A stretch of DNA of 64,000 nucleotides from Gammaproteobacteria bacterium (GTDB taxonomy: Bacteria > Pseudomonadota > Gammaproteobacteria > Pseudomonadales > JAUIET01). The DNA lies in the NCBI GenBank assembly GCA_030429735.1, contig JAUIET010000010.1, positions 124,001-188,000 on the forward strand. The letters run 5' to 3'. The notes beneath the pieces were generated by a model. That model saw only the letters and a program-made list of their open reading frames with translations, was not told the DNA's origin and made no database searches. Position numbers and translations under genes: made by a program. Positions within the stretch are counted from its first letter, which is position 1, and every line of letters begins with the position of its first letter. This document shows positions 1-64,000 of this stretch, piece by piece.

Positions 1-258
1 CATGTGGTGGATGCCATGCTTGAGAAGAAGCATGGAAAGAAGGCAGTAGCGCAGTGGCGCTCCAGAAATGAGCCGGTGGCTGCAGCGGCCGATGCGTATG
101 ATCGGCGCGCACTTGCCGGCGACGCCGAGCCGATTTACAAGTTTAATCATAATGTGTTGAGTGGGGATAATATTCGGTTTGAGGGCGGGCAATTGAATAT
201 TGAGGGGTATGACGCTATTGAGTTGTTTGGTGAGAGTGCTTATAAAGATATGCTGTAA
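1..258 (+). CDS. C-terminal fragment of an unidentified protein
   Basis: The frame is open from the first base, so the gene most likely begins upstream and only about 85 C-terminal residues are visible. The fragment has a basic, Ala-rich helical start and then a stretch containing FNHNVLSGDNIRF and a final ELFGESAYKDML. I do not recognise a family. An internal GTG at 4 could serve as a start, but no ribosome binding site can be judged at the edge. The stop is followed after 53 bases by an SRPBCC gene on the same strand, so the two may be cotranscribed. Function is left open. Confidence 0.5.
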   Translation, partial: HVVDAMLEKKHGKKAVAQWRSRNEPVAAAADAYDRRALAGDAEPIYKFNHNVLSGDNIRFEGGQLNIEGYDAIELFGESAYKDML

Positions 259-311
259 GCATGTTTTGTGTTCAGATGCCTTGCTGCCACAAAACCTAGT
301 CAGGTGTTTTC

Positions 312-812
312 ATGCAAGAAGTTAAAAGTGATGTATTTCGGGTGGCGCAGCCAGCGGAGCAGGTTTGGGAAAAGCTCAGGGATTTGAGGGTGGCGCATTT
401 GTATGTGCCTGGGTTGACTGGGACTAAAGTGACAACCGAGATAGCAGAAGGTGTGGGTGCCAGTCGGCAGGTGTTTAGCAAGCGGCCACCCATGGATGAA
501 ACCGTTATTGAGTGGGTTGAACGTGAAGGCATGCTGCTGCGCTTGCACTACGGTGAGAAGAATAATTGGGGGCCGTTTACGCAGGTGTATTATCGCTATG
601 GTATGCGCGCTGACGGTGAAGACACCATATTGCAGAATGCCATGCGCTATCAGTTAAAGGGCGGTAAGTTGGGCCAGATACTCGGTGGCGGCTTGATGTC
701 CAAAGCGTTTCGTAAAACCTTGAATGATGTAACGCTTGCGCAGAAGTTGTATTACGAAACGGGCGAGCGGGTTACACCTGAGATTCTGGAGGCAGCCAAG
801 AATGCAGGCTAG
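312..812 (+). CDS. SRPBCC (START-like) family protein
   Basis: A 166-residue protein with the pattern of the SRPBCC/polyketide-cyclase fold. The N-terminus VFRVAQPAEQVWEKLRDL is the usual first strand and helix, followed by a helix-grip body and a long C-terminal helix near residues 120-150. Members bind hydrophobic ligands in a deep pocket; nothing here identifies the ligand. No signal peptide or membrane segment is seen, so it should be cytoplasmic. It is the last gene of the left-hand group and converges on pspF with a 4-base overlap of the two stop regions. The family call is fairly sure; the substrate is unknown. Confidence 0.75.
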   Translation: MQEVKSDVFRVAQPAEQVWEKLRDLRVAHLYVPGLTGTKVTTEIAEGVGASRQVFSKRPPMDETVIEWVEREGMLLRLHYGEKNNWGPFTQVYYRYGMRADGEDTILQNAMRYQLKGGKLGQILGGGLMSKAFRKTLNDVTLAQKLYYETGERVTPEILEAAKNAG

Positions 813-1885
813 TGCTTTGCGTCAAGCAGCTCTGGAAATTTTCGCAGACTGGCTCGGATCTGGTGATAGCTTAAACCGAGTGACTCAGCGGCTTTTTTCT
901 GATTGTAGCGTGATTGCTTAAGTGCTGTTGCAATGCACTGTTTTTCTACGTCATCCAGGTGTGCGCGCAAATCTCCGGGTATTGCTCCGCGTGCAGCGTC
1001 ATGTGCGGGGCTGTGCGTTTGACTGGGTTTTGAGAATTCATCGCCGTTGTCTTCTTGCGCTACGCGTTGCCTGGGCCGATAGGGTGAGGCGAACGGGTCA
1101 AACACAATCTGATCCAGTGCGTCATCCGTTTGTTCATTGCGGTACACGCTTCGCTCAATCACATTTTTAAGTTCGCGGACGTTACCTGGCCAATTGTATT
1201 CTTGCAGTTGCTGTTCAGCGTGCTGGCTAAAGCCGGCAAAATAGTCCAGGCCCAGCTCACGGCTCATGCCGGTGGCGAAATGTTCGGCAAGTAACAGAAT
1301 GTCGTCGTGACGTTCGCGCAGCGGTGGCAGGGTGACGACGTCGAAGCTTAGTCGGTCGAGCAAGTCAAAGCGGAACTTGCCGGCTTTGGCCAGGCTGGGT
1401 AAATCTTCATTGGTGGCGGCAATCAGGCGTACGTCGCTGCGCAATACCTCGTTGCCACCCAGGCGCTGGAATTCACCGTACTCGATAACGCGTAAAAGCT
1501 GTTGTTGCACGCGCTGGCTGGTGGTTGCCAGTTCATCCATAAACAGGCTGCCACCGTGACTGCGTTCGAACCGCCCGGAATGGCGTTTGCTCGCACCTGT
1601 GAATGCGCCGGCCTCATGGCCAAACAGCTCCGATTCCATTAACGAGTCGTTGATGGCAGCGCAGTTAAGCGTTTCGAAGTGCTTGTCCCATCGGCTGGAA
1701 AGGTAGTGTATGCGTGAGGCAACCAGCTCCTTGCCAGTACCTCGCTCACCCACCACGAGAACAGGCTTGTTCAACGGGGCAACCGTTGAGACGTGCTGCA
1801 ACATGGCGCTGAAACTGGGTGCGGCCCCGATCAGGCGTGTGGCACTGCGAGCATCCTCTGCGGGGGCTATGTCGTCAGTAATCAT
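809..1885 (-). CDS. pspF: Phage-shock-protein operon activator PspF
   Basis: A 358-residue sigma-54 enhancer-binding protein that lacks an N-terminal receiver or GAF domain, as is typical of PspF. The AAA+ domain carries a Walker A GERGTGKE at about 46-53, the sigma-54 contact loop GAFTGA at 93-98 and a Walker B GGSLFMDE. A Fis-type helix-turn-helix lies at the C-terminus (NQKKAAESLGLSYHQIR). It is divergent from pspABC across a 181-base region containing a sigma-54 promoter that reads toward pspA. In known systems PspA inhibits PspF until membrane stress titrates PspA away. Gene order and domain layout make this assignment secure. Confidence 0.95.
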   Translation of the reverse strand: MITDDIAPAEDARSATRLIGAAPSFSAMLQHVSTVAPLNKPVLVVGERGTGKELVASRIHYLSSRWDKHFETLNCAAINDSLMESELFGHEAGAFTGASKRHSGRFERSHGGSLFMDELATTSQRVQQQLLRVIEYGEFQRLGGNEVLRSDVRLIAATNEDLPSLAKAGKFRFDLLDRLSFDVVTLPPLRERHDDILLLAEHFATGMSRELGLDYFAGFSQHAEQQLQEYNWPGNVRELKNVIERSVYRNEQTDDALDQIVFDPFASPYRPRQRVAQEDNGDEFSKPSQTHSPAHDAARGAIPGDLRAHLDDVEKQCIATALKQSRYNQKKAAESLGLSYHQIRASLRKFPELLDAKH

Positions 1886-1887
1886 TA

Positions 1888-1902
1888 AGCTATTATATAG
1901 CT
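1888..1902. promoter_or_regulatory. Palindrome upstream of pspF/pspA, possible PspF operator
   Basis: AGCTAT-TAT-ATAGCT is a perfect inverted repeat (6-base arms, 3-base spacer) just upstream of the pspF start and about 110 bases upstream of the pspA sigma-54 promoter. PspF is known to bind upstream activating sequences in this divergent region and to repress its own gene. The position fits; the sequence itself has not been matched to a PspF consensus. Confidence 0.35.
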
Positions 1903-2009
1903 AAAAAAACATAATAATAGTTAAAATAGCTACTACTATCTGGCGTTCACATTAAAGCGAATTCGGATAAACTTCATAAAAAACAATAGGTTGCGATAAA
2001 TGGCCAAAC

Positions 2010-2026
2010 TTGGCCCGCTTTTCGCT
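2010..2026 (+). promoter_or_regulatory. Sigma-54 (-24/-12) promoter of pspA
   Basis: TTGGCCCG-N4-TCGCT has the invariant GG (2012-2013) and GC (2024-2025) separated by ten bases, as required by RpoN holoenzyme. It lies 41 bases upstream of the pspA ATG and faces it, with the PspF gene divergent on the other side. The -12 element reads CGC rather than the consensus TGC. Confidence 0.75.
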
Positions 2027-2066
2027 ATGTATCTTGTAACGCAAATGTGCAGGAGGAGTACCAATC

Positions 2067-2765
2067 ATGGGTATATTTTCACGAGTCAGCGATATCGCTA
2101 ACGCCAACATCAACGCCTTACTCGATAAGGCCGAAGACCCTGAAAAAATGGTTCGGCTGATGATCATCGAAATGGAAGAAACCCTGGTTGAAGTACGTAC
2201 CACATCAGCCAGAATGATCGCCGACAAGAAAACGCTGCAACGAAAAGCGGAGCAGTTACGCGAACTGGCCGCAGACTGGGAGCGAAAGGCAGAGATGGCC
2301 ATTCAAAAGGGCAGGGAAGACCTGGCTAAGGCCGCTTTGGTAGAGAAGAACAGCATCATTGAGGATCTGAGCATTGTTGAGGAAGAGGTCAGCGAGCATG
2401 ACGTTCAGATTGGCAAGCTGGGGCAAGATGTTGATCATTTGCAGCTCAAGCTCAGTGACGCGAAAGCTCGTCAGAAATCACTGGTGATGCGAGCGCGAAG
2501 TAATCGCTCAAGGCTGCACGTGCGCAAACATCTGGACAAGGACCAGATTGATGAGGCGTTGGCCCGCTTTGAGCGCTATGAGCGCAAGCTGGACGAGCTG
2601 GAGGGCGAAGTTGAGGCCTTCGACCTGGGCAATAAATCGCTTTATGATGAGTTTGCGGATCTGGAGAACGAAGAGAAGATTGCGGATGAGCTGGCCGCGC
2701 TGAAAGCGAAAGTGAGTAAAAAATCCGCGAGCAACAATGAGCCGGATACTGGCACGGTAAACTAG
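2067..2765 (+). CDS. pspA: Phage shock protein A
   Basis: A 232-residue PspA/IM30-family protein (ESCRT-III-like). It opens with the amphipathic membrane-binding helix MGIFSRVSDIANANINALLD, followed by MVRLMIIEMEETL and long heptad-rich coiled coils through about residue 215. It acts at the inner membrane, binding stored-curvature stress and holding PspF inactive. An AGGAGG ribosome site lies at 2051-2056. It is the first gene after the sigma-54 promoter, and pspB, pspC and a small membrane peptide follow on the same strand. The length is close to that of E. coli PspA (222). Confidence 0.95.
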   Translation: MGIFSRVSDIANANINALLDKAEDPEKMVRLMIIEMEETLVEVRTTSARMIADKKTLQRKAEQLRELAADWERKAEMAIQKGREDLAKAALVEKNSIIEDLSIVEEEVSEHDVQIGKLGQDVDHLQLKLSDAKARQKSLVMRARSNRSRLHVRKHLDKDQIDEALARFERYERKLDELEGEVEAFDLGNKSLYDEFADLENEEKIADELAALKAKVSKKSASNNEPDTGTVN

Positions 2766-2817
2766 CGGTAGGCGCACAGGCTAACGCATTTGTCCACCAC
2801 ACGAACTAAGGAGCAAC

Positions 2818-3060
2818 ATGAATTCCACGGCCATAGCAGGCATTTTGTTGGTGCCATTGATTCTGTTTTTGACGGTGGTGATGCCAATGTGGTTGCGCTT
2901 GCATTACCGCGAGAAAAGTCGGCAAGGGCGGGAGCTATCAAGCGAGGAATGGAATGAGCTGGAGGAAACTCTGCAAAAGGCCGAGAAGCTGGAGCAGCGC
3001 ATTGTCACCCTTGAGCGCATATTGGATGAGACCGACAGCAACTGGCGCGATCAACTCTAG
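2818..3060 (+). CDS. pspB: Phage shock protein B
   Basis: An 80-residue protein with one N-terminal membrane helix (about residues 5-24, ending MPMWLRLHY) and a charged cytoplasmic coiled coil (EEWNELEETLQKAEKLEQRI). PspB works with PspC to sense envelope stress and release PspF from PspA. An AAGGAG ribosome site sits at 2808-2813. The size, topology and position between pspA and pspC match the family. Confidence 0.92.
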   Translation: MNSTAIAGILLVPLILFLTVVMPMWLRLHYREKSRQGRELSSEEWNELEETLQKAEKLEQRIVTLERILDETDSNWRDQL

Positions 3061-3114
3061 CACCGGTTGATCAAGACCTGACAGCAAACACAGAGGAACC
3101 GAAAGGAGAGCCAC

Positions 3115-3669
3115 ATGGGCCACAGACATCGTCGCAAACACAGTCAAATCAACAGCAACCGGTCAGCGCATCACAGCCGGCGCTGTAGCCGTAATTTTCG
3201 CCCTGGCGGTCGCCGCTGGTATCGTATTCCAAGCCAGGGCCACCTCGCAGGAATATGCGCGGGCATGGCGGATTACTACGACGTAAGCCCCTTGATGGCG
3301 CGTGGCCTGACCATAACCGCTGGCTTGTTTATGCCGCAGGTGGTTGTTATTGCGTACATCGTAGGTATTTTCGCCTTGCCGACGCGCAGCGAAGCGCAAC
3401 AGGCCCAGCGCGAAAAAGAGCAAACCATTCTGGATGAGCTTGAAGAACGCGAGTTACGCCGCGAGCGCCGCCAGCGCGAGTTTCAACGCGCCTATGAAAC
3501 GATTACGGACATAGGTGATGAGCCGAGTGAACCAACCCTGGACAGCAAGCGTATCATTATTCGCCGCTTCAAGGAGCGTATGGGCGGGCTGGAAGGCCGC
3601 CTGCAAAACCTGGAGCAGCACGTGACGTCACGGCGCTATGATTTGGCGCGTGAGATCGACAGTTTGTAA
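3115..3669 (+). CDS. pspC: Phage shock protein C, with basic N-terminal extension
   Basis: A 184-residue protein with the PspC domain in the middle: GHLAGICAGMADYYDVSP at about 42-59, then a membrane helix (LTITAGLFMPQVVVIAYIVG, about 65-85). A long charged C-terminal coiled coil follows (about 95-184). E. coli PspC has 119 residues, so this version is longer at both ends. The first 40 residues are rich in Arg and His and have no known counterpart to me. The start is supported by AAAGGAG a few bases upstream. PspC is the membrane sensor partner of PspB. Confidence 0.9.
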   Translation: MGHRHRRKHSQINSNRSAHHSRRCSRNFRPGGRRWYRIPSQGHLAGICAGMADYYDVSPLMARGLTITAGLFMPQVVVIAYIVGIFALPTRSEAQQAQREKEQTILDELEERELRRERRQREFQRAYETITDIGDEPSEPTLDSKRIIIRRFKERMGGLEGRLQNLEQHVTSRRYDLAREIDSL

Positions 3670-3700
3670 TGCGGGCCGCTGAATCTACAAGGACAACAGG

Positions 3701-3811
3701 ATGAATCATTTAATTTTAAGAGACAAGCGAGCGCGTGGAATCTACTTTTGGGCGCTACCGTTGGTGGTTATGAGCTGTGTAGGATTAATCGCACTCAATG
3801 GAGCGCTCTAA
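3701..3811 (+). CDS. 36-residue single-span membrane peptide in the psp operon
   Basis: An ATG at 3701, preceded by AAGGA at good spacing, opens a 36-codon frame ending TAA at 3809-3811. The peptide starts MNHLILRDKRARG and continues with one hydrophobic span (IYFWALPLVVMSCVGLIAL), giving a positively charged N-terminus and a single membrane helix. It lies 31 bases after pspC and overlaps the next gene's start by 14 bases, which suggests translational coupling. It occupies the place of pspD in some enterobacterial operons, but I see no sequence basis to call it PspD. Real expression is inferred from the ribosome site and the operon context. Confidence 0.6.
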   Translation: MNHLILRDKRARGIYFWALPLVVMSCVGLIALNGAL

Positions 3812-4505
3812 CTCAAATCATTCAAGCAGATTCCAGTGGCCAGTAATAACTGGAGCAGCGCTCGCTATTGTATGTCTGCTGGCGCTTACCTCGTTCTGGC
3901 TCGGCCAGAATTCGCGAACCCTGGCACTGCTCAAACACGACGTAGAGGATTATTTCACGCCAGCAGGTGCTACGGTTTTTGTTGGCGATAGCCTTGTATC
4001 GTCAGCCGATTGGAGCCAATACCTGCCGGCACACAATATTGTCAACAGAGGTCTCTACGGCGATGACACCAGTGACCTGCTGAGCGTTTTGCCACGAGTG
4101 CTGGCGCTGCAGCCCGCCGAACTCATAGTTCTAATCGGGATAAATGATCTGAATAAACAACTGGAGTGGCAGCAATCAAAAGCCACTTTGTCTCGAATCT
4201 TTGATCGCATCGATGCACATACTGCGCCAATCAGCGTTGTATTGGTCGAGCTTCTGCCGATCAATGACAGCTGGCACAGGGAGATACGCGCAGATGCAGT
4301 GGTTCGATTCAATCAGTTTCTACAGCAGCAGGCGAATGAGCGGCAGTACACATTTGCGCCTGTTGCCGCTGCGCTGGGCGACGGGCATGATGGATTGAAG
4401 CCAGAGTACACGGTCGACGGTATTCATCTCAGTTCGCGAGGGTATGAAGCGCTGAGCCGAGCGTTGGAACCGTTTCTGTTCGTCGGTAATACTGTCAGCA
4501 ACTGA
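3798..4505 (+). CDS. Membrane-anchored SGNH/GDSL hydrolase
   Basis: A 235-residue protein with an N-terminal signal anchor (about residues 15-35) and a periplasmic SGNH hydrolase domain. Block I is FVGDSL (catalytic Ser), block II NRGLYGD, block III IGINDL (Asn) and block V DGIHLS (Asp and His). Such enzymes are esterases or acetyl hydrolases acting on lipids or on O-acylated glycans; the substrate cannot be read here. The start overlaps the preceding small ORF and has no strong ribosome site, so coupling is likely. It could belong to the psp operon or serve the lipid-sugar genes that follow. Confidence 0.8.
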   Translation: MERSNSNHSSRFQWPVITGAALAIVCLLALTSFWLGQNSRTLALLKHDVEDYFTPAGATVFVGDSLVSSADWSQYLPAHNIVNRGLYGDDTSDLLSVLPRVLALQPAELIVLIGINDLNKQLEWQQSKATLSRIFDRIDAHTAPISVVLVELLPINDSWHREIRADAVVRFNQFLQQQANERQYTFAPVAAALGDGHDGLKPEYTVDGIHLSSRGYEALSRALEPFLFVGNTVSN

Positions 4506-4536
4506 CAAACGGGCCACAGCAAGCGGCCTCGTAACG

Positions 4537-4542
4537 TATAAT
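4537..4542 (+). promoter_or_regulatory. Possible -10 element before the HAD-UbiA gene
   Basis: A perfect TATAAT lies 31 bases upstream of the HAD-UbiA start in the 68-base gap. No convincing -35 hexamer is seen at 16-18 bases upstream, so this is only a weak promoter candidate for the operon that follows. Confidence 0.3.
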
Positions 4543-4573
4543 CGCCCCAAGAAAATCATAGGGTTACAACGGA

Positions 4574-6031
4574 ATGTCGAGTGCGGTCGAACATAACGAC
4601 ATGGCAATACCGCTGTGTGTCGATCTGGATGGCACTCTGACCAAAACCGATACTTTGGTGGAAGCAGCGTTCAGCCTGCTTAAGCAAGACCCCTTTTCCC
4701 TGCTGCAAATGCCGCTCTGGTTATTGCGCGGCAAAGCCAACTTCAAAGAACAGATTTCCGCACGCACTGAATTGGCCGTTGAACTGCTGCCTTACAATCA
4801 ACAGGTTGTTGACTATGTGACCGCTGAACAGCAACAACGAACCACAGTGCTGGTGACTGGCAGTAATGAGCGAGTAGCAACACAGGTAGCAAATCATCTG
4901 GGCATATTTGATGTCGTGCTTGCCAGCGACGACACGAATAATCTGACCGGGTTGCAAAAGCAGGCTGTATTGGAGGAAAAGTTTGGTCGCAAAGGCTATG
5001 ACTACGTCGGTAACAGCCGGGTTGATTTGCCTGTTTGGCGAGGAGCGAATAAGACCCTGGTGGTTGCCAAGCCTGGACGCTTTCTGAACAGCGTTGAAGC
5101 CGAATTCAATCCAGTCAAATCATTCGAGCTGGAAACGCTGAACTTTCGCTCTTTTTGTAAAGCGATTCGGGTTCATCAATGGTTGAAGAACCTGTTGATA
5201 TTTGTGCCACTACTACTTGAACACCGTGTTGCCGACCTGCAAGCACTGCAAAGTCTGGTCTTGTGCTTTTTCTGCCTGAGTTTATTCGCGTCTGCTACCT
5301 ATTTGATCAATGATTTGCTGGATCTTGATGCGGATCGACTTAACTCAACCAAGAAGCATAGGGCATTTGCGTCGGGATTGATTGAACCTCAACACGGAGT
5401 GTTGCTGCTGTTGGTTTTGTTTGCGCTGAGCATGGCGTTGGCGTGGTGGTTGCCCTTCGCCTTTTTTGTGGTGCTGATGCTGTATGGGGTGACAACTCTC
5501 GCCTATTCATTCTGGTTAAAACGTGCCGTTATGGTGGATGTGTGTGTTCTTGCCGCACTGTTTACACTGAGAATCATCGCTGGGGGAGTCGCAATTCAGG
5601 CGGAATGGTCCTTCTGGCTGCTGGCTTTCTCAATGTTCTTCTTCTTAAGCCTTGCGTTGGGCAAACGGGCGTCGGAGATTGCCAACGCGATCAGTGAACA
5701 TAAGGAAAAAATCAGCGGTCGTGGGTACACAACCAGCGACCTGCCCATGTTAACGACGGCCGGTGTATCGGCCGGCTATATGTCGGTTTTGATTGTGGCT
5801 CTGTACATTAACAGCGACAAAGTAGCAGTGATGTACGCTTACCCGGAAGTATTGTGGCTGGTGTGCCCGTTGCTGCTGTACTGGGTGGGCCGCTTCTGGA
5901 TGATTGTTTCCAGAGGTGCAATGCACGAAGATCCTATAGTATTTGCTATGCGCGACCGTATCAGCTTTTTAACGGTTGGTTTGTGCGTAGCCATTGTACT
6001 CGGCGGTTCTGTCGCCGCCTATTACCTGTGA
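4574..6031 (+). CDS. HAD phosphatase-UbiA prenyltransferase fusion
   Basis: A 485-residue fusion. Residues about 12-175 form a HAD hydrolase domain (motif I DLDGT, with Asp17 and Asp19). From about 195 onward is a multi-span UbiA-type prenyltransferase (RVHQWLKNLLIF; the Mg-diphosphate motif NDLLDLDAD at 246-254). UbiA relatives such as mycobacterial Rv3806c transfer phosphoribose from PRPP to polyprenyl phosphate. The HAD part could then remove the 5'-phosphate. The downstream DprE1-like and DprE2-like genes support this pathway reading. The stop overlaps the next gene's GTG start by 4 bases. The domain calls are firm; the substrates are inferred. Confidence 0.85.
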   Translation: MSSAVEHNDMAIPLCVDLDGTLTKTDTLVEAAFSLLKQDPFSLLQMPLWLLRGKANFKEQISARTELAVELLPYNQQVVDYVTAEQQQRTTVLVTGSNERVATQVANHLGIFDVVLASDDTNNLTGLQKQAVLEEKFGRKGYDYVGNSRVDLPVWRGANKTLVVAKPGRFLNSVEAEFNPVKSFELETLNFRSFCKAIRVHQWLKNLLIFVPLLLEHRVADLQALQSLVLCFFCLSLFASATYLINDLLDLDADRLNSTKKHRAFASGLIEPQHGVLLLLVLFALSMALAWWLPFAFFVVLMLYGVTTLAYSFWLKRAVMVDVCVLAALFTLRIIAGGVAIQAEWSFWLLAFSMFFFLSLALGKRASEIANAISEHKEKISGRGYTTSDLPMLTTAGVSAGYMSVLIVALYINSDKVAVMYAYPEVLWLVCPLLLYWVGRFWMIVSRGAMHEDPIVFAMRDRISFLTVGLCVAIVLGGSVAAYYL

Positions 6032-7326
6032 GCGCTTACCGAAGCTGGGCGTATCGGCCTGCCCAACGGCAAGCGGCCGTGCGGCCGACATGGCGAGAAG
6101 CGAGTTTGCCTTCGAGCCAGCCTATACTGCCATTTGGTAACGGCCGCAGTTACGGCGATTCCTGCTTGAACAGTGCAGGTGTGCTTATTGACTCTCGCAG
6201 CCTCGATCATGTGATCGAATTTAATCGCGAAACGGGTCGTATTCGATGCGAAAGTGGTCTTTTGCTGGATGCTCTTCACAGAATAACTCTACCCGCCGGT
6301 TGGTTTGTGCCAGTAACTCCTGGAACATCGTATGTGACCTTAGGTGGGGCGTTAGCCAATGACGTGCACGGCAAAAATCATCATCGCGACGGGTGTTTTG
6401 GTAACCACGTGTGTGCCTTCGAATTGTGTCGTTCTGATGGCAGTCGCATTGTCTGCAGCCCAAGCAGTAATGAGCTACTCTTTTCGGCCACAATTGGTGG
6501 CCTTGGTTTAACCGGCTTCGTAAGTTGGGTTGAGATTCAACTGCTTTCGGTTGAATCTTCCACCATGGACGTTAACACCAGCGTGTTTTACGGGCTTGAA
6601 GAATTTATGGCGTTGTCGGCGCAGTCTCACGACAGTCATCAGTATTCAGTGGCATGGCTGGATTGTGTGTCCAGTGGTAAGAACTTTGGCCGCGGTATTT
6701 TTATTCAAGCCAATCACAGCTCGCAACACGTGCCAGTGGCTGAGCGGCCTGCCTCGTCTGGTTTGCCTGTGCCTGTCGATTTTCCTGGCTGGGCGCTCAA
6801 TAGCGTAACGGTAAAAGCGTTTAACGAACTTTACTTTCACAAACATCGTTTGATGTCGCTGGGTGATAGCATTCAGGATTTTCGCAGCTACTTTTACCCG
6901 TTAGACAGTTTGCAGCACTGGAATCGTATCTACGGCAGTGGCGGGTTTTATCAGTATCAATTTGTTGTGCCAACGGTGAATACCGAGGCGCTCACGGAAA
7001 TACTCAATCGCATTGTGGATTCCGGCCAGGGTTCCTTTCTCGCGGTGTTGAAGCAATTTGGTGCTGTGCGATCCCCAGGTTTGATGTCTTTTCCCATGGA
7101 AGGGCCCTGTCTTGCGCTGGATTTTCCGAACAAAGGCAGGAAAACGCTGCAGCTGATGGACGAACTGGATGCCATTGTTACCGCGGCCCATGGTTGCGTA
7201 TACCCTGCAAAAGACAATCGCATGTCCGCAGCAGCATTCAAGCAGTATTTCCCGCAAGTGGATGAATTTGTACACCATATCGATCCGGCATTCAGTTCGG
7301 ACTTCTGGAGACGAGTAAGTGACTGA
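6028..7326 (+). CDS. DprE1-like FAD-dependent polyprenyl-phosphoribose oxidase
   Basis: A 432-residue VAO-type flavoenzyme. The FAD-binding loop reads PFGNGRSYGDSCLN; VTPGTSYVTLGGALANDVHG and HGKNHH with GNHV follow, closely matching the DprE1 signature, where the HGKNHH region carries the flavin-linked His (here His114). Near the C-terminus YPAKDNR supplies Lys395, the counterpart of the DprE1 substrate lysine. The family oxidises C2' of decaprenylphosphoryl ribose. I chose the GTG at 6028 because it overlaps the upstream stop (GTGA) and begins the conserved region directly. The position of the benzothiazinone-target Cys is Ala363 here. Confidence 0.87.
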   Translation: MSAYRSWAYRPAQRQAAVRPTWREASLPSSQPILPFGNGRSYGDSCLNSAGVLIDSRSLDHVIEFNRETGRIRCESGLLLDALHRITLPAGWFVPVTPGTSYVTLGGALANDVHGKNHHRDGCFGNHVCAFELCRSDGSRIVCSPSSNELLFSATIGGLGLTGFVSWVEIQLLSVESSTMDVNTSVFYGLEEFMALSAQSHDSHQYSVAWLDCVSSGKNFGRGIFIQANHSSQHVPVAERPASSGLPVPVDFPGWALNSVTVKAFNELYFHKHRLMSLGDSIQDFRSYFYPLDSLQHWNRIYGSGGFYQYQFVVPTVNTEALTEILNRIVDSGQGSFLAVLKQFGAVRSPGLMSFPMEGPCLALDFPNKGRKTLQLMDELDAIVTAAHGCVYPAKDNRMSAAAFKQYFPQVDEFVHHIDPAFSSDFWRRVSD

Positions 7327-8098
7327 GCCACAAGATAGCGAACATGTTGTACAGGCATCGGAATCGATCGTGATATTCGGTGCTACCTCGGCCGTAGGTC
7401 AGGAAGTAGCCAGAATACACGCACAGCGCGGCGATCACTTGATTCTGCTGGCCAGAAATAAAGCAGCCCTGGAGACTGTGCGCAACGATTTGTTAGCGCG
7501 TGGTGCACGCTCGGCAAACGCCGTGCAAGCCGATTTGGCGGATACCGGCACCCACAATGCTCTGCATGAGCGTATTCACAGCATCGATAAAAAGCCGGCG
7601 CGCTATTACGTTTTTTACGGCGTGCTGCCTGACCAGAAAGCGTGCGAACAAACATCAGAAGTCGCAGTTTCAGCCTTGCACACCAATTTCAACAGTGTTG
7701 TGTCCTTACTCACACCGATCGTGCAGCAAATGGAGCAGCAGGGCAGTGGTGAGCTGGTAGCCGTCTCTTCAGTGGCCGGTGACCGGGGCCGTCAGTCAAA
7801 TTATACCTACGGTGCCGCAAAAGGCGGGCTAAGCTTATGGATGCAGGGGGTGCGTAACCGTTTGTCGGACGCGGGCTGCACCGTGTTGAATGTTAAGCCG
7901 GGGTTTATTGACACACCCATGACCGCCGACATTGAGAAGGGCGGCCCTCTATGGGCGCAACCCGCTGATGTTGCGCACGATATTGTTAAAGCCGCTGATA
8001 AAGGCAAAAGCGAAATATATACGCCATGGTTTTGGCGAGTAATTATGCTGATTATCAAAAGCATACCGGAATTCATCTTTAAAAAACTGAAACTATGA
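7319..8098 (+). CDS. DprE2-like short-chain dehydrogenase
   Basis: A 259-residue SDR with the N-terminal nucleotide motif IVIFGATSAVGQEVA and the active-site set SSVAGDRGRQSNYTYGAAK (Ser, Tyr-x-x-x-Lys). A C-terminal hydrophobic or amphipathic tail (VIMLIIKSIPEFIFKKLKL) suits a membrane-associated lipid-linked substrate. With the preceding flavoenzyme it should reduce the 2'-keto intermediate to the arabino form, as DprE2 does. The GTG start overlaps the oxidase by 8 bases, and its stop overlaps the next gene by 4 (ATGA), so the three are translationally coupled. The family call is certain and the DprE2 role is strongly suggested by context. Confidence 0.87.
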   Translation: MTEPQDSEHVVQASESIVIFGATSAVGQEVARIHAQRGDHLILLARNKAALETVRNDLLARGARSANAVQADLADTGTHNALHERIHSIDKKPARYYVFYGVLPDQKACEQTSEVAVSALHTNFNSVVSLLTPIVQQMEQQGSGELVAVSSVAGDRGRQSNYTYGAAKGGLSLWMQGVRNRLSDAGCTVLNVKPGFIDTPMTADIEKGGPLWAQPADVAHDIVKAADKGKSEIYTPWFWRVIMLIIKSIPEFIFKKLKL

Positions 8099-8463
8099 GC
8101 CAATACATCCCGTTAATTTTGTTCACGGTGCTGACCAATTTCGGGTCGCAGGTTATGTTGAAGCATGGCATGACCATGGTAGGTGAATTCGAAATGGACA
8201 CCGGTGGCTTGCGGACCGCATTCGTTGACGTCTTTTTTAACTGGTATATCTGGGGTGGCCTGCTGGTGATGGGCATCAGCATGGCCTCACATCTGGTTGT
8301 TTTGTCGCGTGTCGACATCAGCTATGCCTATCCATTTCTTGGTTTGAGTTTTGTGCTGATCGCGCTATGGGGTCATTTCATGCTGGCCGAGTCTGTCAAT
8401 ATGTGGCGGGTGATGGGTATTTTGTTTATATGTCTGGGTGTGTCGATAGTTGCCAAAAGCTAG
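8095..8463 (+). CDS. SMR/ArnE-like small membrane protein, possible lipid-sugar flippase
   Basis: A 122-residue protein with about four membrane helices. The signature ISYAYPFLGLSFVLIALWG in the third helix region is typical of SMR/EamA-like proteins. The first helix lacks the membrane Glu used by drug-efflux SMR proteins, which points toward the ArnE/ArnF type that flips undecaprenyl-phosphate-linked sugars. It overlaps the SDR stop by 4 bases and ends the coupled set. The inferred role is moving polyprenyl-phosphoryl-arabinose to the periplasmic leaflet; transport has not been shown. Confidence 0.7.
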   Translation: MSQYIPLILFTVLTNFGSQVMLKHGMTMVGEFEMDTGGLRTAFVDVFFNWYIWGGLLVMGISMASHLVVLSRVDISYAYPFLGLSFVLIALWGHFMLAESVNMWRVMGILFICLGVSIVAKS

Positions 8464-8533
8464 TGGTTGGCATGGCGTGTGTTTAGGTTCATGCAACGAT
8501 AAACAGTGTTGGCTGACGTAAAAGGGAGGATGA

Positions 8534-9511
8534 GTGAAACATATTATTTTTGGTGGTAATGGCTTTCTGGGAACTGAGTTGTGCAAAAAACTCACAGCCC
8601 GCGGCGAGCAGGTATTGATCTGCGATTTAGAGCAGACGCTTACCAGCGGTATCTATGAGCCTGACAACGTGAGCTACCACAAGATGGATGTGGTTCAGCC
8701 TGAAACCTTCGCTGATATACCCACCGAGCCAGGTGATGTGGTTTACCACTTTGCCGCCCGTTTGCTGGTACCGATTTTACCGCGAGCAGAACGCGAAAAA
8801 TATTTCTGGGACGCGTTGTATGTAGGTACCCAGAACGTGTTTGATTTTATGGAAGCACGTGAGCTGAACAACCTCGTGTACTACACCACCGATATGGTCT
8901 ACGGCCATACCGTTGAAGACCCGCGTTACGAAACTCACCCAAGAGCACCGCTTGGTCCTTATGGTGAGGCGAAGTATCAAACCGAACTGATGTGTGAGCG
9001 CTATCGCGAGAAAGGCTTCAACATCACGGTATTCAGACCCAGGTTAATCATTGGTCCTGGCCGGCTGGGCATTCTGGAAAAATTGTTCAAACTGGTTGAT
9101 TTGAACTTACCCGTACCGACTATTGGCAGCGGAAGAAACTATTACCAGTTTATTTCAGTGAGTGATTGTGCCGAGGCGTGCCTTTGCGCAGTGGAGGCTG
9201 GCTTTCCGAACGAGTATTACAATCTAGGTTCCGATGACCCGCCCACTGTGAATAACTTACTGCGCACCCTGATTAAAGAAGCAAACAGCTATTCAATTCT
9301 ACTGCCAACACCCGCCTTTGCAGTGAAGTTTGTGCTGGACATACTTGACCGCATTGGCATGCCGATCATGGACCCGGAGCAATATCTGATTGCGGATGAA
9401 ACCTGCGTGCTGGATACCAGTAAGGCATTCAGGGAAATTGGTTGGCGCCCCGCGGATAACGATGTTGATATGCTGCTTGCAGCGTATTCGGACTATCGCG
9501 CGCAGCGCTAG
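8534..9511 (+). CDS. NAD-dependent epimerase/dehydratase family protein
   Basis: A 325-residue extended SDR. The Rossmann motif IIFGGNGFLGTEL is at residues 4-16, a catalytic Thr/Ser is in YYTTDMVYG, and the Tyr-x-x-x-Lys is in GPYGEAK. The C-terminal substrate lobe is complete. Such enzymes act on nucleotide sugars, sterols or lipid-linked sugars. Here the position 70 bases after the arabinose-lipid set suggests a sugar substrate, though it could be separate. The GTG start is backed by a strong GGGAGGA (8524-8530). The specific reaction is unknown. Confidence 0.8.
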   Translation: MKHIIFGGNGFLGTELCKKLTARGEQVLICDLEQTLTSGIYEPDNVSYHKMDVVQPETFADIPTEPGDVVYHFAARLLVPILPRAEREKYFWDALYVGTQNVFDFMEARELNNLVYYTTDMVYGHTVEDPRYETHPRAPLGPYGEAKYQTELMCERYREKGFNITVFRPRLIIGPGRLGILEKLFKLVDLNLPVPTIGSGRNYYQFISVSDCAEACLCAVEAGFPNEYYNLGSDDPPTVNNLLRTLIKEANSYSILLPTPAFAVKFVLDILDRIGMPIMDPEQYLIADETCVLDTSKAFREIGWRPADNDVDMLLAAYSDYRAQR

Positions 9512-9535
9512 CAGTAAGTTGCTGAAAAACAGCTA

Positions 9536-9952
9536 TTACTCGCAAATACCACTGTAAATCTGCGTGCCGTTAGCTGTTCCCCAAAATGGTTTTTCCCGGT
9601 GTTGGAAGTGCTCAGCAACGTACATAAACATGGCTGCCAGCGGTGCTTCAGATTGCGCCATAGACTTGTAAGACGAGTCCTTGTTTCCGCGGTCCAGAAC
9701 TGTTGTTGATTTATAGGCTGACGTTGTGAACGGCATGCCAATCATTTCACCATTATTGCGATTAATGGAAAAACTGCGGTCCTCAAACTGTTTGGTGAAT
9801 TTCTTACTCTCAATCAGCGTGCCCTCATTCGACAGCACGCGCACTTCAACAATCTTGCAAATATAACCGTCTTCGCCGGCCTGGCTTGCAAAAGCGAGCA
9901 AGGCCGAGATCAGCGTGGTTAAAAGAATGGCGTAGTTCCTTGTGGTGCGCAT
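9536..9952 (-). CDS. Small secreted protein of unknown function
   Basis: A 138-residue protein starting at the ATG at 9952, chosen because AGAGG precedes it and because MRTTRNYAILLTTLISALLAFASQAG forms a clean signal peptide with a likely cut after AQAG-like residues near 25. A longer frame begins at 10003 but would bury the signal. The mature part has two Cys (one near the start in YICKI, one in the final ICE) that may form a disulphide. I do not recognise the family. It lies downstream of the DUF547 gene on the same strand and may share its transcript. Confidence 0.65.
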   Translation of the reverse strand: MRTTRNYAILLTTLISALLAFASQAGEDGYICKIVEVRVLSNEGTLIESKKFTKQFEDRSFSINRNNGEMIGMPFTTSAYKSTTVLDRGNKDSSYKSMAQSEAPLAAMFMYVAEHFQHREKPFWGTANGTQIYSGICE

Positions 9953-10006
9953 GAAAACCTCTGGGTGAGTGTGCAAAATAGTGGGTGGTATTATATCGTT
10001 CACGCC

Positions 10007-10759
10007 TTAGCGAGCAGTATTCAATGACCAGTCATATTGCAGATAACCGTCTATTTTACGGATATTCTTGCCGTTTGGATGGTGATTTTGCAGCATCTCT
10101 AAAACGCCCTGAGTGCCCCCCCAATCTTTCTTAAACCAGCGAAAAATGTTTGACACCTTGATGCCCCCGGCGTCGTTCGCAAACTGCACGCCTTTATTTG
10201 AGCTGATGAACGTGAGCCGTTGCTCGTTGAGCTGCTGTTGCAGTTTTTCGGCGCGAAAAGCTGTATTGCGAAGAAGCGGGCAGCTGATTGATGCACAATT
10301 GATTGCGAAGTGAATTCGCGGATCTCCCATTAAGCGTAAGTTCTCATGCTCAATGTCATCAAGCGTGAGGGTGTCTTCACCGACTGGATACACTTCAATA
10401 CTCCAGGGGCCGGAAAACCAGCCGCCAATGTCTTTTATTGAGTTTACCGGGTAATGCGCAAGGATCAGGTCTACGGTGAGCGCATTGTAGGCATTGATCA
10501 GAAATGCCATGCGTTGCTCTTTGCCGGATATTTCCCGGTAGTTCACTGATGTAAGTTCAGTGATGAAGGGTTTGAACTCAGGCAGTGACTTGGCGCGTGA
10601 ATAATCGACAAGACCGTCTCTGACGATGTTTTGTAAAATGGCGTCCCATTGATCCCACAGTGCGCTGAGGTCCGGCTCGGGCCGGGCATGTGCTTTGGGT
10701 AACATCAACAGCAAAAGAGCAAATATGACCGCGGAAGACCTGCTGGAAATTGAAGCCAT
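10007..10759 (-). CDS. DUF547 domain protein, secreted
   Basis: A 250-residue protein with a signal peptide (about residues 1-25, ending PKAHA) and a full DUF547 domain. Recognisable blocks are NAYNALTVDLIL, SIKDIGGWFSGPW, LTLDDIEHENLR and HFAINCASISCPLLRN with two closely spaced Cys. The biochemical function of DUF547 is not established to my knowledge. The chosen start at 10759 puts its first 35 bases over the 5' end of the divergent SnoaL-like gene. No good ribosome site is visible, but the signal peptide needs this N-terminus. Confidence 0.85.
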   Translation of the reverse strand: MASISSRSSAVIFALLLLMLPKAHARPEPDLSALWDQWDAILQNIVRDGLVDYSRAKSLPEFKPFITELTSVNYREISGKEQRMAFLINAYNALTVDLILAHYPVNSIKDIGGWFSGPWSIEVYPVGEDTLTLDDIEHENLRLMGDPRIHFAINCASISCPLLRNTAFRAEKLQQQLNEQRLTFISSNKGVQFANDAGGIKVSNIFRWFKKDWGGTQGVLEMLQNHHPNGKNIRKIDGYLQYDWSLNTAR

Positions 10760-11147
10760 AAAACAGCTGAAAAGTCGTTACTTTCGGTTGATGGATACTA
10801 AACAATGGAGCGCCTGGGCAGAGCTGTTTACCGAGGATTTCTATGGTATTTATACCGGTGATCATCCTGATATTGAATTTCATGGCCGAGATGACATAGT
10901 CTCGAAAAACCGCGAGATACTGGCCGAGCATCCAACGGTGCATCACGGTCATAATCCGGACATAACGGTTACCAGCGCAAACACCGCTGAAGGGGTGTGG
11001 GCAATGATGGATTACGTGGGTATACCCGGTGCAACATTTCAGGGCTACGGCCACTATCATGACGAATACCGGAAGGAAAACGGCCAATGGCGCATTTCGA
11101 GAACTCGACTGAGCCGTATTCGCGTTGATGCGCTAAACCACTCTTAG
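10725..11147 (+). CDS. SnoaL-like/NTF2-fold protein
   Basis: A 140-residue cytoplasmic protein of the SnoaL-like (NTF2) fold. The first helix block IEAIKQLKSRYFRLMDTKQW and the strand block WAELFTEDFYGIY are characteristic, and the C-terminal strand block WRISRTRLSRIR closes the domain. The fold is used by small isomerases, dehydratases and binding proteins, so no reaction is assigned. The ATG at 10725 is chosen over an upstream one at 10695 because it starts just before the conserved helix. It is divergent from, and slightly overlaps, the DUF547 gene. Confidence 0.75.
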   Translation: MTAEDLLEIEAIKQLKSRYFRLMDTKQWSAWAELFTEDFYGIYTGDHPDIEFHGRDDIVSKNREILAEHPTVHHGHNPDITVTSANTAEGVWAMMDYVGIPGATFQGYGHYHDEYRKENGQWRISRTRLSRIRVDALNHS

Positions 11148-11168
11148 CGAAGCGTCTACAATTTAGCA

Positions 11169-11735
11169 ATGCTCTATTTACCCACATGTCATCGTTTAAA
11201 AGCCACACTGGTGATGTGCGTGGCTGCTCTCTTGTGGTCGATGGCTGCGTTGGCAAGTGAGGCGAAAAGTTCAGCGGCTGTGCTGTCGTCAACGGCCGGG
11301 TCATCGCAGCTCAAAGCCAGTGCCGTACTGGTGGACAAGTCTAATCGCTCACTGCGATTACTGAACAACGGTGAGACGCTGCGAGAGTACAGCATTTCCT
11401 TAGGCAAACAGCCAGTAGGGCACAAGTTATATGAGGGTGACCAACGCACGCCGGAGGGCCGTTATGTATTGGACTGGCGCAACTCCAACAGCAAATTTTA
11501 TCGCTCTTTGCACGTAAGCTATCCCAACCGTCGCGACGAGGCGCGGGCCCGCAAACTGGGTAAAAGCCCCGGCGGAAACATTATGATCCACGGCCTACCC
11601 AATGAATTTCATTACGCGCCCTGGCTGTACAAAGGCAAAGACTGGACCGATGGTTGTATTGCGGTGAACAACACCGAAATGGATGAGATTTGGGAGTTGG
11701 TGGATGATGGCACGCCCATCATCATTCTTCCCTAA
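11169..11735 (+). CDS. L,D-transpeptidase (YkuD) family protein
   Basis: A 188-residue exported protein with a signal peptide (about 1-30, ending MAALASEA) and a YkuD catalytic domain. The core shows the substrate-loop sequence QRTPEGRY, then IMIHG with His141 and DWTDGCIAV with Cys163, giving the His and Cys pair of L,D-transpeptidases. These enzymes crosslink peptidoglycan at L,D positions or attach proteins to it; some are hydrolases. The canonical SHGC is replaced by TDGC, a variant common in the ErfK-like group. It follows the SnoaL-like gene by 21 bases. Confidence 0.88.
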   Translation: MLYLPTCHRLKATLVMCVAALLWSMAALASEAKSSAAVLSSTAGSSQLKASAVLVDKSNRSLRLLNNGETLREYSISLGKQPVGHKLYEGDQRTPEGRYVLDWRNSNSKFYRSLHVSYPNRRDEARARKLGKSPGGNIMIHGLPNEFHYAPWLYKGKDWTDGCIAVNNTEMDEIWELVDDGTPIIILP

Positions 11736-11769
11736 GTGCGGCGCGGCGTTTATGAATAACGCGGGCTGG

Positions 11770-12483
11770 TCAGCTTGCCGGCCGGTCCAGCTGTTGCAGG
11801 TTGTCGGTCACTTGCTCGGCTAAGGCTTGTGGGGTCTGAGCCTGCTCGTTAAACGCATTCTGCGCATCGGCTGCCGATTCGCCGCCAAACCACTGTCTGA
11901 TTTTCGCAAACAGCAGTTTGATTCCGCGCCATATCTTTGGCAGTAACCAGATGGTCAGCGCGATAAAGACCACCAGTAAAATCAGGAACAACACCGGGTT
12001 ATGCAGTGCCAATAGCAAACCACCAATTACTGCAATGTCTTCCGTGAATGAGGCTGTCCAGTTGGTGACTGGCTCGGGCGAGGTGTTGATCAGCAGCCGT
12101 GTACCCGCCTTGGTCAGATGCGTTCCGGCGGCAAGTGAGCCACCCGTAATAGCGGCTGCCAGCTCCATGGCCGCGCTGGTTTCACCGACAGCGGAGGCGG
12201 CCAGAAAAGCGCCTGCGGGAATTCGTATAAAGGTGTGCAGGGCGTCCCAACCGGTATCCACGCCAGGGAACTTGTCGGCAAAGAACTCTACGCAGAACAT
12301 AAAGCCTGCGGCCATTAGCACCATCGGGTCTTGAAGAATCTCCAGCTGCACTGGCAAATCTATATTGCCGGTGCTGCCCGCTATGCCCAGTGTGAGTATC
12401 GCAGCGTACAGATTGAGTCCGCTGGCCCATGCTACGCCCATTGAGAGCGCGATGATCTGGATAATGTCTTGATACTGTTCCAT
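11770..12483 (-). CDS. DUF4126 membrane protein
   Basis: A 237-residue integral membrane protein of the DUF4126 family. The N-terminal helix contains GVAWASGLNLYAAI, followed by FCVEFFADKFPGVDTGWDALHTF and a Gly/Ala-rich repeat-like region (ITGGSLAAGTHLTKAG). About five membrane segments precede a charged cytoplasmic tail from about residue 185. The role of the family is not known. The gene stands alone, facing away from the 425-base noncoding region that carries DnaA-box-like sites. Confidence 0.85.
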   Translation of the reverse strand: MEQYQDIIQIIALSMGVAWASGLNLYAAILTLGIAGSTGNIDLPVQLEILQDPMVLMAAGFMFCVEFFADKFPGVDTGWDALHTFIRIPAGAFLAASAVGETSAAMELAAAITGGSLAAGTHLTKAGTRLLINTSPEPVTNWTASFTEDIAVIGGLLLALHNPVLFLILLVVFIALTIWLLPKIWRGIKLLFAKIRQWFGGESAADAQNAFNEQAQTPQALAEQVTDNLQQLDRPAS

Positions 12484-12908
12484 GAGCAGTCCTCCTATCG
12501 GACGGAATTACCCACAGATAATAAGACATAAAGCGGGTTTAGCCGCCCTGATTTAGCGATCTGTTACATTATCGTTTAATTAGCGCACAAAAATGCGCTA
12601 ATAATGCCGAGCAAGCCAGTATTTGGGTAGTTTTTTACATTTTCCACAATTTCTGTGGATAACTTCGTGGATAAATACAGGAATACGGAGCTAAAGTGCG
12701 ATAAAACAAGGGGTTTAGCAAATTGTCTAATATTTAGCCGAAAGCTATTAAAAATAATTAAATCAAAGACTTATGTGGCTTTATTCAAGGCCTGTGGGCA
12801 TTTTGCGTTGTAATGTGGGTTTTATTGATGGAAGCGATGCGTGGTGTGCATAACCCTATTATCACAAGCGCAAACCCATGCGCAATAGCCTGAACGACCA
12901 ATTACACA
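12484..12908. other. 425-base noncoding region, AT-rich, oriC-like motifs
   Basis: No credible gene lies between DUF4126 and queD. The region is more AT-rich than its surroundings and contains four DnaA-box-like nonamers: TTTTCCACA (12640-12648), TGTGGATAA (12654-12662), CGTGGATAA (12666-12674) and TGTGCATAA (12845-12853). It also has an IHF-consensus site AATCAAAGACTTA (12761-12773) and a 13-mer GATCTGTTACATT (12558-12570) resembling the E. coli oriC unwinding repeats. The usual oriC neighbours (mnmG, dnaA) are absent, so it may instead be a regulatory DnaA-binding locus. Confidence 0.5.
12579..12602. repeat. 9-base inverted repeat in the oriC-like region
   Basis: ATTAGCGCA and TGCGCTAAT are perfect inverted arms separated by six bases (CAAAAA). 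No T-run follows on either strand, so a Rho-independent terminator is unlikely. It may be a protein-binding palindrome or a structural element associated with the neighbouring DnaA-box-like sites. Confidence 0.6.
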
Positions 12909-13274
12909 TTAAATTTCGCCAGCTCCTCGATAAATGCAGCCCGACGTGCAGGTTTCACTGACTTCTACCGCGCAGAGAGTTGGTAACGAAGGTGTAAGCT
13001 TGTGCCAAATCCATTCCGCCAGCCGTTCGCTGGTGGGATTTTCGAGGCCTTCGATATCGTTCAGGTAGTAATGATCCAGCTGCGAGAGTATGGGTTGAAA
13101 TGCCTCAGCCAAGTCAGAGAAGTCCATGATCCAGCCCGAGTGCTCACCGGGTGTTCCGCTTACTGTGATTCGTACGCGGTAAGAATGGCCGTGCAAACGC
13201 GCACATTTATGCCCCTCAGGTACGTTGGGCAAACGATGTGCGGCCTCAAAGCGAAAGTCTTTGTAGATCTCCAC
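12909..13274 (-). CDS. queD: 6-carboxytetrahydropterin synthase QueD
   Basis: A 121-residue enzyme of queuosine (7-deazapurine) biosynthesis that converts dihydroneopterin triphosphate to 6-carboxytetrahydropterin. Zinc ligands are His13 (FEAAHRL), His28 and His30 (LHGHSY), with catalytic Cys24 in HKCARLHG. The DFSDL segment and a C-terminal [10 protein letters not shown] block complete the PTPS fold. Its start lies 11 bases after the histidine kinase stop on the same strand, so the two may be cotranscribed. Length and motifs match E. coli QueD (121 residues). Confidence 0.93.
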
Positions 13275-13285
13275 GGTGTGTTGCT

Positions 13286-14764
13286 CTATTCGCAGGGCAT
13301 CTGAATATGGAAAGTGCTGCCTTCCCCTTGCCTGGAAGTAACGGCAATGTTACCGCCGTGGTGCTCGGTAATAATGAAGTGCGACACAGACAAGCCAAGG
13401 CCAGTGCCTTCACCGTCACTGAATTCCTTATTGGTAAAGAAGGGTTCGAAAATATGCTGCTGCACCTCTTCGCTCATGCCCACACCGTTGTCTTCAACTT
13501 CTATGCGCAGCATTATGTCCATGACAAACACCCGTATTTTCAGGCGTGGCACAAAATTGTCGCGCTCCACCAGGCGTAAAGCATGATTGGCGTTTCGAAA
13601 CAGGTTTAAAAACACCTGCTGCATCTCTGCGGGGTAGCAGCGAAACTCCGGTGTTTCCTCGGGGTAGGCACGCTCAATGCGAATATCCTGGAACCTTAAG
13701 CCGCCCTGCAATGAAAAAATATTGCGCGCCAGCTCCAGCGTATTTTCAATGATATCGATGATATCAACCGACTGCTTGTCGTGGCTGCTATTACGCGCAA
13801 ACTCCAGCAAGTTGCTGACTATGGAAGACGTTCGCGCACCGGCTTCCTGAACACCGGCCAGCAATTCATTGATTTCGCGCGCCTGCATGTAGTGCTGCAG
13901 TTTTTGCAGATCAATACCCGCTGCTTCAGCAGGCTGATGATTGGCCTCCAGAGACGGCGACAAGCGGCGCTGCACTGTCTGCACAGCCTGCAAGATCGCG
14001 CTGAGCGGGCTGTTGATGTCGTGCGCCATGCCGGCAGCAAGCTCACCCATAGACGCCATTTTGTCTTTCTGTATCAGCGTGCTTTCCGCCAGAACCCGCT
14101 GCGTGACGTCGTCAATCAAAATCACCACGCCGGGCTCGGCCGTGCCGATCAGCGGGTATACGGTAATGTCGTAGTAATACTGGCCGTGTTGAGCGTGTTC
14201 TATGTGGATGGGCTCTTTGGTGGTCAGTGCTCGCTCGATATGCCCCTGTTCAATGGATATCTGCGGGTACACAGACCATAGACTTTGGCCAAGTGCTGAC
14301 TCATTGTCTACGCCGGATATGGTGTGCGCCGACTTATTCCACTGGGTGACCACGCCGCCTTTGTCGACACCGATCAGCATATACGGCATCGACTGGATAA
14401 TGCTGTTGATATAGGCCTCAGTAGATTGCAGCAACTCGCTGGTTTGCCGATGGTGTTCCACTTCTTCGCTCAGCTTCTGGTTAGACACCTGCAGCTTGGC
14501 GGTGCGCTCAACAACCCGCAGCTCAAGCTCATCACGAATTTTGGCCAGGGCGTCGGCGTAGGTGCGCAATTTACGGCGGCTCATGGCCAGAAACACGATT
14601 CCCGCGCCCAGGCCTATGGTAATCAGGCCACCGCCAGTATTGGCCAGATATTGCCAATTAGTGCTGCCGTCGGCATTTCGATAAATGTCCAACAGGCCGG
14701 CGTGGGCACTGGCGCTCCATAACAGCGGGAGCAGCAGGCCCCAATATAGGGGTGAGCGTCGCAT
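13286..14764 (-). CDS. PAS-domain sensor histidine kinase
   Basis: A 492-residue membrane kinase. A signal-like N-terminus (about 1-22) is followed by a short periplasmic part and a membrane helix (about 46-62), then a coiled coil (65-112) and a PAS domain (about 115-225). A HisKA dimerisation domain carries phosphoryl-acceptor His248 in GMAHDINSP, and a C-terminal HATPase has [19 protein letters not shown] and GTGLGLSVS. No response regulator gene is adjacent, so it is an orphan in this window. The kinase activity call is secure; the signal is unknown. Confidence 0.92.
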
Positions 14765-14868
14765 CCTGCTATTGTGCCAAAAAAACGACCGTTACGGAGT
14801 AATTCCGCAAAAGATAAACGCACTTGGTCGGCAATAGGGAATACCACCGTAATTTCCGCAATTTTGTT

Positions 14869-14896
14869 TTGACAGAACGACTGGTTACGGTAGAAT
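14869..14896 (+). promoter_or_regulatory. Sigma-70 promoter of the tRNA-Val/tRNA-Asp unit
   Basis: TTGACA (14869-14874), a 16-base spacer and TAGAAT (14891-14896) lie just upstream of the tRNA-Val gene. The following GC-rich discriminator (GCGCCGCTC) is typical of stringently controlled stable-RNA promoters. Confidence 0.8.
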
Positions 14897-14913
14897 GCGC
14901 CGCTCTTGGTTGT

Positions 14914-14989
14914 GGGTGATTAGCTCAGCTGGGAGAGCATCTGCCTTACAAGCAGAGGGTCGGCGGTTCGATCCCGTCATCACCCACCA
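14914..14989 (+). tRNA. tRNA-Val (anticodon TAC)
   Basis: A 76-base cloverleaf. The acceptor stem GGGTGAT pairs with ATCACCC, the D arm contains AGCTCAGCTGGGAGAGC, and the anticodon loop CTTACAA carries TAC. The T arm has GGTTCGATCC, and the CCA end is genomically encoded at 14987-14989. Confidence 0.97.
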
Positions 14990-15024
14990 CTCCCGTTGTT
15001 GGGAGCCATTTCCGATCATTCTAC

Positions 15025-15101
15025 GGACCGGTAGTTCAGCTGGTTAGAATGCCGGCCTGTCACGCCGGAGGTCGCGGGTTCGAGTCCCGTCCGGTCCGCC
15101 A
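15025..15101 (+). tRNA. tRNA-Asp (anticodon GTC)
   Basis: A 77-base cloverleaf. The acceptor GGACCGG pairs with CCGGTCC, the anticodon loop CTGTCAC carries GTC, and the T arm has GGTTCGAGTCC. The discriminator is G and the CCA end is encoded at 15099-15101. It lies 35 bases after tRNA-Val and probably shares its promoter. Confidence 0.97.
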
Positions 15102-15290
15102 TTTCAACATGGGTCCTGCCCGGGCTCTACCCCATTAACGGGGGTGGGTATTCATACTCACTCGACTCATAATGAAGAGCCCGCTTGCTCAACATTCGCC
15201 CCCCCTGAATCTGCCTTTTAGACGTACGGAGTTCGCGCGAACATTAATTTTGCATAAACTCGTGTCATATTTCACGCACTGAGGTTCGAT

Positions 15291-15452
15291 GTGTCGACGC
15301 AGAGCAGTCCTTCTGCGGGAGTGCCGAAATCGCTTGAGGATTGGAAACTGGTACACGGGCTAATCTGTAACGCAAGTGGATTCTTGGGAATATTCGGTAC
15401 GCGGATTATTCCAATCGAGGCATCTTCGAAATACACATTAGTAAACTGGTAG
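15291..15452 (+). CDS. Candidate 53-residue small protein before the ACP gene
   Basis: A GTG at 15291 preceded by GAGG with a six-base spacer opens a 53-codon frame ending TAG at 15450-15452, six bases before the acyl carrier protein start. The peptide begins MSTQSSPSAG and contains LEDWKLVHGLICNASGFLG and GTRIIPIEAS. I recognise no family. The ribosome site and the close spacing favour a real coupled leader gene, but chance cannot be excluded for so short a frame. The rest of the 357-base gap between the tRNA-Asp gene and the ACP gene (15102-15290) holds nothing I can support. Confidence 0.4.
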   Translation: MSTQSSPSAGVPKSLEDWKLVHGLICNASGFLGIFGTRIIPIEASSKYTLVNW

Positions 15453-15458
15453 AAAATC

Positions 15459-15701
15459 ATGGAATTTGACGAAAACAAGCTACGAGCCGTGTTTGCAGAA
15501 GCGCTCGGAATTCCCGAGGCAGATGTTGTACCTACACTCGAATACAACACCATTCCACAGTGGGATTCGTTGGCGCATATGCGGCTAATAGCCGAGATTG
15601 AAGATGCTTTCGATATTATGATCGATTCAGACGATCTGATCGATATGAGCAGTTTTGCGATATCAATAGACATTGTTCGGAAGTATGTTGACGAAGCTTG
15701 A
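15459..15701 (+). CDS. Acyl carrier protein
   Basis: An 80-residue acidic four-helix carrier protein. The phosphopantetheine attachment Ser is in QWDSLAHMRL (about residue 37), and helix III and IV segments follow (IMIDSDDLIDM). It differs from the housekeeping AcpP DSLDTVEL motif, which suggests a dedicated carrier for the pathway encoded downstream. It overlaps the FabG-like gene by 17 bases and leads a five-gene unit that ends with a LuxC-like reductase. The activated group it carries is unknown. Confidence 0.88.
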   Translation: MEFDENKLRAVFAEALGIPEADVVPTLEYNTIPQWDSLAHMRLIAEIEDAFDIMIDSDDLIDMSSFAISIDIVRKYVDEA

Positions 15702-16443
15702 CCTATCCGGCCAGCTCTCTTATATCACTGGAGGTTCGCGAGGAATTGGTCGGGCTTGTATGGAAACGCTGGCCGAAGCTGGTTCAGATATTGCATTTTG
15801 TTCGACAACGGATCAATTGAGGCTCGACGATGTTGCTACTGAAATAGAGCAAAAGTATTCGGTGGCCTGTTTGGGTATTCAGTGCGACGTTCGCGAACCT
15901 GAGCAAGTGAAACTGGCTTATAAGCGGGTAAACAAACGATTTGGTCGCCTGGACGTTCTGGTAAATAACGCCGGCGTGATGCAGACCGCACTCCTGGCAA
16001 TGACCAGCTTCGAGTCAATGCGCGAGATGATGGATATAAATGTCAATGGTGCACTTTTAAACCTACAGTTGGCTAGCAGGCTAATGGCAAGAAAGCAGCG
16101 TGGGTCCATCATAAACATCAGCTCAATCGTAGGACGCGTGGGTTCTGAAGGACAGGTAGCGTATGCTGCCAGTAAAGCGGCTATATTAGGGGCTACTGCG
16201 TCTGCGGCAAAGGAACTGGCCCCAATGGGCATTCGAGTGAACGCGATCGCACCAGGTTTTATTGATACTGATCTGTTAATGGGCTTCGATGCAGAAGCGA
16301 AAAAATCAGTCTTGAAAACCATAAAGATGAGCAGAATAGGCCAGCCGCAGGATGTTGCGAACGCGGCGCTTTTTTTAGCGAGCGATCTGTCCAGCTATGT
16401 GACTGGTGAGATTATTGGTGTAGACGGTGGCATGCTCGTCTAA
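15685..16443 (+). CDS. FabG-like 3-oxoacyl-ACP reductase (SDR)
   Basis: A 252-residue classical SDR with cofactor motif TGGSRGIG (15-22), NNAG in VNNAGVMQTA, a catalytic Ser in NISSIVG, and Tyr160/Lys164 in YAASK. The C-terminal VTGEIIGVDGGM is typical of FabG. It should reduce a 3-oxoacyl group carried by the preceding ACP, or oxidise a hydroxyl group in the reverse sense. The ATG at 15685 is preferred to a TTG at 15673 because it begins just before the conserved first strand and has GGAAG nearby. The AMP-ligase gene follows after one base. Confidence 0.88.
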   Translation: MLTKLDLSGQLSYITGGSRGIGRACMETLAEAGSDIAFCSTTDQLRLDDVATEIEQKYSVACLGIQCDVREPEQVKLAYKRVNKRFGRLDVLVNNAGVMQTALLAMTSFESMREMMDINVNGALLNLQLASRLMARKQRGSIINISSIVGRVGSEGQVAYAASKAAILGATASAAKELAPMGIRVNAIAPGFIDTDLLMGFDAEAKKSVLKTIKMSRIGQPQDVANAALFLASDLSSYVTGEIIGVDGGMLV

Positions 16444-16444
16444 C

Positions 16445-17857
16445 ATGTTCTTCGAACTGGAAAAATACGGCAATTCACCCTGTTTGCTGCTCGAGGGAGA
16501 AAGCCCGCTCACCTACGCAAACGTTGTGGATGCCTGTGATGAGATCAGTGCTACATTTTCGCACTATTCAGATTCGAAGAACCTTGTTCTGGTTCTTTGC
16601 GAAAATAATCCGGAATCGCTAGTTTGTTATTTATCTGTGCTGCGCTCCGGTAATACGGTGATGCTACTCAGTGCAAGCACCGAAGCTGTTCTTGTTGAGC
16701 ACATACTAGAGCTCTACCAACCCAATTTTCTCTGCGCTCCGGTCGAACACCCGCTCGTTAGTAATTCACAAACTGCCGTCTTGCGATACCGAAGTTATGC
16801 GGTGTTCTTTACCGGTCAGCAGCAACAAGAAATGCACGATGAACTGGGGCTTCTGTTATCAACCTCTGGTAGCACGGGCAGCCCAAAATTTGTTCGTCTT
16901 TCCTATGATAGCGTGAACGCTAATGCGAGTAGTATTGCGAGCTATTTAGAGCTTCACTCTGGCGATTGCCCGATAACTGTACTGCCCATGGGTTACTCCT
17001 ACGGACTGTCTGTCATTAATAGCCATCTAAGCGTAGGTGCCAGGATATCTTTGACAGATCATTCGATAATGACCAAAGAATTCTGGCGTGCATTTTCAGA
17101 CCACCAGGCCAGCTCGTTGTCTGGAGTTCCATACACCTATGAAATGCTGCGCCGTTTGCGCATCGAACGCAGAGACCTGGCTGCATTGAAAACGATGACT
17201 CAGGCTGGTGGTAAGTTAAGTGATGAACTGCTAACCCACTTTGCAGGGATTGCAGAGAACAAAGAAATTCGTTTTTATACGATGTATGGTCAAACTGAGG
17301 CAACTGCCAGGATCAGTTACCTGCCACCAGAAATGTTACGAAGCAAATTGGGCAGCATAGGAATTGCCATTCCAGGTGGTACTCTGGAAATTTCCGCAAG
17401 CGAGAATGACGAAGGAGAAATCGTTTACAAGGGGCCTAATGTCATGATGGGCTATGCTCAGGCACCATCTGATCTTGCGCTCGGCGATGTTTTACACGGG
17501 GTGTTGGCTACCGGTGACATTGGTCGATTTGATGATGATGGGTTTTGCTATGTTACGGGTCGGCTAAAGCGGATTATCAAAATGTTTGGGAATCGTGTAA
17601 ACCTTGATGACATCGATAATCATTTGCGCCGTATAGGAGTTGATGGAATTAGTGGTGGCGAAGACAATGCGCTGCGTGTTCTTGTTACAGACCCTCAAGA
17701 CCTTGAACCTGTAAAGAGGTCGTTAGTGGCTACTTTCAAGTTCGATCATCGAGCGGTTGATGTATTCTACCGATCGCAGATTCCGCGTAACGAGTCTGGG
17801 AAAATCCAATACTCAGAAGTCTTTGGAAAGCCTGACAATCCGGAGCTTGGTGCATGA
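16445..17857 (+). CDS. AMP-forming acyl ligase (ANL superfamily)
   Basis: A 470-residue adenylating enzyme. The P-loop LLLSTSGSTGSPKFV lies near residue 140, the A5 motif is MYGQTEATA, the hinge region ATGDIGRFDDDGF precedes GRLKRIIKMFG, and the catalytic Lys is in IPRNESGKIQ. It should activate a carboxylic acid as the acyl-AMP and load it onto the ACP or CoA. It is somewhat shorter than typical fatty acyl-CoA ligases. The ATG at 16445 follows the SDR stop by one base and its stop overlaps the LuxE-like start (ATGA). The substrate acid is unknown. Confidence 0.87.
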   Translation: MFFELEKYGNSPCLLLEGESPLTYANVVDACDEISATFSHYSDSKNLVLVLCENNPESLVCYLSVLRSGNTVMLLSASTEAVLVEHILELYQPNFLCAPVEHPLVSNSQTAVLRYRSYAVFFTGQQQQEMHDELGLLLSTSGSTGSPKFVRLSYDSVNANASSIASYLELHSGDCPITVLPMGYSYGLSVINSHLSVGARISLTDHSIMTKEFWRAFSDHQASSLSGVPYTYEMLRRLRIERRDLAALKTMTQAGGKLSDELLTHFAGIAENKEIRFYTMYGQTEATARISYLPPEMLRSKLGSIGIAIPGGTLEISASENDEGEIVYKGPNVMMGYAQAPSDLALGDVLHGVLATGDIGRFDDDGFCYVTGRLKRIIKMFGNRVNLDDIDNHLRRIGVDGISGGEDNALRVLVTDPQDLEPVKRSLVATFKFDHRAVDVFYRSQIPRNESGKIQYSEVFGKPDNPELGA

Positions 17858-18933
17858 TAGAGCTGAGCGAGTTGTTCGACGAAGACGCGTATAGCTTGGG
17901 TGGAGATGAAAAGTCTGCAGTAATTTGTGATCACCTTGCTCTTCTCTCCGAGCATCATTACGCGCATTGCCCTGAGTACAGGTCTATTTGTGACGCGTTT
18001 GGCGCGGATACCGCGAAACGAATCAGCCATGTCAGTGAATTTCATTGTTTGCCTGTTCGGCTGTTTAAGCACTACGAACTAAAAAGCATTCTCGGCGATA
18101 GTAATGTCAAAACCCTGACATCGTCCGGCACAACGTCGCAGCAAGTATCGAAGATATTTATTGATAAACAAACCTCACAATACCAAACAAAAGCCCTGTC
18201 ATGCATCATGCGCAGCTATTTGGGACCAAAAAGACTGCCGATGATCATTTTGGATAGCGAAGCGGTGTTAAAGAACAGGCAGATGTTCTCGGCGCGCGGC
18301 GGCGGTATTCTTGGCATGTCCAACTTTGGTCGAAAGCATCTGTACCTTTTTGATGAAAATATGCGCATTAAGCACGAGGCCTTAGAAGAGTTTCTGGATA
18401 AACACGCGGAGACACCTATTTTTCTTTTTGGCTTCACTTTTATGATCTGGCTGCATCTAATAAAAGAGCTGGAGAAAACGGGCAAAACTCTCAACATAAA
18501 GTCTGCGACATTAATTCACAGCGGCGGTTGGAAAAAGCTGGAATCTGAGAAAGTTGATAACTCGATGTTTCGCCAGCGAATATCAGCGGCCACCGGTATA
18601 GAGCGAATATTCAATTTCTACGGCATGGTGGAGCAAATGGGCTCCGTCTACATGGAATGCGAGCAAGGGTATTTTCATGCTTCAGTTTTTTCAGAAATCA
18701 TTGTCCGTGACCCACTCACGGGTGAAGCGTTAGAGTTCGGTAAAAATGGCGTCATTGAGACCTTGTCTATTCTTCCTCATTCCTATCCAGGTCACGCGAT
18801 ATTGACTGAGGATCAAGGTGTAATTCACGGCCAGGATGATTGTAGATGCGGTCGGAAGGGCACTTATTTTTCTATATTGGGGCGGCTACCCAAGGCTGAG
18901 ATTCGTGGCTGTAGCGACACCTATGAATCTTAG
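17854..18933 (+). CDS. LuxE-like acyl-protein synthetase
   Basis: A 359-residue protein of the LuxE/PaaK-like group. Conserved blocks are CPEYRSICDAFG near 50, LPVRLFKHYELKS, the nucleotide-binding LTSSGTTSQQVSK near 90, and FNFYGMVEQMGSVYMEC. Its C-terminus ends AEIRGCSDTYES, placing Cys353 at the flexible end where LuxE carries its acyl thioester. In bioluminescent bacteria LuxE activates a fatty acid and passes it to LuxC. No luciferase genes are present here. It is coupled upstream (ATGA) and overlaps the LuxC-like gene by 11 bases. Confidence 0.87.
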   Translation: MIELSELFDEDAYSLGGDEKSAVICDHLALLSEHHYAHCPEYRSICDAFGADTAKRISHVSEFHCLPVRLFKHYELKSILGDSNVKTLTSSGTTSQQVSKIFIDKQTSQYQTKALSCIMRSYLGPKRLPMIILDSEAVLKNRQMFSARGGGILGMSNFGRKHLYLFDENMRIKHEALEEFLDKHAETPIFLFGFTFMIWLHLIKELEKTGKTLNIKSATLIHSGGWKKLESEKVDNSMFRQRISAATGIERIFNFYGMVEQMGSVYMECEQGYFHASVFSEIIVRDPLTGEALEFGKNGVIETLSILPHSYPGHAILTEDQGVIHGQDDCRCGRKGTYFSILGRLPKAEIRGCSDTYES

Positions 18934-20149
18934 CGCACGTTATAAAGTCGTTTGTCCGCTAGGCAGTTCAATTGACTCTGTTGTTAATAGTGAGCCGCTG
19001 GGTCTGTTTGCCGACGAAACACTGCAGTTTGTAAGCGAGCTTTCTTATGCGTTGATGCGAGACCGGCGGACCGCAGATATGCCAGAAGTAACGGCGTTGG
19101 CTTTCTGGATGCGTAAGGCGAACGTGGTAAATATAAAAAAGGGTTTTGATAAACCTTCTGAATGCCTTAGATTACCCCGAGGTACTGCATTCCATATCGC
19201 ACCGTCTAACGTGGATACAATATTCGTCTATTCAATGTTTCTTTCGCTGTTTTGTGGCAATAGAAACATAGTACGGATTTCCTCGACGCCTAACGCGCAG
19301 GTTGATGCCATTCTTGCTGTGATGAACGACATCATCACAAAACACCCTCGAATAGCCAGCAGTATGATCATCGTTCGATACGATCACAGCGAGGAAGTAA
19401 GTGCTTATTTCTCTTCGCTCTGTGATGTTAGAATGATTTGGGGCGGCGATGAAACCATCGGGTTGATTCGCAAAATTCCACTTCCACCGCGTGCAAAGGA
19501 ATTGACGTTTGCCGATCGCTTCTCAATTGCCCTGCTGGATGCCGATAAGTTCCTCAACTCAGACTCAGCTACAAAACACGCCTGCGTTGAAGGATTTTAC
19601 AGAGACAGTTACTGGTTCGATCAAATGGCTTGTTCGTCGCCAAGGCTGGTTTGTTGGCGCAGCGTGGATGTGCAGAACGTTCGGCGGGCTCAGGCGGAAT
19701 TTTGGGGGCGAGTTGAGAACCTTCTGGTCGAGGAAGGGTATTCCACAGCGCCTGCAGTGGCGATGGACAAACTCATAGCACAATGCCGATTTGCAGTTGA
19801 AGCAACTGACCCTATATCAGTTGCGAAAACTTCAAATTTGCGCTTGGCCAGAGTTGAATCGAAAAGCGTGCCATTGGCATTTAGAGAGAGCCATTGCGGC
19901 GGCGGGCTGTTCCTTGAAACTCACATTGAATCACTCACGGATGTTCTGCATTGTATTGATCAAAAAGTTCAAACGATGTCTTGCTTTGGCATTAGTGAGA
20001 ACGAGATCAAAATGTTCTTCGCAAAACACAAACCCAGTGGCATCGATCGAGTTGTAAAATTTGGTGATGCACTGAATTTTTCGGAAGTGTGGGATGGGTA
20101 TAATCTGCTCGATGAGTTAACTCGTTGTATTGATGTACAGATAAGTTGA
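18923..20149 (+). CDS. LuxC-like acyl reductase
   Basis: A 408-residue member of the LuxC acyl-CoA reductase family, an aldehyde-dehydrogenase relative. The block LPRGTAFHIAPSNVDTIF near 85-102 and the nucleophile Cys237 in WFDQMACSSPR are diagnostic. It should reduce an acyl thioester to the aldehyde with NAD(P)H. The ATG at 18923 is chosen because it overlaps the LuxE-like stop and gives an N-terminus of normal length; a further upstream start at 18836 lies inside luxE. It closes the acyl module. Its product may feed a sugar or lipid modification in the neighbouring glycan loci. Confidence 0.88.
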   Translation: MNLSARYKVVCPLGSSIDSVVNSEPLGLFADETLQFVSELSYALMRDRRTADMPEVTALAFWMRKANVVNIKKGFDKPSECLRLPRGTAFHIAPSNVDTIFVYSMFLSLFCGNRNIVRISSTPNAQVDAILAVMNDIITKHPRIASSMIIVRYDHSEEVSAYFSSLCDVRMIWGGDETIGLIRKIPLPPRAKELTFADRFSIALLDADKFLNSDSATKHACVEGFYRDSYWFDQMACSSPRLVCWRSVDVQNVRRAQAEFWGRVENLLVEEGYSTAPAVAMDKLIAQCRFAVEATDPISVAKTSNLRLARVESKSVPLAFRESHCGGGLFLETHIESLTDVLHCIDQKVQTMSCFGISENEIKMFFAKHKPSGIDRVVKFGDALNFSEVWDGYNLLDELTRCIDVQIS

Positions 20150-20258
20150 GTTGATAAGACGTTTACATAAAACGCCCCGTTTACTGTAACGCAAGGCGGG
20201 CAATAATTCGCCAATGCTTGATATACTGGGGCACCAATTGCCAAAGGCTGGAAATTAC

Positions 20259-20537
20259 ATGGAAAGCAAGCGAGCTATTTTCGTCATCATATTCGGTGTT
20301 TTAGCTAACAATTATATGTACCTGCATGACGCGATCTGGAACAACAACCCGGAGCTAATGAATGCTGCGGTGCATGCCTGGGGGGTTGCATCTTCGCAAA
20401 GCATTATCGCACTGGGCCAGTTGGGAAGAATTGGTGTGGTGCTTTCACTTCTGGTAATAGGTTACGGCTTGTACGTGATCGGCACTAACGTGGCGCGTGC
20501 GGAAGAGGAGCGAAAACGCCGGCTTTCAAAGCCCTAG
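20259..20537 (+). CDS. Small membrane protein of unknown function
   Basis: A 92-residue protein with two hydrophobic segments (about 5-22, and 54-74 in RIGVVLSLLVIGYGLYVIG) and a basic C-terminal tail (EEERKRRLSKP). The ATG at 20259 is preferred because AAAGG precedes it and because MESKRAIFVII gives a positive-inside start; a longer frame starts at 20214. I recognise no family. It lies 109 bases downstream of the LuxC-like gene and may be a separate transcript. Confidence 0.55.
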   Translation: MESKRAIFVIIFGVLANNYMYLHDAIWNNNPELMNAAVHAWGVASSQSIIALGQLGRIGVVLSLLVIGYGLYVIGTNVARAEEERKRRLSKP

Positions 20538-20678
20538 TGCGCATTGTTGCCCCATTTTTGGACCACCATTCGCCGGTTGGCACTTGAAAAACCGCTTGCG
20601 CAGGAGTAGATTATTATTTGAACAGGAACGCTCGTTGATTACGTTATAAATCTACCAGTAACAAGGACGTGTTAGCTA

Positions 20679-20966
20679 ATGACCATCAGAAATTTTCCCG
20701 CTCAAAGCAAGCCATCATCCACCATTCATGCATTTTGTGAACATTTTGTCGCAGAGACAGTGGCTGTTTATGACTCGTATGATTCGGAGCGCAACAAGAA
20801 TAGGTCTATAAAAATACGCACCAGCTGTTCTGTCGATGGAGCCACCTACGAAGTGCTGTTGCAAGACGAATCTCTGTTTAAATATAAAAGAGAATTGGAA
20901 GAATCACTTACTGAAGCTGGCTTCTATTCTGCAAGCGTCGTGCTTGCTCGGCGGCAAACGGCTTAA
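20679..20966 (+). CDS. Small hypothetical protein
   Basis: A 95-residue soluble protein with no signal peptide. The ATG is preceded by AAGGA. Its composition is mixed alpha/beta (IKIRTSCSVDGATYEVLL, then a helical FKYKRELEESLTEAG). I do not recognise the family. It converges on the amidotransferase gene with a 14-base gap. The coding call rests on the ribosome site and normal codon use. Confidence 0.55.
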   Translation: MTIRNFPAQSKPSSTIHAFCEHFVAETVAVYDSYDSERNKNRSIKIRTSCSVDGATYEVLLQDESLFKYKRELEESLTEAGFYSASVVLARRQTA

Positions 20967-20980
20967 CCTCTGTGGCGGCA

Positions 20981-22936
20981 CTACGCGCAGTAATGGCGTA
21001 GCCAAGCTTGAAACATCAGTACGTCCCACAGATAACCTTCTTTGTTACCGTGCCCAGCCAGATGTGCCTCCCACAGACCGCGAATTGGAGCTGGGTCAAA
21101 ATAGCCTTCATCACGCAGTTTGGCTTCATCCAACAAATCCTCCGCCCAATCGCGAAGTTCATTGCGCAGCCATTGCCCTATCGGTGCGGCAAATCCCATT
21201 TTAGGTCGGTCTATCAGCTCTCGCGGTACATATTGGTACAACACTTCGCGTAGCAGCCACTTGCCCGTTCCGTTTCTGATTTTCATATGCAGCGGCATTG
21301 TCCAGGCCAATTCAACCAGCCGATGATCTAACAATGGTGCTCTTGTTTCCAGGCTGCAAGCCATTGCTGCTCGATCTAAGCGTACTAAGTTGTCTTCTGG
21401 AATGTAATGTTTTGCGTCCATTGCCATCATCCAATCGCGCAAATCGTTTGCTTGGGGCCATGTATCCCGCGAGTTTAAAAAGGTAGCAGCCTCGGGTGCA
21501 TCAAGCACAACCTGGTTCGCATTTTTCCAATGACTTAGCCTGTCAGCGTAGTAGAGCTCTCCCTGGTTTATCCTCATTGCGTCGGCAATTTTATGAAGCT
21601 TATCGCCGGGCCATGCAATGCCTTGGGAGCGGTGTATAAAAGAGTTAACCAGTTTATACGCTGAATCCCATCGGTGTGTTGGCACAGACTGTAAAAATAC
21701 TGAAATCACTTTGCGTAAGGGTAAAGGCAAGGTCTTTAGCTGGCTCCACACTTTATAGCCGCCCAAATAGCGGTTATAGCCACCGAAAAGCTCATCACCA
21801 CCATCACCGTCCAGTGCCACCTTTACATGTTGACTGGTAAGCTGGCAGATAAGATATGTTGGAAGTTGAGAACTATTGCTAAATGGCTCGCTATAAATAT
21901 CCGGCAGTTTTGGTACCAACTTCAATGCATCATCAGGGCTGACCCGTAACTCGGTATGATCGGTTCCCAAATGTTCTGCGACTTGTCGCGCGTGTACTGC
22001 TTCGTTGTGGCTGCCTTCGCTGTAGCCTATGGTGAACGTTTTTACAGATTGAGTGCTGTTTTTCTGCATTAACGCCACGATAACAGAGCTATCTATTCCA
22101 CCACTGAGAAAAGCCCCAAGAGGAACATCCGAAATCAGTTGATCACTGACGCTACTTGAAAGTTGGCGCTCTAACAGTGCTATTGCTTCGGTATCAGTGC
22201 CTTGAAACTGCGTGGCCAACCCCATATGAGCAGCATCATTAACCGACCAATATGGCGCTGACTGCATCGTTTTTTCAGCAGAGCATGGCTGCAGCGTGAG
22301 GTAGTGCCCCGGCATGAGTTTGGAAATACCGGAATAGATACTGTGCGGTGAAGGTATGCAGTTATGACGCAAAAGAAGTGCAATCGCACTGCGATTCACT
22401 TCTTTTTTGAAACTAGGGTGAACGCTTAGAGCATTTAGCTCTGAGCCGAACAAGAAAACGTTGTTTTGCCAGCCATAGTAAAGCGGCTTTTCTCCCATAC
22501 GATCTCGAGCAAGTGACAAGGTGTGCATTTTCCTGTCCCAGAGGGCAAAGGCGAACATACCGACGCAGGCGTTGAGGCTTTTCACGAGCCCCCATTGTGC
22601 GATGCATTGCAACAAAGTTTCGGTATCAGAATGTCCATTCCACCGCGGGGGTTGGTATTGATTTTCCAGCTGATCGCGCAGCCGTAAATGGTTGTAAATC
22701 TCGCCGTTGAATACGATGACATAACGGCCACAATGGGAATGCATCGGTTGGTCGCCTGCTTCAGATAAATCCAAAATGGATAATCTGCGGTGACCAAGAC
22801 CTAGGTTAACTTCTCCGTCTTGCCATAGCCCTTCTCCGTCTGGGCCGCGACGCTCAAGCGCCGATGTCATTAGCTTCAGAACGTGTCTGTCTGATGGGTC
22901 TCTGAAAGGACTAAAATAGCCTGCTATGCCGCACAC
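20981..22936 (-). CDS. Asparagine-synthase-like glutamine amidotransferase, locus A
   Basis: A 651-residue class II amidotransferase. Cys2 of the N-terminal MCGIAGYF is the glutaminase nucleophile and the PP-loop SGGIDSS marks the ATP-pyrophosphatase synthetase domain. It could make asparagine, but in polysaccharide loci such enzymes commonly amidate uronic acids, and a second copy lies in locus B. The start is GTG, overlapping the upstream Sel1-repeat gene's stop by one base (TAGTG). It is the last gene of a four-gene minus-strand unit with the Sel1, VanZ and glycosyltransferase genes. Confidence 0.85.
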   Translation of the reverse strand: MCGIAGYFSPFRDPSDRHVLKLMTSALERRGPDGEGLWQDGEVNLGLGHRRLSILDLSEAGDQPMHSHCGRYVIVFNGEIYNHLRLRDQLENQYQPPRWNGHSDTETLLQCIAQWGLVKSLNACVGMFAFALWDRKMHTLSLARDRMGEKPLYYGWQNNVFLFGSELNALSVHPSFKKEVNRSAIALLLRHNCIPSPHSIYSGISKLMPGHYLTLQPCSAEKTMQSAPYWSVNDAAHMGLATQFQGTDTEAIALLERQLSSSVSDQLISDVPLGAFLSGGIDSSVIVALMQKNSTQSVKTFTIGYSEGSHNEAVHARQVAEHLGTDHTELRVSPDDALKLVPKLPDIYSEPFSNSSQLPTYLICQLTSQHVKVALDGDGGDELFGGYNRYLGGYKVWSQLKTLPLPLRKVISVFLQSVPTHRWDSAYKLVNSFIHRSQGIAWPGDKLHKIADAMRINQGELYYADRLSHWKNANQVVLDAPEAATFLNSRDTWPQANDLRDWMMAMDAKHYIPEDNLVRLDRAAMACSLETRAPLLDHRLVELAWTMPLHMKIRNGTGKWLLREVLYQYVPRELIDRPKMGFAAPIGQWLRNELRDWAEDLLDEAKLRDEGYFDPAPIRGLWEAHLAGHGNKEGYLWDVLMFQAWLRHYCA

Positions 22937-23487
22937 TACAAAGCGTCCGTTGGGCGCTCTACGCTTTTGACACCACTTTTGTCGAGAAATGCTTTTACTT
23001 TTGGAAGTAAGTTCAGTGCTTTCTGATTGCCTTGTTTGGCTGCAGATTCAAACCATTCAAGGGCCGCATGTGTGTCTTGTGCGGCACCAATACCTCGAAG
23101 TAAAAAAATACCCACGTTTACCTGTGCTCCGGAATGGCCCAGTTCTGCCGCTTGTACGAAGCAATTATAAGCTGCCTGCTCGTTCTTCTTTACGCCATCG
23201 CCTTTGGCGTACCTGTTGCCGATAACAAATTTTTTGCAGGCCTCCATTTCTCCATCAAACACTGCATCAGGTTGATTGGGCGCATTTGATTCGGCCACTG
23301 AATTCATCTGTAACGTGGTTTTTCCGCATTTTATGCATACGTATCTGGCCGTACGCCCAAGTACTTTGTCAAAGGGGTTGCGAGCAATTCTTTCAAAACG
23401 AGGGCAACCACAGGCGGGGCAGTCCTCTGGCGTAAAATCTACAAGCAGAGTGCTTGATTTTTTTAATACATTGCTTAGTGAGTTCAT
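22936..23487 (-). CDS. Zinc-ribbon plus Sel1-repeat protein
   Basis: A 183-residue protein combining a likely zinc ribbon (CPACGC at about 20-25 and CIKCGK at about 51-56) with two or more Sel1-like repeats (NRYAKGDGVKKNEQAAYNCF, and GIGAAQDTHAALEWFESAAK). No signal peptide is seen, so it is probably cytoplasmic. Sel1 repeats mediate protein-protein contacts. It lies inside the locus A minus-strand unit between the VanZ and amidotransferase genes, so it may be an adaptor for glycan enzymes. The function is unknown. Confidence 0.75.
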   Translation of the reverse strand: MNSLSNVLKKSSTLLVDFTPEDCPACGCPRFERIARNPFDKVLGRTARYVCIKCGKTTLQMNSVAESNAPNQPDAVFDGEMEACKKFVIGNRYAKGDGVKKNEQAAYNCFVQAAELGHSGAQVNVGIFLLRGIGAAQDTHAALEWFESAAKQGNQKALNLLPKVKAFLDKSGVKSVERPTDAL

Positions 23488-23496
23488 AGCTCGCTC

Positions 23497-24480
23497 CTAC
23501 TGTTCTGGTGCCTCTTCGCGGATATTTGTCAGTGAAATTTCCTGGATGCCTAGTGTCAACGTTGGTTGGTTTTCAGGTTTGTAGATATCCAAGAACTGCA
23601 CGCGCACGTTTTCGAAATCAATTGTCTGGTTTCCAACTAGAATATCGTCAAAGGGAATGACCAGCGTGCTGTCGCCACGGTGTACTTCGGTATACGCTAT
23701 GCCCCAATGCAATTCCCGCTGTTGTAGATTATCCACGAATGCAACGTACAGCTGCAAAGGCATAGCATCAACGCTCATAGTTGCGCTCAATCTTAGCCTG
23801 AGTTGCCCATACGCCTGCCAACGCGGCCAGACCCTGTTAATGCGAATGCCAGACCAAATGTTCTCAGGGCACTCCAGAGTTGGGCTACGGCCTTGCCCCC
23901 AGTCGGGTTCACTAACTGGGTTGGCGTGCGTCCAGCTTACTTGTTGGCTTTCCCAGCGTTCATCAAAGTCGTACAACACCGGAAGTTGCTGCTCCCGTTT
24001 GATCTGCCAGTGCCACTGGGTAAGCAATGGTGTTAACGCCCAAATTAACAGTGCCGCTGTAAGCGTAAAACAAGAAATGCGACAAGCGTAGGAAAAGTTT
24101 TTTGAAAATGCGGCACACAATGCAGCGCACGCAACAGCACCGAGACAGTTTCGAATCACGTCAGCCAAAGTGCCACTTCGATCAGCGTGATAAAAATGCT
24201 GAATGAGCTCAGTGCTGGCACTCATAAGCAATACAACCAAGCTCAGTACAATCGCTCTTAAATAGCCATTTGCCTGAAAGGGCCTGAACAAGAAGATGCC
24301 CAGTGCTGCGAGCAGTGCAAATGAGAAAAAGTGTGCCAGGTCAAAAAACTCACGCCACCACCCTGCACCCAGAATCCAATAAGGCAGAACAAAAGGAAGC
24401 AGCAAAAAGATCAACAAGAAAAAAGGCAGCAGCCCGTGCGTGAGCCAGCGGTAGGAACCTTTTAATGTGGTTTCAGTCAT
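23497..24480 (-). CDS. VanZ-family membrane protein with large C-terminal domain
   Basis: A 327-residue protein. The N-terminal part (about residues 15-160) has four or five membrane helices with the VanZ signature SASTELIQHFYHADRSGTLADVIRN. The C-terminal 160 residues form a soluble, Trp-rich, beta-type domain (for example QYLRLRLSATMSV-like strands) that looks like a carbohydrate-binding jelly roll, an inference from composition only. VanZ-like proteins occur in polysaccharide and exosortase loci; their role is poorly defined. The start overlaps the preceding glycosyltransferase stop by 4 bases. Confidence 0.8.
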   Translation of the reverse strand: MTETTLKGSYRWLTHGLLPFFLLIFLLLPFVLPYWILGAGWWREFFDLAHFFSFALLAALGIFLFRPFQANGYLRAIVLSLVVLLMSASTELIQHFYHADRSGTLADVIRNCLGAVACAALCAAFSKNFSYACRISCFTLTAALLIWALTPLLTQWHWQIKREQQLPVLYDFDERWESQQVSWTHANPVSEPDWGQGRSPTLECPENIWSGIRINRVWPRWQAYGQLRLRLSATMSVDAMPLQLYVAFVDNLQQRELHWGIAYTEVHRGDSTLVIPFDDILVGNQTIDFENVRVQFLDIYKPENQPTLTLGIQEISLTNIREEAPEQ

Positions 24481-25478
24481 TCTGAAGCCTCATTGTGAAT
24501 CAATGAGTTGCATTGTTCATACCAACGGTTCCAACGCAATTCAAAGTTGCTTCTCCTCTGAGCGGCCTCGGGCAAACTACCGTCTTTGCCTGACAAAAAA
24601 GATTCAATACTTGTGCGAATACTGGCAGCGCTGTTTTTAGTGTAAAGCGCGTTTTCTCCAAAAGTGGCTCTTGAAACCAGGTTGTCGCTTAATAATATGG
24701 GCACACCTACGGCTACGGATTCTGAAAAACCACACACTAAGCCATCGTCATAGTCGGTTAAATCAATAAGCAGTTGTGCGTGTGCTATCAGGGCTTCATA
24801 TGTGTCGTTCTCAACATAATCAAGAAATATCACCCAGGAGCTCTCCATAGCCAAAAGCTCATCCTTTGCTTTTGATCGTTTGCCACTGATACACAACACC
24901 GGTCGTTCGTTTTCCTCAATGCCCATTACTGCCTCAATCACGGCCGACACCGGTTCATCCGGATCAAACGAACAGATCAACATCATGTACTTTTTTTGGC
25001 TAAGCCCAAAATTCTGAAGAACGGTATGGGAGTTGTCTGGCAATTCAATGACAGAAATTGGATCAGGAAGAACAGCCACCGGAGTGCCATGCACTCTCTG
25101 CGCCGCAATAGGGTTGGTTACAATGATCAAATCTGCGACGGAAAATATCCACCTTGCCACCTGCCCGCTGGTGCCTGAGTTCTCTGTAACGTCCAAAGCA
25201 TGATTGTGTGCATCAATCACATAGCGAAAAGAGAGCATTGGTTTCAATAGAGCCAGCAATGCACATAATGCAATACTTGGGTTCTGCGCGATTACTACGA
25301 CAGGTCGTCGCTCAAGCAAAGCACCTACTGTGCGTACTGCGCTGAGCAGATAGCGCACAATTCTGCTGTATTGCGTAAAATCAAGCGCCAATAGGTCTGC
25401 CTCAAGCCTGCGGGCCAGGTTGGTGCTGCGGCGATGAGTTTCCCAACTCAACCACAATGGCGCTTTGTTTTCTAGCAT
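24477..25478 (-). CDS. Glycosyltransferase, GT4-like
   Basis: A 333-residue GT-B glycosyltransferase. The N-terminal domain has VVVIAQNPSIALCALLALL and RYVIDAHNHALD. The C-terminal domain has a GLVCGFSESVAVGVPIL block that stands where the GT4 EGFP/ES motif binds the nucleotide sugar. No signal or membrane anchor is seen. It is the first gene of the minus-strand unit and divergent from an acyltransferase gene across 157 bases. Donor and acceptor cannot be read. Confidence 0.78.
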   Translation of the reverse strand: MLENKAPLWLSWETHRRSTNLARRLEADLLALDFTQYSRIVRYLLSAVRTVGALLERRPVVVIAQNPSIALCALLALLKPMLSFRYVIDAHNHALDVTENSGTSGQVARWIFSVADLIIVTNPIAAQRVHGTPVAVLPDPISVIELPDNSHTVLQNFGLSQKKYMMLICSFDPDEPVSAVIEAVMGIEENERPVLCISGKRSKAKDELLAMESSWVIFLDYVENDTYEALIAHAQLLIDLTDYDDGLVCGFSESVAVGVPILLSDNLVSRATFGENALYTKNSAASIRTSIESFLSGKDGSLPEAAQRRSNFELRWNRWYEQCNSLIHNEASE

Positions 25479-25635
25479 GTTTATCTGCCACAGCCGCGGC
25501 GTTTAAAATGTCAACGCCTATTGTAAAGCAGCACCTGAAGGAATACGTGTTCATGCTGTACCGCCCGTCTATTAGGTTTCCTATTTTCCTTTTAAATCAG
25601 TAAGCTGGCGGGAAAGGGGTAGAGAACGAAAAGCA

Positions 25636-26601
25636 ATGAACAGGGTCGAAGTCTGGGATGGCTGGCGCGGCCTGGCAATTCTTTTTGTACTGGTAGGGCA
25701 CTTCGCCAATATTGAGTGGTTGTGGGAAGACCGTTTCGGGGTAGACATTTTTTTTGTACTCTCCGGAATGCTGATGAGCAAAATACTGTTTGAGCAGCGC
25801 ATGAAGCTGAAGCGCTTTTACATTCGCCGTTTTAGTCGAATTTTTCCCGTCTTTCTAGCCTATATTTTTGTGGCTTATAGCTTGGCTATATTGGCTAAAT
25901 TTGAGTTTTCAGTGTTGGAGATGTTCAGCACTATTGCTTTTCTGCGTACCTATCTGCCTGTTGAACCCCACATATTCAATACCGACATCGCGATCGGTCA
26001 TCTATGGTCGCTGAACGTTGAAGAGCATGCCTACGTGATTATGAGTGTTCTTACACTTATATTTCTGAGCGTGAAGCGCGCAGCCTATGCTCTGTTGGTA
26101 CTTGGAGCAGCCGCTATCGCTGTCAGCTTTTATTACAGCAATAGCGGAACAGCGGGGGAATACTTCTACATTCGAACCGAATCCGCCATAAGCTTCGTTT
26201 TTTTATCAGCTGGTTATAGCTTGCTGCGAAGCAGGTACAGTTGGCAAGGTACGGCTTGGTTATCCCCCGTTTGTTTTGTTCTTGCTTTGTGCTGCTATGT
26301 AGACGCAATGCCACGCTGGCTTACGTGGTCAGTTGCGCCTGTTTTGCTCGCGCTGGCGGCAAATCATTTGACCAACGTGGCATTACCAATTCAGAAGATG
26401 CTCTGCTGGCGCCCTCTGCAACTGTTGGGCTTATACTCATATTCTATCTACTTATGGCAGCAACCTCTGTACATGTACCATCAATTGTTACCCGGTGGTT
26501 TATTAACTGGCTTAATACTCGCCTTAATGGTGGGCTGCCTATCTTTCCATTTTTTTGAAAATCCGCTCAGACAATGGATCAACACCCGTTGGGGGCGATA
26601 A
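25636..26601 (+). CDS. Acyltransferase 3 family membrane protein, locus A
   Basis: A 321-residue protein with about nine membrane helices. It begins VWDGWRGLAILFVLVGHF, with the conserved Arg and His of acyltransferase 3 proteins, has a DIFFVLSGML block and SLNVEEHAYV, and ends with HFFENPLRQW. These enzymes O-acylate (often O-acetylate) surface polysaccharides. It opens a plus-strand run with the GT-C-like and Wzx genes. Confidence 0.88.
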   Translation: MNRVEVWDGWRGLAILFVLVGHFANIEWLWEDRFGVDIFFVLSGMLMSKILFEQRMKLKRFYIRRFSRIFPVFLAYIFVAYSLAILAKFEFSVLEMFSTIAFLRTYLPVEPHIFNTDIAIGHLWSLNVEEHAYVIMSVLTLIFLSVKRAAYALLVLGAAAIAVSFYYSNSGTAGEYFYIRTESAISFVFLSAGYSLLRSRYSWQGTAWLSPVCFVLALCCYVDAMPRWLTWSVAPVLLALAANHLTNVALPIQKMLCWRPLQLLGLYSYSIYLWQQPLYMYHQLLPGGLLTGLILALMVGCLSFHFFENPLRQWINTRWGR

Positions 26602-26609
26602 GCAAAACC

Positions 26610-27800
26610 ATGCGATTAAATCCACTCCATAACAATCCGTTCTTTCTCCCACGTTGGTGCGTCACTGTATACGTGGCGACCTGTTGCATCGCTTTTGCGG
26701 TGCTAGCGAGCAGCAAAGGGTTCCCGAACTGGGATATGCTGGGCTATGTGGCATCGATTCGAAGTGTAAGCACGGTTGATGCGGGCTCACTGCATGCCGG
26801 AATCTATGCTGACGCAAAAGCGTACTTGTCAGCGGCTGACTATGAGGAGTTAGTCGCTAAAGACAGCTACCGCCAGACAATGGCAGCAGATGCTGAGCTG
26901 TTTAGTTTACAGATACCTTACTATAAGATTCGCTGGTTGTTTCTTGGACTGATATCAGCTCTCGAAAGCTTAGGTGTACACGTGTTTTCTGCAGGCCATA
27001 TTATTGCAGCAAGCGCAGCTTCTATTGCAGGTTTCGTGCTTTACAGTACTTTTAAAAACAGCATTTCAGCCTACATGTGGTTGCTATTTCCCTTGGTGTT
27101 TGCACTAAGCGGTGCGCTTGAGACAGCAAGGATCTATTCGCCCGACGCCTTATCTTTGCTGTTTTTTGCGCTCACCTTTTATCTGTATGTAAAAGAACAT
27201 TGGTTGTTTTTCGTTTTGCTCGCTGTATCCGTTTTTGTGCGCACCGATTTAATAGTATTAGTGGGGCTGTGCGCAACCTTATTATTTTTGAGCCGCCCGG
27301 CATTGCGGGTACCGGCTACGCTGAGTTTTTTGTTGGCACTTGGGTTCTACTTCCTTATTAACACGCTCAGCGGCAATCATGGATGGGCTGTAGTACACTA
27401 CTATGTATTCGAAAGTAACATGCAGGCTGCTGATCCGAGGCTGTTTGCTGAGCATTCGGTCAGTCTCGGCTCCTATCTGGGCGCTATTGCTAGAGCCGTG
27501 CCAACAGTGTTTTATTATCCGGCCCTGTTGTATTTCCTGTTTTGTTCGGTTTTAAGTGCGTTGTTGTTGGCAAGAAAGGCCAAGTTCTATAATGGTCTTT
27601 GGAGGACTTTCCTTGCCCAACTGGAAGACCCACGATTTGTCGCTATTCTGGTGGCAAACTTGTACGTTATTGCGCATTTTGTATTGTTCCCATTGCTGGA
27701 TACGCGCTTTTTTGCCGGTCCTTACTTTATCACGGCTTTGTGTTTTTTAAGTTTGATCAGTGAAGAGATGGACCATTCGGTCACTAAGAGCGAAGCTTGA
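26610..27800 (+). CDS. GT-C-like polytopic membrane protein
   Basis: A 396-residue protein with about ten membrane helices. The first periplasmic loop contains PNWDMLGYVASI, placing an Asp where GT-C glycosyltransferases have their catalytic acid. I do not recognise a named family. It may be a polyprenyl-phosphate-sugar-dependent transferase, and so a candidate user of the arabinose lipid proposed upstream, but that is speculative. I chose the ATG at 26610, eight bases after the acyltransferase stop; a start at 26574 would overlap that gene. The stop overlaps the Wzx start by 4 bases. Confidence 0.65.
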   Translation: MRLNPLHNNPFFLPRWCVTVYVATCCIAFAVLASSKGFPNWDMLGYVASIRSVSTVDAGSLHAGIYADAKAYLSAADYEELVAKDSYRQTMAADAELFSLQIPYYKIRWLFLGLISALESLGVHVFSAGHIIAASAASIAGFVLYSTFKNSISAYMWLLFPLVFALSGALETARIYSPDALSLLFFALTFYLYVKEHWLFFVLLAVSVFVRTDLIVLVGLCATLLFLSRPALRVPATLSFLLALGFYFLINTLSGNHGWAVVHYYVFESNMQAADPRLFAEHSVSLGSYLGAIARAVPTVFYYPALLYFLFCSVLSALLLARKAKFYNGLWRTFLAQLEDPRFVAILVANLYVIAHFVLFPLLDTRFFAGPYFITALCFLSLISEEMDHSVTKSEA

Positions 27801-29095
27801 AACTACTGTCTGCGTTGCAAGGTACCAATCGTTTATTTCTGCTGCTGCTTCTGGCTAACGGCTTTAGCAACTTCGTTCAATTTGCCTCAAGCTTGCTGCT
27901 TGCCAGAATGCTCGGCCCGGAACAATTCGGTGTGTTTTCGTTTTTTGCAACCTTGGCACAAAGTCTCAGTCTATTCATTGATTTAGGCTTATGCGCAACG
28001 ATGGTGCGGTTAGCCAGCGGCAAGACACACGAGTCAGGGCGCAAGCAAATGATGTTCGCAACCGCAGGCGTACAGATAGCAGTTTATGCGGCCATGTTAG
28101 CGATACTGATACCCGGCACGCACAGCGTGTTAACCCTGTTTGGGCAGCAGGGCAACAATAGCTTGTATTACCTGGCGTGTGCCATGGCGGGAACGATAGT
28201 GCTGCAGTGGCTCATTCGCTCAGCGCTGGAAATCTACCAAAATGTGCTCATGCTGGCTGGCTTTACAGCTTTGTACGCGGTACTTCGTAGTGCAATGTTC
28301 GCGTTTGCTTACTTGTCATTCGATGCAGATATCAGTGATTACTTCCTGGCGTTGTATTTGCTTCCTCTAATCATCACTTGTGCCCTGTACCTTGTGTTCT
28401 TAGCCATGAGCAAGCCGACTCAAACAGCTGGCACGACCATGCCAGAAACAGGCCAAAGTTTTACGGCCAGCGTCAGCGAATTATTTCACTATGGTAAATG
28501 GATGTTTTCCCAGCCCATTTATTCCATGTTGTACTTGATTCCCATCTTTACCTTGTCGCGCTACTCATCTTTTGAGCTTGGTATTTATTCGGCTGCTTTC
28601 ACGTTCTCCGCCATTTTTCCTCTGATCAATACCTCGGTCCGACAGATAACCATGCCTATGGTCAGCCGTTATACCAGCAGGAATGAGCTTGAGCACTATA
28701 TGCTACAAGTGAAAAGGAAATCTCTATTGGCAATTCTGTGTTCAGCGGCGATTATTCTGGCTATGGCTGGTTTGATGATGTTTGTCTTGGACGAACAGTA
28801 TGAATCGGCTTTTCTGGTGTTTTGCGTGTTGGGTTCTGGTATGGCCGCGACCATCTTATTAGGCCAGTTCAACATCATTAGCCATGTGTTTCGAAGACCT
28901 GATTTGCTGATGAGCATGACACTCGCTCAGGCGCTGTTCCTGTTGCTAGCGTGCCCGCTCAGTGTGTATTGGCTTGACCTTGGGGCGTTGGGGGCAGCGG
29001 TGGCGGTGGCCTTGGCGCTATTGGCAGGTGAGGTTTGGTTGTATTATCAGCTTAAAAAATTGCGCCTTGATCCAACCGCGGCAATACACTGTTAG
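27797..29095 (+). CDS. Wzx-type polysaccharide flippase, locus A
   Basis: A 432-residue protein of the MOP superfamily with about twelve membrane helices. The N-terminal block FSNFVQFASSLLLARMLGPEQFGVFSFF is typical of polysaccharide flippases. It should move undecaprenyl-diphosphate-linked repeat units across the inner membrane. It is translationally coupled (ATGA-type overlap) to the GT-C-like gene and converges on a GT4 gene with a 4-base overlap. Confidence 0.88.
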   Translation: MKLLSALQGTNRLFLLLLLANGFSNFVQFASSLLLARMLGPEQFGVFSFFATLAQSLSLFIDLGLCATMVRLASGKTHESGRKQMMFATAGVQIAVYAAMLAILIPGTHSVLTLFGQQGNNSLYYLACAMAGTIVLQWLIRSALEIYQNVLMLAGFTALYAVLRSAMFAFAYLSFDADISDYFLALYLLPLIITCALYLVFLAMSKPTQTAGTTMPETGQSFTASVSELFHYGKWMFSQPIYSMLYLIPIFTLSRYSSFELGIYSAAFTFSAIFPLINTSVRQITMPMVSRYTSRNELEHYMLQVKRKSLLAILCSAAIILAMAGLMMFVLDEQYESAFLVFCVLGSGMAATILLGQFNIISHVFRRPDLLMSMTLAQALFLLLACPLSVYWLDLGALGAAVAVALALLAGEVWLYYQLKKLRLDPTAAIHC

Positions 29096-30219
29096 CCTGA
29101 TTTCCGTTTATCCAGGAGTGCTTGGTACACATCGGTGTATGCGTCGCACATCGCTGCAGCAGAGTGCTTTGCTGCGAAAACTGAACGCTGGTGTTTAACG
29201 ATTCCTAGCTTCTGTTGGGATGTCAACGTTATCTGTTTTGCCAGCGCATCGCACAATGCGGTCGCATTCCCGGACTGAAATAGAAGACCCAGCTGAGGGC
29301 TGGTAACAATCTCCTTGTTGGCTTCAATGTTGCTTGCGACCATTGGGCAGCCAGCTCGGTAAACTTCAAGAATGCTGATGGGCATCCCTTCTGTGGTTGA
29401 GCAGTTAACGTAAACATCTAAGGTTCGAATAAACTCATCAGTGTTTTCTACGTAACCTGTAAACTCTACGGAGCCCAAGAGATTTAAGTCTGTTACTAAC
29501 TTATACAGGTCGTCGTACAGTGGCCCTTCCCCCGCAATTTTTAGTCGTGCAAGTGGATATCTGACGTTTAGAAGTGAAAATGCCTGTATTAGTAGCGCGA
29601 AATTCTTTTCTTCGGCAAGGCGCCCTATAGAACCAATCAAAGGTCTCGCTTCTGCAAGCTCTCCGGTGGAAAGCTGTGTCTCGGCATCGTCTGCTCTAGA
29701 GAGCTCGCCAATACCGTTGCAGACAACTTTTGCGCCAGCCCGCTGTATTGATGCAGGTAGCTGCGCCAATGTGGCAGCACTAACGGCAACTACTCTATCC
29801 AACCGAAGCATGGCTATGGCATCAAGCGCGTAGTAGAGTCGAAGCTTTGGATCATTCTCAACAGCCGTATAGCCATGTTGGGTTGATACAACAATAGGCC
29901 GTTGGCGGCAGCACAGCATGCCCAGCAGAATATTGCTCTTGTAACCATGTGAGTGGATAACATCCACATCGAAAGGGTGCAGAAATCGAAGCAATTTTTT
30001 TGCGCTCACGGGATTGGGCCAACGGGAAGTACGCCATCCGTGCACGTTCAAGCCCATACTGCGCAGTCGCCGTTCAGCCTCATACTCCGTGCCATCAGGC
30101 CTGCGAAAGCACACAATATGCGCGGCAATGCCTTTTTCTTGCTGCGCCCTGGCTAGAGCAGCTGCCATGGCGGCAGATCCATAATAGCCATCTACATCGA
30201 GAATGTGAACGATGTTCAT
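29092..30219 (-). CDS. GT4 family glycosyltransferase, locus A
   Basis: A 375-residue GT-B enzyme. Recognisable blocks are DVIHSHGYKSNILLG (acceptor domain), the IGRLAEEKNFALLIQA and KIAGEGPLYDDL motifs of the donor domain, and EGMPISILEVYRAGCP, which carries the E-x7-E retaining motif. It should add a sugar to the lipid-linked repeat unit at the cytoplasmic face. Its start overlaps the Wzy-like stop by 4 bases, so it is coupled with that gene on the minus strand. Confidence 0.88.
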   Translation of the reverse strand: MNIVHILDVDGYYGSAAMAAALARAQQEKGIAAHIVCFRRPDGTEYEAERRLRSMGLNVHGWRTSRWPNPVSAKKLLRFLHPFDVDVIHSHGYKSNILLGMLCCRQRPIVVSTQHGYTAVENDPKLRLYYALDAIAMLRLDRVVAVSAATLAQLPASIQRAGAKVVCNGIGELSRADDAETQLSTGELAEARPLIGSIGRLAEEKNFALLIQAFSLLNVRYPLARLKIAGEGPLYDDLYKLVTDLNLLGSVEFTGYVENTDEFIRTLDVYVNCSTTEGMPISILEVYRAGCPMVASNIEANKEIVTSPQLGLLFQSGNATALCDALAKQITLTSQQKLGIVKHQRSVFAAKHSAAAMCDAYTDVYQALLDKRKSG

Positions 30220-31478
30220 GCAGTCTGTTCGCTACTGCCAGAGGCTCTCCGTCGAATGGCTTGCAGGCGCTTTTCAATGTGCTCGTCGCGATGCGCGTTG
30301 ACGTGCTTGGCGGCCTTGGCCGCTGATGCTGATCGTACTGATTTGTCCAGAAGTATCAAGAACACCCAAAAACTGAAATGTTGAGCAAGATTGAGGGTGA
30401 TGGAACACAGAAACAACGCGGCAAACACGCCAGCGTAGGTTCTTTTAGTGTCGGCGTCCTGCAACTTAAACCAGCCCATCGGCGCGTAGGCATAAACCGC
30501 CCAAAACAGCAAATACCCCAATAAACCCAGCTCAACCAGGAAGTTCAGATGAGTGTTATGGGTGACCAGACCAATACCAAAAAAGTCTTTGTGGTAGGCC
30601 GCGAAGGAATTGTAGCCGACACCTATCGTCATATGCCGCGAAAAGATGTCTGCCGCATTGACCCATATGCCTTCTCGCCCTGCCAGGTCAGTTTTCAAAC
30701 CCTTGTCGAGCATGTCTTCCATGCGGTCAACACTGATTTCGCTTTGTTGAAAATCCCACAACATGTAAACCGCCAATAGGCACGCTATTAGAACCGCCCA
30801 CCGCCAAAGCGCCTGCTTCAGATTGCCTTGGTAAAGCACGTAAATGCTAAGAATGGCAACGCTGGCAATAAAGCCCGTTCTGGAGCCGGTTAACACTATG
30901 GCCGTAAATAACACCGCGGCGGCGGCGTAATTCACCATTAGCAGCTTGCTGATTTGTGTGTGCCCGAAAAGTAGTGCCATGCCAAGGCACATTTGCATCG
31001 CTTTGATATTCGGATCAGAATCCTTCAGGCTGTAGCGCTCTTCTTCAAAAGACTCTATTGCACCCTGGTATACAGAGCCGGCCGCAAAATCAACAAATAG
31101 GAACGCTGCCAAGGCCAGCGTGCCAAATATGAACGCTTTCATCAGCTGCTCGTTCTGTTGATTGTTTTTTACAAACAAATCTACGATCAACAGCAGCGCC
31201 ATGGTTTGCCCAAGCTCAAATATGCCCTGCTGAAAAAATGGCTCGCTGTACGCCCAGAAACCCGATGCAGCACAAAAAAGAAACAGTAATATGAGCAGCA
31301 ACATAGGTGTGCTTACATGGAACTTTTCCTTGTTGAACAAAACATTCTTGGCAAGAAAGAAGGGCGCGGCTACCAATAACAACCCTCCCGTGATCGTTGC
31401 CATGCCCATGCCTGCGCCAAGGGAAATCAGGTTCGCGATGGGGTAGACAGCAAAAAAAAGCAGTAAAAGATAGTGCAC
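30216..31478 (-). CDS. Wzy/WaaL-like O-antigen polymerase or ligase, locus A
   Basis: A 420-residue protein with about eleven membrane helices and the Wzy_C/O-antigen ligase pattern: TAIVLTGSRTGFIASVAIL near the centre, a large periplasmic loop, and GLVTHNTHLNFLVELGLLG with the conserved His. It should polymerise repeat units (Wzy), although a ligase role cannot be ruled out. The basic C-terminal tail is cytoplasmic. It heads the minus-strand pair with the GT4 gene and is divergent from the export operon across 329 bases. Confidence 0.85.
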   Translation of the reverse strand: MHYLLLLFFAVYPIANLISLGAGMGMATITGGLLLVAAPFFLAKNVLFNKEKFHVSTPMLLLILLFLFCAASGFWAYSEPFFQQGIFELGQTMALLLIVDLFVKNNQQNEQLMKAFIFGTLALAAFLFVDFAAGSVYQGAIESFEEERYSLKDSDPNIKAMQMCLGMALLFGHTQISKLLMVNYAAAAVLFTAIVLTGSRTGFIASVAILSIYVLYQGNLKQALWRWAVLIACLLAVYMLWDFQQSEISVDRMEDMLDKGLKTDLAGREGIWVNAADIFSRHMTIGVGYNSFAAYHKDFFGIGLVTHNTHLNFLVELGLLGYLLFWAVYAYAPMGWFKLQDADTKRTYAGVFAALFLCSITLNLAQHFSFWVFLILLDKSVRSASAAKAAKHVNAHRDEHIEKRLQAIRRRASGSSEQTA

Positions 31479-31807
31479 TTTCGGCCTCGTTGGCGAGCGT
31501 TTACAAATCGGGCGACGGTTGATTATAAGGGCTTAACGCACCTGAGGTATGTACACTAGGGGCACTGCCTTCCTTCCCATCCGACAGGCGGCGCTGTTTG
31601 GCGCTAAATACTACCAGTTATCTCATTCTGCGCTCGAAATGACCAAATGTCGTTGTTTGGTGAAGGGTCTCTCTATAGTATACTGGGTGAACAGCTTCAA
31701 GAGCGCGGGCGTGTATTTAGCTAGCCGTCGGGTTAGGCCTTTGAACGAAGTATCTATTTGTAAACAATAGTATTTCTGCTGAGCTGTGAACCTGTTGGAA
31801 ACTGTAG
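31479..31807. other. 329-base noncoding region before the export operon
   Basis: No credible gene is seen between the Wzy-like and Wza-like genes. It should hold divergent promoters. The best candidate facing the export genes is noted separately. No ops/JUMPstart element (GGCGGTAGCG) is present, so RfaH control is not supported. Confidence 0.6.
31657..31684 (+). promoter_or_regulatory. Candidate promoter of the Wza-like export operon
   Basis: TTGGTG (31657-31662), a 16-base spacer and TATACT (31679-31684) lie 123 bases upstream of the Wza-like start. The -10 is good and the -35 moderate. Confidence 0.4.
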
Positions 31808-32422
31808 ATGAGAGTGAAAGGAATGATCAAAATCAGGACAATAAGCGCCATACTTGCACCTGTCGCGCTGCTTATTTGGGGCGCACTCTTGCCACACTCC
31901 TTGCACGCGCAGGAATCCGCTTCCACCGGAGAGCGCGACCAGTACCAACTCAGCGCTGGCGATGAGCTGGAAGTGTTTGTTTGGCGGGAAGAGGAGCTTA
32001 GTAAATCAGTCATCATCAGCCCTGATGGCAGTCTGGCGTACCCCTTGGCCGGTGAAATTGTCGCTGCTGGGCTAACGCTTAAGGAGCTGCAAAATGAGCT
32101 TACCGAACGAATTCGAGGTTTTATCCCTAAAGCACTGGTAACAGTGACCTTGGTGAAAGTGAATGGGTATCGAGTGTATGTGCTTGGCGAGGTTAATAAA
32201 CCCGGCGAATACGTACCTGGAAATTACGTCACCATCGCGCAAGCGCTCACCCTCGCCGAGGGCCTGACGGAGTACGCAAACGACAGCGGGATCAAAGTAG
32301 TGCGTCAAAGCGAAGACGGCGGTGAGGTATTTATCAAATTCAATTATGCGAAGTTCAAAAAAGGAAAAGGCATATCGTCAAATATTCGGCTTGAATCTGG
32401 CGACGTGGTTGTGGTGCCGTAA
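31808..32422 (+). CDS. Short Wza-like polysaccharide export protein
   Basis: A 204-residue periplasmic protein with a signal peptide (cut likely after LHAQ near residue 35). A Poly_export domain (YQLSAGDELEVFVWREEELS, then ISPDGSLAYPLAGEIVAAG) precedes one SLBB domain (YVLGEVNKPGEYVPG). It is much shorter than E. coli Wza (about 380 residues), has no lipobox Cys and lacks the C-terminal outer-membrane helix barrel. The separate beta-barrel gene that follows may supply the pore. It opens the export operon with that gene, the Wzc-like and the kinase genes. Confidence 0.88.
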   Translation: MRVKGMIKIRTISAILAPVALLIWGALLPHSLHAQESASTGERDQYQLSAGDELEVFVWREEELSKSVIISPDGSLAYPLAGEIVAAGLTLKELQNELTERIRGFIPKALVTVTLVKVNGYRVYVLGEVNKPGEYVPGNYVTIAQALTLAEGLTEYANDSGIKVVRQSEDGGEVFIKFNYAKFKKGKGISSNIRLESGDVVVVP

Positions 32423-32522
32423 GCGGCATACTCGCCAGATTATATCTAGTAGTTTTGTTGCCTTTCTTCCGCGCTATAAGGCACAGACAGGAAGACGGTA
32501 GGAAATAGAAGAGCACTCGAAT

Positions 32523-33776
32523 ATGAATTGTAAAACAGCACAGCGTAAGAAAAAACGAATCACGGCCTTAGCTGTGATGTTACTCGCAAGCCAAGCGGCA
32601 TTTGCTCAGAAATGGGAAACCGCTGGTGTACTGGAGTTAACAGCCGATCAATCTGACAATCCGCGGTTGGAAACGGGTGATGTAGAAGAAGCCTTTGCCA
32701 GCCATGAAATTCTTCGAGTCGAAGCCTACCGAACTACCCGCACGCTGGATATTGGTGTTTCTGGCGAAGCGGAGTTTGTACAGTTTTCCCAGTCTGGCCC
32801 TGAAGAGCAACAACTGCAGGACGAAGAAAACCAACGCGCGTCGCTCACGCTGGCTTACAAGCCGAATTCAAAAATGAAATACGACTTGTATTCACGCTAC
32901 GCGCATGAAAATTATTCATCCAGGCAAGCGGTCGATTTCAATACCGGGGGTGGCATCGGTGCTGACCCGGCAGGCGATGGTCAAATTAATGACATCCAGC
33001 AGCAATTCAGAATTGATCGCTTTGTTGTGCAGCCATCTGTTGCCTACAAGGCCACTCGTCGTAGCGAATACAAGGCGTTTATGCAGCATTACGACACAGA
33101 CTTTTCAGACGATACCAGGTTGGCGGATTACACCACCACACAATATTCGGGTGAGTGGATTTACTCTCTCTCCGAAGTCAGACTTGACGCGCTGGAAGTG
33201 CAGCTAGGCTATACCGACTACGAATCAAACGGAATTTTGAATAACGCGAACGTTGCGGTTAATGCCTATGACGGTACGGGTATACCGCTGAAACTGACTT
33301 ATATTCGCTCTTTTAAGCGCGGTTTGTACCTGGCCGCCTCAGCCGGAGTTATTCAACTGGATTTTGATGCGCTCAATATTGATAAACAAAATGAGCCGCT
33401 TTTCAATTTGTACTATGGAAATGACAACACTGAAGGCCGCCATAAATACGCGTTTGCTTACAATGACTCTGTGCAGCCAAACTCATCTGGCATCCTAATC
33501 AAGAGCCAGTCTATGCGTTTAGAGTACCAATACCTGCTGAGTAGAAAGGCGCGCGTGGGTTTGCGTTCTCTCATTTTTAGAAATGAAGACTTAAGCGGCG
33601 AAAACGTTGGTCGTGAGCAAGATTATTTCAATCTTGAACCATTTTTCAGCATGGATATTGGTCGGTCTATGGAGTTGAGCCTTCGGTACCGATTCAGAGA
33701 TTTTCAGCGAGCCGACGGATCCGACTCTGAAGACAATTCATTCACGGCTACGCTGAAACTCAATCTTTGGGGCTAA
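32523..33776 (+). CDS. Outer-membrane beta-barrel protein of the export operon
   Basis: A 417-residue protein with a signal peptide (MNCKTAQRKKKRITALAVML..., cut after AAFA near residue 29). A long series of alternating amphipathic strands ends LSLRYRFRDFQRADGSDSE and TATLKLNLW, the aromatic/amphipathic C-terminus expected of an outer-membrane barrel. It resembles barrels that accompany short Wza-like proteins in exosortase-type exopolysaccharide loci. The likely role is secretion or anchoring of the polymer in the outer membrane. No exosortase gene is in the window. Confidence 0.75.
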   Translation: MNCKTAQRKKKRITALAVMLLASQAAFAQKWETAGVLELTADQSDNPRLETGDVEEAFASHEILRVEAYRTTRTLDIGVSGEAEFVQFSQSGPEEQQLQDEENQRASLTLAYKPNSKMKYDLYSRYAHENYSSRQAVDFNTGGGIGADPAGDGQINDIQQQFRIDRFVVQPSVAYKATRRSEYKAFMQHYDTDFSDDTRLADYTTTQYSGEWIYSLSEVRLDALEVQLGYTDYESNGILNNANVAVNAYDGTGIPLKLTYIRSFKRGLYLAASAGVIQLDFDALNIDKQNEPLFNLYYGNDNTEGRHKYAFAYNDSVQPNSSGILIKSQSMRLEYQYLLSRKARVGLRSLIFRNEDLSGENVGREQDYFNLEPFFSMDIGRSMELSLRYRFRDFQRADGSDSEDNSFTATLKLNLWG

Positions 33777-33828
33777 CCCAATACATACTATTCGTTAGAA
33801 GCAATTAACAGGGAATACGAGAAACGTT

Positions 33829-35490
33829 ATGGCGTCCGACAACAGAGAAAACGAATTCACTGAACCGCCCAGACAACGAGCCAGACAGGGTATGGATGAT
33901 TTTGGTGATGACAATGAAATGACATTGATGGACTTTGTCAATGTGATTTTACATGAAAAAACCTGGTTCTTTGGTATAGCCGCGACTGTTTTTGCACTGG
34001 GTGTAGTGGCAATATTCATGATGCCAAAAATCTACGTGTCTCAAGCCTCGATCATGCTGGAGCGTGAGGGCATATACTCTGCAAACAGCACTACCAGCTC
34101 GCAAGATGTTCTTAGCTTGCGCATGCACGCTATTATTCGCACCATTCTAAGCACGGACAGCGTCACCGAAATATTAAAGAAGCACGACTTTGTTGAAGAC
34201 GATACGCCAAAGATGGAAATAAATCAGGCGATTCTGGGCTTCAGAAATGCAGCAAATTTTGAATTCGACAACGTGTCTGTATTGCGCGAGAGTACCGGTA
34301 GAGAAGGGCTGTACTCTATGGGCTTGACCGTCAGTTTTGAAAGTACCTCGCCGGAAGTTAGCTACGAAGTAACCAAAGAACTGACCGATAAGCTGCTTGG
34401 CTCTAACACTGGCAAACTCACAGCCGAAAACCAGTTCAAACTGGATTTTCTGGAAAGTAATCTTGAGGAAGTGGGCGCAAAGTTATCAAAAGCGGATGCT
34501 GAGTTAACCCAGTTTAAAGAAGAAAACGCCCTGTCTTTGCCTGAGATGCAGGCTATTGCGGTACGAAGAATTGACGATTTGCGTTACCGAATATTGCAAT
34601 CAGACGACCGTTTGAAGGTTTTGCGTGACCGGGCAGATGAAAATGACGCGCAACTGGCCTCAGTAGCGGTAGATTCTACCGTGTTCTCGACAGAAGGGCA
34701 GCGCATAGTGTCACCACAAGACCAGCTTGAATTGCTACTTGTTGAATACGCGTCCACAAAAGATAAGTACGGCCCTAGCCACCCAGATAGAATTGAGATG
34801 GAAGAAAAAATCGCCGCATTGAGAGCGCACATTGGCTCTGGAGCTGAAGAAGGCCTTGCGATGGAACTAGCACTTGCGAAGCAGGAATTGGCCTCGCTCA
34901 AAAAGCGTTATTCCAGTCAGCACCCGGATATTGCTGCCCAGGAAGAAAAGGTTGCTTATATGCAGCAGCAATTAGATTCAGGTCGTGCTAAGACCCGAGA
35001 GCAAAAAGGGTCTACCACGAACCCTATTTACAATAATCTGCTGTCTCGCCAGCGCGGTATCACTGCTGAAATAAAAATGGAACGTCAGTCGCAGCAAATT
35101 CTACAAGACGAGCTACTGGATGTTGAGCAACGTTTTCAGCGCATGCCCGAAGTGGATGCAAAACTGCGCCGTCTGGTGTCTGTGCGCGACAGGGTGGAAA
35201 GTCAGTACAATAAGATAGAAGACGAGATTCAAGAGTTATTAGAAAGCGCAGACATGCAGCAAGCAGAACTTTTCGAGCGATTTGTACTTCTGGAAGCCCC
35301 AGAAGAACCTTTCGCGCCGTCAAAGCCCAATAAAGGCATGCTTATTCCACTGTTGTTTATTTTCTCTCTCGTGCTAGCCTACGCAGCCGCGTTCATTCGG
35401 CACTATATGCAAGCCAAGATATTCAGCAGTGAAGACGTGGAACGAGTGACTACGCTGCCAGTTTTCTTGATACCTGAGTTTAATGATTAG
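33829..35490 (+). CDS. Wzc-like chain-length determinant (membrane part)
   Basis: A 553-residue polysaccharide co-polymerase. A cytoplasmic acidic N-terminus is followed by a membrane helix (about 45-65), a Wzz domain, extended coiled coils (about 200-470) and a second membrane helix (about 505-530, LIPLLFIFSLVLAYAAAFI). There is no C-terminal kinase domain; the kinase is the next gene. This split layout is common outside enterobacteria. It should control chain length and connect polymerisation with export. Confidence 0.88.
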   Translation: MASDNRENEFTEPPRQRARQGMDDFGDDNEMTLMDFVNVILHEKTWFFGIAATVFALGVVAIFMMPKIYVSQASIMLEREGIYSANSTTSSQDVLSLRMHAIIRTILSTDSVTEILKKHDFVEDDTPKMEINQAILGFRNAANFEFDNVSVLRESTGREGLYSMGLTVSFESTSPEVSYEVTKELTDKLLGSNTGKLTAENQFKLDFLESNLEEVGAKLSKADAELTQFKEENALSLPEMQAIAVRRIDDLRYRILQSDDRLKVLRDRADENDAQLASVAVDSTVFSTEGQRIVSPQDQLELLLVEYASTKDKYGPSHPDRIEMEEKIAALRAHIGSGAEEGLAMELALAKQELASLKKRYSSQHPDIAAQEEKVAYMQQQLDSGRAKTREQKGSTTNPIYNNLLSRQRGITAEIKMERQSQQILQDELLDVEQRFQRMPEVDAKLRRLVSVRDRVESQYNKIEDEIQELLESADMQQAELFERFVLLEAPEEPFAPSKPNKGMLIPLLFIFSLVLAYAAAFIRHYMQAKIFSSEDVERVTTLPVFLIPEFND

Positions 35491-35547
35491 TGCGCCAGGG
35501 TATGGCATTGCAAGTTAAATTTGCCTAATAGTTAAAGGAGTTTCGCG

Positions 35548-36417
35548 GTGAAAAGCAAAATATTTGGATCAACTGCTGAAAGTGAGCCCGAGGTACACCA
35601 TGCAGAGCAAAAGTTTCGAAAAGACCGGGATGACGCAGATGCTGGCGGCGGTGCTGTCGTGTTAAATAGCGGCGCTGCACAGTCAGAAGATTCGCCTAAG
35701 TTCGATTTGGGCGATATGAAAGGCCATTTCGAAGTGGTTGATACTGAACGTTTGCTAGACCATCACATTTTTGTTCGTGGTGTGAACAAAGAAGCAAAAA
35801 TAGCGATCAGTGCCTACAAGAACCTTCGAACCCGCGTGATGCTCAAAATGAGCGACCTTGGTGTGAATACGGTCATGGTAGTGGGTGCGGCGCAAAACGT
35901 CGGTAAAACTCTAACATCAATCAATCTTGCGATAGCGATGGCCAGGCAGGAAGAAAAGCGTGTGCTGTTGGTAGATATGGACTTGCGTTCACCGAGTTTG
36001 CACCACTTGTTTGGCTTCGAGCCTAAAGGCAATATTGTTGATGTAGCAGAAGGCCGTAAGAAATTGTCAGACATTCTCGTAGACCCGGGTATTCCTGGAT
36101 TAAAAATAGTGCCGGGCAGTGTTCGCCATGAAGACTCTGCAGAGGCTATGGTTGCACCGCGTATGCGTGAGTTGCTTGATACGCTAAAGGGTCTGAAAGA
36201 TACGATGATTGTTTTTGACACTCCGCCTGTACTGGGTTGCGACGATGTGCCTTTTGTAGCTCCCTACATGGAGTCAGCGTTGTTCGTGGTGCGTGAAGGT
36301 TCAACCAGCCGCAAAGAGCTAGAACAAAGCCTTGAGATGCTGGACAACCGAGTGAATATTCTGGGTGTGGCAATTAATCGCTCTAGCGAAGGTAATTTCA
36401 GCTCTTACTACTATTAG
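35548..36417 (+). CDS. BY-kinase (CpsD/CapB-like tyrosine kinase)
   Basis: A 289-residue bacterial tyrosine kinase. Walker A is GAAQNVGKT (113-121), Walker A' LLVDMD (140-145) and Walker B VFDTPP. A C-terminal tyrosine cluster (SSYYY, residues 287-289) is the usual autophosphorylation site. The first 60 residues are acidic and low-complexity. The GTG start at 35548 has AAAGGAG about eight bases upstream. It pairs with the Wzc-like membrane protein; the phosphatase gene converges from the other side. Confidence 0.9.
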   Translation: MKSKIFGSTAESEPEVHHAEQKFRKDRDDADAGGGAVVLNSGAAQSEDSPKFDLGDMKGHFEVVDTERLLDHHIFVRGVNKEAKIAISAYKNLRTRVMLKMSDLGVNTVMVVGAAQNVGKTLTSINLAIAMARQEEKRVLLVDMDLRSPSLHHLFGFEPKGNIVDVAEGRKKLSDILVDPGIPGLKIVPGSVRHEDSAEAMVAPRMRELLDTLKGLKDTMIVFDTPPVLGCDDVPFVAPYMESALFVVREGSTSRKELEQSLEMLDNRVNILGVAINRSSEGNFSSYYY

Positions 36418-36463
36418 ACCTCTTCATTACAGTTTGTTGGCGCTCTGTATTAACGGAGCTGGT

Positions 36464-37045
36464 TCAATCTTGGTTGGATAACTCTTCCAGAGTTTCGCTG
36501 TCTTGTTCAATTTGGCTGCTTTCCAGCCGGCCAGCAAGATCTGTATTTACAATGTGTTCCAGCAATCCAATACACCCCTGCTCCACAAGATCCAGCGCCA
36601 CCACAAAGTCATTGGTGGCACCGTAATATGGGTCCGGAATATCTAAACTGCCCTGATATTCGTTGCTAAATGACATCAACAACGCTGCTGTGCCAGCGAA
36701 AGTAGGCGGCTGCATACTTTCAATGTGGTTGAGATGGCCACTGTCCATGGCAATTATGTAGTCGAATCTCATGAAGTCTTCGTCGAGCAAAGGTCGCGCA
36801 ATCAGGTGGGACAGGTCGTACCCGGCTTTGACGGCAATCTTTTGCGCACGAGCCTCAGGCGGCTTGCCCGTATGCTGCGCTTTCGTTCCCGCAGAGTCCA
36901 CATTGAAATACGCCTCAAGATTTGTTCGTTTTAGGTAATCCTCAAACACGCCATGCGCTGTTGGCGAGCGGCACACGTTAGCCGTGCAAACAAACAAAAC
37001 ACTGACTTTGTCGGTAGTCGAAACTTCGTCAGGTGTTTCAATCAT
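36464..37045 (-). CDS. Low-molecular-weight protein tyrosine phosphatase (Wzb-like)
   Basis: A 193-residue LMW-PTP. The P-loop VCTANVCRSP contains the C-x5-R catalytic motif near residue 20, and the general-acid loop is DIPDPYYG. A 25-residue acidic C-terminal extension is present. It should dephosphorylate the BY-kinase tail, so both arms of the phosphorylation cycle are encoded here. It is cotranscribed with the WecA-like gene, directly abutting its stop, and is convergent to the kinase gene. Confidence 0.88.
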   Translation of the reverse strand: MIETPDEVSTTDKVSVLFVCTANVCRSPTAHGVFEDYLKRTNLEAYFNVDSAGTKAQHTGKPPEARAQKIAVKAGYDLSHLIARPLLDEDFMRFDYIIAMDSGHLNHIESMQPPTFAGTAALLMSFSNEYQGSLDIPDPYYGATNDFVVALDLVEQGCIGLLEHIVNTDLAGRLESSQIEQDSETLEELSNQD

Positions 37046-38665
37046 TCAAGTTAACGCCACAAAAAACAAACCAACAAGACAACCAATGTTTAACAACGTA
37101 CGCCTTGGGCGACCAATTGTAATCAAGAATTCAATGATAAACACAAATATCGTAATTCGCATGGTGAGATATTGTGCTGACTCTTCTATTGGTAAAGCCT
37201 GCAAAAACAGAAGAATTAATACAATAAGCAAGTCTTGGGTGGTGAGTGAATAAACACTGCGCCTGGATATCCGAATGCACAACGCCAGAAAGGCCAGGGT
37301 AAATAACAAGCTTATGTCCAGCGTATAGCGCCAGATGGACGTTAGACCAACAAACGAAGCATGGTAGAAAACAACTGCTGCCGCTGTACTGGTGTTGAGG
37401 CGAAGTAAGATTGTAGACTGTGAATGCCCCCGTTTTGCTACTAACAGATAAATTGCCAATAGTAGTAGCGCAATCGCGTAGGCAAGCCGTGAAGTCTGGT
37501 CATCCACTGTTGCATAGAGTGAGCTGACCGCGCCAATGCCCAAGGTGGCCAGTAATAGGTACGACAACAAATGCGTATGGCCTTCATACAGATCGCCAAT
37601 TGGTCTAAAGAAAGCATTGCGTTGTTCATCAATGACGTTTTGAACCTTTGCAGCTTTCGGATTTAGAATGACATTTTTGGCTATAACGAGCCCGCCGATT
37701 AAGGCGGCACAAAACGCCAGATAGCTCGAGATAACCACCAGGTCTGATTGGTAACGCAAGGTATAGGCGATAGCAATCAATAGCAGTTGCAGGCAGTAGT
37801 AAACGGCTACAGCTTCATGTTTCTCCATACCCAGGCGCACCAGCCGGTGATGCAAGTGACTGCTGTCAGCCACGAATGGTGATTTTCCGTTCTTGATTCT
37901 GACTGCCATTACGTAAACCGTGTCGAGAATTGGCAGCCCCAGAATCAGCAGTGGCAAGGCCGAATTATAGCTAACGCTGCTCTGTTGAGTGGCAAGTACC
38001 GCTAAACTGGCCGCCATAAATCCAATAAACTGGCTGCCGGAGTCACCCATAAATATGGTGGCCGGGTGAGTATTAAAACGCAGAAAACCGGCTATAGCGC
38101 CAGCAATGGCAACTGAGAGAATCGTGATGGTGTAATCATCAGTGAAATACGCCAATATCGCAATAACGCCCAAGCCCAGAAACGTTGAGCCGCCAGCTAG
38201 GCCATCCAGCCCATCAGAGAGATTAACGGCGTTAGTGACACCCACCAGGAAAAAGAAGGTAACCAGATAACTAACCCATTCTGGCAAGCCTCCGGCGGTG
38301 ACAAGTGGTATGTCAGTAATGAGAACCCCACCAAGCATCGCCAAAATAGCAGCGCCAAATTGACCGCCGAATTTCCACCAGTAATTTAAGTTGCATGCAT
38401 CATCAATTAAGCCAAAAACAAAAATCAGAGCGCCTGCTGCCATTAGGCCAGTGATGTATGATATGTCAGCGGTTGAAAGCAGCAAGGCGATGACCGTAGA
38501 TGCAAAAATAGCAATGCCACCCGCTCTGGAGATAGAGACACTGTGCGACTTTCGCTCCTCGTTGGGGTGATCAATCAACCCCAATCTTACTGAGTAGCGC
38601 AATAAGACAGGAATCAAAAGCGAACAAGTAAATAATGCCGCAAGAAATGGAAGGGAATGGGCCAA
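37046..38665 (-). CDS. WecA/MraY-family initiating phosphosugar transferase, C-terminally extended
   Basis: A 539-residue polyprenyl-phosphate N-acetylhexosamine-1-phosphate transferase. All family motifs are present: GLIDDACNLNYWWKFGGQ, NAVNLSDGLDGLAGG, THPATIFMGDSGSQF and HLHHRLVRLG. The catalytic core needs only about 340 residues; here a further 190 or so add about six extra membrane helices (from about residue 350). It starts repeat-unit synthesis on undecaprenyl phosphate. It is divergent from the double aminotransferase gene across 116 bases. Confidence 0.9.
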   Translation of the reverse strand: MAHSLPFLAALFTCSLLIPVLLRYSVRLGLIDHPNEERKSHSVSISRAGGIAIFASTVIALLLSTADISYITGLMAAGALIFVFGLIDDACNLNYWWKFGGQFGAAILAMLGGVLITDIPLVTAGGLPEWVSYLVTFFFLVGVTNAVNLSDGLDGLAGGSTFLGLGVIAILAYFTDDYTITILSVAIAGAIAGFLRFNTHPATIFMGDSGSQFIGFMAASLAVLATQQSSVSYNSALPLLILGLPILDTVYVMAVRIKNGKSPFVADSSHLHHRLVRLGMEKHEAVAVYYCLQLLLIAIAYTLRYQSDLVVISSYLAFCAALIGGLVIAKNVILNPKAAKVQNVIDEQRNAFFRPIGDLYEGHTHLLSYLLLATLGIGAVSSLYATVDDQTSRLAYAIALLLLAIYLLVAKRGHSQSTILLRLNTSTAAAVVFYHASFVGLTSIWRYTLDISLLFTLAFLALCIRISRRSVYSLTTQDLLIVLILLFLQALPIEESAQYLTMRITIFVFIIEFLITIGRPRRTLLNIGCLVGLFFVALT

Positions 38666-38781
38666 AGCAATCTCCGTATTACAGTGACCATTGTATTGCT
38701 TTGTTCGGCTAAATCCTGACCGTTTGTCGTTAAAAAAAGCATCGCTTTACACAAACTTGCACAGCAGAAGTAGAATGGGCA

Positions 38782-41106
38782 ATGATTCCATTATCAGTAC
38801 CAAACCTCTCAGGGAACGAGTGGCGCTATGTCAAAGACTGTCTTGATACTGGCTGGATATCTTCCGCTGGCGAGTACGTCACGCAATTTGAGAACCGCGT
38901 CGCCGAATACACCGGTGCCAAGCACGCAATAGCATGTGTGAATGGCACCGCGGGGCTGCATATTGCGTTGCAACTGGCTGGTGTTGGTTCTGGCGACTAT
39001 GTGGTTGTTCCTAATCTCACGTTCGTGGCAACGCTGAATGCAATAAAATACTGTGGCGCCAGCCCACTACTGATAGATATAGACGCAAACTCCTGGCAAA
39101 TGGATGTGAGTTTGCTGGACGAATTTTTACAACAGAAAACGTCATTTGAAGGAAACCAAAGAGTACTGAGTGCAGACGGCAGAGCCATTAAAGCGCTGCT
39201 TCCCGTGCATGTGCTGGGCAATGTTGGGGACATGCAGCACCTAGAAAAAATTGGCTTGCAGTATGGTATCCCGATAGTAGAGGACGCCTGTGAGGCTCTT
39301 GGTTCATACTACAAAGGCCGGCATTGTGGCATTGATAACACAATGAGTGTGCTTAGCTTCAATGGCAACAAGATCATATCTACCGGTGGCGGCGGTATGA
39401 TTCTCACATCAGATACTGAATTGGCCCGCCAGGCATCTCATTTAACGACTCAGGCAAAAATAGCGGTAGATGAATACGACCATGACCAGGTTGCTTACAA
39501 TTATCGCTTGGTTAACGTATTGGCAGCCATTGGTCTTGCTCAAATGGAAAAGTTCACCGAAGTGCTGGCCCGCAATAAACGACGGGATCAATTTTATCGG
39601 GAGGAACTGGGGCGTTTCAATCTATTTGATTTTCAGGAAGTTAGCCCGGAAGTAAACCCAAATTGTTGGTTGTTCACTTTCCGAACCGCAAAAAAGGCGG
39701 AGTTGATCGCGTTTTTGGATGAGCAGGGGGTGCAATCGCGGCCATTCTGGCGGCCGATGAACAGTTTGCCAATGTATTCCAACGAACAATACGTAACTCA
39801 CAACGATGCGGCCTATCTCGTGTACCAAGAGGCGATCAGTATACCCAGTTCCAGCTCAATTACTGACGCTGAGTTAGAGCAGGTAGTTGAGGCAATTGCG
39901 CGCTTTTTTGATCGAAGTGTTCCACAGCGCTCACTGAGTGCGTTAGAGCCAAAGCTGACAGAAGCGCAGCCAGATTGGAAAGTGCAACTGTTCGAATTGA
40001 ACTACGACGATGCAGAAGCGTCTGCGGCCAAACGAGTGATAGACAGCCGCTGGATCACTATGGGTGATCAAATTAAAACGTTTGAGTTAAAGTTTGCTGA
40101 GCTGCTGCAAAACAGAGTGATGTGTAAGGCTATGTCCAGTTGTACAGCAGCGTTGCATACCGCTCTGATGGCGCTGGATATTGGTGTTGGCGACGAAGTT
40201 ATTGTACCTGCCCTAACGTTTGTTGCAGATGCAAATGTGTGCCGAATTGTTGGTGCTACTCCCGTACCTGCCGATTGTGATTCGATGAATCACTGGAATA
40301 TGTCAGCAGCAACGATTGAGGCAAAAATAACTGAGAAAACAAGGGCTGTCATCATCGTTCATTATGCCGGCTACAGTTGCGATATGGACCCAATCGTCGA
40401 CTTATGCAAGCGAAAAAACCTCTTTCTAATTGAGGATGCCGCACATGCACCCGGTGCCAGCTACAAAGGGCAGCCCTGTGGCACATTTGGTGATTTTGGT
40501 TGCTTTTCTTTTTTTACGAACAAGAATATATCTATCGGTGAAGGCGGTATGTTAGTGACCGCTTCGAAAGAGTTAGCCGAAAAAACGGGTTTTATTCGGT
40601 CGCAGGGAATGACCAGCCAAACCCTAGACAGGCATAGAGGGCGCGCCAATACATACGATGTTGCTATTCCCGGTCTAAACTACCGTATGGACGAAATGCG
40701 CGCCGCAATTGGTTTGGCGCAACTTGAGAAATTGGCACCAGGCAACAGCGCGCGTCGAAACTTGTCACTTCGATATAGAGAACTGCTAGCGGACTGCGAG
40801 GGTATTCTTATTCCATTCACGGTAAATGAAAACTCTGAACCTGCATTTCATATTTTTCCAGTGTTGTTACCCGATCGAGTCGAAAGAACAGCCGTGATAA
40901 AAAGCATGCAGGCAGATCAGATACAAACAAGCATCCACTATTTATCGTTTCGAGAGTTCACGGCTTATCAAGACGCAGAATTTGGCCCTACACCGAATGC
41001 GGATGTTATATCGAAGAGGGTGCTCACGTTGCCGTTATTTCCGACCATGACCGTTACGCAGTGCGAGCAGGTGGTTGCCAGCTTGCGCAAGGCGCTAGGG
41101 CAATAG
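38782..41106 (+). CDS. Tandem fusion of two DegT/DnrJ/EryC1 aminotransferases
   Basis: A 774-residue protein made of two complete PLP-dependent sugar aminotransferase domains. Domain 1 (about 1-375) starts PLSVPNLSGNEWRYVKDCL and carries Lys197 in FNGNKIISTGGGG. Domain 2 (about 392-774) carries Lys581 in FFTNKNISIGEGG. Both Lys are positioned to bind PLP, and both domains keep the DAC/DAA and C-terminal substrate segments, so both may be active. Domain 1 resembles LegC/PerA-like enzymes. The gene opens locus B ahead of the sugar-transferase gene. The dual reaction is unknown. Confidence 0.87.
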   Translation: MIPLSVPNLSGNEWRYVKDCLDTGWISSAGEYVTQFENRVAEYTGAKHAIACVNGTAGLHIALQLAGVGSGDYVVVPNLTFVATLNAIKYCGASPLLIDIDANSWQMDVSLLDEFLQQKTSFEGNQRVLSADGRAIKALLPVHVLGNVGDMQHLEKIGLQYGIPIVEDACEALGSYYKGRHCGIDNTMSVLSFNGNKIISTGGGGMILTSDTELARQASHLTTQAKIAVDEYDHDQVAYNYRLVNVLAAIGLAQMEKFTEVLARNKRRDQFYREELGRFNLFDFQEVSPEVNPNCWLFTFRTAKKAELIAFLDEQGVQSRPFWRPMNSLPMYSNEQYVTHNDAAYLVYQEAISIPSSSSITDAELEQVVEAIARFFDRSVPQRSLSALEPKLTEAQPDWKVQLFELNYDDAEASAAKRVIDSRWITMGDQIKTFELKFAELLQNRVMCKAMSSCTAALHTALMALDIGVGDEVIVPALTFVADANVCRIVGATPVPADCDSMNHWNMSAATIEAKITEKTRAVIIVHYAGYSCDMDPIVDLCKRKNLFLIEDAAHAPGASYKGQPCGTFGDFGCFSFFTNKNISIGEGGMLVTASKELAEKTGFIRSQGMTSQTLDRHRGRANTYDVAIPGLNYRMDEMRAAIGLAQLEKLAPGNSARRNLSLRYRELLADCEGILIPFTVNENSEPAFHIFPVLLPDRVERTAVIKSMQADQIQTSIHYLSFREFTAYQDAEFGPTPNADVISKRVLTLPLFPTMTVTQCEQVVASLRKALGQ

Positions 41107-41123
41107 AAAGGTAGATCACTCGC

Positions 41124-41795
41124 TTGATACGATTTCTAGACATAGTATTGTCTTCAATTGCGTTAATTCTTTTGCTGCCGGTACTACTTCTTGTTGCGGT
41201 GATTTTAGCCCTGACCGGAGAGCGGCAGGTTTTTTACAAGCAATCGCGTATCGGGCTGCAAGGCGCGGAATTTTCACTTCTGAAGTTTGCAACGATGAAG
41301 AAAGATAGCGTGAGCATCGGCGGGCCACTAACTAAGAGAGATGACCCAAGAGTATTGCCATTTGGACGCATTCTGCGAGCTACGAAGATCAATGAATTAC
41401 CACAACTAATTAATGTGCTGTGTGGTGATATGAGTATTATTGGTCCGAGACCCCAGATACACGCCCATTTCCTGCTCTATGATGAGTCAGTGCGAAGCGA
41501 GCTGATAAAGATTAAACCGGGGTTGAGCGGTACGGGGTCGATCATTTTTAGGGATGAAGAGCGGTTGTTTGAACTGATCGACGGTGAAAGAGATGATATA
41601 TACGCTAGTCATATAGCTCCTTATAAAGGATTGGTCGAAGCTTGGTATGTAGATAACTACTCGGTTTTCACCTATTTTTTGCTTATATTTTTGACAATTG
41701 AGGTAGTCGTCAGACCAGAGAGCAAACTGTACCAAAAATTGCTACCGACTTTGCCAGTACCGCGAGGAGAGTTGGCGCGCCATTTTAATAACTAA
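41124..41795 (+). CDS. Bacterial sugar transferase (monotopic initiating PGT)
   Basis: A 223-residue phosphoglycosyltransferase with one N-terminal membrane hairpin (about 2-28) and the catalytic core: FYKQSRIGLQGAEFSLLKFATM, ATKINELPQLINVLCGDMSIIGPRP and KPGLSGTG. It transfers a sugar-1-phosphate to undecaprenyl phosphate (PglC/WcaJ-like). A TTG start at 41124 follows AAAGG. It lies 17 bases after the fused aminotransferase, suggesting a 4-amino sugar as its substrate. It is the second initiating enzyme in the window. Confidence 0.88.
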   Translation: MIRFLDIVLSSIALILLLPVLLLVAVILALTGERQVFYKQSRIGLQGAEFSLLKFATMKKDSVSIGGPLTKRDDPRVLPFGRILRATKINELPQLINVLCGDMSIIGPRPQIHAHFLLYDESVRSELIKIKPGLSGTGSIIFRDEERLFELIDGERDDIYASHIAPYKGLVEAWYVDNYSVFTYFLLIFLTIEVVVRPESKLYQKLLPTLPVPRGELARHFNN

Positions 41796-41904
41796 GCCAG
41801 CCCCAGAGCACGAGCAAGAGGGTTTGACAAAAACTTAAGTTATTCAGTGCTTGGCAAAACGAACCAGCTAATATTGCTTAGAAGTCCAATCGATCAAGTC
41901 AGTG

Positions 41905-42603
41905 CTATTTGCGAGCCACGCCGAAAGCGATGTAATGCCATTGACTAGGCAGAAACCCATCAAACAAAATGCTGTCGATGCGGCCTAATAGCTTACGTTG
42001 ACGTTCGCTGCGACCAAGCGCACCCAAAAACCCGACAGTATCAAATTTAGCTGAGGAAAATCCTGCCATATAGGTTTCGAGCTCAGACAATTGCGGGTAA
42101 TTCCATGATTGTGCCCAGGGTACGGTTCTTTTTCTAAGAAAGCGATGCAGTGGAGAGGCGCTTAGATTTTCGGCAAAAAACAATTCACCGTTAGGCTTAA
42201 GGGCACTATGCATGTTCTTGATGGCCAAGTGTTGATTTTCTGCACCGTTACTTAGCCCCACGTCTTCTCCTATTCCGCCGAGTACAGATTTGAAGACAAC
42301 AATATCAAATTCGTTTTCATACTGTAAATCCAGCGCGTTAGCAGAGGCATAGACAATATTGCCTTTTGTTTCAGATTTCTGATGCAGCAATTTGGCCTCT
42401 TCAGAAGGTCCAAACAAATCTGTACAGACAACTTCGGCTCCTTGAGTAGCCAGCCACAGGCTCAGGCCACCATGGCGGCTGCCAACTTCAAGTACGCGGC
42501 AATCAGATATGCGTTTTGACGTATGCTGTATCCAAAAACTAAGCGCCTTGGACCAATTGATTATGTCCCATTCCACAAATTTAGAATTGTCAGATACGAG
42601 CAT
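41905..42603 (-). CDS. SAM-dependent methyltransferase
   Basis: A 232-residue class I methyltransferase. The SAM motif is CRVLEVGSRHGGLSLWLA, followed by VVCTDLF (acidic ribose-binding residue) and FDIVVFKSVLGGIG. I chose the ATG at 42603, one base beyond the upstream GT2 stop, over a TTG at 42621 that would overlap it. It probably methylates a sugar or acyl substituent in the locus B glycan. The fold call is secure, the substrate unknown. Confidence 0.8.
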   Translation of the reverse strand: MLVSDNSKFVEWDIINWSKALSFWIQHTSKRISDCRVLEVGSRHGGLSLWLATQGAEVVCTDLFGPSEEAKLLHQKSETKGNIVYASANALDLQYENEFDIVVFKSVLGGIGEDVGLSNGAENQHLAIKNMHSALKPNGELFFAENLSASPLHRFLRKRTVPWAQSWNYPQLSELETYMAGFSSAKFDTVGFLGALGRSERQRKLLGRIDSILFDGFLPSQWHYIAFGVARK

Positions 42604-42604
42604 A

Positions 42605-43654
42605 CTAGCGATTAACGTCAAGATTTATTTTTGTAGTCGTCTTTCTGTTCGGCCCTATTAGTTTAAACAAACCAATTAGATAACCGAAGCCGTAAGCGAA
42701 GTGCATGTATACGAAAGAGCGGAATAGCGCTCTGCAATATCGACCACGCGGTCCTTTATTCGTTGCAGCGCTCAATTTGCAAGAAATCATCACATTGACA
42801 GACACATAAATGGCTAGCAGCAGTGCGAAGAGTAGCAAAAACGCAGCGTGAAATGGTATTAGAGCCAGGCTGCCCATTAAACCGGTAACAAGAGCTAGTG
42901 GTGCTAGCTGGCGTACCGTCACTGGGCTACCCAGCTTCATTGCCACCATTGGCTTAAACAGCCCATACTGGTAGTACATTCGCCATAATGATTCGAAATT
43001 GGTACGAGCAAAATACGTAACGACAATATCTGGTATCAGGTAGATCTTTCCGCCATTGCGTAATAGGCGACCGTTAAATTCATCATCCTGGTTGCGCGTC
43101 AGGTCCGTATCAAATAGGCCAATTTGATCAAAAAGTGTTTTCGAGTAGCAACCAAACGGTACGGTATCAACACTTTGCGGTTCCTTAACTCCGGTTCGAA
43201 AAAGAGAATTCCCTACACCAAACCAATGGGAGCAAGCTTGAGCGATTGCACCAGCCTCCGTAGAGTTGTTACCTGGCTCAGTACTGAGCACAGCACCAAC
43301 ATTGTCAGCATCTAATTTCTCGTACCAATACAGCAATTGACTGATGTAGTTGGCAGGGTAGCTACAATGCACGTCCATGCGAATAATGTACCGTCCTGAT
43401 CCATGTCTAATTCCAAGGTTCAATGCATACGGTACAGTGCGATGCTGATTGTCTAACAGCCTTATCTGTGGGTGCTTAGATGCATACGATTGAATAATGT
43501 CTCGGGTGCCGTCACTACTCATGCCGTCGACGAGTATCACTTCAAAGCCGCTCGGGTCAAAGTCCTGTTCCAAAATACTGTCCAAGCAAGCTGCAATATA
43601 AGTAAATTCATTACAGCATGGGATAATTATTGAAACGCGGATATCTTCGTTCAT
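42605..43654 (-). CDS. GT2 family glycosyltransferase (ExoA-like)
   Basis: A 349-residue GT-A enzyme. The N-terminal VSIIIPCCNEFTYIAACLDS, LVDGMSSDGTRDII and the metal-binding RMDVHCSYP (DxH variant of DxD) are typical of the ExoA-like group. QDDEFNGRLLRNGG holds the catalytic base region, and two to three membrane helices close the C-terminus. It is paired with the methyltransferase gene on the minus strand and divergent from the second acyltransferase gene. Confidence 0.88.
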   Translation of the reverse strand: MNEDIRVSIIIPCCNEFTYIAACLDSILEQDFDPSGFEVILVDGMSSDGTRDIIQSYASKHPQIRLLDNQHRTVPYALNLGIRHGSGRYIIRMDVHCSYPANYISQLLYWYEKLDADNVGAVLSTEPGNNSTEAGAIAQACSHWFGVGNSLFRTGVKEPQSVDTVPFGCYSKTLFDQIGLFDTDLTRNQDDEFNGRLLRNGGKIYLIPDIVVTYFARTNFESLWRMYYQYGLFKPMVAMKLGSPVTVRQLAPLALVTGLMGSLALIPFHAAFLLLFALLLAIYVSVNVMISCKLSAATNKGPRGRYCRALFRSFVYMHFAYGFGYLIGLFKLIGPNRKTTTKINLDVNR

Positions 43655-43843
43655 CTGCGAAGCCTGGTTATTGGAGACAGTGTATTTTTCAAGTGATCTA
43701 TTATTCGTTCAAGTCGCAAAGCTTTACAAGCCACCATTTGTCGGAAATATGGTTTCAATGAACATACTTTCGATTCCAGGCATCCACTCAGTGTAATAAT
43801 AACCGCATGATCAGAACCCCATTATTCCATATCATTATCTGCA

Positions 43844-44905
43844 ATGAATAAGCTCTATAAGCTAGAAGCCCTCCGCGGGCTTGCGGCTATGTACGTGGTT
43901 TTTCATCACACCATACCGCATACAATATTATTGTGGGGTCTTAATTTCGGGTATCTGGTTCGCTTTGGTCAGGAAGCAGTAATTCTCTTTTTCCTGTTAT
44001 CTGGGTTCGTGATCAATTACTCCTATCAGAATTCCAAAAACAAATCCTTTAGAAGCTACTTCGCAAAGCGATTTGTCAGAATATATGTGCCGCTACTAAT
44101 TATTTTCCTGCTCACCTACTTGAGCACAAGTTACAACGCCGGTCAGTGGGTTGATCCGCAGCTTAAGGTGATGCTTGCAAATATTTTAATGCTACAAGAC
44201 TGGGCGAAGGCCAAACCTGGCGTTATCGTAGAGGCATACTTGGGTAACAATGTACTTTGGTCTCTTTCGTACGAGTGGTGGTTTTACATGGCATTCTTCC
44301 CATTGATCACCTATATCCGCAGCGAATCTGTTCGTGACAATGTGGTATTTTGCGCATCCATTGCCGCAGCAGTTGTGTACTTGTTCTATCCACTATTTGT
44401 GGTCAGAATCGTCATGTACATGGCGATTTGGTGGTCGGGCGTATACTATGCGCAGCGTTATATCGCAGGCGAGGTGGGCAATATCCGCTTAGCGCTAAAG
44501 CCAGTCCTCACGCTCAGCACAATACTTGCCATTCTTGTATTAAATGCTTTTTTGGCAAAAAGAGGTGGCGAGGCCCTATTTTTTGGTCTACATCCCGTGC
44601 TTGAGCTTCGTCACTTCCTGTTTGCACTTCTGGCGATTGTCTCGGCGTATGCATGGCGCATGGCGAGCTGGTTTGCTTTTGACAAGCTGGTAAAGCCTTT
44701 TGCTGTTGTTGCCCCAATATCTTATGTACTCTATATCTGTCACTGGCCGCTGTTCACCAACGCAACTTATTTATCTTTCATTGGCAATGCGTATCTAGAG
44801 TGGTTTGCTTATTTTGCAGTGGTGTTAATTCTGTCTTACTTGATCGAAGTCAAGTTCTACTCCCGAGTTCGCCGTCCACTCATGAAAGCCATTACTGGCG
44901 GCTAG
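43844..44905 (+). CDS. Acyltransferase 3 family membrane protein, locus B
   Basis: A 353-residue protein with about ten membrane helices. It begins KLEALRGLAAMYVVFHHT with the conserved Arg and His pair, has ILFFLLSGFVINYSY and SLSYEWWFYM, and ends with a basic tail. It is expected to O-acylate the locus B glycan. It stands alone between a divergent GT2 gene and a convergent oxidoreductase gene. Confidence 0.88.
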   Translation: MNKLYKLEALRGLAAMYVVFHHTIPHTILLWGLNFGYLVRFGQEAVILFFLLSGFVINYSYQNSKNKSFRSYFAKRFVRIYVPLLIIFLLTYLSTSYNAGQWVDPQLKVMLANILMLQDWAKAKPGVIVEAYLGNNVLWSLSYEWWFYMAFFPLITYIRSESVRDNVVFCASIAAAVVYLFYPLFVVRIVMYMAIWWSGVYYAQRYIAGEVGNIRLALKPVLTLSTILAILVLNAFLAKRGGEALFFGLHPVLELRHFLFALLAIVSAYAWRMASWFAFDKLVKPFAVVAPISYVLYICHWPLFTNATYLSFIGNAYLEWFAYFAVVLILSYLIEVKFYSRVRRPLMKAITGG

Positions 44906-44932
44906 GTTATTCGGCGAATGCAATTCGGCGTA

Positions 44933-45898
<966 letters not shown>

Positions 45899-46116
45899 TT
45901 AGAAGTAAAGCGTAGAACGGTACTTTTAATCTATTATCATATCCGTAATTGCAGGCGTTCGCGCTTATTATTTCGTGAACGGCATGTACCTCAATCCAGT
46001 CGTTAATTTCACAGCGGGGCAACATTTTTGTCATTCGCAACTTACTTGACAAGTGGTTTGACAGGCGCCAGAGAATTGAGTTAAACCGACTGTTTATAAA
46101 TGATGGAGCTTAATAA

Positions 46117-47466
46117 TTGAATTTTGCAAAACTAACAGCGGCCTACGGAGTTTTGTTTTGCATTACTCTGTTTCTCTCGGCCAATACCAAAATACTTGAT
46201 TCCGGCTCAGGATATATACCGTTGGGCCTGTCTGTATTATGCGCCTTGTTCTTGTTTATTGTTTCTAGCGATATCTCGCTTCCGCGACGCTTTAGAAAAT
46301 CGATTATCCCGCTGGCGATTTTTCTCGCATGGTTCGCGCTTAAGTACACCTTTGAGTCGGAAAACCCTTATGACACTCGCCAGGTGTTGTTTGGTACAAC
46401 CACGGGTGTGTTTTTTGCCTTGATTTTGGGCTTAATTAGCGCGTATTCGCTGTCTGCTATCTATAAGTTACGTTTAGCTAGGCAAACCCACCAGCCCGCG
46501 TTTGTCGTTGGTATGGTTTACCTGGCTATTGTTTTATTGCTGGGTATTGACTCTCTCCAGGCTCATCTCAGCGGTGCGCGCTGGGATGTTTTTCTGATTG
46601 AAGATAACAAGGGTTACTATCAGCGCGCTGGAAACTTCATATTTATACAATTTATGCTGGTAACAGCCACTTGTATTGTACTATTGATCACATCAAGCAA
46701 CCGCGTGAAGTTAATCAAATATTTCCCGCTATTAGGTGCCATTCTCGCACTAGCCGGCATTTACGGCTTCATGTCGCAATTAATCGGTAGCAACTCAGGG
46801 CTTGCAACCACGGTTGGCTTTGCGCTTATCTTCTTCGCATACTTCTTCTTAATGTACAGAAATATTGGGTTTGGTCTGGATGTTGGCAGTGAGGTGAGAT
46901 CTGCGTTACGCGGTGAGCTCAAGTTGAGTTCGCTCTTTGTCGGTAAGCTTGGCCGCAAGCTAATGCTCAGCGCTCTTGTAGCAAGCGGTCTTTTCGTGGC
47001 CTTTGGCACCCTGATTTTTGTGCTCAGTGATATTGACGCCGGCCAGTTACGAATTACAGGCTATGGCACCGGTGAGGTTAGCTCGGTGGATAGCAGATCG
47101 CGTATTTTCAAGAATAATTTCGTATCACACTTTGCTTTTGCTCCAATATTTGGCCATACCCAAGTGGACAAATTAGTGGGCGACCACGGTTCCTATGTTC
47201 ACAGTTTGCTTTCCATATTGCCTCATCTCGGTATTGTCGGTTTCCTGATCTTTTCGGTCGCTGTGCTGATGTTCTTTCAGGAGATGGTAATGCATGCGAA
47301 TGATTCGCGCCGCGCATTGAGCCACAACAAACAATACGCGCTGTTTAGGGTGCTTGCGTTGGTCATTGTATTGGCCTGTGGCGTTGCGTCTGCCTACTAT
47401 ATCTGGCCCCCGCTTTGGTATTCTATTGGGCTGTTTGGTATCAGCTGGCGTGAAGTGGGTAGGTAG
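46117..47466 (+). CDS. Wzy-like polymerase/ligase membrane protein, locus B
   Basis: A 449-residue protein with about eleven membrane helices. A central periplasmic segment has VDSRSRIFKNNFVSHFAFAP and GHTQVDKLVGDHGSYVHSLLS, matching the O-antigen polymerase/ligase pattern with conserved Arg and His. A TTG start at 46117 is supported by GGAG eight bases upstream. It is the second polymerase-like protein in the window and probably serves the locus B glycan. Confidence 0.78.
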   Translation: MNFAKLTAAYGVLFCITLFLSANTKILDSGSGYIPLGLSVLCALFLFIVSSDISLPRRFRKSIIPLAIFLAWFALKYTFESENPYDTRQVLFGTTTGVFFALILGLISAYSLSAIYKLRLARQTHQPAFVVGMVYLAIVLLLGIDSLQAHLSGARWDVFLIEDNKGYYQRAGNFIFIQFMLVTATCIVLLITSSNRVKLIKYFPLLGAILALAGIYGFMSQLIGSNSGLATTVGFALIFFAYFFLMYRNIGFGLDVGSEVRSALRGELKLSSLFVGKLGRKLMLSALVASGLFVAFGTLIFVLSDIDAGQLRITGYGTGEVSSVDSRSRIFKNNFVSHFAFAPIFGHTQVDKLVGDHGSYVHSLLSILPHLGIVGFLIFSVAVLMFFQEMVMHANDSRRALSHNKQYALFRVLALVIVLACGVASAYYIWPPLWYSIGLFGISWREVGR

Positions 47467-47611
47467 CTACTTTCGGTCTTGAACTTCTATTTCTAAAGGG
47501 ATGGTGGCTAGACTCTTATGTGAGTTTTGAGTGCTCGTTAGGCTGACAGATGGTAGCAATACCAGTCATGTACGCGTGTATTATAGGCCCACATAACAAA
47601 TGGAGAATTGC

Positions 47612-48196
47612 GTGACGTTTACAGCACACGAAACTGCAATTATAGATGATGGAGCAACGATCGGCAGTGGCAGTCGCGTCTGGCATTTCGTTCATGTGTG
47701 TGCAGGGGCGCATATTGGAGAGGGCGTCTCGCTCGGGCAAAACGTGTTCGTTGGCAATAACGTGCGTATAGGTGACCGGTGCAAAATTCAGAATAACGTG
47801 TCTGTTTACGACAATGTTTACCTTGAACAGGATGTGTTTTGTGGTCCAAGCATGGTGTTCACCAATGTATACAATCCAAGGTCTTCGGTGAATCGCAAAT
47901 CAGAGTATCGAGATACCTATGTGAACAAAGGTGCTACCTTGGGTGCCAACTGTACAGTTGTTTGTGGCGTAACCATCGGAGAATTTGCTTTCATAGGTGC
48001 GGGTGCTCTGGTTAATAGAGATATAAAGCCGTTTGAGCTGGTTGTAGGCGTGCCCGGAAAACAAATAGGCTGGATGAGTGAATTTGGGGAGCGGCTCAAT
48101 CTCCCGATACACGGCAATGGCGTTGAGACCTGCGAACATACTGGGCAAGTTTACGTTCTGGAAGCCGGAGTTCTTCGGCAGCAGGTTGAAGAGTGA
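47612..48196 (+). CDS. WbpD-like UDP-sugar N-acetyltransferase
   Basis: A 194-residue left-handed beta-helix acyltransferase with hexapeptide repeats. [46 protein letters not shown] and [14 protein letters not shown] match the WbpD/WlbB signature. It acetylates the 3-amino group of UDP-GlcNAc3NA. I chose the GTG at 47612, since GGAG lies six bases upstream and the protein then starts in register with WbpD; an ATG at 47600 is also possible. The stop overlaps the WbpE-like start by 4 bases. Confidence 0.9.
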
Positions 48197-49314
48197 GTAT
48201 CCAATTTATAGATTTAAAGGCCCAATATCAGCATTTGCAGCCAAGAATCGACCGGCGAATTGCCGGGGTGCTAGCCAAAGCAGACTTTATTCTTGGCGAC
48301 GAGGTCGGAGAATTAGAAGAAAAACTGGCGGAGTTTGTCGGTGTAAAGCACGTAATCAGCTGCGCTAACGGAACTGATGCACTTCAGCTAAGCTTGATGA
48401 CCTTGGGTATTGGCGCCGGAGACGCGGTATTCTGCCCAACATTCACTTTTTTCGCATCCGCTGAAGTTATTGCCTTAGCAGGTGCCACTCCAATATTTGT
48501 AGACGTAGATAGAGAAACGTTTAATCTTTGTTCCAAAGACCTGGCTCGCAAAATTGACCAGCTGTCTGCTGATTCGACATTGACTCCAAAAGCAATTATG
48601 GCCGTTGATTTATTTGGATTGCCTGCGAATTTCGATGAACTTGCCAAGGTAGCGAAAGAGACCGGCATGTATCTAATTGAAGATGCCGCGCAGGGGTTTG
48701 GTGGTGCCATTGATGCGCGACGAGCGTGTTCCTTCGGCGATATTGCTACAACAAGCTTTTTTCCGGCCAAACCTCTGGGTTGTTATGGTGATGGAGGGGC
48801 AGTTTTCACCGACAAAGATGACTATGCTGATTTACTTCGATCATACCGGGTGCACGGTAAAGGCGATAATAAGTACCACAATGTTCGGGTAGGGCTGAAC
48901 AGTCGGCTGGATACTATCCAGGCTGCTATATTGCTGGAAAAGCTTGAAGAATTCCCTCTTGAATTAAAGCGCAGGAATGAAATAGCCGAGCATTACTCCA
49001 GATCATTGTGCGCTAAGTACGATGTACCACGGGTACCAACAGGGTATACAAGCGCCTGGGCACAGTATACTTTACGAAACCTTGAGAACCGCGACCACAT
49101 AGGCAACACACTTCGCCAGTCCAATATACCAAGTGCGGTTTACTACGCCACCTGCATGCACGAACAACCAGTATTCGATAGCCTGAGGCAGGTCTCAAAT
49201 CATCAGCACCCTGTGGCCGAAAGCCTGGCGCGCACTTGCCTGAGTATACCCATGCATCCTTATCTCAGTGATGCTGAAGTGGACACGATTGTAATGTCAC
49301 TTTTGTCTTGCTAA
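48193..49314 (+). CDS. WbpE-like UDP-sugar 3-aminotransferase
   Basis: A 373-residue DegT/DnrJ/EryC1 aminotransferase. The start [18 protein letters not shown] and the PLP Lys193 in [14 protein letters not shown] agree with WbpE/WlbC, which aminates the 3-keto product of WbpB. The GTG start overlaps the WbpD-like stop (GTGA). Only one aminotransferase domain is present, unlike the fused protein at 38782. Confidence 0.9.
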
Positions 49315-49353
49315 CGCACTGCACACCAAGAAATCAAAAGTGATCACCTAGCT

Positions 49354-51186
49354 ATGTGTGGAATAAGCGGAATTATCAGTTTGTCGGGTGGCGGTGTTGA
49401 CGAAAATCGTCTTCACGCTATGAACGAACTAATCGAACACAGAGGGCCTGATGGAGAAGGTTACTACATAGAAGGTCCTATCGGCCTGGCCCATCGTCGC
49501 TTGGCGATCCTGGATTTGAGTGAGGACGGTGCTCAACCCATGTGCACTGAGTCTGGCCTGGTGATTGTGTTCAATGGGGAAATATACAACTATATCGAGC
49601 TCAGGGAGCAATTACAGGAAAGAGGACATAAGTTCGTTACCGGAACTGACACAGAAGTAATCCTTGCAGCTTATACGGAGTGGGGAACCGATTGTGTACG
49701 TCGCTTTAATGGCATGTGGGCCTTCGCTCTGTATGACAGCAAGCATAACCGTTTGTTTTGTAGCCGTGATCGATTTGGTGTTAAACCTTTCTATTACACA
49801 TTGATAGATGGGGTTCTCTCATTCGGTTCCGAGATCAAACAACTCATCGACGCTGCGCCTAAGGCAAATAGTAGGATTATTGTAGAGTTTCTAGTCGCCC
49901 AGGTGCTGGAACACAAGGACGAAACCTTTTTTGATGGCGTGAAAAAACTTCCACCATCCCACAATTTAATCGTGGATATTGCCAGTGGCAAGCTACGGTT
50001 TGAGCGCTACTTTGAGATAGCTCGTAATGAGGAAGTTGCGAAGCTCTCTACCGATGAGGCAATGACTCTTCTTCAATCTGAGCTTAAGCGATCGGTTGAA
50101 TATCGCTTACGATCTGATGTGACAGTAGGAACCTGTTTAAGCGGTGGTTTGGACAGCTCCAGCGTTGCTGCTGAAGCTGCATCGCAGCTCAAAGAAGGTG
50201 GGCACCAACATAAACTCACCGCAATTACGGCTGTTTCCAGTGAGCCTGAAGGAGACGAAAGTGAGTTCGCGCGGCAGGTTGTGGACGCAGCCGGCCTGCA
50301 TTGGGTAACAATTCAGCCTGCAAATAGCGAATTTGAAGATTCACTGGATGAAGTGATTTATACGCAGGAAGAGCCATTTGGTGGCCCTTCTATTTTTATG
50401 CAATATTTCGTGATGCAGGAGGCTAAACGCCAAGGGTGTAAAGTGATGTTGGACGGCCAAGGCGGTGACGAAACGCTGCTAGGCTATGAAAAGTACTATC
50501 CGGCGGCCTACTACGCCTATTGGCAGCGACATGGCTTCATCAAAACGGTGAAAGAAATTCTGCAGTCTAGAAAAAACAACACCAAAATGAGTGTTGCCTG
50601 GATCCTTACCTATGTCTTCGGTATGTTTTTTTCGAGCCTTCGTAAGCGCCTGTATAAGCATAAGTGTAAATTCATAAAACCGGAATTCCTGAACGCGAGT
50701 GATTACTCTCACTTGGACGATATTTCAAGGTATTGCCTGGATGTTTTTGAGCTGCAAAAGTATGAAATTGAGTCAACCAATCTCCCCGTCTTATTGCGTT
50801 ACGAAGACAAAAACTCGATGCGCCATTCAATAGAAACAAGGCTACCTTTTGTTGATTTTCAAATGCTCCAAAATTCTCTAAACCTGAGTGTGGAGCATAA
50901 GATTAAGTCAGGTTGGACAAAATATATTCTCAGAAAGTCAGTGGAAGCAATGTTACCGGCTACAGTCGTCTGGCGAAAAAATAAGTTTGGCTTTGCCGCC
51001 CCTGAAAAAACATGGTTAGAAGCCCAGCAACAACAAATGTTGGATGAGGTGAAGGCTTCTAAGATACTTGGCAACTTATGCAACCGGGAAAAACTTATTG
51101 AATCGTTTCCAGATCTAGACCTGCGATTGAAGTGGAGGGTGTATAACATTGCGGCATGGGAGAGGCTGTTTAATGTCTCACCATAA
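49354..51186 (+). CDS. Asparagine-synthase-like amidotransferase, locus B
   Basis: A 610-residue class II amidotransferase. Cys2 of MCGISGII is the glutaminase nucleophile and SGGLDSSSV is the PP-loop. The neighbouring WbpB/D/E/I set makes a uronic acid, so conversion of a uronate to the uronamide (as done by WbpS-like enzymes) is a more likely role than asparagine synthesis. The last 14 bases overlap the following glycosyltransferase gene. Confidence 0.85.
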   Translation: MCGISGIISLSGGGVDENRLHAMNELIEHRGPDGEGYYIEGPIGLAHRRLAILDLSEDGAQPMCTESGLVIVFNGEIYNYIELREQLQERGHKFVTGTDTEVILAAYTEWGTDCVRRFNGMWAFALYDSKHNRLFCSRDRFGVKPFYYTLIDGVLSFGSEIKQLIDAAPKANSRIIVEFLVAQVLEHKDETFFDGVKKLPPSHNLIVDIASGKLRFERYFEIARNEEVAKLSTDEAMTLLQSELKRSVEYRLRSDVTVGTCLSGGLDSSSVAAEAASQLKEGGHQHKLTAITAVSSEPEGDESEFARQVVDAAGLHWVTIQPANSEFEDSLDEVIYTQEEPFGGPSIFMQYFVMQEAKRQGCKVMLDGQGGDETLLGYEKYYPAAYYAYWQRHGFIKTVKEILQSRKNNTKMSVAWILTYVFGMFFSSLRKRLYKHKCKFIKPEFLNASDYSHLDDISRYCLDVFELQKYEIESTNLPVLLRYEDKNSMRHSIETRLPFVDFQMLQNSLNLSVEHKIKSGWTKYILRKSVEAMLPATVVWRKNKFGFAAPEKTWLEAQQQQMLDEVKASKILGNLCNREKLIESFPDLDLRLKWRVYNIAAWERLFNVSP

Positions 51187-52279
51187 ATCGGTCTGCCATA
51201 TTACGACTGCGCACCCGCGCAACGATACACGGATATTTCTGAAACAGTGCCAGAGCCTCTCTAGTTTTGGTTATCATGTTTCGCTTATTGTTAATGACGG
51301 GCAGGGCAATTCAGAGCAGACAGGAGTTCGAATAGTCGACCTTGGTGGGCACAAGGGTAGATTGGGCAGGGCATTGGTAGCAGTGCCAAAGGCTGTGAAT
51401 GCTGCACTTCGCGAAAAATGCGATGTATATCACTTCCATGACCCGGAATTGATACCTGTAGGTGTAATGCTAGCTGTGTTGGGTAAATCAGTTATTTACG
51501 ATGTACATGAAGATTTGCCTAATGACATTATGGACAAACCTTGGATTGCGCCCCGGCTCCGGCGTGGTGTTTCAGCGTGTGCAAGCGTGGTGGAGCGGCT
51601 CTCTGTTAAACTATTTGCTGGTGTTGTTTGTGCTACGCCGTTCATTACCGAGCGGTTCAAGGCGATGCATAACAATGTAGAGAATATCAATAACTACCCA
51701 ATTATTGGAGAGCTACAATCTGAACCACATGCGACACGAAGCGGAAACAGAGCCGTGTATGTGGGTGGAATTTCCGTTCTAAGAGGAATTTTACCTGTCG
51801 TCAAAAGCTTGCATAACTCGAACGTAAAGCTCGATTTGCTTGGTACTTTCAGTATCCCGCATGAAAGAGAAGCGGCATGTCATACGCCTGGCTGGGAAAA
51901 CGTTTGTGAACATGGCTTCGCAGATCGACAGAGGGTCGCTGAATTTATGGCCGATTCAATTGCCGGTATTGTTACCTTTCTGCCTTGTTCGAATCATGTA
52001 AATGCGCAGCCAAACAAAATGTTCGAATATATGTCGGCTGGGTTGCCCGTCATTTGTTCTAGTTTTCCGCTATGGCGGGATATCGTAGAAAGTCATAACT
52101 GTGGGATTTGTGTTGACCCGGATAATCCTGCTGAAATTGCGGCCGCACTGCGGCGCTTATGCGAAAATCCGGACCTCGTTCGCGAAATGGGTGAAAACGG
52201 AAAAAAAGCAGTGCTAACTACTTTTAACTGGGCGGCTGAGGCCTCAAAACTAAACGCTATGTATGGCGAAATCAAATGA
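51173..52279 (+). CDS. GT4-like glycosyltransferase
   Basis: A 368-residue GT-B enzyme. CHITTAHPRNDTRIFLKQCQ at the start, DVYHFHDPELIPVG in the middle and NVNAQPNKMFEYMSAGLPVI near the C-terminus identify the GT4-like family. I chose the ATG at 51173 because GGGAGAGG lies a few bases upstream; an earlier start at 51149 is deeper in the preceding gene. The stop overlaps the epimerase start (ATGA). Confidence 0.85.
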   Translation: MSHHKSVCHITTAHPRNDTRIFLKQCQSLSSFGYHVSLIVNDGQGNSEQTGVRIVDLGGHKGRLGRALVAVPKAVNAALREKCDVYHFHDPELIPVGVMLAVLGKSVIYDVHEDLPNDIMDKPWIAPRLRRGVSACASVVERLSVKLFAGVVCATPFITERFKAMHNNVENINNYPIIGELQSEPHATRSGNRAVYVGGISVLRGILPVVKSLHNSNVKLDLLGTFSIPHEREAACHTPGWENVCEHGFADRQRVAEFMADSIAGIVTFLPCSNHVNAQPNKMFEYMSAGLPVICSSFPLWRDIVESHNCGICVDPDNPAEIAAALRRLCENPDLVREMGENGKKAVLTTFNWAAEASKLNAMYGEIK

Positions 52280-53352
52280 AAATACTGACTGTAATAGGCG
52301 CAAGGCCACAGTTTATTAAGGCGGCGGCTGTATCGCGCCAACTTAAAGCTACGGATAACATTGAAGAAGTGTTGGTGCACACGGGGCAGCATTTCGACTC
52401 GAACATGAGTGAAATATTCTTTGAGCAAATGGATATTCCCGTACCTGTACATAACCTTGAGGTATCAGGGCTTAGTCATGGCACAATGACCGGTCGAATG
52501 ATGGAAAAACTGGATGTTACATTTGATCAAGAGCAACCTGATGTGGTGATGGTTTATGGGGACACCAACTCCACGCTTGCCGGCGCACTGGTAGCGGCGA
52601 AGCGTCATATTCCTGTTGCTCATGTTGAGGCCGGCTTGCGCAGTTTCAATATGGAAATGCCCGAAGAGATTAACCGTATCTTAACTGATAGAGTGAGCGC
52701 GTTGTTAGCGTGCCCAACTGATACAGCCGTGGAAAACCTAGTTAAAGAGGGCTACGAGCATTTTGGCGCAAGGATAAGAAAATGCGGTGACGTTATGCAG
52801 GACGCAGCGCTCTATTACGCACCGAAGGCCATCCGGCCTGAGGCGCTTGCTGATAATTTTTGCGAGCAGAAATTTGTGTTGGCTACCATCCATAGAGCAG
52901 AAAATGTCGATTGCGAAGCGAATCTCACGGAATGCGTAGGCGCTCTAAACCAGATAAATCGGCGAATGCCGGTGGTGGTTCCATTACATCCCCGTACTAA
53001 AGCCGCCGTGGAAAAGCTCAACCTTGAAGTAGAGTTTACGGTTATCGATCCAGTTGGTTATTTGGAAATGATTTATTTGCTACAACGCTGTCAGATCGTA
53101 CTGACCGACAGCGGTGGCTTACAGAAAGAAGCTTTCTTTTTCGGCAAACCTTGCATCACAATGCGCGAAGAAACCGAATGGGTAGAATTAGTAGCCATTG
53201 GATGTGTCGTGTTAACCGGCTGTCGCAAAGAGGCGATTTTGGAACAGTTTGAGAGTCATCAGCATACGATTGTTACCGATGAAACTAATTTGTATGGTGG
53301 CGGGAATGCGGCTCAAAATATTGTGCACGAACTGGCAAGCTTGGCGCGATAG
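52276..53352 (+). CDS. WbpI-like UDP-GlcNAc(3NAc)A 2-epimerase
   Basis: A 358-residue non-hydrolysing UDP-sugar 2-epimerase. GARPQFIKAAAVSRQL, HTGQHFDSNMSEIFFEQ, YGDTNSTLAGA, HVEAGLRS, PLHPRT and SGGLQKEAFFFGKP are all present. In this setting it should convert UDP-GlcNAc3NAcA to UDP-ManNAc3NAcA as WbpI does, although WecB-type GlcNAc epimerase activity is possible. It ends the plus-strand run. Confidence 0.88.
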   Translation: MKILTVIGARPQFIKAAAVSRQLKATDNIEEVLVHTGQHFDSNMSEIFFEQMDIPVPVHNLEVSGLSHGTMTGRMMEKLDVTFDQEQPDVVMVYGDTNSTLAGALVAAKRHIPVAHVEAGLRSFNMEMPEEINRILTDRVSALLACPTDTAVENLVKEGYEHFGARIRKCGDVMQDAALYYAPKAIRPEALADNFCEQKFVLATIHRAENVDCEANLTECVGALNQINRRMPVVVPLHPRTKAAVEKLNLEVEFTVIDPVGYLEMIYLLQRCQIVLTDSGGLQKEAFFFGKPCITMREETEWVELVAIGCVVLTGCRKEAILEQFESHQHTIVTDETNLYGGGNAAQNIVHELASLAR

Positions 53353-53375
53353 CTACGAATATTTCGCAGAGGCAT

Positions 53376-54587
53376 TTACTGCGCTTGCGACGCTAATAAG
53401 CCTTTATTATCTCGTTCAAAAGTAACTCTGGCCAGACTGCCAAGCGTCTTCATTTTCTCAAAATTACTTACATTGAGTGCTGGAGACAATGCCCAATCAA
53501 CATATTTTCGATAGAGTTGATCGTCATACAAACTGAGTTTGGCCCATGCCCCATTGTTGTTAGCAATTCCGCCTGTACCGCCACTACCGTTGACGTAAAC
53601 AGCAAATCCGTCGTTTACCCAGATCACACGAGTTACCGTATTCACCAATCGGTCAATATCTTGCGAGCTGACAAAGGAGTAACCTTCTTGATAGCCCTCT
53701 ACAATAAAGTTGATTACATCGTTCGCGTGGCTAACGTCCAGGGTTCCGCCCGGGTTGTAATTGCAGTCGCTGGTGTATATTGTGCAGGTAATGTTATACG
53801 AGTTTGTATCTGCTCGTAACTCTAGCGACTTAACGAGTTCGGCGCCTTTACGTTCTATGTATTCTGCGTATTGCGTTTCTCCAGTGGCCTTATGCAGACC
53901 AATTGCTACCGAGCCCAAACGCCCCAAAAAGTGAGTGGTCACGGCATCGGTTGAGCTTATATACGCAAGCTTGCCCGTGGGTGCCCATTTCTCCCATACA
54001 TGCCGTTCCAGATAGTTGAGCATTTTCTCCAGCTCGCCCTTATAAACAACGTTAAGATCTGCTCTTTCGGCGATGGTAGCTGCCGTGCGTGCGATACCGG
54101 CGGCGGCTCGCCATTCGTAGTGCCAGTGGTTCTTGTACCCCAGATGGGGAACGTACGGTGAATGCCAATCTAAATAACCGTCTGAGTCTGTATCTGACCC
54201 TGAGTCAATAAAAGCTACACCCATCTCGACTGCGGTGTTTAGGTATTTTAGTTCCGATGTGGCGCTATACAGTTCAAGCAGGCCATCTGTCGCAGGCCAG
54301 CGGTAATAGCCAGAAGTTACGTCTTTTCCAGCTTCAGCCACCCAGCTGCTATCGATTAATGAATCGGCTTTTTTCCGCAATGCAGTGAGTATTTCAGAAA
54401 TAATTGGGGTTTTTGTTGCGAGCTGTTGCTTACCACAAGATTGCGGGTCGTCGGAAACGCGTTTTTCATCGACCGTTAATCCGGAAGGTGAGCAGGGCTT
54501 GTTTGCCATCGCGTCGAGAGAAAATTGAGTAAATGCTACTACGGCCAAAAGATTAACAAAAATCTGCTTATACAATTTATTTGTCAT
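53376..54587 (-). CDS. Secreted (alpha/alpha)-toroid-like protein, candidate glycan lyase or hydrolase
   Basis: A 403-residue exported protein (signal peptide about 1-28, ending LDAMA). The body is helical with regular Trp/Tyr/His-rich segments (YYRWPATDGLLELYSATSEL, NHWHYEWRAAAGIARTAATI, LDVSHANDVINFIVEGYQ), suggesting an (alpha/alpha)-toroid as used by polysaccharide lyases and some hydrolases and epimerases. The exact family is not recognised. The ATG at 54587 gives the signal peptide directly. A degradative enzyme within a polymer locus could trim or release the glycan. Confidence 0.6.
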   Translation of the reverse strand: MTNKLYKQIFVNLLAVVAFTQFSLDAMANKPCSPSGLTVDEKRVSDDPQSCGKQQLATKTPIISEILTALRKKADSLIDSSWVAEAGKDVTSGYYRWPATDGLLELYSATSELKYLNTAVEMGVAFIDSGSDTDSDGYLDWHSPYVPHLGYKNHWHYEWRAAAGIARTAATIAERADLNVVYKGELEKMLNYLERHVWEKWAPTGKLAYISSTDAVTTHFLGRLGSVAIGLHKATGETQYAEYIERKGAELVKSLELRADTNSYNITCTIYTSDCNYNPGGTLDVSHANDVINFIVEGYQEGYSFVSSQDIDRLVNTVTRVIWVNDGFAVYVNGSGGTGGIANNNGAWAKLSLYDDQLYRKYVDWALSPALNVSNFEKMKTLGSLARVTFERDNKGLLASQAQ

Positions 54588-54854
54588 TTTGCTACCGCAA
54601 ACCGTTTGGATTGGCCGAACATATATTGAACTATAGTTGCCTGAATGCCAAACCACTTGATGGACTTCTCAGAATCTGCTTTTCGTCGGATTGATGACGC
54701 TAAGCAGATAGCTCAGAAAGCGTATTTATCATTGTAAACAGTAACTTGTACTAAACTCACTTTCTTCCCGTAATGCAGAGACATTGACAAGTCATTCGTT
54801 GTTCGGCACAGTGGCCTGGCTATTATTTGATCAAGTTAACATATTGGTAGTGAC

Positions 54855-55535
54855 ATGAACCAGGGAGCATTAAAACTTCAGGACGATTTCCTCTCACCCG
54901 CTCAGTTTCAGTTTTTCTACAACAGCATTAAGGATAAATCCTGGAGCCCCGTGCACCCTGAGGGTGAATACGCTTCTGATGGATGGACAGAGGTGGCGTT
55001 AATGCACTCTGCAGAACCCACAGAGCTTTACCATAGCGATCCACGCTTCAAGGAGCTCACAGATCAGTTTCAATGTGAGATCGGTATGTTCGTTTTTTAT
55101 GCGGTTCACCCAGGGCACAAATTGCATCCACATCGAGACCTGAGCGGAACGTATGAATTCGGTAAGTTGCGGTTTCATATCCCCTTGATCACTGATCCGG
55201 GTTGTCAGTTTCAGATCTCTAAAAAGCCGGTGTATATGAAACCGAACGAATTGTGGGCGCTTAATACCAGTTATCTTCATGCCTTGGAAAACAATAGTGA
55301 TGTAACCAGGGTGCATATTGTTTTAGAAGTTTATGTGAACGATTGGGTACGTTCTCAGCTTCCTGCACCTGATTTTCGCTACTACACACACTATGTATTT
55401 TTTTTAGGCTGCATATTATGGCAGGCACTTAAATCTGTTATTAGTGAACCCAAACGCTTGCCGGGTAGAATTCATCTCGCAAAGAGCTTAATCTTAGAGC
55501 GATCTAGAAGATTGTTTGGGCGATTCTCTGCCTAG
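54855..55535 (+). CDS. Aspartyl/asparaginyl beta-hydroxylase-like protein
   Basis: A 226-residue protein of the Asp/Asn beta-hydroxylase (Fe(II)/2-oxoglutarate) family. HPGHKLHPHRDLSGTY carries the HxD-type iron ligands, GKLRFHIPLITDPGCQF follows, and LNTSYLHALENNSDVTRVHIVLE provides the distal His and the Arg. No signal peptide is seen. The usual substrates are proteins, lipid A or small molecules; here the setting is a polysaccharide locus, so the substrate is open. It lies ahead of the second Wzx gene. Confidence 0.8.
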   Translation: MNQGALKLQDDFLSPAQFQFFYNSIKDKSWSPVHPEGEYASDGWTEVALMHSAEPTELYHSDPRFKELTDQFQCEIGMFVFYAVHPGHKLHPHRDLSGTYEFGKLRFHIPLITDPGCQFQISKKPVYMKPNELWALNTSYLHALENNSDVTRVHIVLEVYVNDWVRSQLPAPDFRYYTHYVFFLGCILWQALKSVISEPKRLPGRIHLAKSLILERSRRLFGRFSA

Positions 55536-55618
55536 TACTCTTTTCTTTCGCTTTTCTTTGAGGGTTGTTCACCTAACGCCCAGGGTACTCATGTTATTTA
55601 GCTTGTTAGTATTTCTTC

Positions 55619-56881
55619 GTGTCTTTGCTCGATAGAATCGGTGCGAAATCTGAATTTGGTCGAAATGTGGTTACGTTAACCACAGGAACCACTCTTGCCC
55701 AGATTATACCCATCGCTATTAGCCCGATTCTCACTCGCTTGTTTACACCAGAAGAATTTGGCGTTTTCGCCCTCTATATAAGTATCGCAGCAATCGCGGG
55801 CGTGCTAGCGACCGGTCGATATGATCTCGCTATCATGTTGCCAAAAAAAACCTCGGCGGCGCTGAACGTATTGGCCGTTGCGCTTCTATGTGCGGCGGCC
55901 TTTAGCGCGGCTCTAATGCTTGTTGCAATATTTTGCAATGCCGAACTAACCGATCTATTAGATAACCCGGAAATCTCCAACTGGTTATATCTACTTCCCA
56001 TAACTGTATTTTTCTCTGCCTGCTATCAAAGTCTTTATCTATGGTGTAATCGCTGCGCTCAATATCGAGATTTATCTGTTAGTCGTATTGCCCATAGTGG
56101 TTCGTCAGCAACCGTTAATGTTGGATTAGGGTTTGCTGGTGTTGGTAGTGCCGGATTGATTGTGGGTAATTTGGTCGGCCAAATCGGAGGAATTCTGGCA
56201 TTGCTCAAGGCCGCGACCACACACAATGTTAAGTATCTATCGGTCGTTTCTAAACGTAAAATGACAGCAATGGCGGTGCGCTATAAGAAATTCCCGCTGT
56301 ACTTCTCTGTCACCTATGGAATGAATTCCCTGGCTCAGAATATGATACCAATCATTCTAAGCGGCACTTTTGGCGCTCATTATGCAGGTTACTATTTTCT
56401 GGTTCATCGCGCCATCATGGGGCCAATGGGCATTGTTTCCAGCTCAATTGGAAGCATTTTTTTTCAACGCGTTTCACAACAAACCGACCCCTCTGGATTC
56501 TACCTTCGCATCTCCTTGTATTTACTCATCGTTGGTATACTACCAGCACTGACTATTTATCACTTTGGTCCAGTGCTGTTTTCGTTTGCCTTCGGTGATG
56601 AATGGCAGATATCTGGCGAAATTGCCTCCTGTCTTGTATTAATGTTCCTGCTTAGCTTCATTACTATACCGGTGAGTCAGCTATCCACCATTCAGCAAAA
56701 AGTTATCTACAATTTTTTATGGCAACTGGCTTTGCTGATAGGAATATTGGCTGCATGGCACTTTGGTAAAAGTGATAATGATGTATTCCTGTTTTTCACT
56801 ATTTATGCACTTGTGCAATCAGCGCTGTACATTTTCGGCTATGTCTACGAATACCGCCTCTGTAAGGATAACAATTCATGA
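55619..56881 (+). CDS. Wzx-type flippase, locus B
   Basis: A 420-residue MOP-family flippase with about twelve membrane helices. RNVVTLTTGTTLAQIIPIAI and SPILTRLFTPEEFGVFALY are typical. It is the second Wzx in the window. The GTG start at 55619 has no strong ribosome site. The stop overlaps the following methyltransferase start (ATGA), opening a chain of four coupled genes. Confidence 0.88.
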   Translation: MSLLDRIGAKSEFGRNVVTLTTGTTLAQIIPIAISPILTRLFTPEEFGVFALYISIAAIAGVLATGRYDLAIMLPKKTSAALNVLAVALLCAAAFSAALMLVAIFCNAELTDLLDNPEISNWLYLLPITVFFSACYQSLYLWCNRCAQYRDLSVSRIAHSGSSATVNVGLGFAGVGSAGLIVGNLVGQIGGILALLKAATTHNVKYLSVVSKRKMTAMAVRYKKFPLYFSVTYGMNSLAQNMIPIILSGTFGAHYAGYYFLVHRAIMGPMGIVSSSIGSIFFQRVSQQTDPSGFYLRISLYLLIVGILPALTIYHFGPVLFSFAFGDEWQISGEIASCLVLMFLLSFITIPVSQLSTIQQKVIYNFLWQLALLIGILAAWHFGKSDNDVFLFFTIYALVQSALYIFGYVYEYRLCKDNNS

Positions 56882-57534
56882 ATTGGCAAGAATATTGGAA
56901 CCAGCAAAACACACCAATGCATGCTCATTCTTCGGATGAATGGTACCAGTTGTATGCGCAAGAAATTAACCTGCTATGCAAGGCAGCGGGGGTGAGCGCG
57001 GGCCCAGTGCTTGAGAGTGGCTGTGGTAATGGTGCGTTATACGAATATTACGACTTCATTGATGGTGAATACGTAGGTATCGATTTTTCCGAAACCTTGT
57101 TGCAACAGTTTAAGGAACGCTACCCAAGCCTAGAGCTTGGTGTGGCCGATGCAGCGTCTTACAGCGATCAGCGCAAGTTCTCACTTGTTTTCAGCAATGG
57201 TGTTGTGCAGTACTTTGAACCACCAACTCTGGCCCGCTACATCGAAAACAATTTGTCAATGTTAGATGAAACCGGTGTATTGCTGTTGATCAATATTCCC
57301 AATTCGGTGGTTAAGCCTGAATATTATTCCGGAGAAATGTACAGCCGGCAGCAGCAACTCAGCTTTCTGAAAAAACTAGTTGCGCGCGTACGCTCGCGTG
57401 GCCGAAAGGATGGTCTCGGTTACTGGTATCGCCCTGCAGATTTTGCGTCCTACGACAGCAATACGCTAAACGTCACTATCTATGGCAGCTTGTTTCACCC
57501 TTATCGATTTTCCGTTGCGATAACGCGTGCATGA
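56878..57534 (+). CDS. SAM-dependent methyltransferase
   Basis: A 218-residue class I methyltransferase. The SAM motif is VLESGCGNGALYEYY, followed by YVGIDFSETLLQQF and FSLVFSNGVVQYF. It is coupled to the Wzx gene upstream (ATGA) and the FemAB-like gene downstream. It likely methylates a sugar or an intermediate of the locus B glycan. Confidence 0.85.
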   Translation: MNWQEYWNQQNTPMHAHSSDEWYQLYAQEINLLCKAAGVSAGPVLESGCGNGALYEYYDFIDGEYVGIDFSETLLQQFKERYPSLELGVADAASYSDQRKFSLVFSNGVVQYFEPPTLARYIENNLSMLDETGVLLLINIPNSVVKPEYYSGEMYSRQQQLSFLKKLVARVRSRGRKDGLGYWYRPADFASYDSNTLNVTIYGSLFHPYRFSVAITRA

Positions 57535-58490
57535 TGGACACTAAAAAGCGATACAGGGAATTTTGTGAACAGCAAGTGGCGCTTCCGATTTTTAGTCGAG
57601 ATTGGTGGTTAGACGCTGTATGTGGAGCAGATCAATGGAACGTGGCATTGGTTGAAAAAGGTGGGCAGATTATGGCCAGCCTACCGTATTACTGCCCGCA
57701 CCGAAAATTTTTCAAAGTGTTGTCGATGCCACGGCTCACGCAATCGCTTGGGCCCTATATTGTTTATCCAGAACAGCAATCTTATTACAAGCGATTGTCG
57801 TGGGAGAAGGAATTGATTGGTGAGCTAGTGAGCTCACTCCCCAAATTTGATCATTTTTCCCAGCGGTGCCATGGAAGTACAAAAAATTGGCTACCTTTTC
57901 ATTGGCTTGGTTATACACAAACCACGCTCTGCTCATACATTATTGAGGCGGAACAATACACCAATGGAAAAATTCAAGGAGAAACGAGCGGTAGGCGTAG
58001 GCGGAGAAGCAAGGCAGCAAAGCATGGTATAAAAATTGTTGTGAGTGACGATGTTGCCAGCTTTTATAAGCTAAATATGCGCACCCACCAACGGCAAAAT
58101 AAAGCAATGGACTACGATTTGCCATTTTTAAAATTGCTGTACGATGCTTGTGCGAGGCACAGTGCCGTCAGGCTATCCTTTGCGCAAGATTCGAACGGGC
58201 GACCAATTGCATCATGTTTCCTTATCTACGACCAGAACAGAGCATACTATCTGGCTGGCGGTATTGACCCGGATTTTAAAGACGTGGGTGCTATGGATGC
58301 ACTTCTATTCGACGCGATTGAATATTCTTTATCAAACGGACGGATATTCGATTTTGAAGGTAGTATGGTTGAAAGTATAGAAAGTTATTTTAGGAGTTTT
58401 GGTGCCACTCAGCAGGTGTATTCTGCCATAGCAAAAACACCTTCCAAGGCTTATAGATTGAAAGAGTTCCTGAAAGACATTACTCGATGA
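57531..58490 (+). CDS. FemAB/GNAT-like acyl or aminoacyl transferase
   Basis: A 319-residue protein of the FemAB-like double-GNAT group often found in exopolysaccharide loci. RDWWLDAVCG opens the first half, and the second half has RQNKAMDYDLPFLKLLYDAC, RPIASCFLIYDQNRAYYLAGG and FDFEGSMVESIESYFRSFGA. FemAB proteins move aminoacyl groups from tRNA to cell-wall precursors; here an acyl donor is equally possible. Both neighbours overlap it by 4 bases. Confidence 0.8.
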   Translation: MMDTKKRYREFCEQQVALPIFSRDWWLDAVCGADQWNVALVEKGGQIMASLPYYCPHRKFFKVLSMPRLTQSLGPYIVYPEQQSYYKRLSWEKELIGELVSSLPKFDHFSQRCHGSTKNWLPFHWLGYTQTTLCSYIIEAEQYTNGKIQGETSGRRRRRSKAAKHGIKIVVSDDVASFYKLNMRTHQRQNKAMDYDLPFLKLLYDACARHSAVRLSFAQDSNGRPIASCFLIYDQNRAYYLAGGIDPDFKDVGAMDALLFDAIEYSLSNGRIFDFEGSMVESIESYFRSFGATQQVYSAIAKTPSKAYRLKEFLKDITR

Positions 58491-59818
58491 TCAAGGTAAG
58501 TATTCCGCCTGACAATGAACTAGAGCGCAGATACATTCTGGAGGTTTTGCTAAGCGAATTTCTAAACCTTGAATTTCATGTTGAGATTAGTGACGACAAC
58601 CTGCCTGAATACGAAATAGAAACCAGCGACGGTGCCATTCTCGTTATTCAAGATCACTTTTTCTCACATTACCCCAATGCGCTGAGCTACCTCAGCGAGA
58701 AAAATATTCCCGACACATGCCTCTTCGCCCGCAATCAGTTTACGTACCACGATGACGTACCCATTATCTTTGGCTCGGACGTATGTACGGTCACCGAAAA
58801 TAAGATTGTGTGTGGGGCTGATGTTTTTGCTTCCAGTTTTTTCTTTCTGAGTCGTTGGGAAGAGTATGTTTGCTCAAGCCGGGATACACATCAACGATTT
58901 TCTTCAGAACTCAGCTTTGCCAGAAACGCCGATATTCTCGACCGGCCAGTGGTGAACGAGTATGTAGAAATGTTGGCAGCCATGCTTGCACACTTAGGCG
59001 TGGAAACAGATACAAGAAAGCGTTTACTGACACTGACCCACGACGTGGATGCCTTAACTCGATGGTCTGGTCCGGCACTTCTAATCAAGGTGGTGGCAAA
59101 CAACATTCTAAAAGATCTAAGCCCAGTTGCTGCGCTTGAGAATATTGCAGAGTACTTTCTGATTCGCAGGCGAAGAATTCCTGACCCTTATGACCACTTT
59201 GAATGGCTTATGGAAAGAAGCGAAGCATTGGGTAAAACGTCTATTTTCTATTTCATAAGTGGTGGAAACTCAATATACGATGCGGAGTACGCGTTAAATG
59301 ATCAGGCATGCATCCAATTGATTGATAGTATCAAGCATCGAGGCCACTCAATAGGATTGCATCCTTCATACGATACATACAACAACAGAGCAAAGCTTCA
59401 AACCGAACTATCAACTTTACAACAGGCTATTGGAGGTGAGGTTTCGGAAAGCCGGCAGCACTATTTGCGCTTTGAAGTTCCCACCACCTGGCAAATTCTT
59501 GAAGACCTTTCGATTGCGGTTGACAGTAGTTGCGGTTTTGCGGATCACGCAGGTTTTCGCTGTGGTACCGGGGATGAGTACTCGGTATTTAATGTTCTCA
59601 CCCGTGAAAAACTGCAGTTGAAAGAACGCCCACTGGTGGTAATGGACTGCAGCCTGTTTACCTATAACGACTTGAGCTATTCAGATGCCATGCAAAGTGT
59701 GGAAAAAATGCTGGCAGCGCCTACTTCATTAACCATGCTTTGGCACAACTCGTATACGGTGCATATGCCGTTCTACAAGACGTTTATTGAACGTCGTACG
59801 GGCCGGCAGGCTTTATAG
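58487..59818 (+). CDS. Polysaccharide-deacetylase-like protein
   Basis: A 443-residue protein. An N-terminal domain of about 175 residues precedes a NodB-like domain starting LLTLTHDVDALTRW, where the catalytic THDVD corresponds to the usual TFDDG/TFDVE, and HSIGLHPSYDTY supplies the metal-binding His pair region. LWHNSYTVHMPFY closes the domain. Such proteins deacetylate N-acetyl sugars. No signal peptide is seen, so it may act on cytoplasmic precursors. It overlaps the convergent GT4 gene by 6 bases. Confidence 0.8.
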   Translation: MIKVSIPPDNELERRYILEVLLSEFLNLEFHVEISDDNLPEYEIETSDGAILVIQDHFFSHYPNALSYLSEKNIPDTCLFARNQFTYHDDVPIIFGSDVCTVTENKIVCGADVFASSFFFLSRWEEYVCSSRDTHQRFSSELSFARNADILDRPVVNEYVEMLAAMLAHLGVETDTRKRLLTLTHDVDALTRWSGPALLIKVVANNILKDLSPVAALENIAEYFLIRRRRIPDPYDHFEWLMERSEALGKTSIFYFISGGNSIYDAEYALNDQACIQLIDSIKHRGHSIGLHPSYDTYNNRAKLQTELSTLQQAIGGEVSESRQHYLRFEVPTTWQILEDLSIAVDSSCGFADHAGFRCGTGDEYSVFNVLTREKLQLKERPLVVMDCSLFTYNDLSYSDAMQSVEKMLAAPTSLTMLWHNSYTVHMPFYKTFIERRTGRQAL

Positions 59819-60937
59819 GCTACCATATACTTCCAGAAGCACTTTTTCCTGAGCCTCCCAATTGTAGCGCTTCTTAACGTTCATCAGTTGCAGCTTGATT
59901 GATTCCAAGTCCAGCAGCTCTGATTTCTTGACGGCTTCTGACAAACCTGCAACGGTGTTGTTATCGGCAACAACGCCGATTTCATTCTGCTCAACAATTT
60001 TTCGCATTTCAAACAGGTTGGAAACAATAACGGGCAGCTCAGCCATAATGTACTCAAACATTTTATTGGGCGAACAGTAGTAATTGTTCAGACCATCGTT
60101 TTCGTAGAACAAAATTCCGATGTCGGCGCTACAGGTATAGTCAAGTAACACATCCGACCCTACCGCTTCGTGATGATAGATGTTTGTGTATTGACTTGCA
60201 TATTCTTGAATGAGCTCTGCTAGCGAACCATAACCCATAAACACTACAGCGTGCTTGGAAAGACTGGTTTGGCTAAATGTTTCCAGCAGAATTTCAATTC
60301 CTCTGCCGGGCGAAAAACCACCTTGATACAAATATATTCTCTGTTCAGCAGAAATTTCGAAGCGTTCACGAAAAATATTTTTCTTTGCTATCGACTGATA
60401 AGCGGGAGTGTTTAATACCAATGCGGGTTTTTCGATTCCGTACAAACGAACATACTCATCAGCAATAGCGTTACTGACCGTCATTACCCGGTCTGCGTGA
60501 CGAATTAATAGCCGCTCCAGACACTTCACAATAAGCTTTTCGTAAGCTGGTACACCGCCAATTTCTGTCTCGTATTCATGCGCATCGTAGATTATTTTGG
60601 CTCTTCGATTGGTGAGTAATTTTATCAACACTCCAATTGGCAGGGCGTCAATGTCGTTGCAGTGAATAACATCGTATCGGGAGTATTGTTTTAGTACTCT
60701 GTATACGAGCTCAAAATACTTAAATGCTTGCACTATTTTTAACTTCGACCATTCTCTGCTGCGCAGTCGAATTCTATGTACAGCAATTCCTTGAACTGAT
60801 TCGTGTTCGGGCAGATCATTCTCAAGAAGTGCCACCACTGCGACATTGTAGCCAGCTTTTTTCAAGCTCAGGCATTCTTTGAGTACCCTGCTGTCGTGCA
60901 CGAAATTATTGAGTACGATCGAGCAAACTGAAGTCAT
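59813..60937 (-). CDS. GT4 family glycosyltransferase
   Basis: A 374-residue GT-B enzyme. VCSIVLNNFVHDSRVLKEC and DVIHCNDIDALPIGVLIKLL are in the acceptor domain; YLYQGGFSPGRGIEILLETF and CSPNKMFEYIMAELPVIVSN in the donor domain. It lies 10 bases downstream of another GT4 gene on the same strand, and both probably add sugars to the locus B repeat unit. Confidence 0.87.
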   Translation of the reverse strand: MTSVCSIVLNNFVHDSRVLKECLSLKKAGYNVAVVALLENDLPEHESVQGIAVHRIRLRSREWSKLKIVQAFKYFELVYRVLKQYSRYDVIHCNDIDALPIGVLIKLLTNRRAKIIYDAHEYETEIGGVPAYEKLIVKCLERLLIRHADRVMTVSNAIADEYVRLYGIEKPALVLNTPAYQSIAKKNIFRERFEISAEQRIYLYQGGFSPGRGIEILLETFSQTSLSKHAVVFMGYGSLAELIQEYASQYTNIYHHEAVGSDVLLDYTCSADIGILFYENDGLNNYYCSPNKMFEYIMAELPVIVSNLFEMRKIVEQNEIGVVADNNTVAGLSEAVKKSELLDLESIKLQLMNVKKRYNWEAQEKVLLEVYGSL

Positions 60938-60947
60938 GGCTTGTGGC

Positions 60948-62159
60948 TTAACCCGTGACTGACGTAGACGTGGACATGACTTCTTCAGCCAACCTGTGCA
61001 GAATGTCTTCGCGATTGAATTTTACTTCTGCCAGCGCTCGTGATTTTTTCGACATTGTTTCCAGCAAATGAGGGTTTGCCGCAAAATGCCGCATGGCGTC
61101 ACTCAGCGTTTTCGGTTCTTTATAATCGGTATAAACCCCCGCATCTGCCTCTACTATTGTGGTGCGAAGCGGACCGGTAAAGTTAAAGAATACTGGCAGC
61201 CCAGCTGCTATATAGTCAAACAATTTGTTTGGAGAGCCTGTGTGCAAGTGTATTTCACTTTTGTCTGCAAACAGCACAATTCCTGCGTCAGCCGATGCAT
61301 AGATATCTGCCAGTGAATGAATAGGAACGGGCTCATGCATGGAAACATTGCTTAGCTGGTATTTTTTTATTAAATCTACAATTTCTGCCTTCGCTGACCC
61401 ATCTCCCACTATGGCGATGTGTACATTGCTTTCGCCTGCTACCTGTAATTGGTGAGCGGCCTCAACAAGGTATTCAACCCCATTGGCAATGCCTACCGCA
61501 CCCGTGTATACGAACAATGTTTTGGAGTCAATTCCATGTTGTGTTCGCCAAACAGTGTTACGCAGCCCATCGAACAGTTTGATATTTGCGCCGAAAGGAT
61601 AGGTAAAGGCCTTTGCGTGATAGTCACTATCGACCTTATCGCGTATACCGTCACTTATAGTAATAATCTTGTCTGCCTTTCTGTAGAGCAAGTGCTCAAA
61701 CCATTTCAGAAACCGATACATGGCCTTACTATTGATATAGCCCATTTCATAAGGCACGTCAGGCCACAGATCTCTCAGTTCGAGTATGAATTTTGTGTTT
61801 TTAAAAAACTTTAGCGCTAGTGCTGGAATGCCAACCGTAATAGGCGTGGACGATGCGTACACCACCGCCACATTTTTTTCCCGAAGCGCAAGATATGTTG
61901 AGTAAAGAACAAATCGGAGAAATGATAGAATGCGTGAGGAATTGCTCATCGTACTGGCATACGCATTCTTTACGTATTTAACAGTGAAACCGTCAATGCT
62001 TTTGGTGTGAATAAGCGGCCAGTCTTTATGTTGGTTATTGCCGGTAATAACCACCACTTCATTGCCGGCTTCAGCCAGCTTCCTTGCCAGGTAGTATGAC
62101 CTGGCACCACCTGACTCCTCTGGCGTAATGAAATACTGGTGGATATATAGAATTTTCAT
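60948..62159 (-). CDS. GT4 family glycosyltransferase, WbuB-like
   Basis: A 403-residue GT-B enzyme. KILYIHQYFITPEESGGARS, ELRDLWPDVPYEMGYI, LFVYTGAVGIANGVEYLV and GSPNKLFDYIAAGLPVFFN match the WbuB-like branch, whose members often transfer amino sugars such as L-FucNAc. The exact sugar cannot be read. It starts a two-gene minus-strand unit. Confidence 0.87.
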   Translation of the reverse strand: MKILYIHQYFITPEESGGARSYYLARKLAEAGNEVVVITGNNQHKDWPLIHTKSIDGFTVKYVKNAYASTMSNSSRILSFLRFVLYSTYLALREKNVAVVYASSTPITVGIPALALKFFKNTKFILELRDLWPDVPYEMGYINSKAMYRFLKWFEHLLYRKADKIITISDGIRDKVDSDYHAKAFTYPFGANIKLFDGLRNTVWRTQHGIDSKTLFVYTGAVGIANGVEYLVEAAHQLQVAGESNVHIAIVGDGSAKAEIVDLIKKYQLSNVSMHEPVPIHSLADIYASADAGIVLFADKSEIHLHTGSPNKLFDYIAAGLPVFFNFTGPLRTTIVEADAGVYTDYKEPKTLSDAMRHFAANPHLLETMSKKSRALAEVKFNREDILHRLAEEVMSTSTSVTG

Positions 62160-62388
62160 TGTTAATAACTAATACCGAAGCCTGCATGTATGGTAAGTGA
62201 TAGCCGAACATTATGGGCCGCTGGAGAAGCTATCTGATCAAAGGCCTATTGTTGTTGCGCCGGAATCCATAACTTTCCAGCCCCGTTATGGAAGTAACAG
62301 CGCAACGCATGTTACCATTGGTTGTTTTTTGTGCGAATGCTGCTGGTCGGGTTGTTTGGCAGCAGGGTTGAATTTGTGGGGCATGTTA

Positions 62389-64000
62389 ATGAAATACTTC
62401 ATCCGGATCACTCTTTGCATCTCCGTTCTTCTGTTTGGGCTGCCAACGTATGCTGGCGGCCTAATGGCAATTGGCGACTCAATAACCGAAGGCGACGGTG
62501 GCGAATGTAGTTTTAGAAAACCGTTATCACAGGCGCTGCTGGCCAGAAATTGGTGTACAGCACAGTTTCTTGGTGCCAGGTATGGGAATTATGCAACTTC
62601 GTCTTCTTGCGCAGCTACAAGCACACCTCACGAGGGCAGAAGTGGATGGCGAGCCGATGAAGTTACACCCATTGTAAGCAGCACTGTTGCTCGATTTTAC
62701 CCGGATTACGTGCTGATACATTTGGGCTCTAATGATGTTTTTCAGGGCCAATCTGTTGCGTCTACTATTTCAGATATCAATAACATAGTAGATAACGTTT
62801 TGTCGGCACGCCCCGATGCAACGGTTCTTCTGGCGGGGATTATTCCATGGTCACCCACCGTTTTAGACAATTCAGGCGTGGATGAGCTGGCGGTGTCGTA
62901 TGATTTGGCAGAGCAGACCGCGGCATTAGTTTCCAGTCGTGCTGCCAATGGTGACGATATCCACTTTGTAGATATGCGGCCGGGTTTCAGTAGTGCCACC
63001 ATGACTTACGATGGAGTGCATCCCAACTCAGCAGGCGAAGCGCACATGGCCAATGCCATTTTGGCAGCACTTGACGCGCTAAATTTCTGTTCTGCTTCGA
63101 ACCCTCACTTTACCAACCCAAAGGCAAATTCAACATTATCAGGGGCAAACATAGTAAACGCCTCCTGGAGCCCCGGCAGCACGGCCGTGGATGGCAGCTA
63201 CTGGGTGTATGCAGGAAGCGCGCCGGGTCAAAGCAACTACTTTAACAGTGGCAACCTAGGCAGTGCTACATCAGTTGACATAACGGGATTACCAACCGAT
63301 AGCAGCCGCATATTCCTTACGCTTTATTACGGGGTTAATGGCGTGTGGCGTGAAGTATCTGAGGCCGTTTATGCCTCCAGCGGAGGGGGCAACACAGGCG
63401 GTGGCAACACCGGCGGAGGAACTGGCGGTACACCAGCTATATCTACTCCGGGTTCTGGCGGCACGCTGTCGGGCAGCACGGAAACATTCACCTGGTCAGC
63501 TAATGGCGCCAACGCGTCAAACTGGTGGGTTTGGTTAGGCTCCAGCCCCGGCGGGAGTGATTACCACAACAGTGGTAATTTAGGCAGCACAATGACCTTG
63601 ACGGCCACAGGCTTGCCGACCGACGGTAGCACGGTGTACGCCACGCTCTGGTACATAGAAGCAGGCAGTTGGCAGTCAGTCACTGATAGCTATACGGCGG
63701 CCACGAGTGGAGGTGGTAACACGGGCGGCGGAACTGGCGGCACACCAGCGATATCTACGCCGGGTTCTGGCGGCACGCTGTCGGGCAGCACGGAAACATT
63801 TACCTGGTCAGCCAATGGCGCCAACGCGTCAAACTGGTGGGTGTGGTTAGGTTCCAGCGCCGGCGGGAGCGATTACCACAACAGTGGTAATTTAGGCAGC
63901 GCAACGACCTTGACGGCCACAGGCTTGCCGACGGACGGTAGCACGGTGTACGCCACGCTCTGGTACATCGAAGCAGGCAGTTGGCAGTCAGTTACTGACA
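62389..64000 (+). CDS. Secreted SGNH hydrolase with tandem C-terminal repeats, cut by the window end
   Basis: The frame is open to the window edge (537 codons seen). A signal peptide (MKYFIRITLCISVLLFGLP, cut near TYAGG) is followed by an SGNH hydrolase domain: AIGDSITEGDGG (catalytic Ser), LIHLGSNDVF (Asn) and TYDGVHPNSAG (Asp, His). After about residue 240 come three repeats of roughly 100 residues, each ending in a Gly/Asn/Thr linker; the last two are nearly identical. GGGG at 62378-62381 favours the ATG at 62389. It is probably an exported esterase acting on a polysaccharide. Confidence 0.82.
   Translation, partial: MKYFIRITLCISVLLFGLPTYAGGLMAIGDSITEGDGGECSFRKPLSQALLARNWCTAQFLGARYGNYATSSSCAATSTPHEGRSGWRADEVTPIVSSTVARFYPDYVLIHLGSNDVFQGQSVASTISDINNIVDNVLSARPDATVLLAGIIPWSPTVLDNSGVDELAVSYDLAEQTAALVSSRAANGDDIHFVDMRPGFSSATMTYDGVHPNSAGEAHMANAILAALDALNFCSASNPHFTNPKANSTLSGANIVNASWSPGSTAVDGSYWVYAGSAPGQSNYFNSGNLGSATSVDITGLPTDSSRIFLTLYYGVNGVWREVSEAVYASSGGGNTGGGNTGGGTGGTPAISTPGSGGTLSGSTETFTWSANGANASNWWVWLGSSPGGSDYHNSGNLGSTMTLTATGLPTDGSTVYATLWYIEAGSWQSVTDSYTAATSGGGNTGGGTGGTPAISTPGSGGTLSGSTETFTWSANGANASNWWVWLGSSAGGSDYHNSGNLGSATTLTATGLPTDGSTVYATLWYIEAGSWQSVTD
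63421..64000 (+). repeat. Direct tandem repeat, period 312 bases (104 residues)
   Basis: Unit 1 spans 63421-63732; unit 2 starts at 63733 and continues past the edge. By eye about 15 of the 268 aligned bases differ, mostly at third codon positions. The encoded unit begins TGGTPAISTPGSGGTLSGST and contains SNWWVWLGS and YHNSGNLGS. A diverged third copy precedes unit 1, from about 63118. Confidence 0.9.

Follow-up and report, generated by a model that had tools for sequence, protein, structure and literature searches.

PglE carries out the C4 amination of UDP-4-keto-6-deoxy-GlcNAc. In the PglE-like enzyme Pcryo_0638, residues Thr60, Asp156, Ser180, Lys185 and Asn239 are conserved with PglE and DesI, and the active site is completed by Tyr229 and Lys215 of partner subunit B, with ~5000 Å2 buried between the subunits (PMC8040287). 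Donors used by small phosphoglycosyl transferases (PGTs) include UDP-diNAcBac and UDP-FucNAc4N (PMC12550135), and EpsCNM together with EpsL of B. subtilis is a tested precedent for diNAcBac priming of an exopolysaccharide (PMC10653937).

Domains and active sites of the fused reading frame

The stretch of DNA analysed here (the window, 64,000 nucleotides of contig C5) contains an open reading frame at 38782–41106 on the + strand that begins with ATG and encodes 774 residues without an internal stop. PF01041 (DegT/DnrJ/EryC1/StrS) matches it twice, each time over nearly the full profile, with a total of 675.6 bits. The N-terminal domain (residues 1–376; 38782–39909, +) is of the LegC/PglE type: with 440.7 bits it exceeds the curated cut-off of 420 for TIGR04181, the LegC family (profile positions 1–359), and it carries the PglE-like motifs SFNGNKIISTGGGGMI and YNYRLVNVLAAIG. 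The C-terminal domain (residues 399–774; 39976–41103, +; PF01041 at residues 410–769) falls in an unnamed subfamily of C4-aminotransferases. Between them lies a linker (residues 377–398; 39910–39975, +) that we delimited by the positions at which single-domain relatives end and start; at ~21 residues (377/378 to 398) it agrees with the ~20 residues of the initial annotation. That annotation had also read two complete DegT domains in one frame, each with its own PLP lysine, which proved correct: Lys197 (codon 39370–39372, +) was placed by alignment to PglE (1o61) and GDP-perosamine synthase, and Lys581 (codon 40522–40524, +) by alignment to ArnB (1mdo). The two halves are 28–32% identical to each other and belong to different subfamilies, so the fusion is not a recent duplication, in line with the initial annotation. 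This divergence alone does not prove that the halves use different substrates, since the same substrate can be used by two enzymes at 27% identity (PMC8040287).

A loss of PLP contacts in one half had been raised as an objection to two working sites, and we found the Thr/Asp/Ser/Lys/Asn set complete in both. The contacts are Thr56, Asp168, Ser192, Lys197 and Asn240 in the N half (aligned to PglE 1o61 and perosamine synthase) and Thr455, Asp552, Ser576, Lys581 and Asn633 in the C half (aligned to ArnB). The reference residues were taken from PMC8040287, and the fusion was placed on them via PglE, perosamine synthase and ArnB rather than via Pcryo_0638 itself. Lysine, not histidine, occupies the PLP position in both halves (GNK197 and TNK581), as in an aminotransferase rather than a dehydratase. 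When the N half is compared with 87 single-domain relatives, 4 of 88 strongly conserved columns are broken (F185D, E236Q, G238A and K265N), a number of departures that only 8% of the relatives reach; two of these changes, E236Q and G238A, lie beside the NYR loop. The C half breaks 1 of 40 such columns when set against 19 relatives. In the tree the N half sits on a long terminal branch, and the sampling around it is thin.

The C half scores 220.4 bits against TIGR04181, below the cut-off of 420, and also stays below the equivalog cut-offs for ArnB, PseC, WecE and RfbH (PseC, 291.8 vs 423.5; ArnB, 270.7 vs 631). Its AlphaFold2 model is confident (pLDDT 95.5), and among solved structures it lies closest to those of two C4-aminotransferases, GDP-perosamine synthase and ArnB (TM ~0.91). 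Sequence identity is 33–36% to ArnB and perosamine synthase and 26% to PseC. Both halves resemble C4-aminotransferases. A gluco or galacto assignment of the C-half product was considered and dropped, the nearest solved relatives being mixed in this respect.

The junction and the distribution of the fusion

Counted from the position of residue 366, most relatives of the N half terminate after 11–13 residues, and IKxFY is a frequent ending. At the corresponding place the fusion reads EQVVEAIARFF and continues with DRSVPQ, and the two FF codons form a run of six T (T6; 39904–39909, +). Adding one T to this run produces TGA directly after FF and a 376-residue frame that ends in IARFF, where the relatives usually end; with five T, the stop follows residue 384. 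Codon 378 (CGA, 39913–39915) is one substitution from TGA. With seven T (T7), TTG start codons for the second frame lie at 39887 and 39896; with six, GTG401 is the first in-frame start codon downstream of the N domain. Because the T6 run lies exactly at the end of the N domain and a single extra T restores the usual stop of the relatives, the fusion is probably a one-base event, either recent or artefactual.

A sequencing error at around 39900–40000 had been named in the initial annotation as a possible refutation. Under this explanation the true sequence, or part of the strain, has seven T; the first gene then ends with residue 376, and two ordinary adjacent genes follow each other, the second starting at an overlapping TTG or at GTG401. 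The position of the T6 run, the 376-residue T7 frame with the ending of its relatives, and the two available TTG codons all fit such an assembly error or within-strain indel, as do the ambiguous codon statistics of the linker, which do not favour coding, and the lack of the fusion in every relative examined. However, the relatives begin with MTWKVQL or MWNIQL, which neither TTG reproduces, and no clear ribosome-binding site precedes GTG401. We also scanned 464 kb (400 kb of contig C2 plus the window) for homopolymers of at least 6. There were 359 such runs inside genes and 24 near gene ends, and alteration of 2 of these 24 would join the gene to the next frame, which is below the ~19% obtained per control position. 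The assembly is thus not generally indel-prone, and a single miscall at T6 is possible. The suspected interval does hold a run whose extension by one T splits the frame, but the assembly shows no general excess of homopolymer frame breaks, which favours a real and recent fusion. We regard the artefact or indel as possible, though not probable.

The fusion was seen in a single genome. The best 80 relatives of the N half in genome contigs (50–59% identity, mostly Bacteroidota) include no double-DegT protein; they are single-domain and ~376 to 452 residues long in their longest reading. Among 195 order-level genomes there were 35 LegC matches, and only that of the window lies in a frame longer than 505 residues, the other 34 being single-domain; in the one further genome searched from the genus, LegC is a separate protein of 378 residues. 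Relatives of the C half likewise stand alone, at 55% identity in genome G486 (L172), 50% in G289 (L029) and 44–49% elsewhere. Within its own genome the fusion is the sole copy of either aminotransferase, with no other LegC or C-half copy. The search for other proteins with two PF01041 domains that had been suggested as a check returned none among the relatives examined or among the strongest PF01041 matches listed from 249 genomes. Five long frames among these listed matches were examined: in three of them DegT is fused to an RmlD-like reductase, and the other two are no more than long open frames; the 885-residue frame of L140 and other long open frames were rejected as second examples, not being double DegT. 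Plasmids yielded only separate genes in tandem, from one Streptomyces record, and no double-DegT protein, and viral contigs yielded distant single-domain relatives only, with no fusion. In the literature searched we found no description of a chain with two complete DegT aminotransferases.

Two modules and their priming transferases

The fused gene ends 17 bases upstream of a gene for a small PglC-like initiating PGT (41124–41795, +; PF02397), whose position was examined in a PGT tree. Of the 80 N-half relatives, 73 have a PglC-like gene in their locus, in most cases directly downstream. In Bacteroidota, genes for a PF02719 dehydratase and a PglC-like PGT often come after the relative. In several of these loci the dehydratase and PGT are 60–69% identical to a pair on contig C2 of the fusion's own genome (67% and 66%, respectively, in L038). 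The C2 pair (L155:570–2624, within the first 3 kb) lies at the contig end without an aminotransferase and is closest to the LegC operons of Bacteroidota. Relatives of the C half in G486 and G289 accompany a different type of dehydratase and a PGT of their own; these two dehydratases are 71% identical to each other and 40–43% identical to the C2 dehydratase. Relatives of each half work in a module of their own, usually with one such aminotransferase beside the PGT.

A tree of 85 small PGTs placed the PGT of the window with those of G289 and G486 (support 0.94) and the C2 PGT with the PGTs of LegC modules. By phylogeny, then, the PGT at 41124 groups as the cognate of the C half. At the thresholds used, the second dehydratase type, found beside C-half relatives in other genomes, is absent from the genome of the fusion, which leaves the source of the C-half substrate uncertain. 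The parts of a bacillosamine-type module found in this genome are the PF02719 dehydratase and PGT on C2, together with a NeuD/PglD-like acetyltransferase also on C2 but unlinked to the pair (L155:9601–10257; 151.6 bits, below the cut-off of 160.8).

Two side observations concern the modules of C-half relatives. In the C-half module of G289, the PGT and dehydratase genes are separated by a LegC-type fragment without the lysine region (L029:10716–11183), which suggests that both aminotransferase types once shared this locus. In G189 (L157:12539–14005) and G327 (L158:6294–7859), C-half relatives are accompanied by PGTs in which the PGT domain precedes the membrane/nucleotide-binding part, opposite to the usual order in long PGTs.

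The initial annotation had suggested either an intramolecular dimer or two aminations, with a diamino sugar as the possible product for the adjoining transferase. Two intact sites and a gene ending only 17 bases before that transferase are what such a pathway would have. Against it, both halves are of the C4 type, and a single amination of a GlcNAc derivative already yields a 2,4-diamino sugar. The LegC partners are moreover a different dehydratase and PGT, whose counterparts in this genome lie on C2, the adjoining PGT groups with C-half modules, and one such aminotransferase usually serves each module. We consider this double amination very improbable.

We give roughly even odds (~0.5) to the reading we prefer, that of a recent natural fusion of two neighbouring C4-aminotransferase genes, serving two priming branches. 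A one-base change at T6, where the first gene formerly stopped, would have joined the neighbours. The N half is predicted to aminate C4 of UDP-4-keto-6-deoxy-GlcNAc in a bacillosamine-type route, drawing on the dehydratase encoded on C2, and its product, once acetylated, would supply the PglC-like transferase of the same contig. The C half would act as a second C4-aminotransferase and supply the PglC-like transferase immediately downstream, so that the amination steps of two chain-priming branches would reside on one chain. The assignment to two branches rests on the PGT tree and on the C2 dehydratase-PGT pair, which place the halves in different modules. Two 4-amino sugars are a reasonable putative pair of products, given that UDP-diNAcBac and UDP-FucNAc4N are among the donors of small PGTs (PMC12550135). 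Occurrence of the fusion in a single genome weighs against this reading, as do the long branch of the N half and its lost conserved residues beside the NYR loop (E236Q, G238A). Further points against it are the T6 run, which makes a one-base artefact possible, the absence of the second dehydratase type, and the score of the C2 acetyltransferase below its cut-off.

Other genes of the polysaccharide region were noted in passing. The window intervals 44933–45889, 47600–49314, 52276–53352 and 58487–59818 hold a Gfo/Idh oxidoreductase, a hexapeptide acetyltransferase, a third DegT protein, a WecB-type 2-epimerase (311.7 bits, above its cut-off) and a distant VimE-like deacetylase homologue that scores below cut-off. 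Together these genes look like a UDP-2,3-diacetamido-uronate pathway, in which the third DegT would be a C3-aminotransferase. A legionaminic-acid role of the N half, considered on account of a downstream NeuB-like gene, is not favoured because the 2-epimerase of the window is of the non-hydrolysing WecB type. About 5 kb past the window end, on the same contig (L159:5468–7198), a 576-residue protein combines an N-terminal cytidylyltransferase with a C-terminal NeuB plus SAF and is possibly a two-step nonulosonate enzyme. The region also contains two asparagine-synthase-like amidotransferases (20981–22936 and 49354–51186).

Chain pairing and known systems

In the preferred two-branch reading, like halves most probably continue to pair with one another (N:N and C:C). 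We also weighed a single-chain pseudo-heterodimer, in which the N and C halves pack like a usual DegT dimer and complete each other's sites, or in which one half is mainly structural. The completion of the site by the partner subunit in Pcryo_0638 (PMC8040287) makes such packing conceivable, the ~21-residue linker is long enough in principle, and the E236Q and G238A changes flank the NYR loop. Yet after a seemingly recent fusion, two halves at ~30% identity would need to evolve a large shared interface anew, and both catalytic residue sets are kept. The full-length AlphaFold2 model was uninformative on this point (7-row alignment, mean pLDDT 48) and was set aside; MAFFT stacked both single-domain families on one half, so that the alignment was too shallow. 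On balance this arrangement seems unlikely to us. Its more ambitious form, a heterodimeric aminotransferase in which the unlike halves complete each other's sites and one polypeptide feeds two priming branches in a fixed ratio, we hold to be quite unlikely. A –1 slip at T6 (C TTT TTT GA), which would give UGA after residue 376, might in addition produce some N half on its own.

Should the fusion prove real, two chain-initiating branches that otherwise run separately would have their amination steps physically tied together, and the protein would offer a clean test of whether a family of obligate homodimers can form an unlike pair. If T6 is a miscall, the locus is a useful warning about fused-gene calls.

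The N half shares with C. jejuni PglE (1o61/4ztc) the TIGR04181 family, the lysine motif NGNKII and the YNYRLxNV loop, but known members are single-domain homodimers, whereas here the domain is joined to a second aminotransferase. With ArnB, GDP-perosamine synthase and PseC, the C half has the fold and the lysine motif in common, and with ArnB also the EDAAHAxG motif, but it falls below the ArnB and PseC equivalog cut-offs. In three other genomes of the phylum (L188, L189 and L190) an RmlD-like reductase and a PseC/ArnB-like DegT domain form one chain with two sugar-nucleotide steps. There too, DegT is fused to another sugar-nucleotide enzyme, but the partner looks like an RmlD-type reductase, whereas in the window it is a second DegT. 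EpsC, EpsN, EpsM and EpsL of B. subtilis provide a comparable set of dehydratase, C4-aminotransferase, acetyltransferase and small monotopic PGT (PMC10653937); here, by contrast, the candidate genes are distributed over C2 and C5, and the aminotransferase shares its chain with that of another module.
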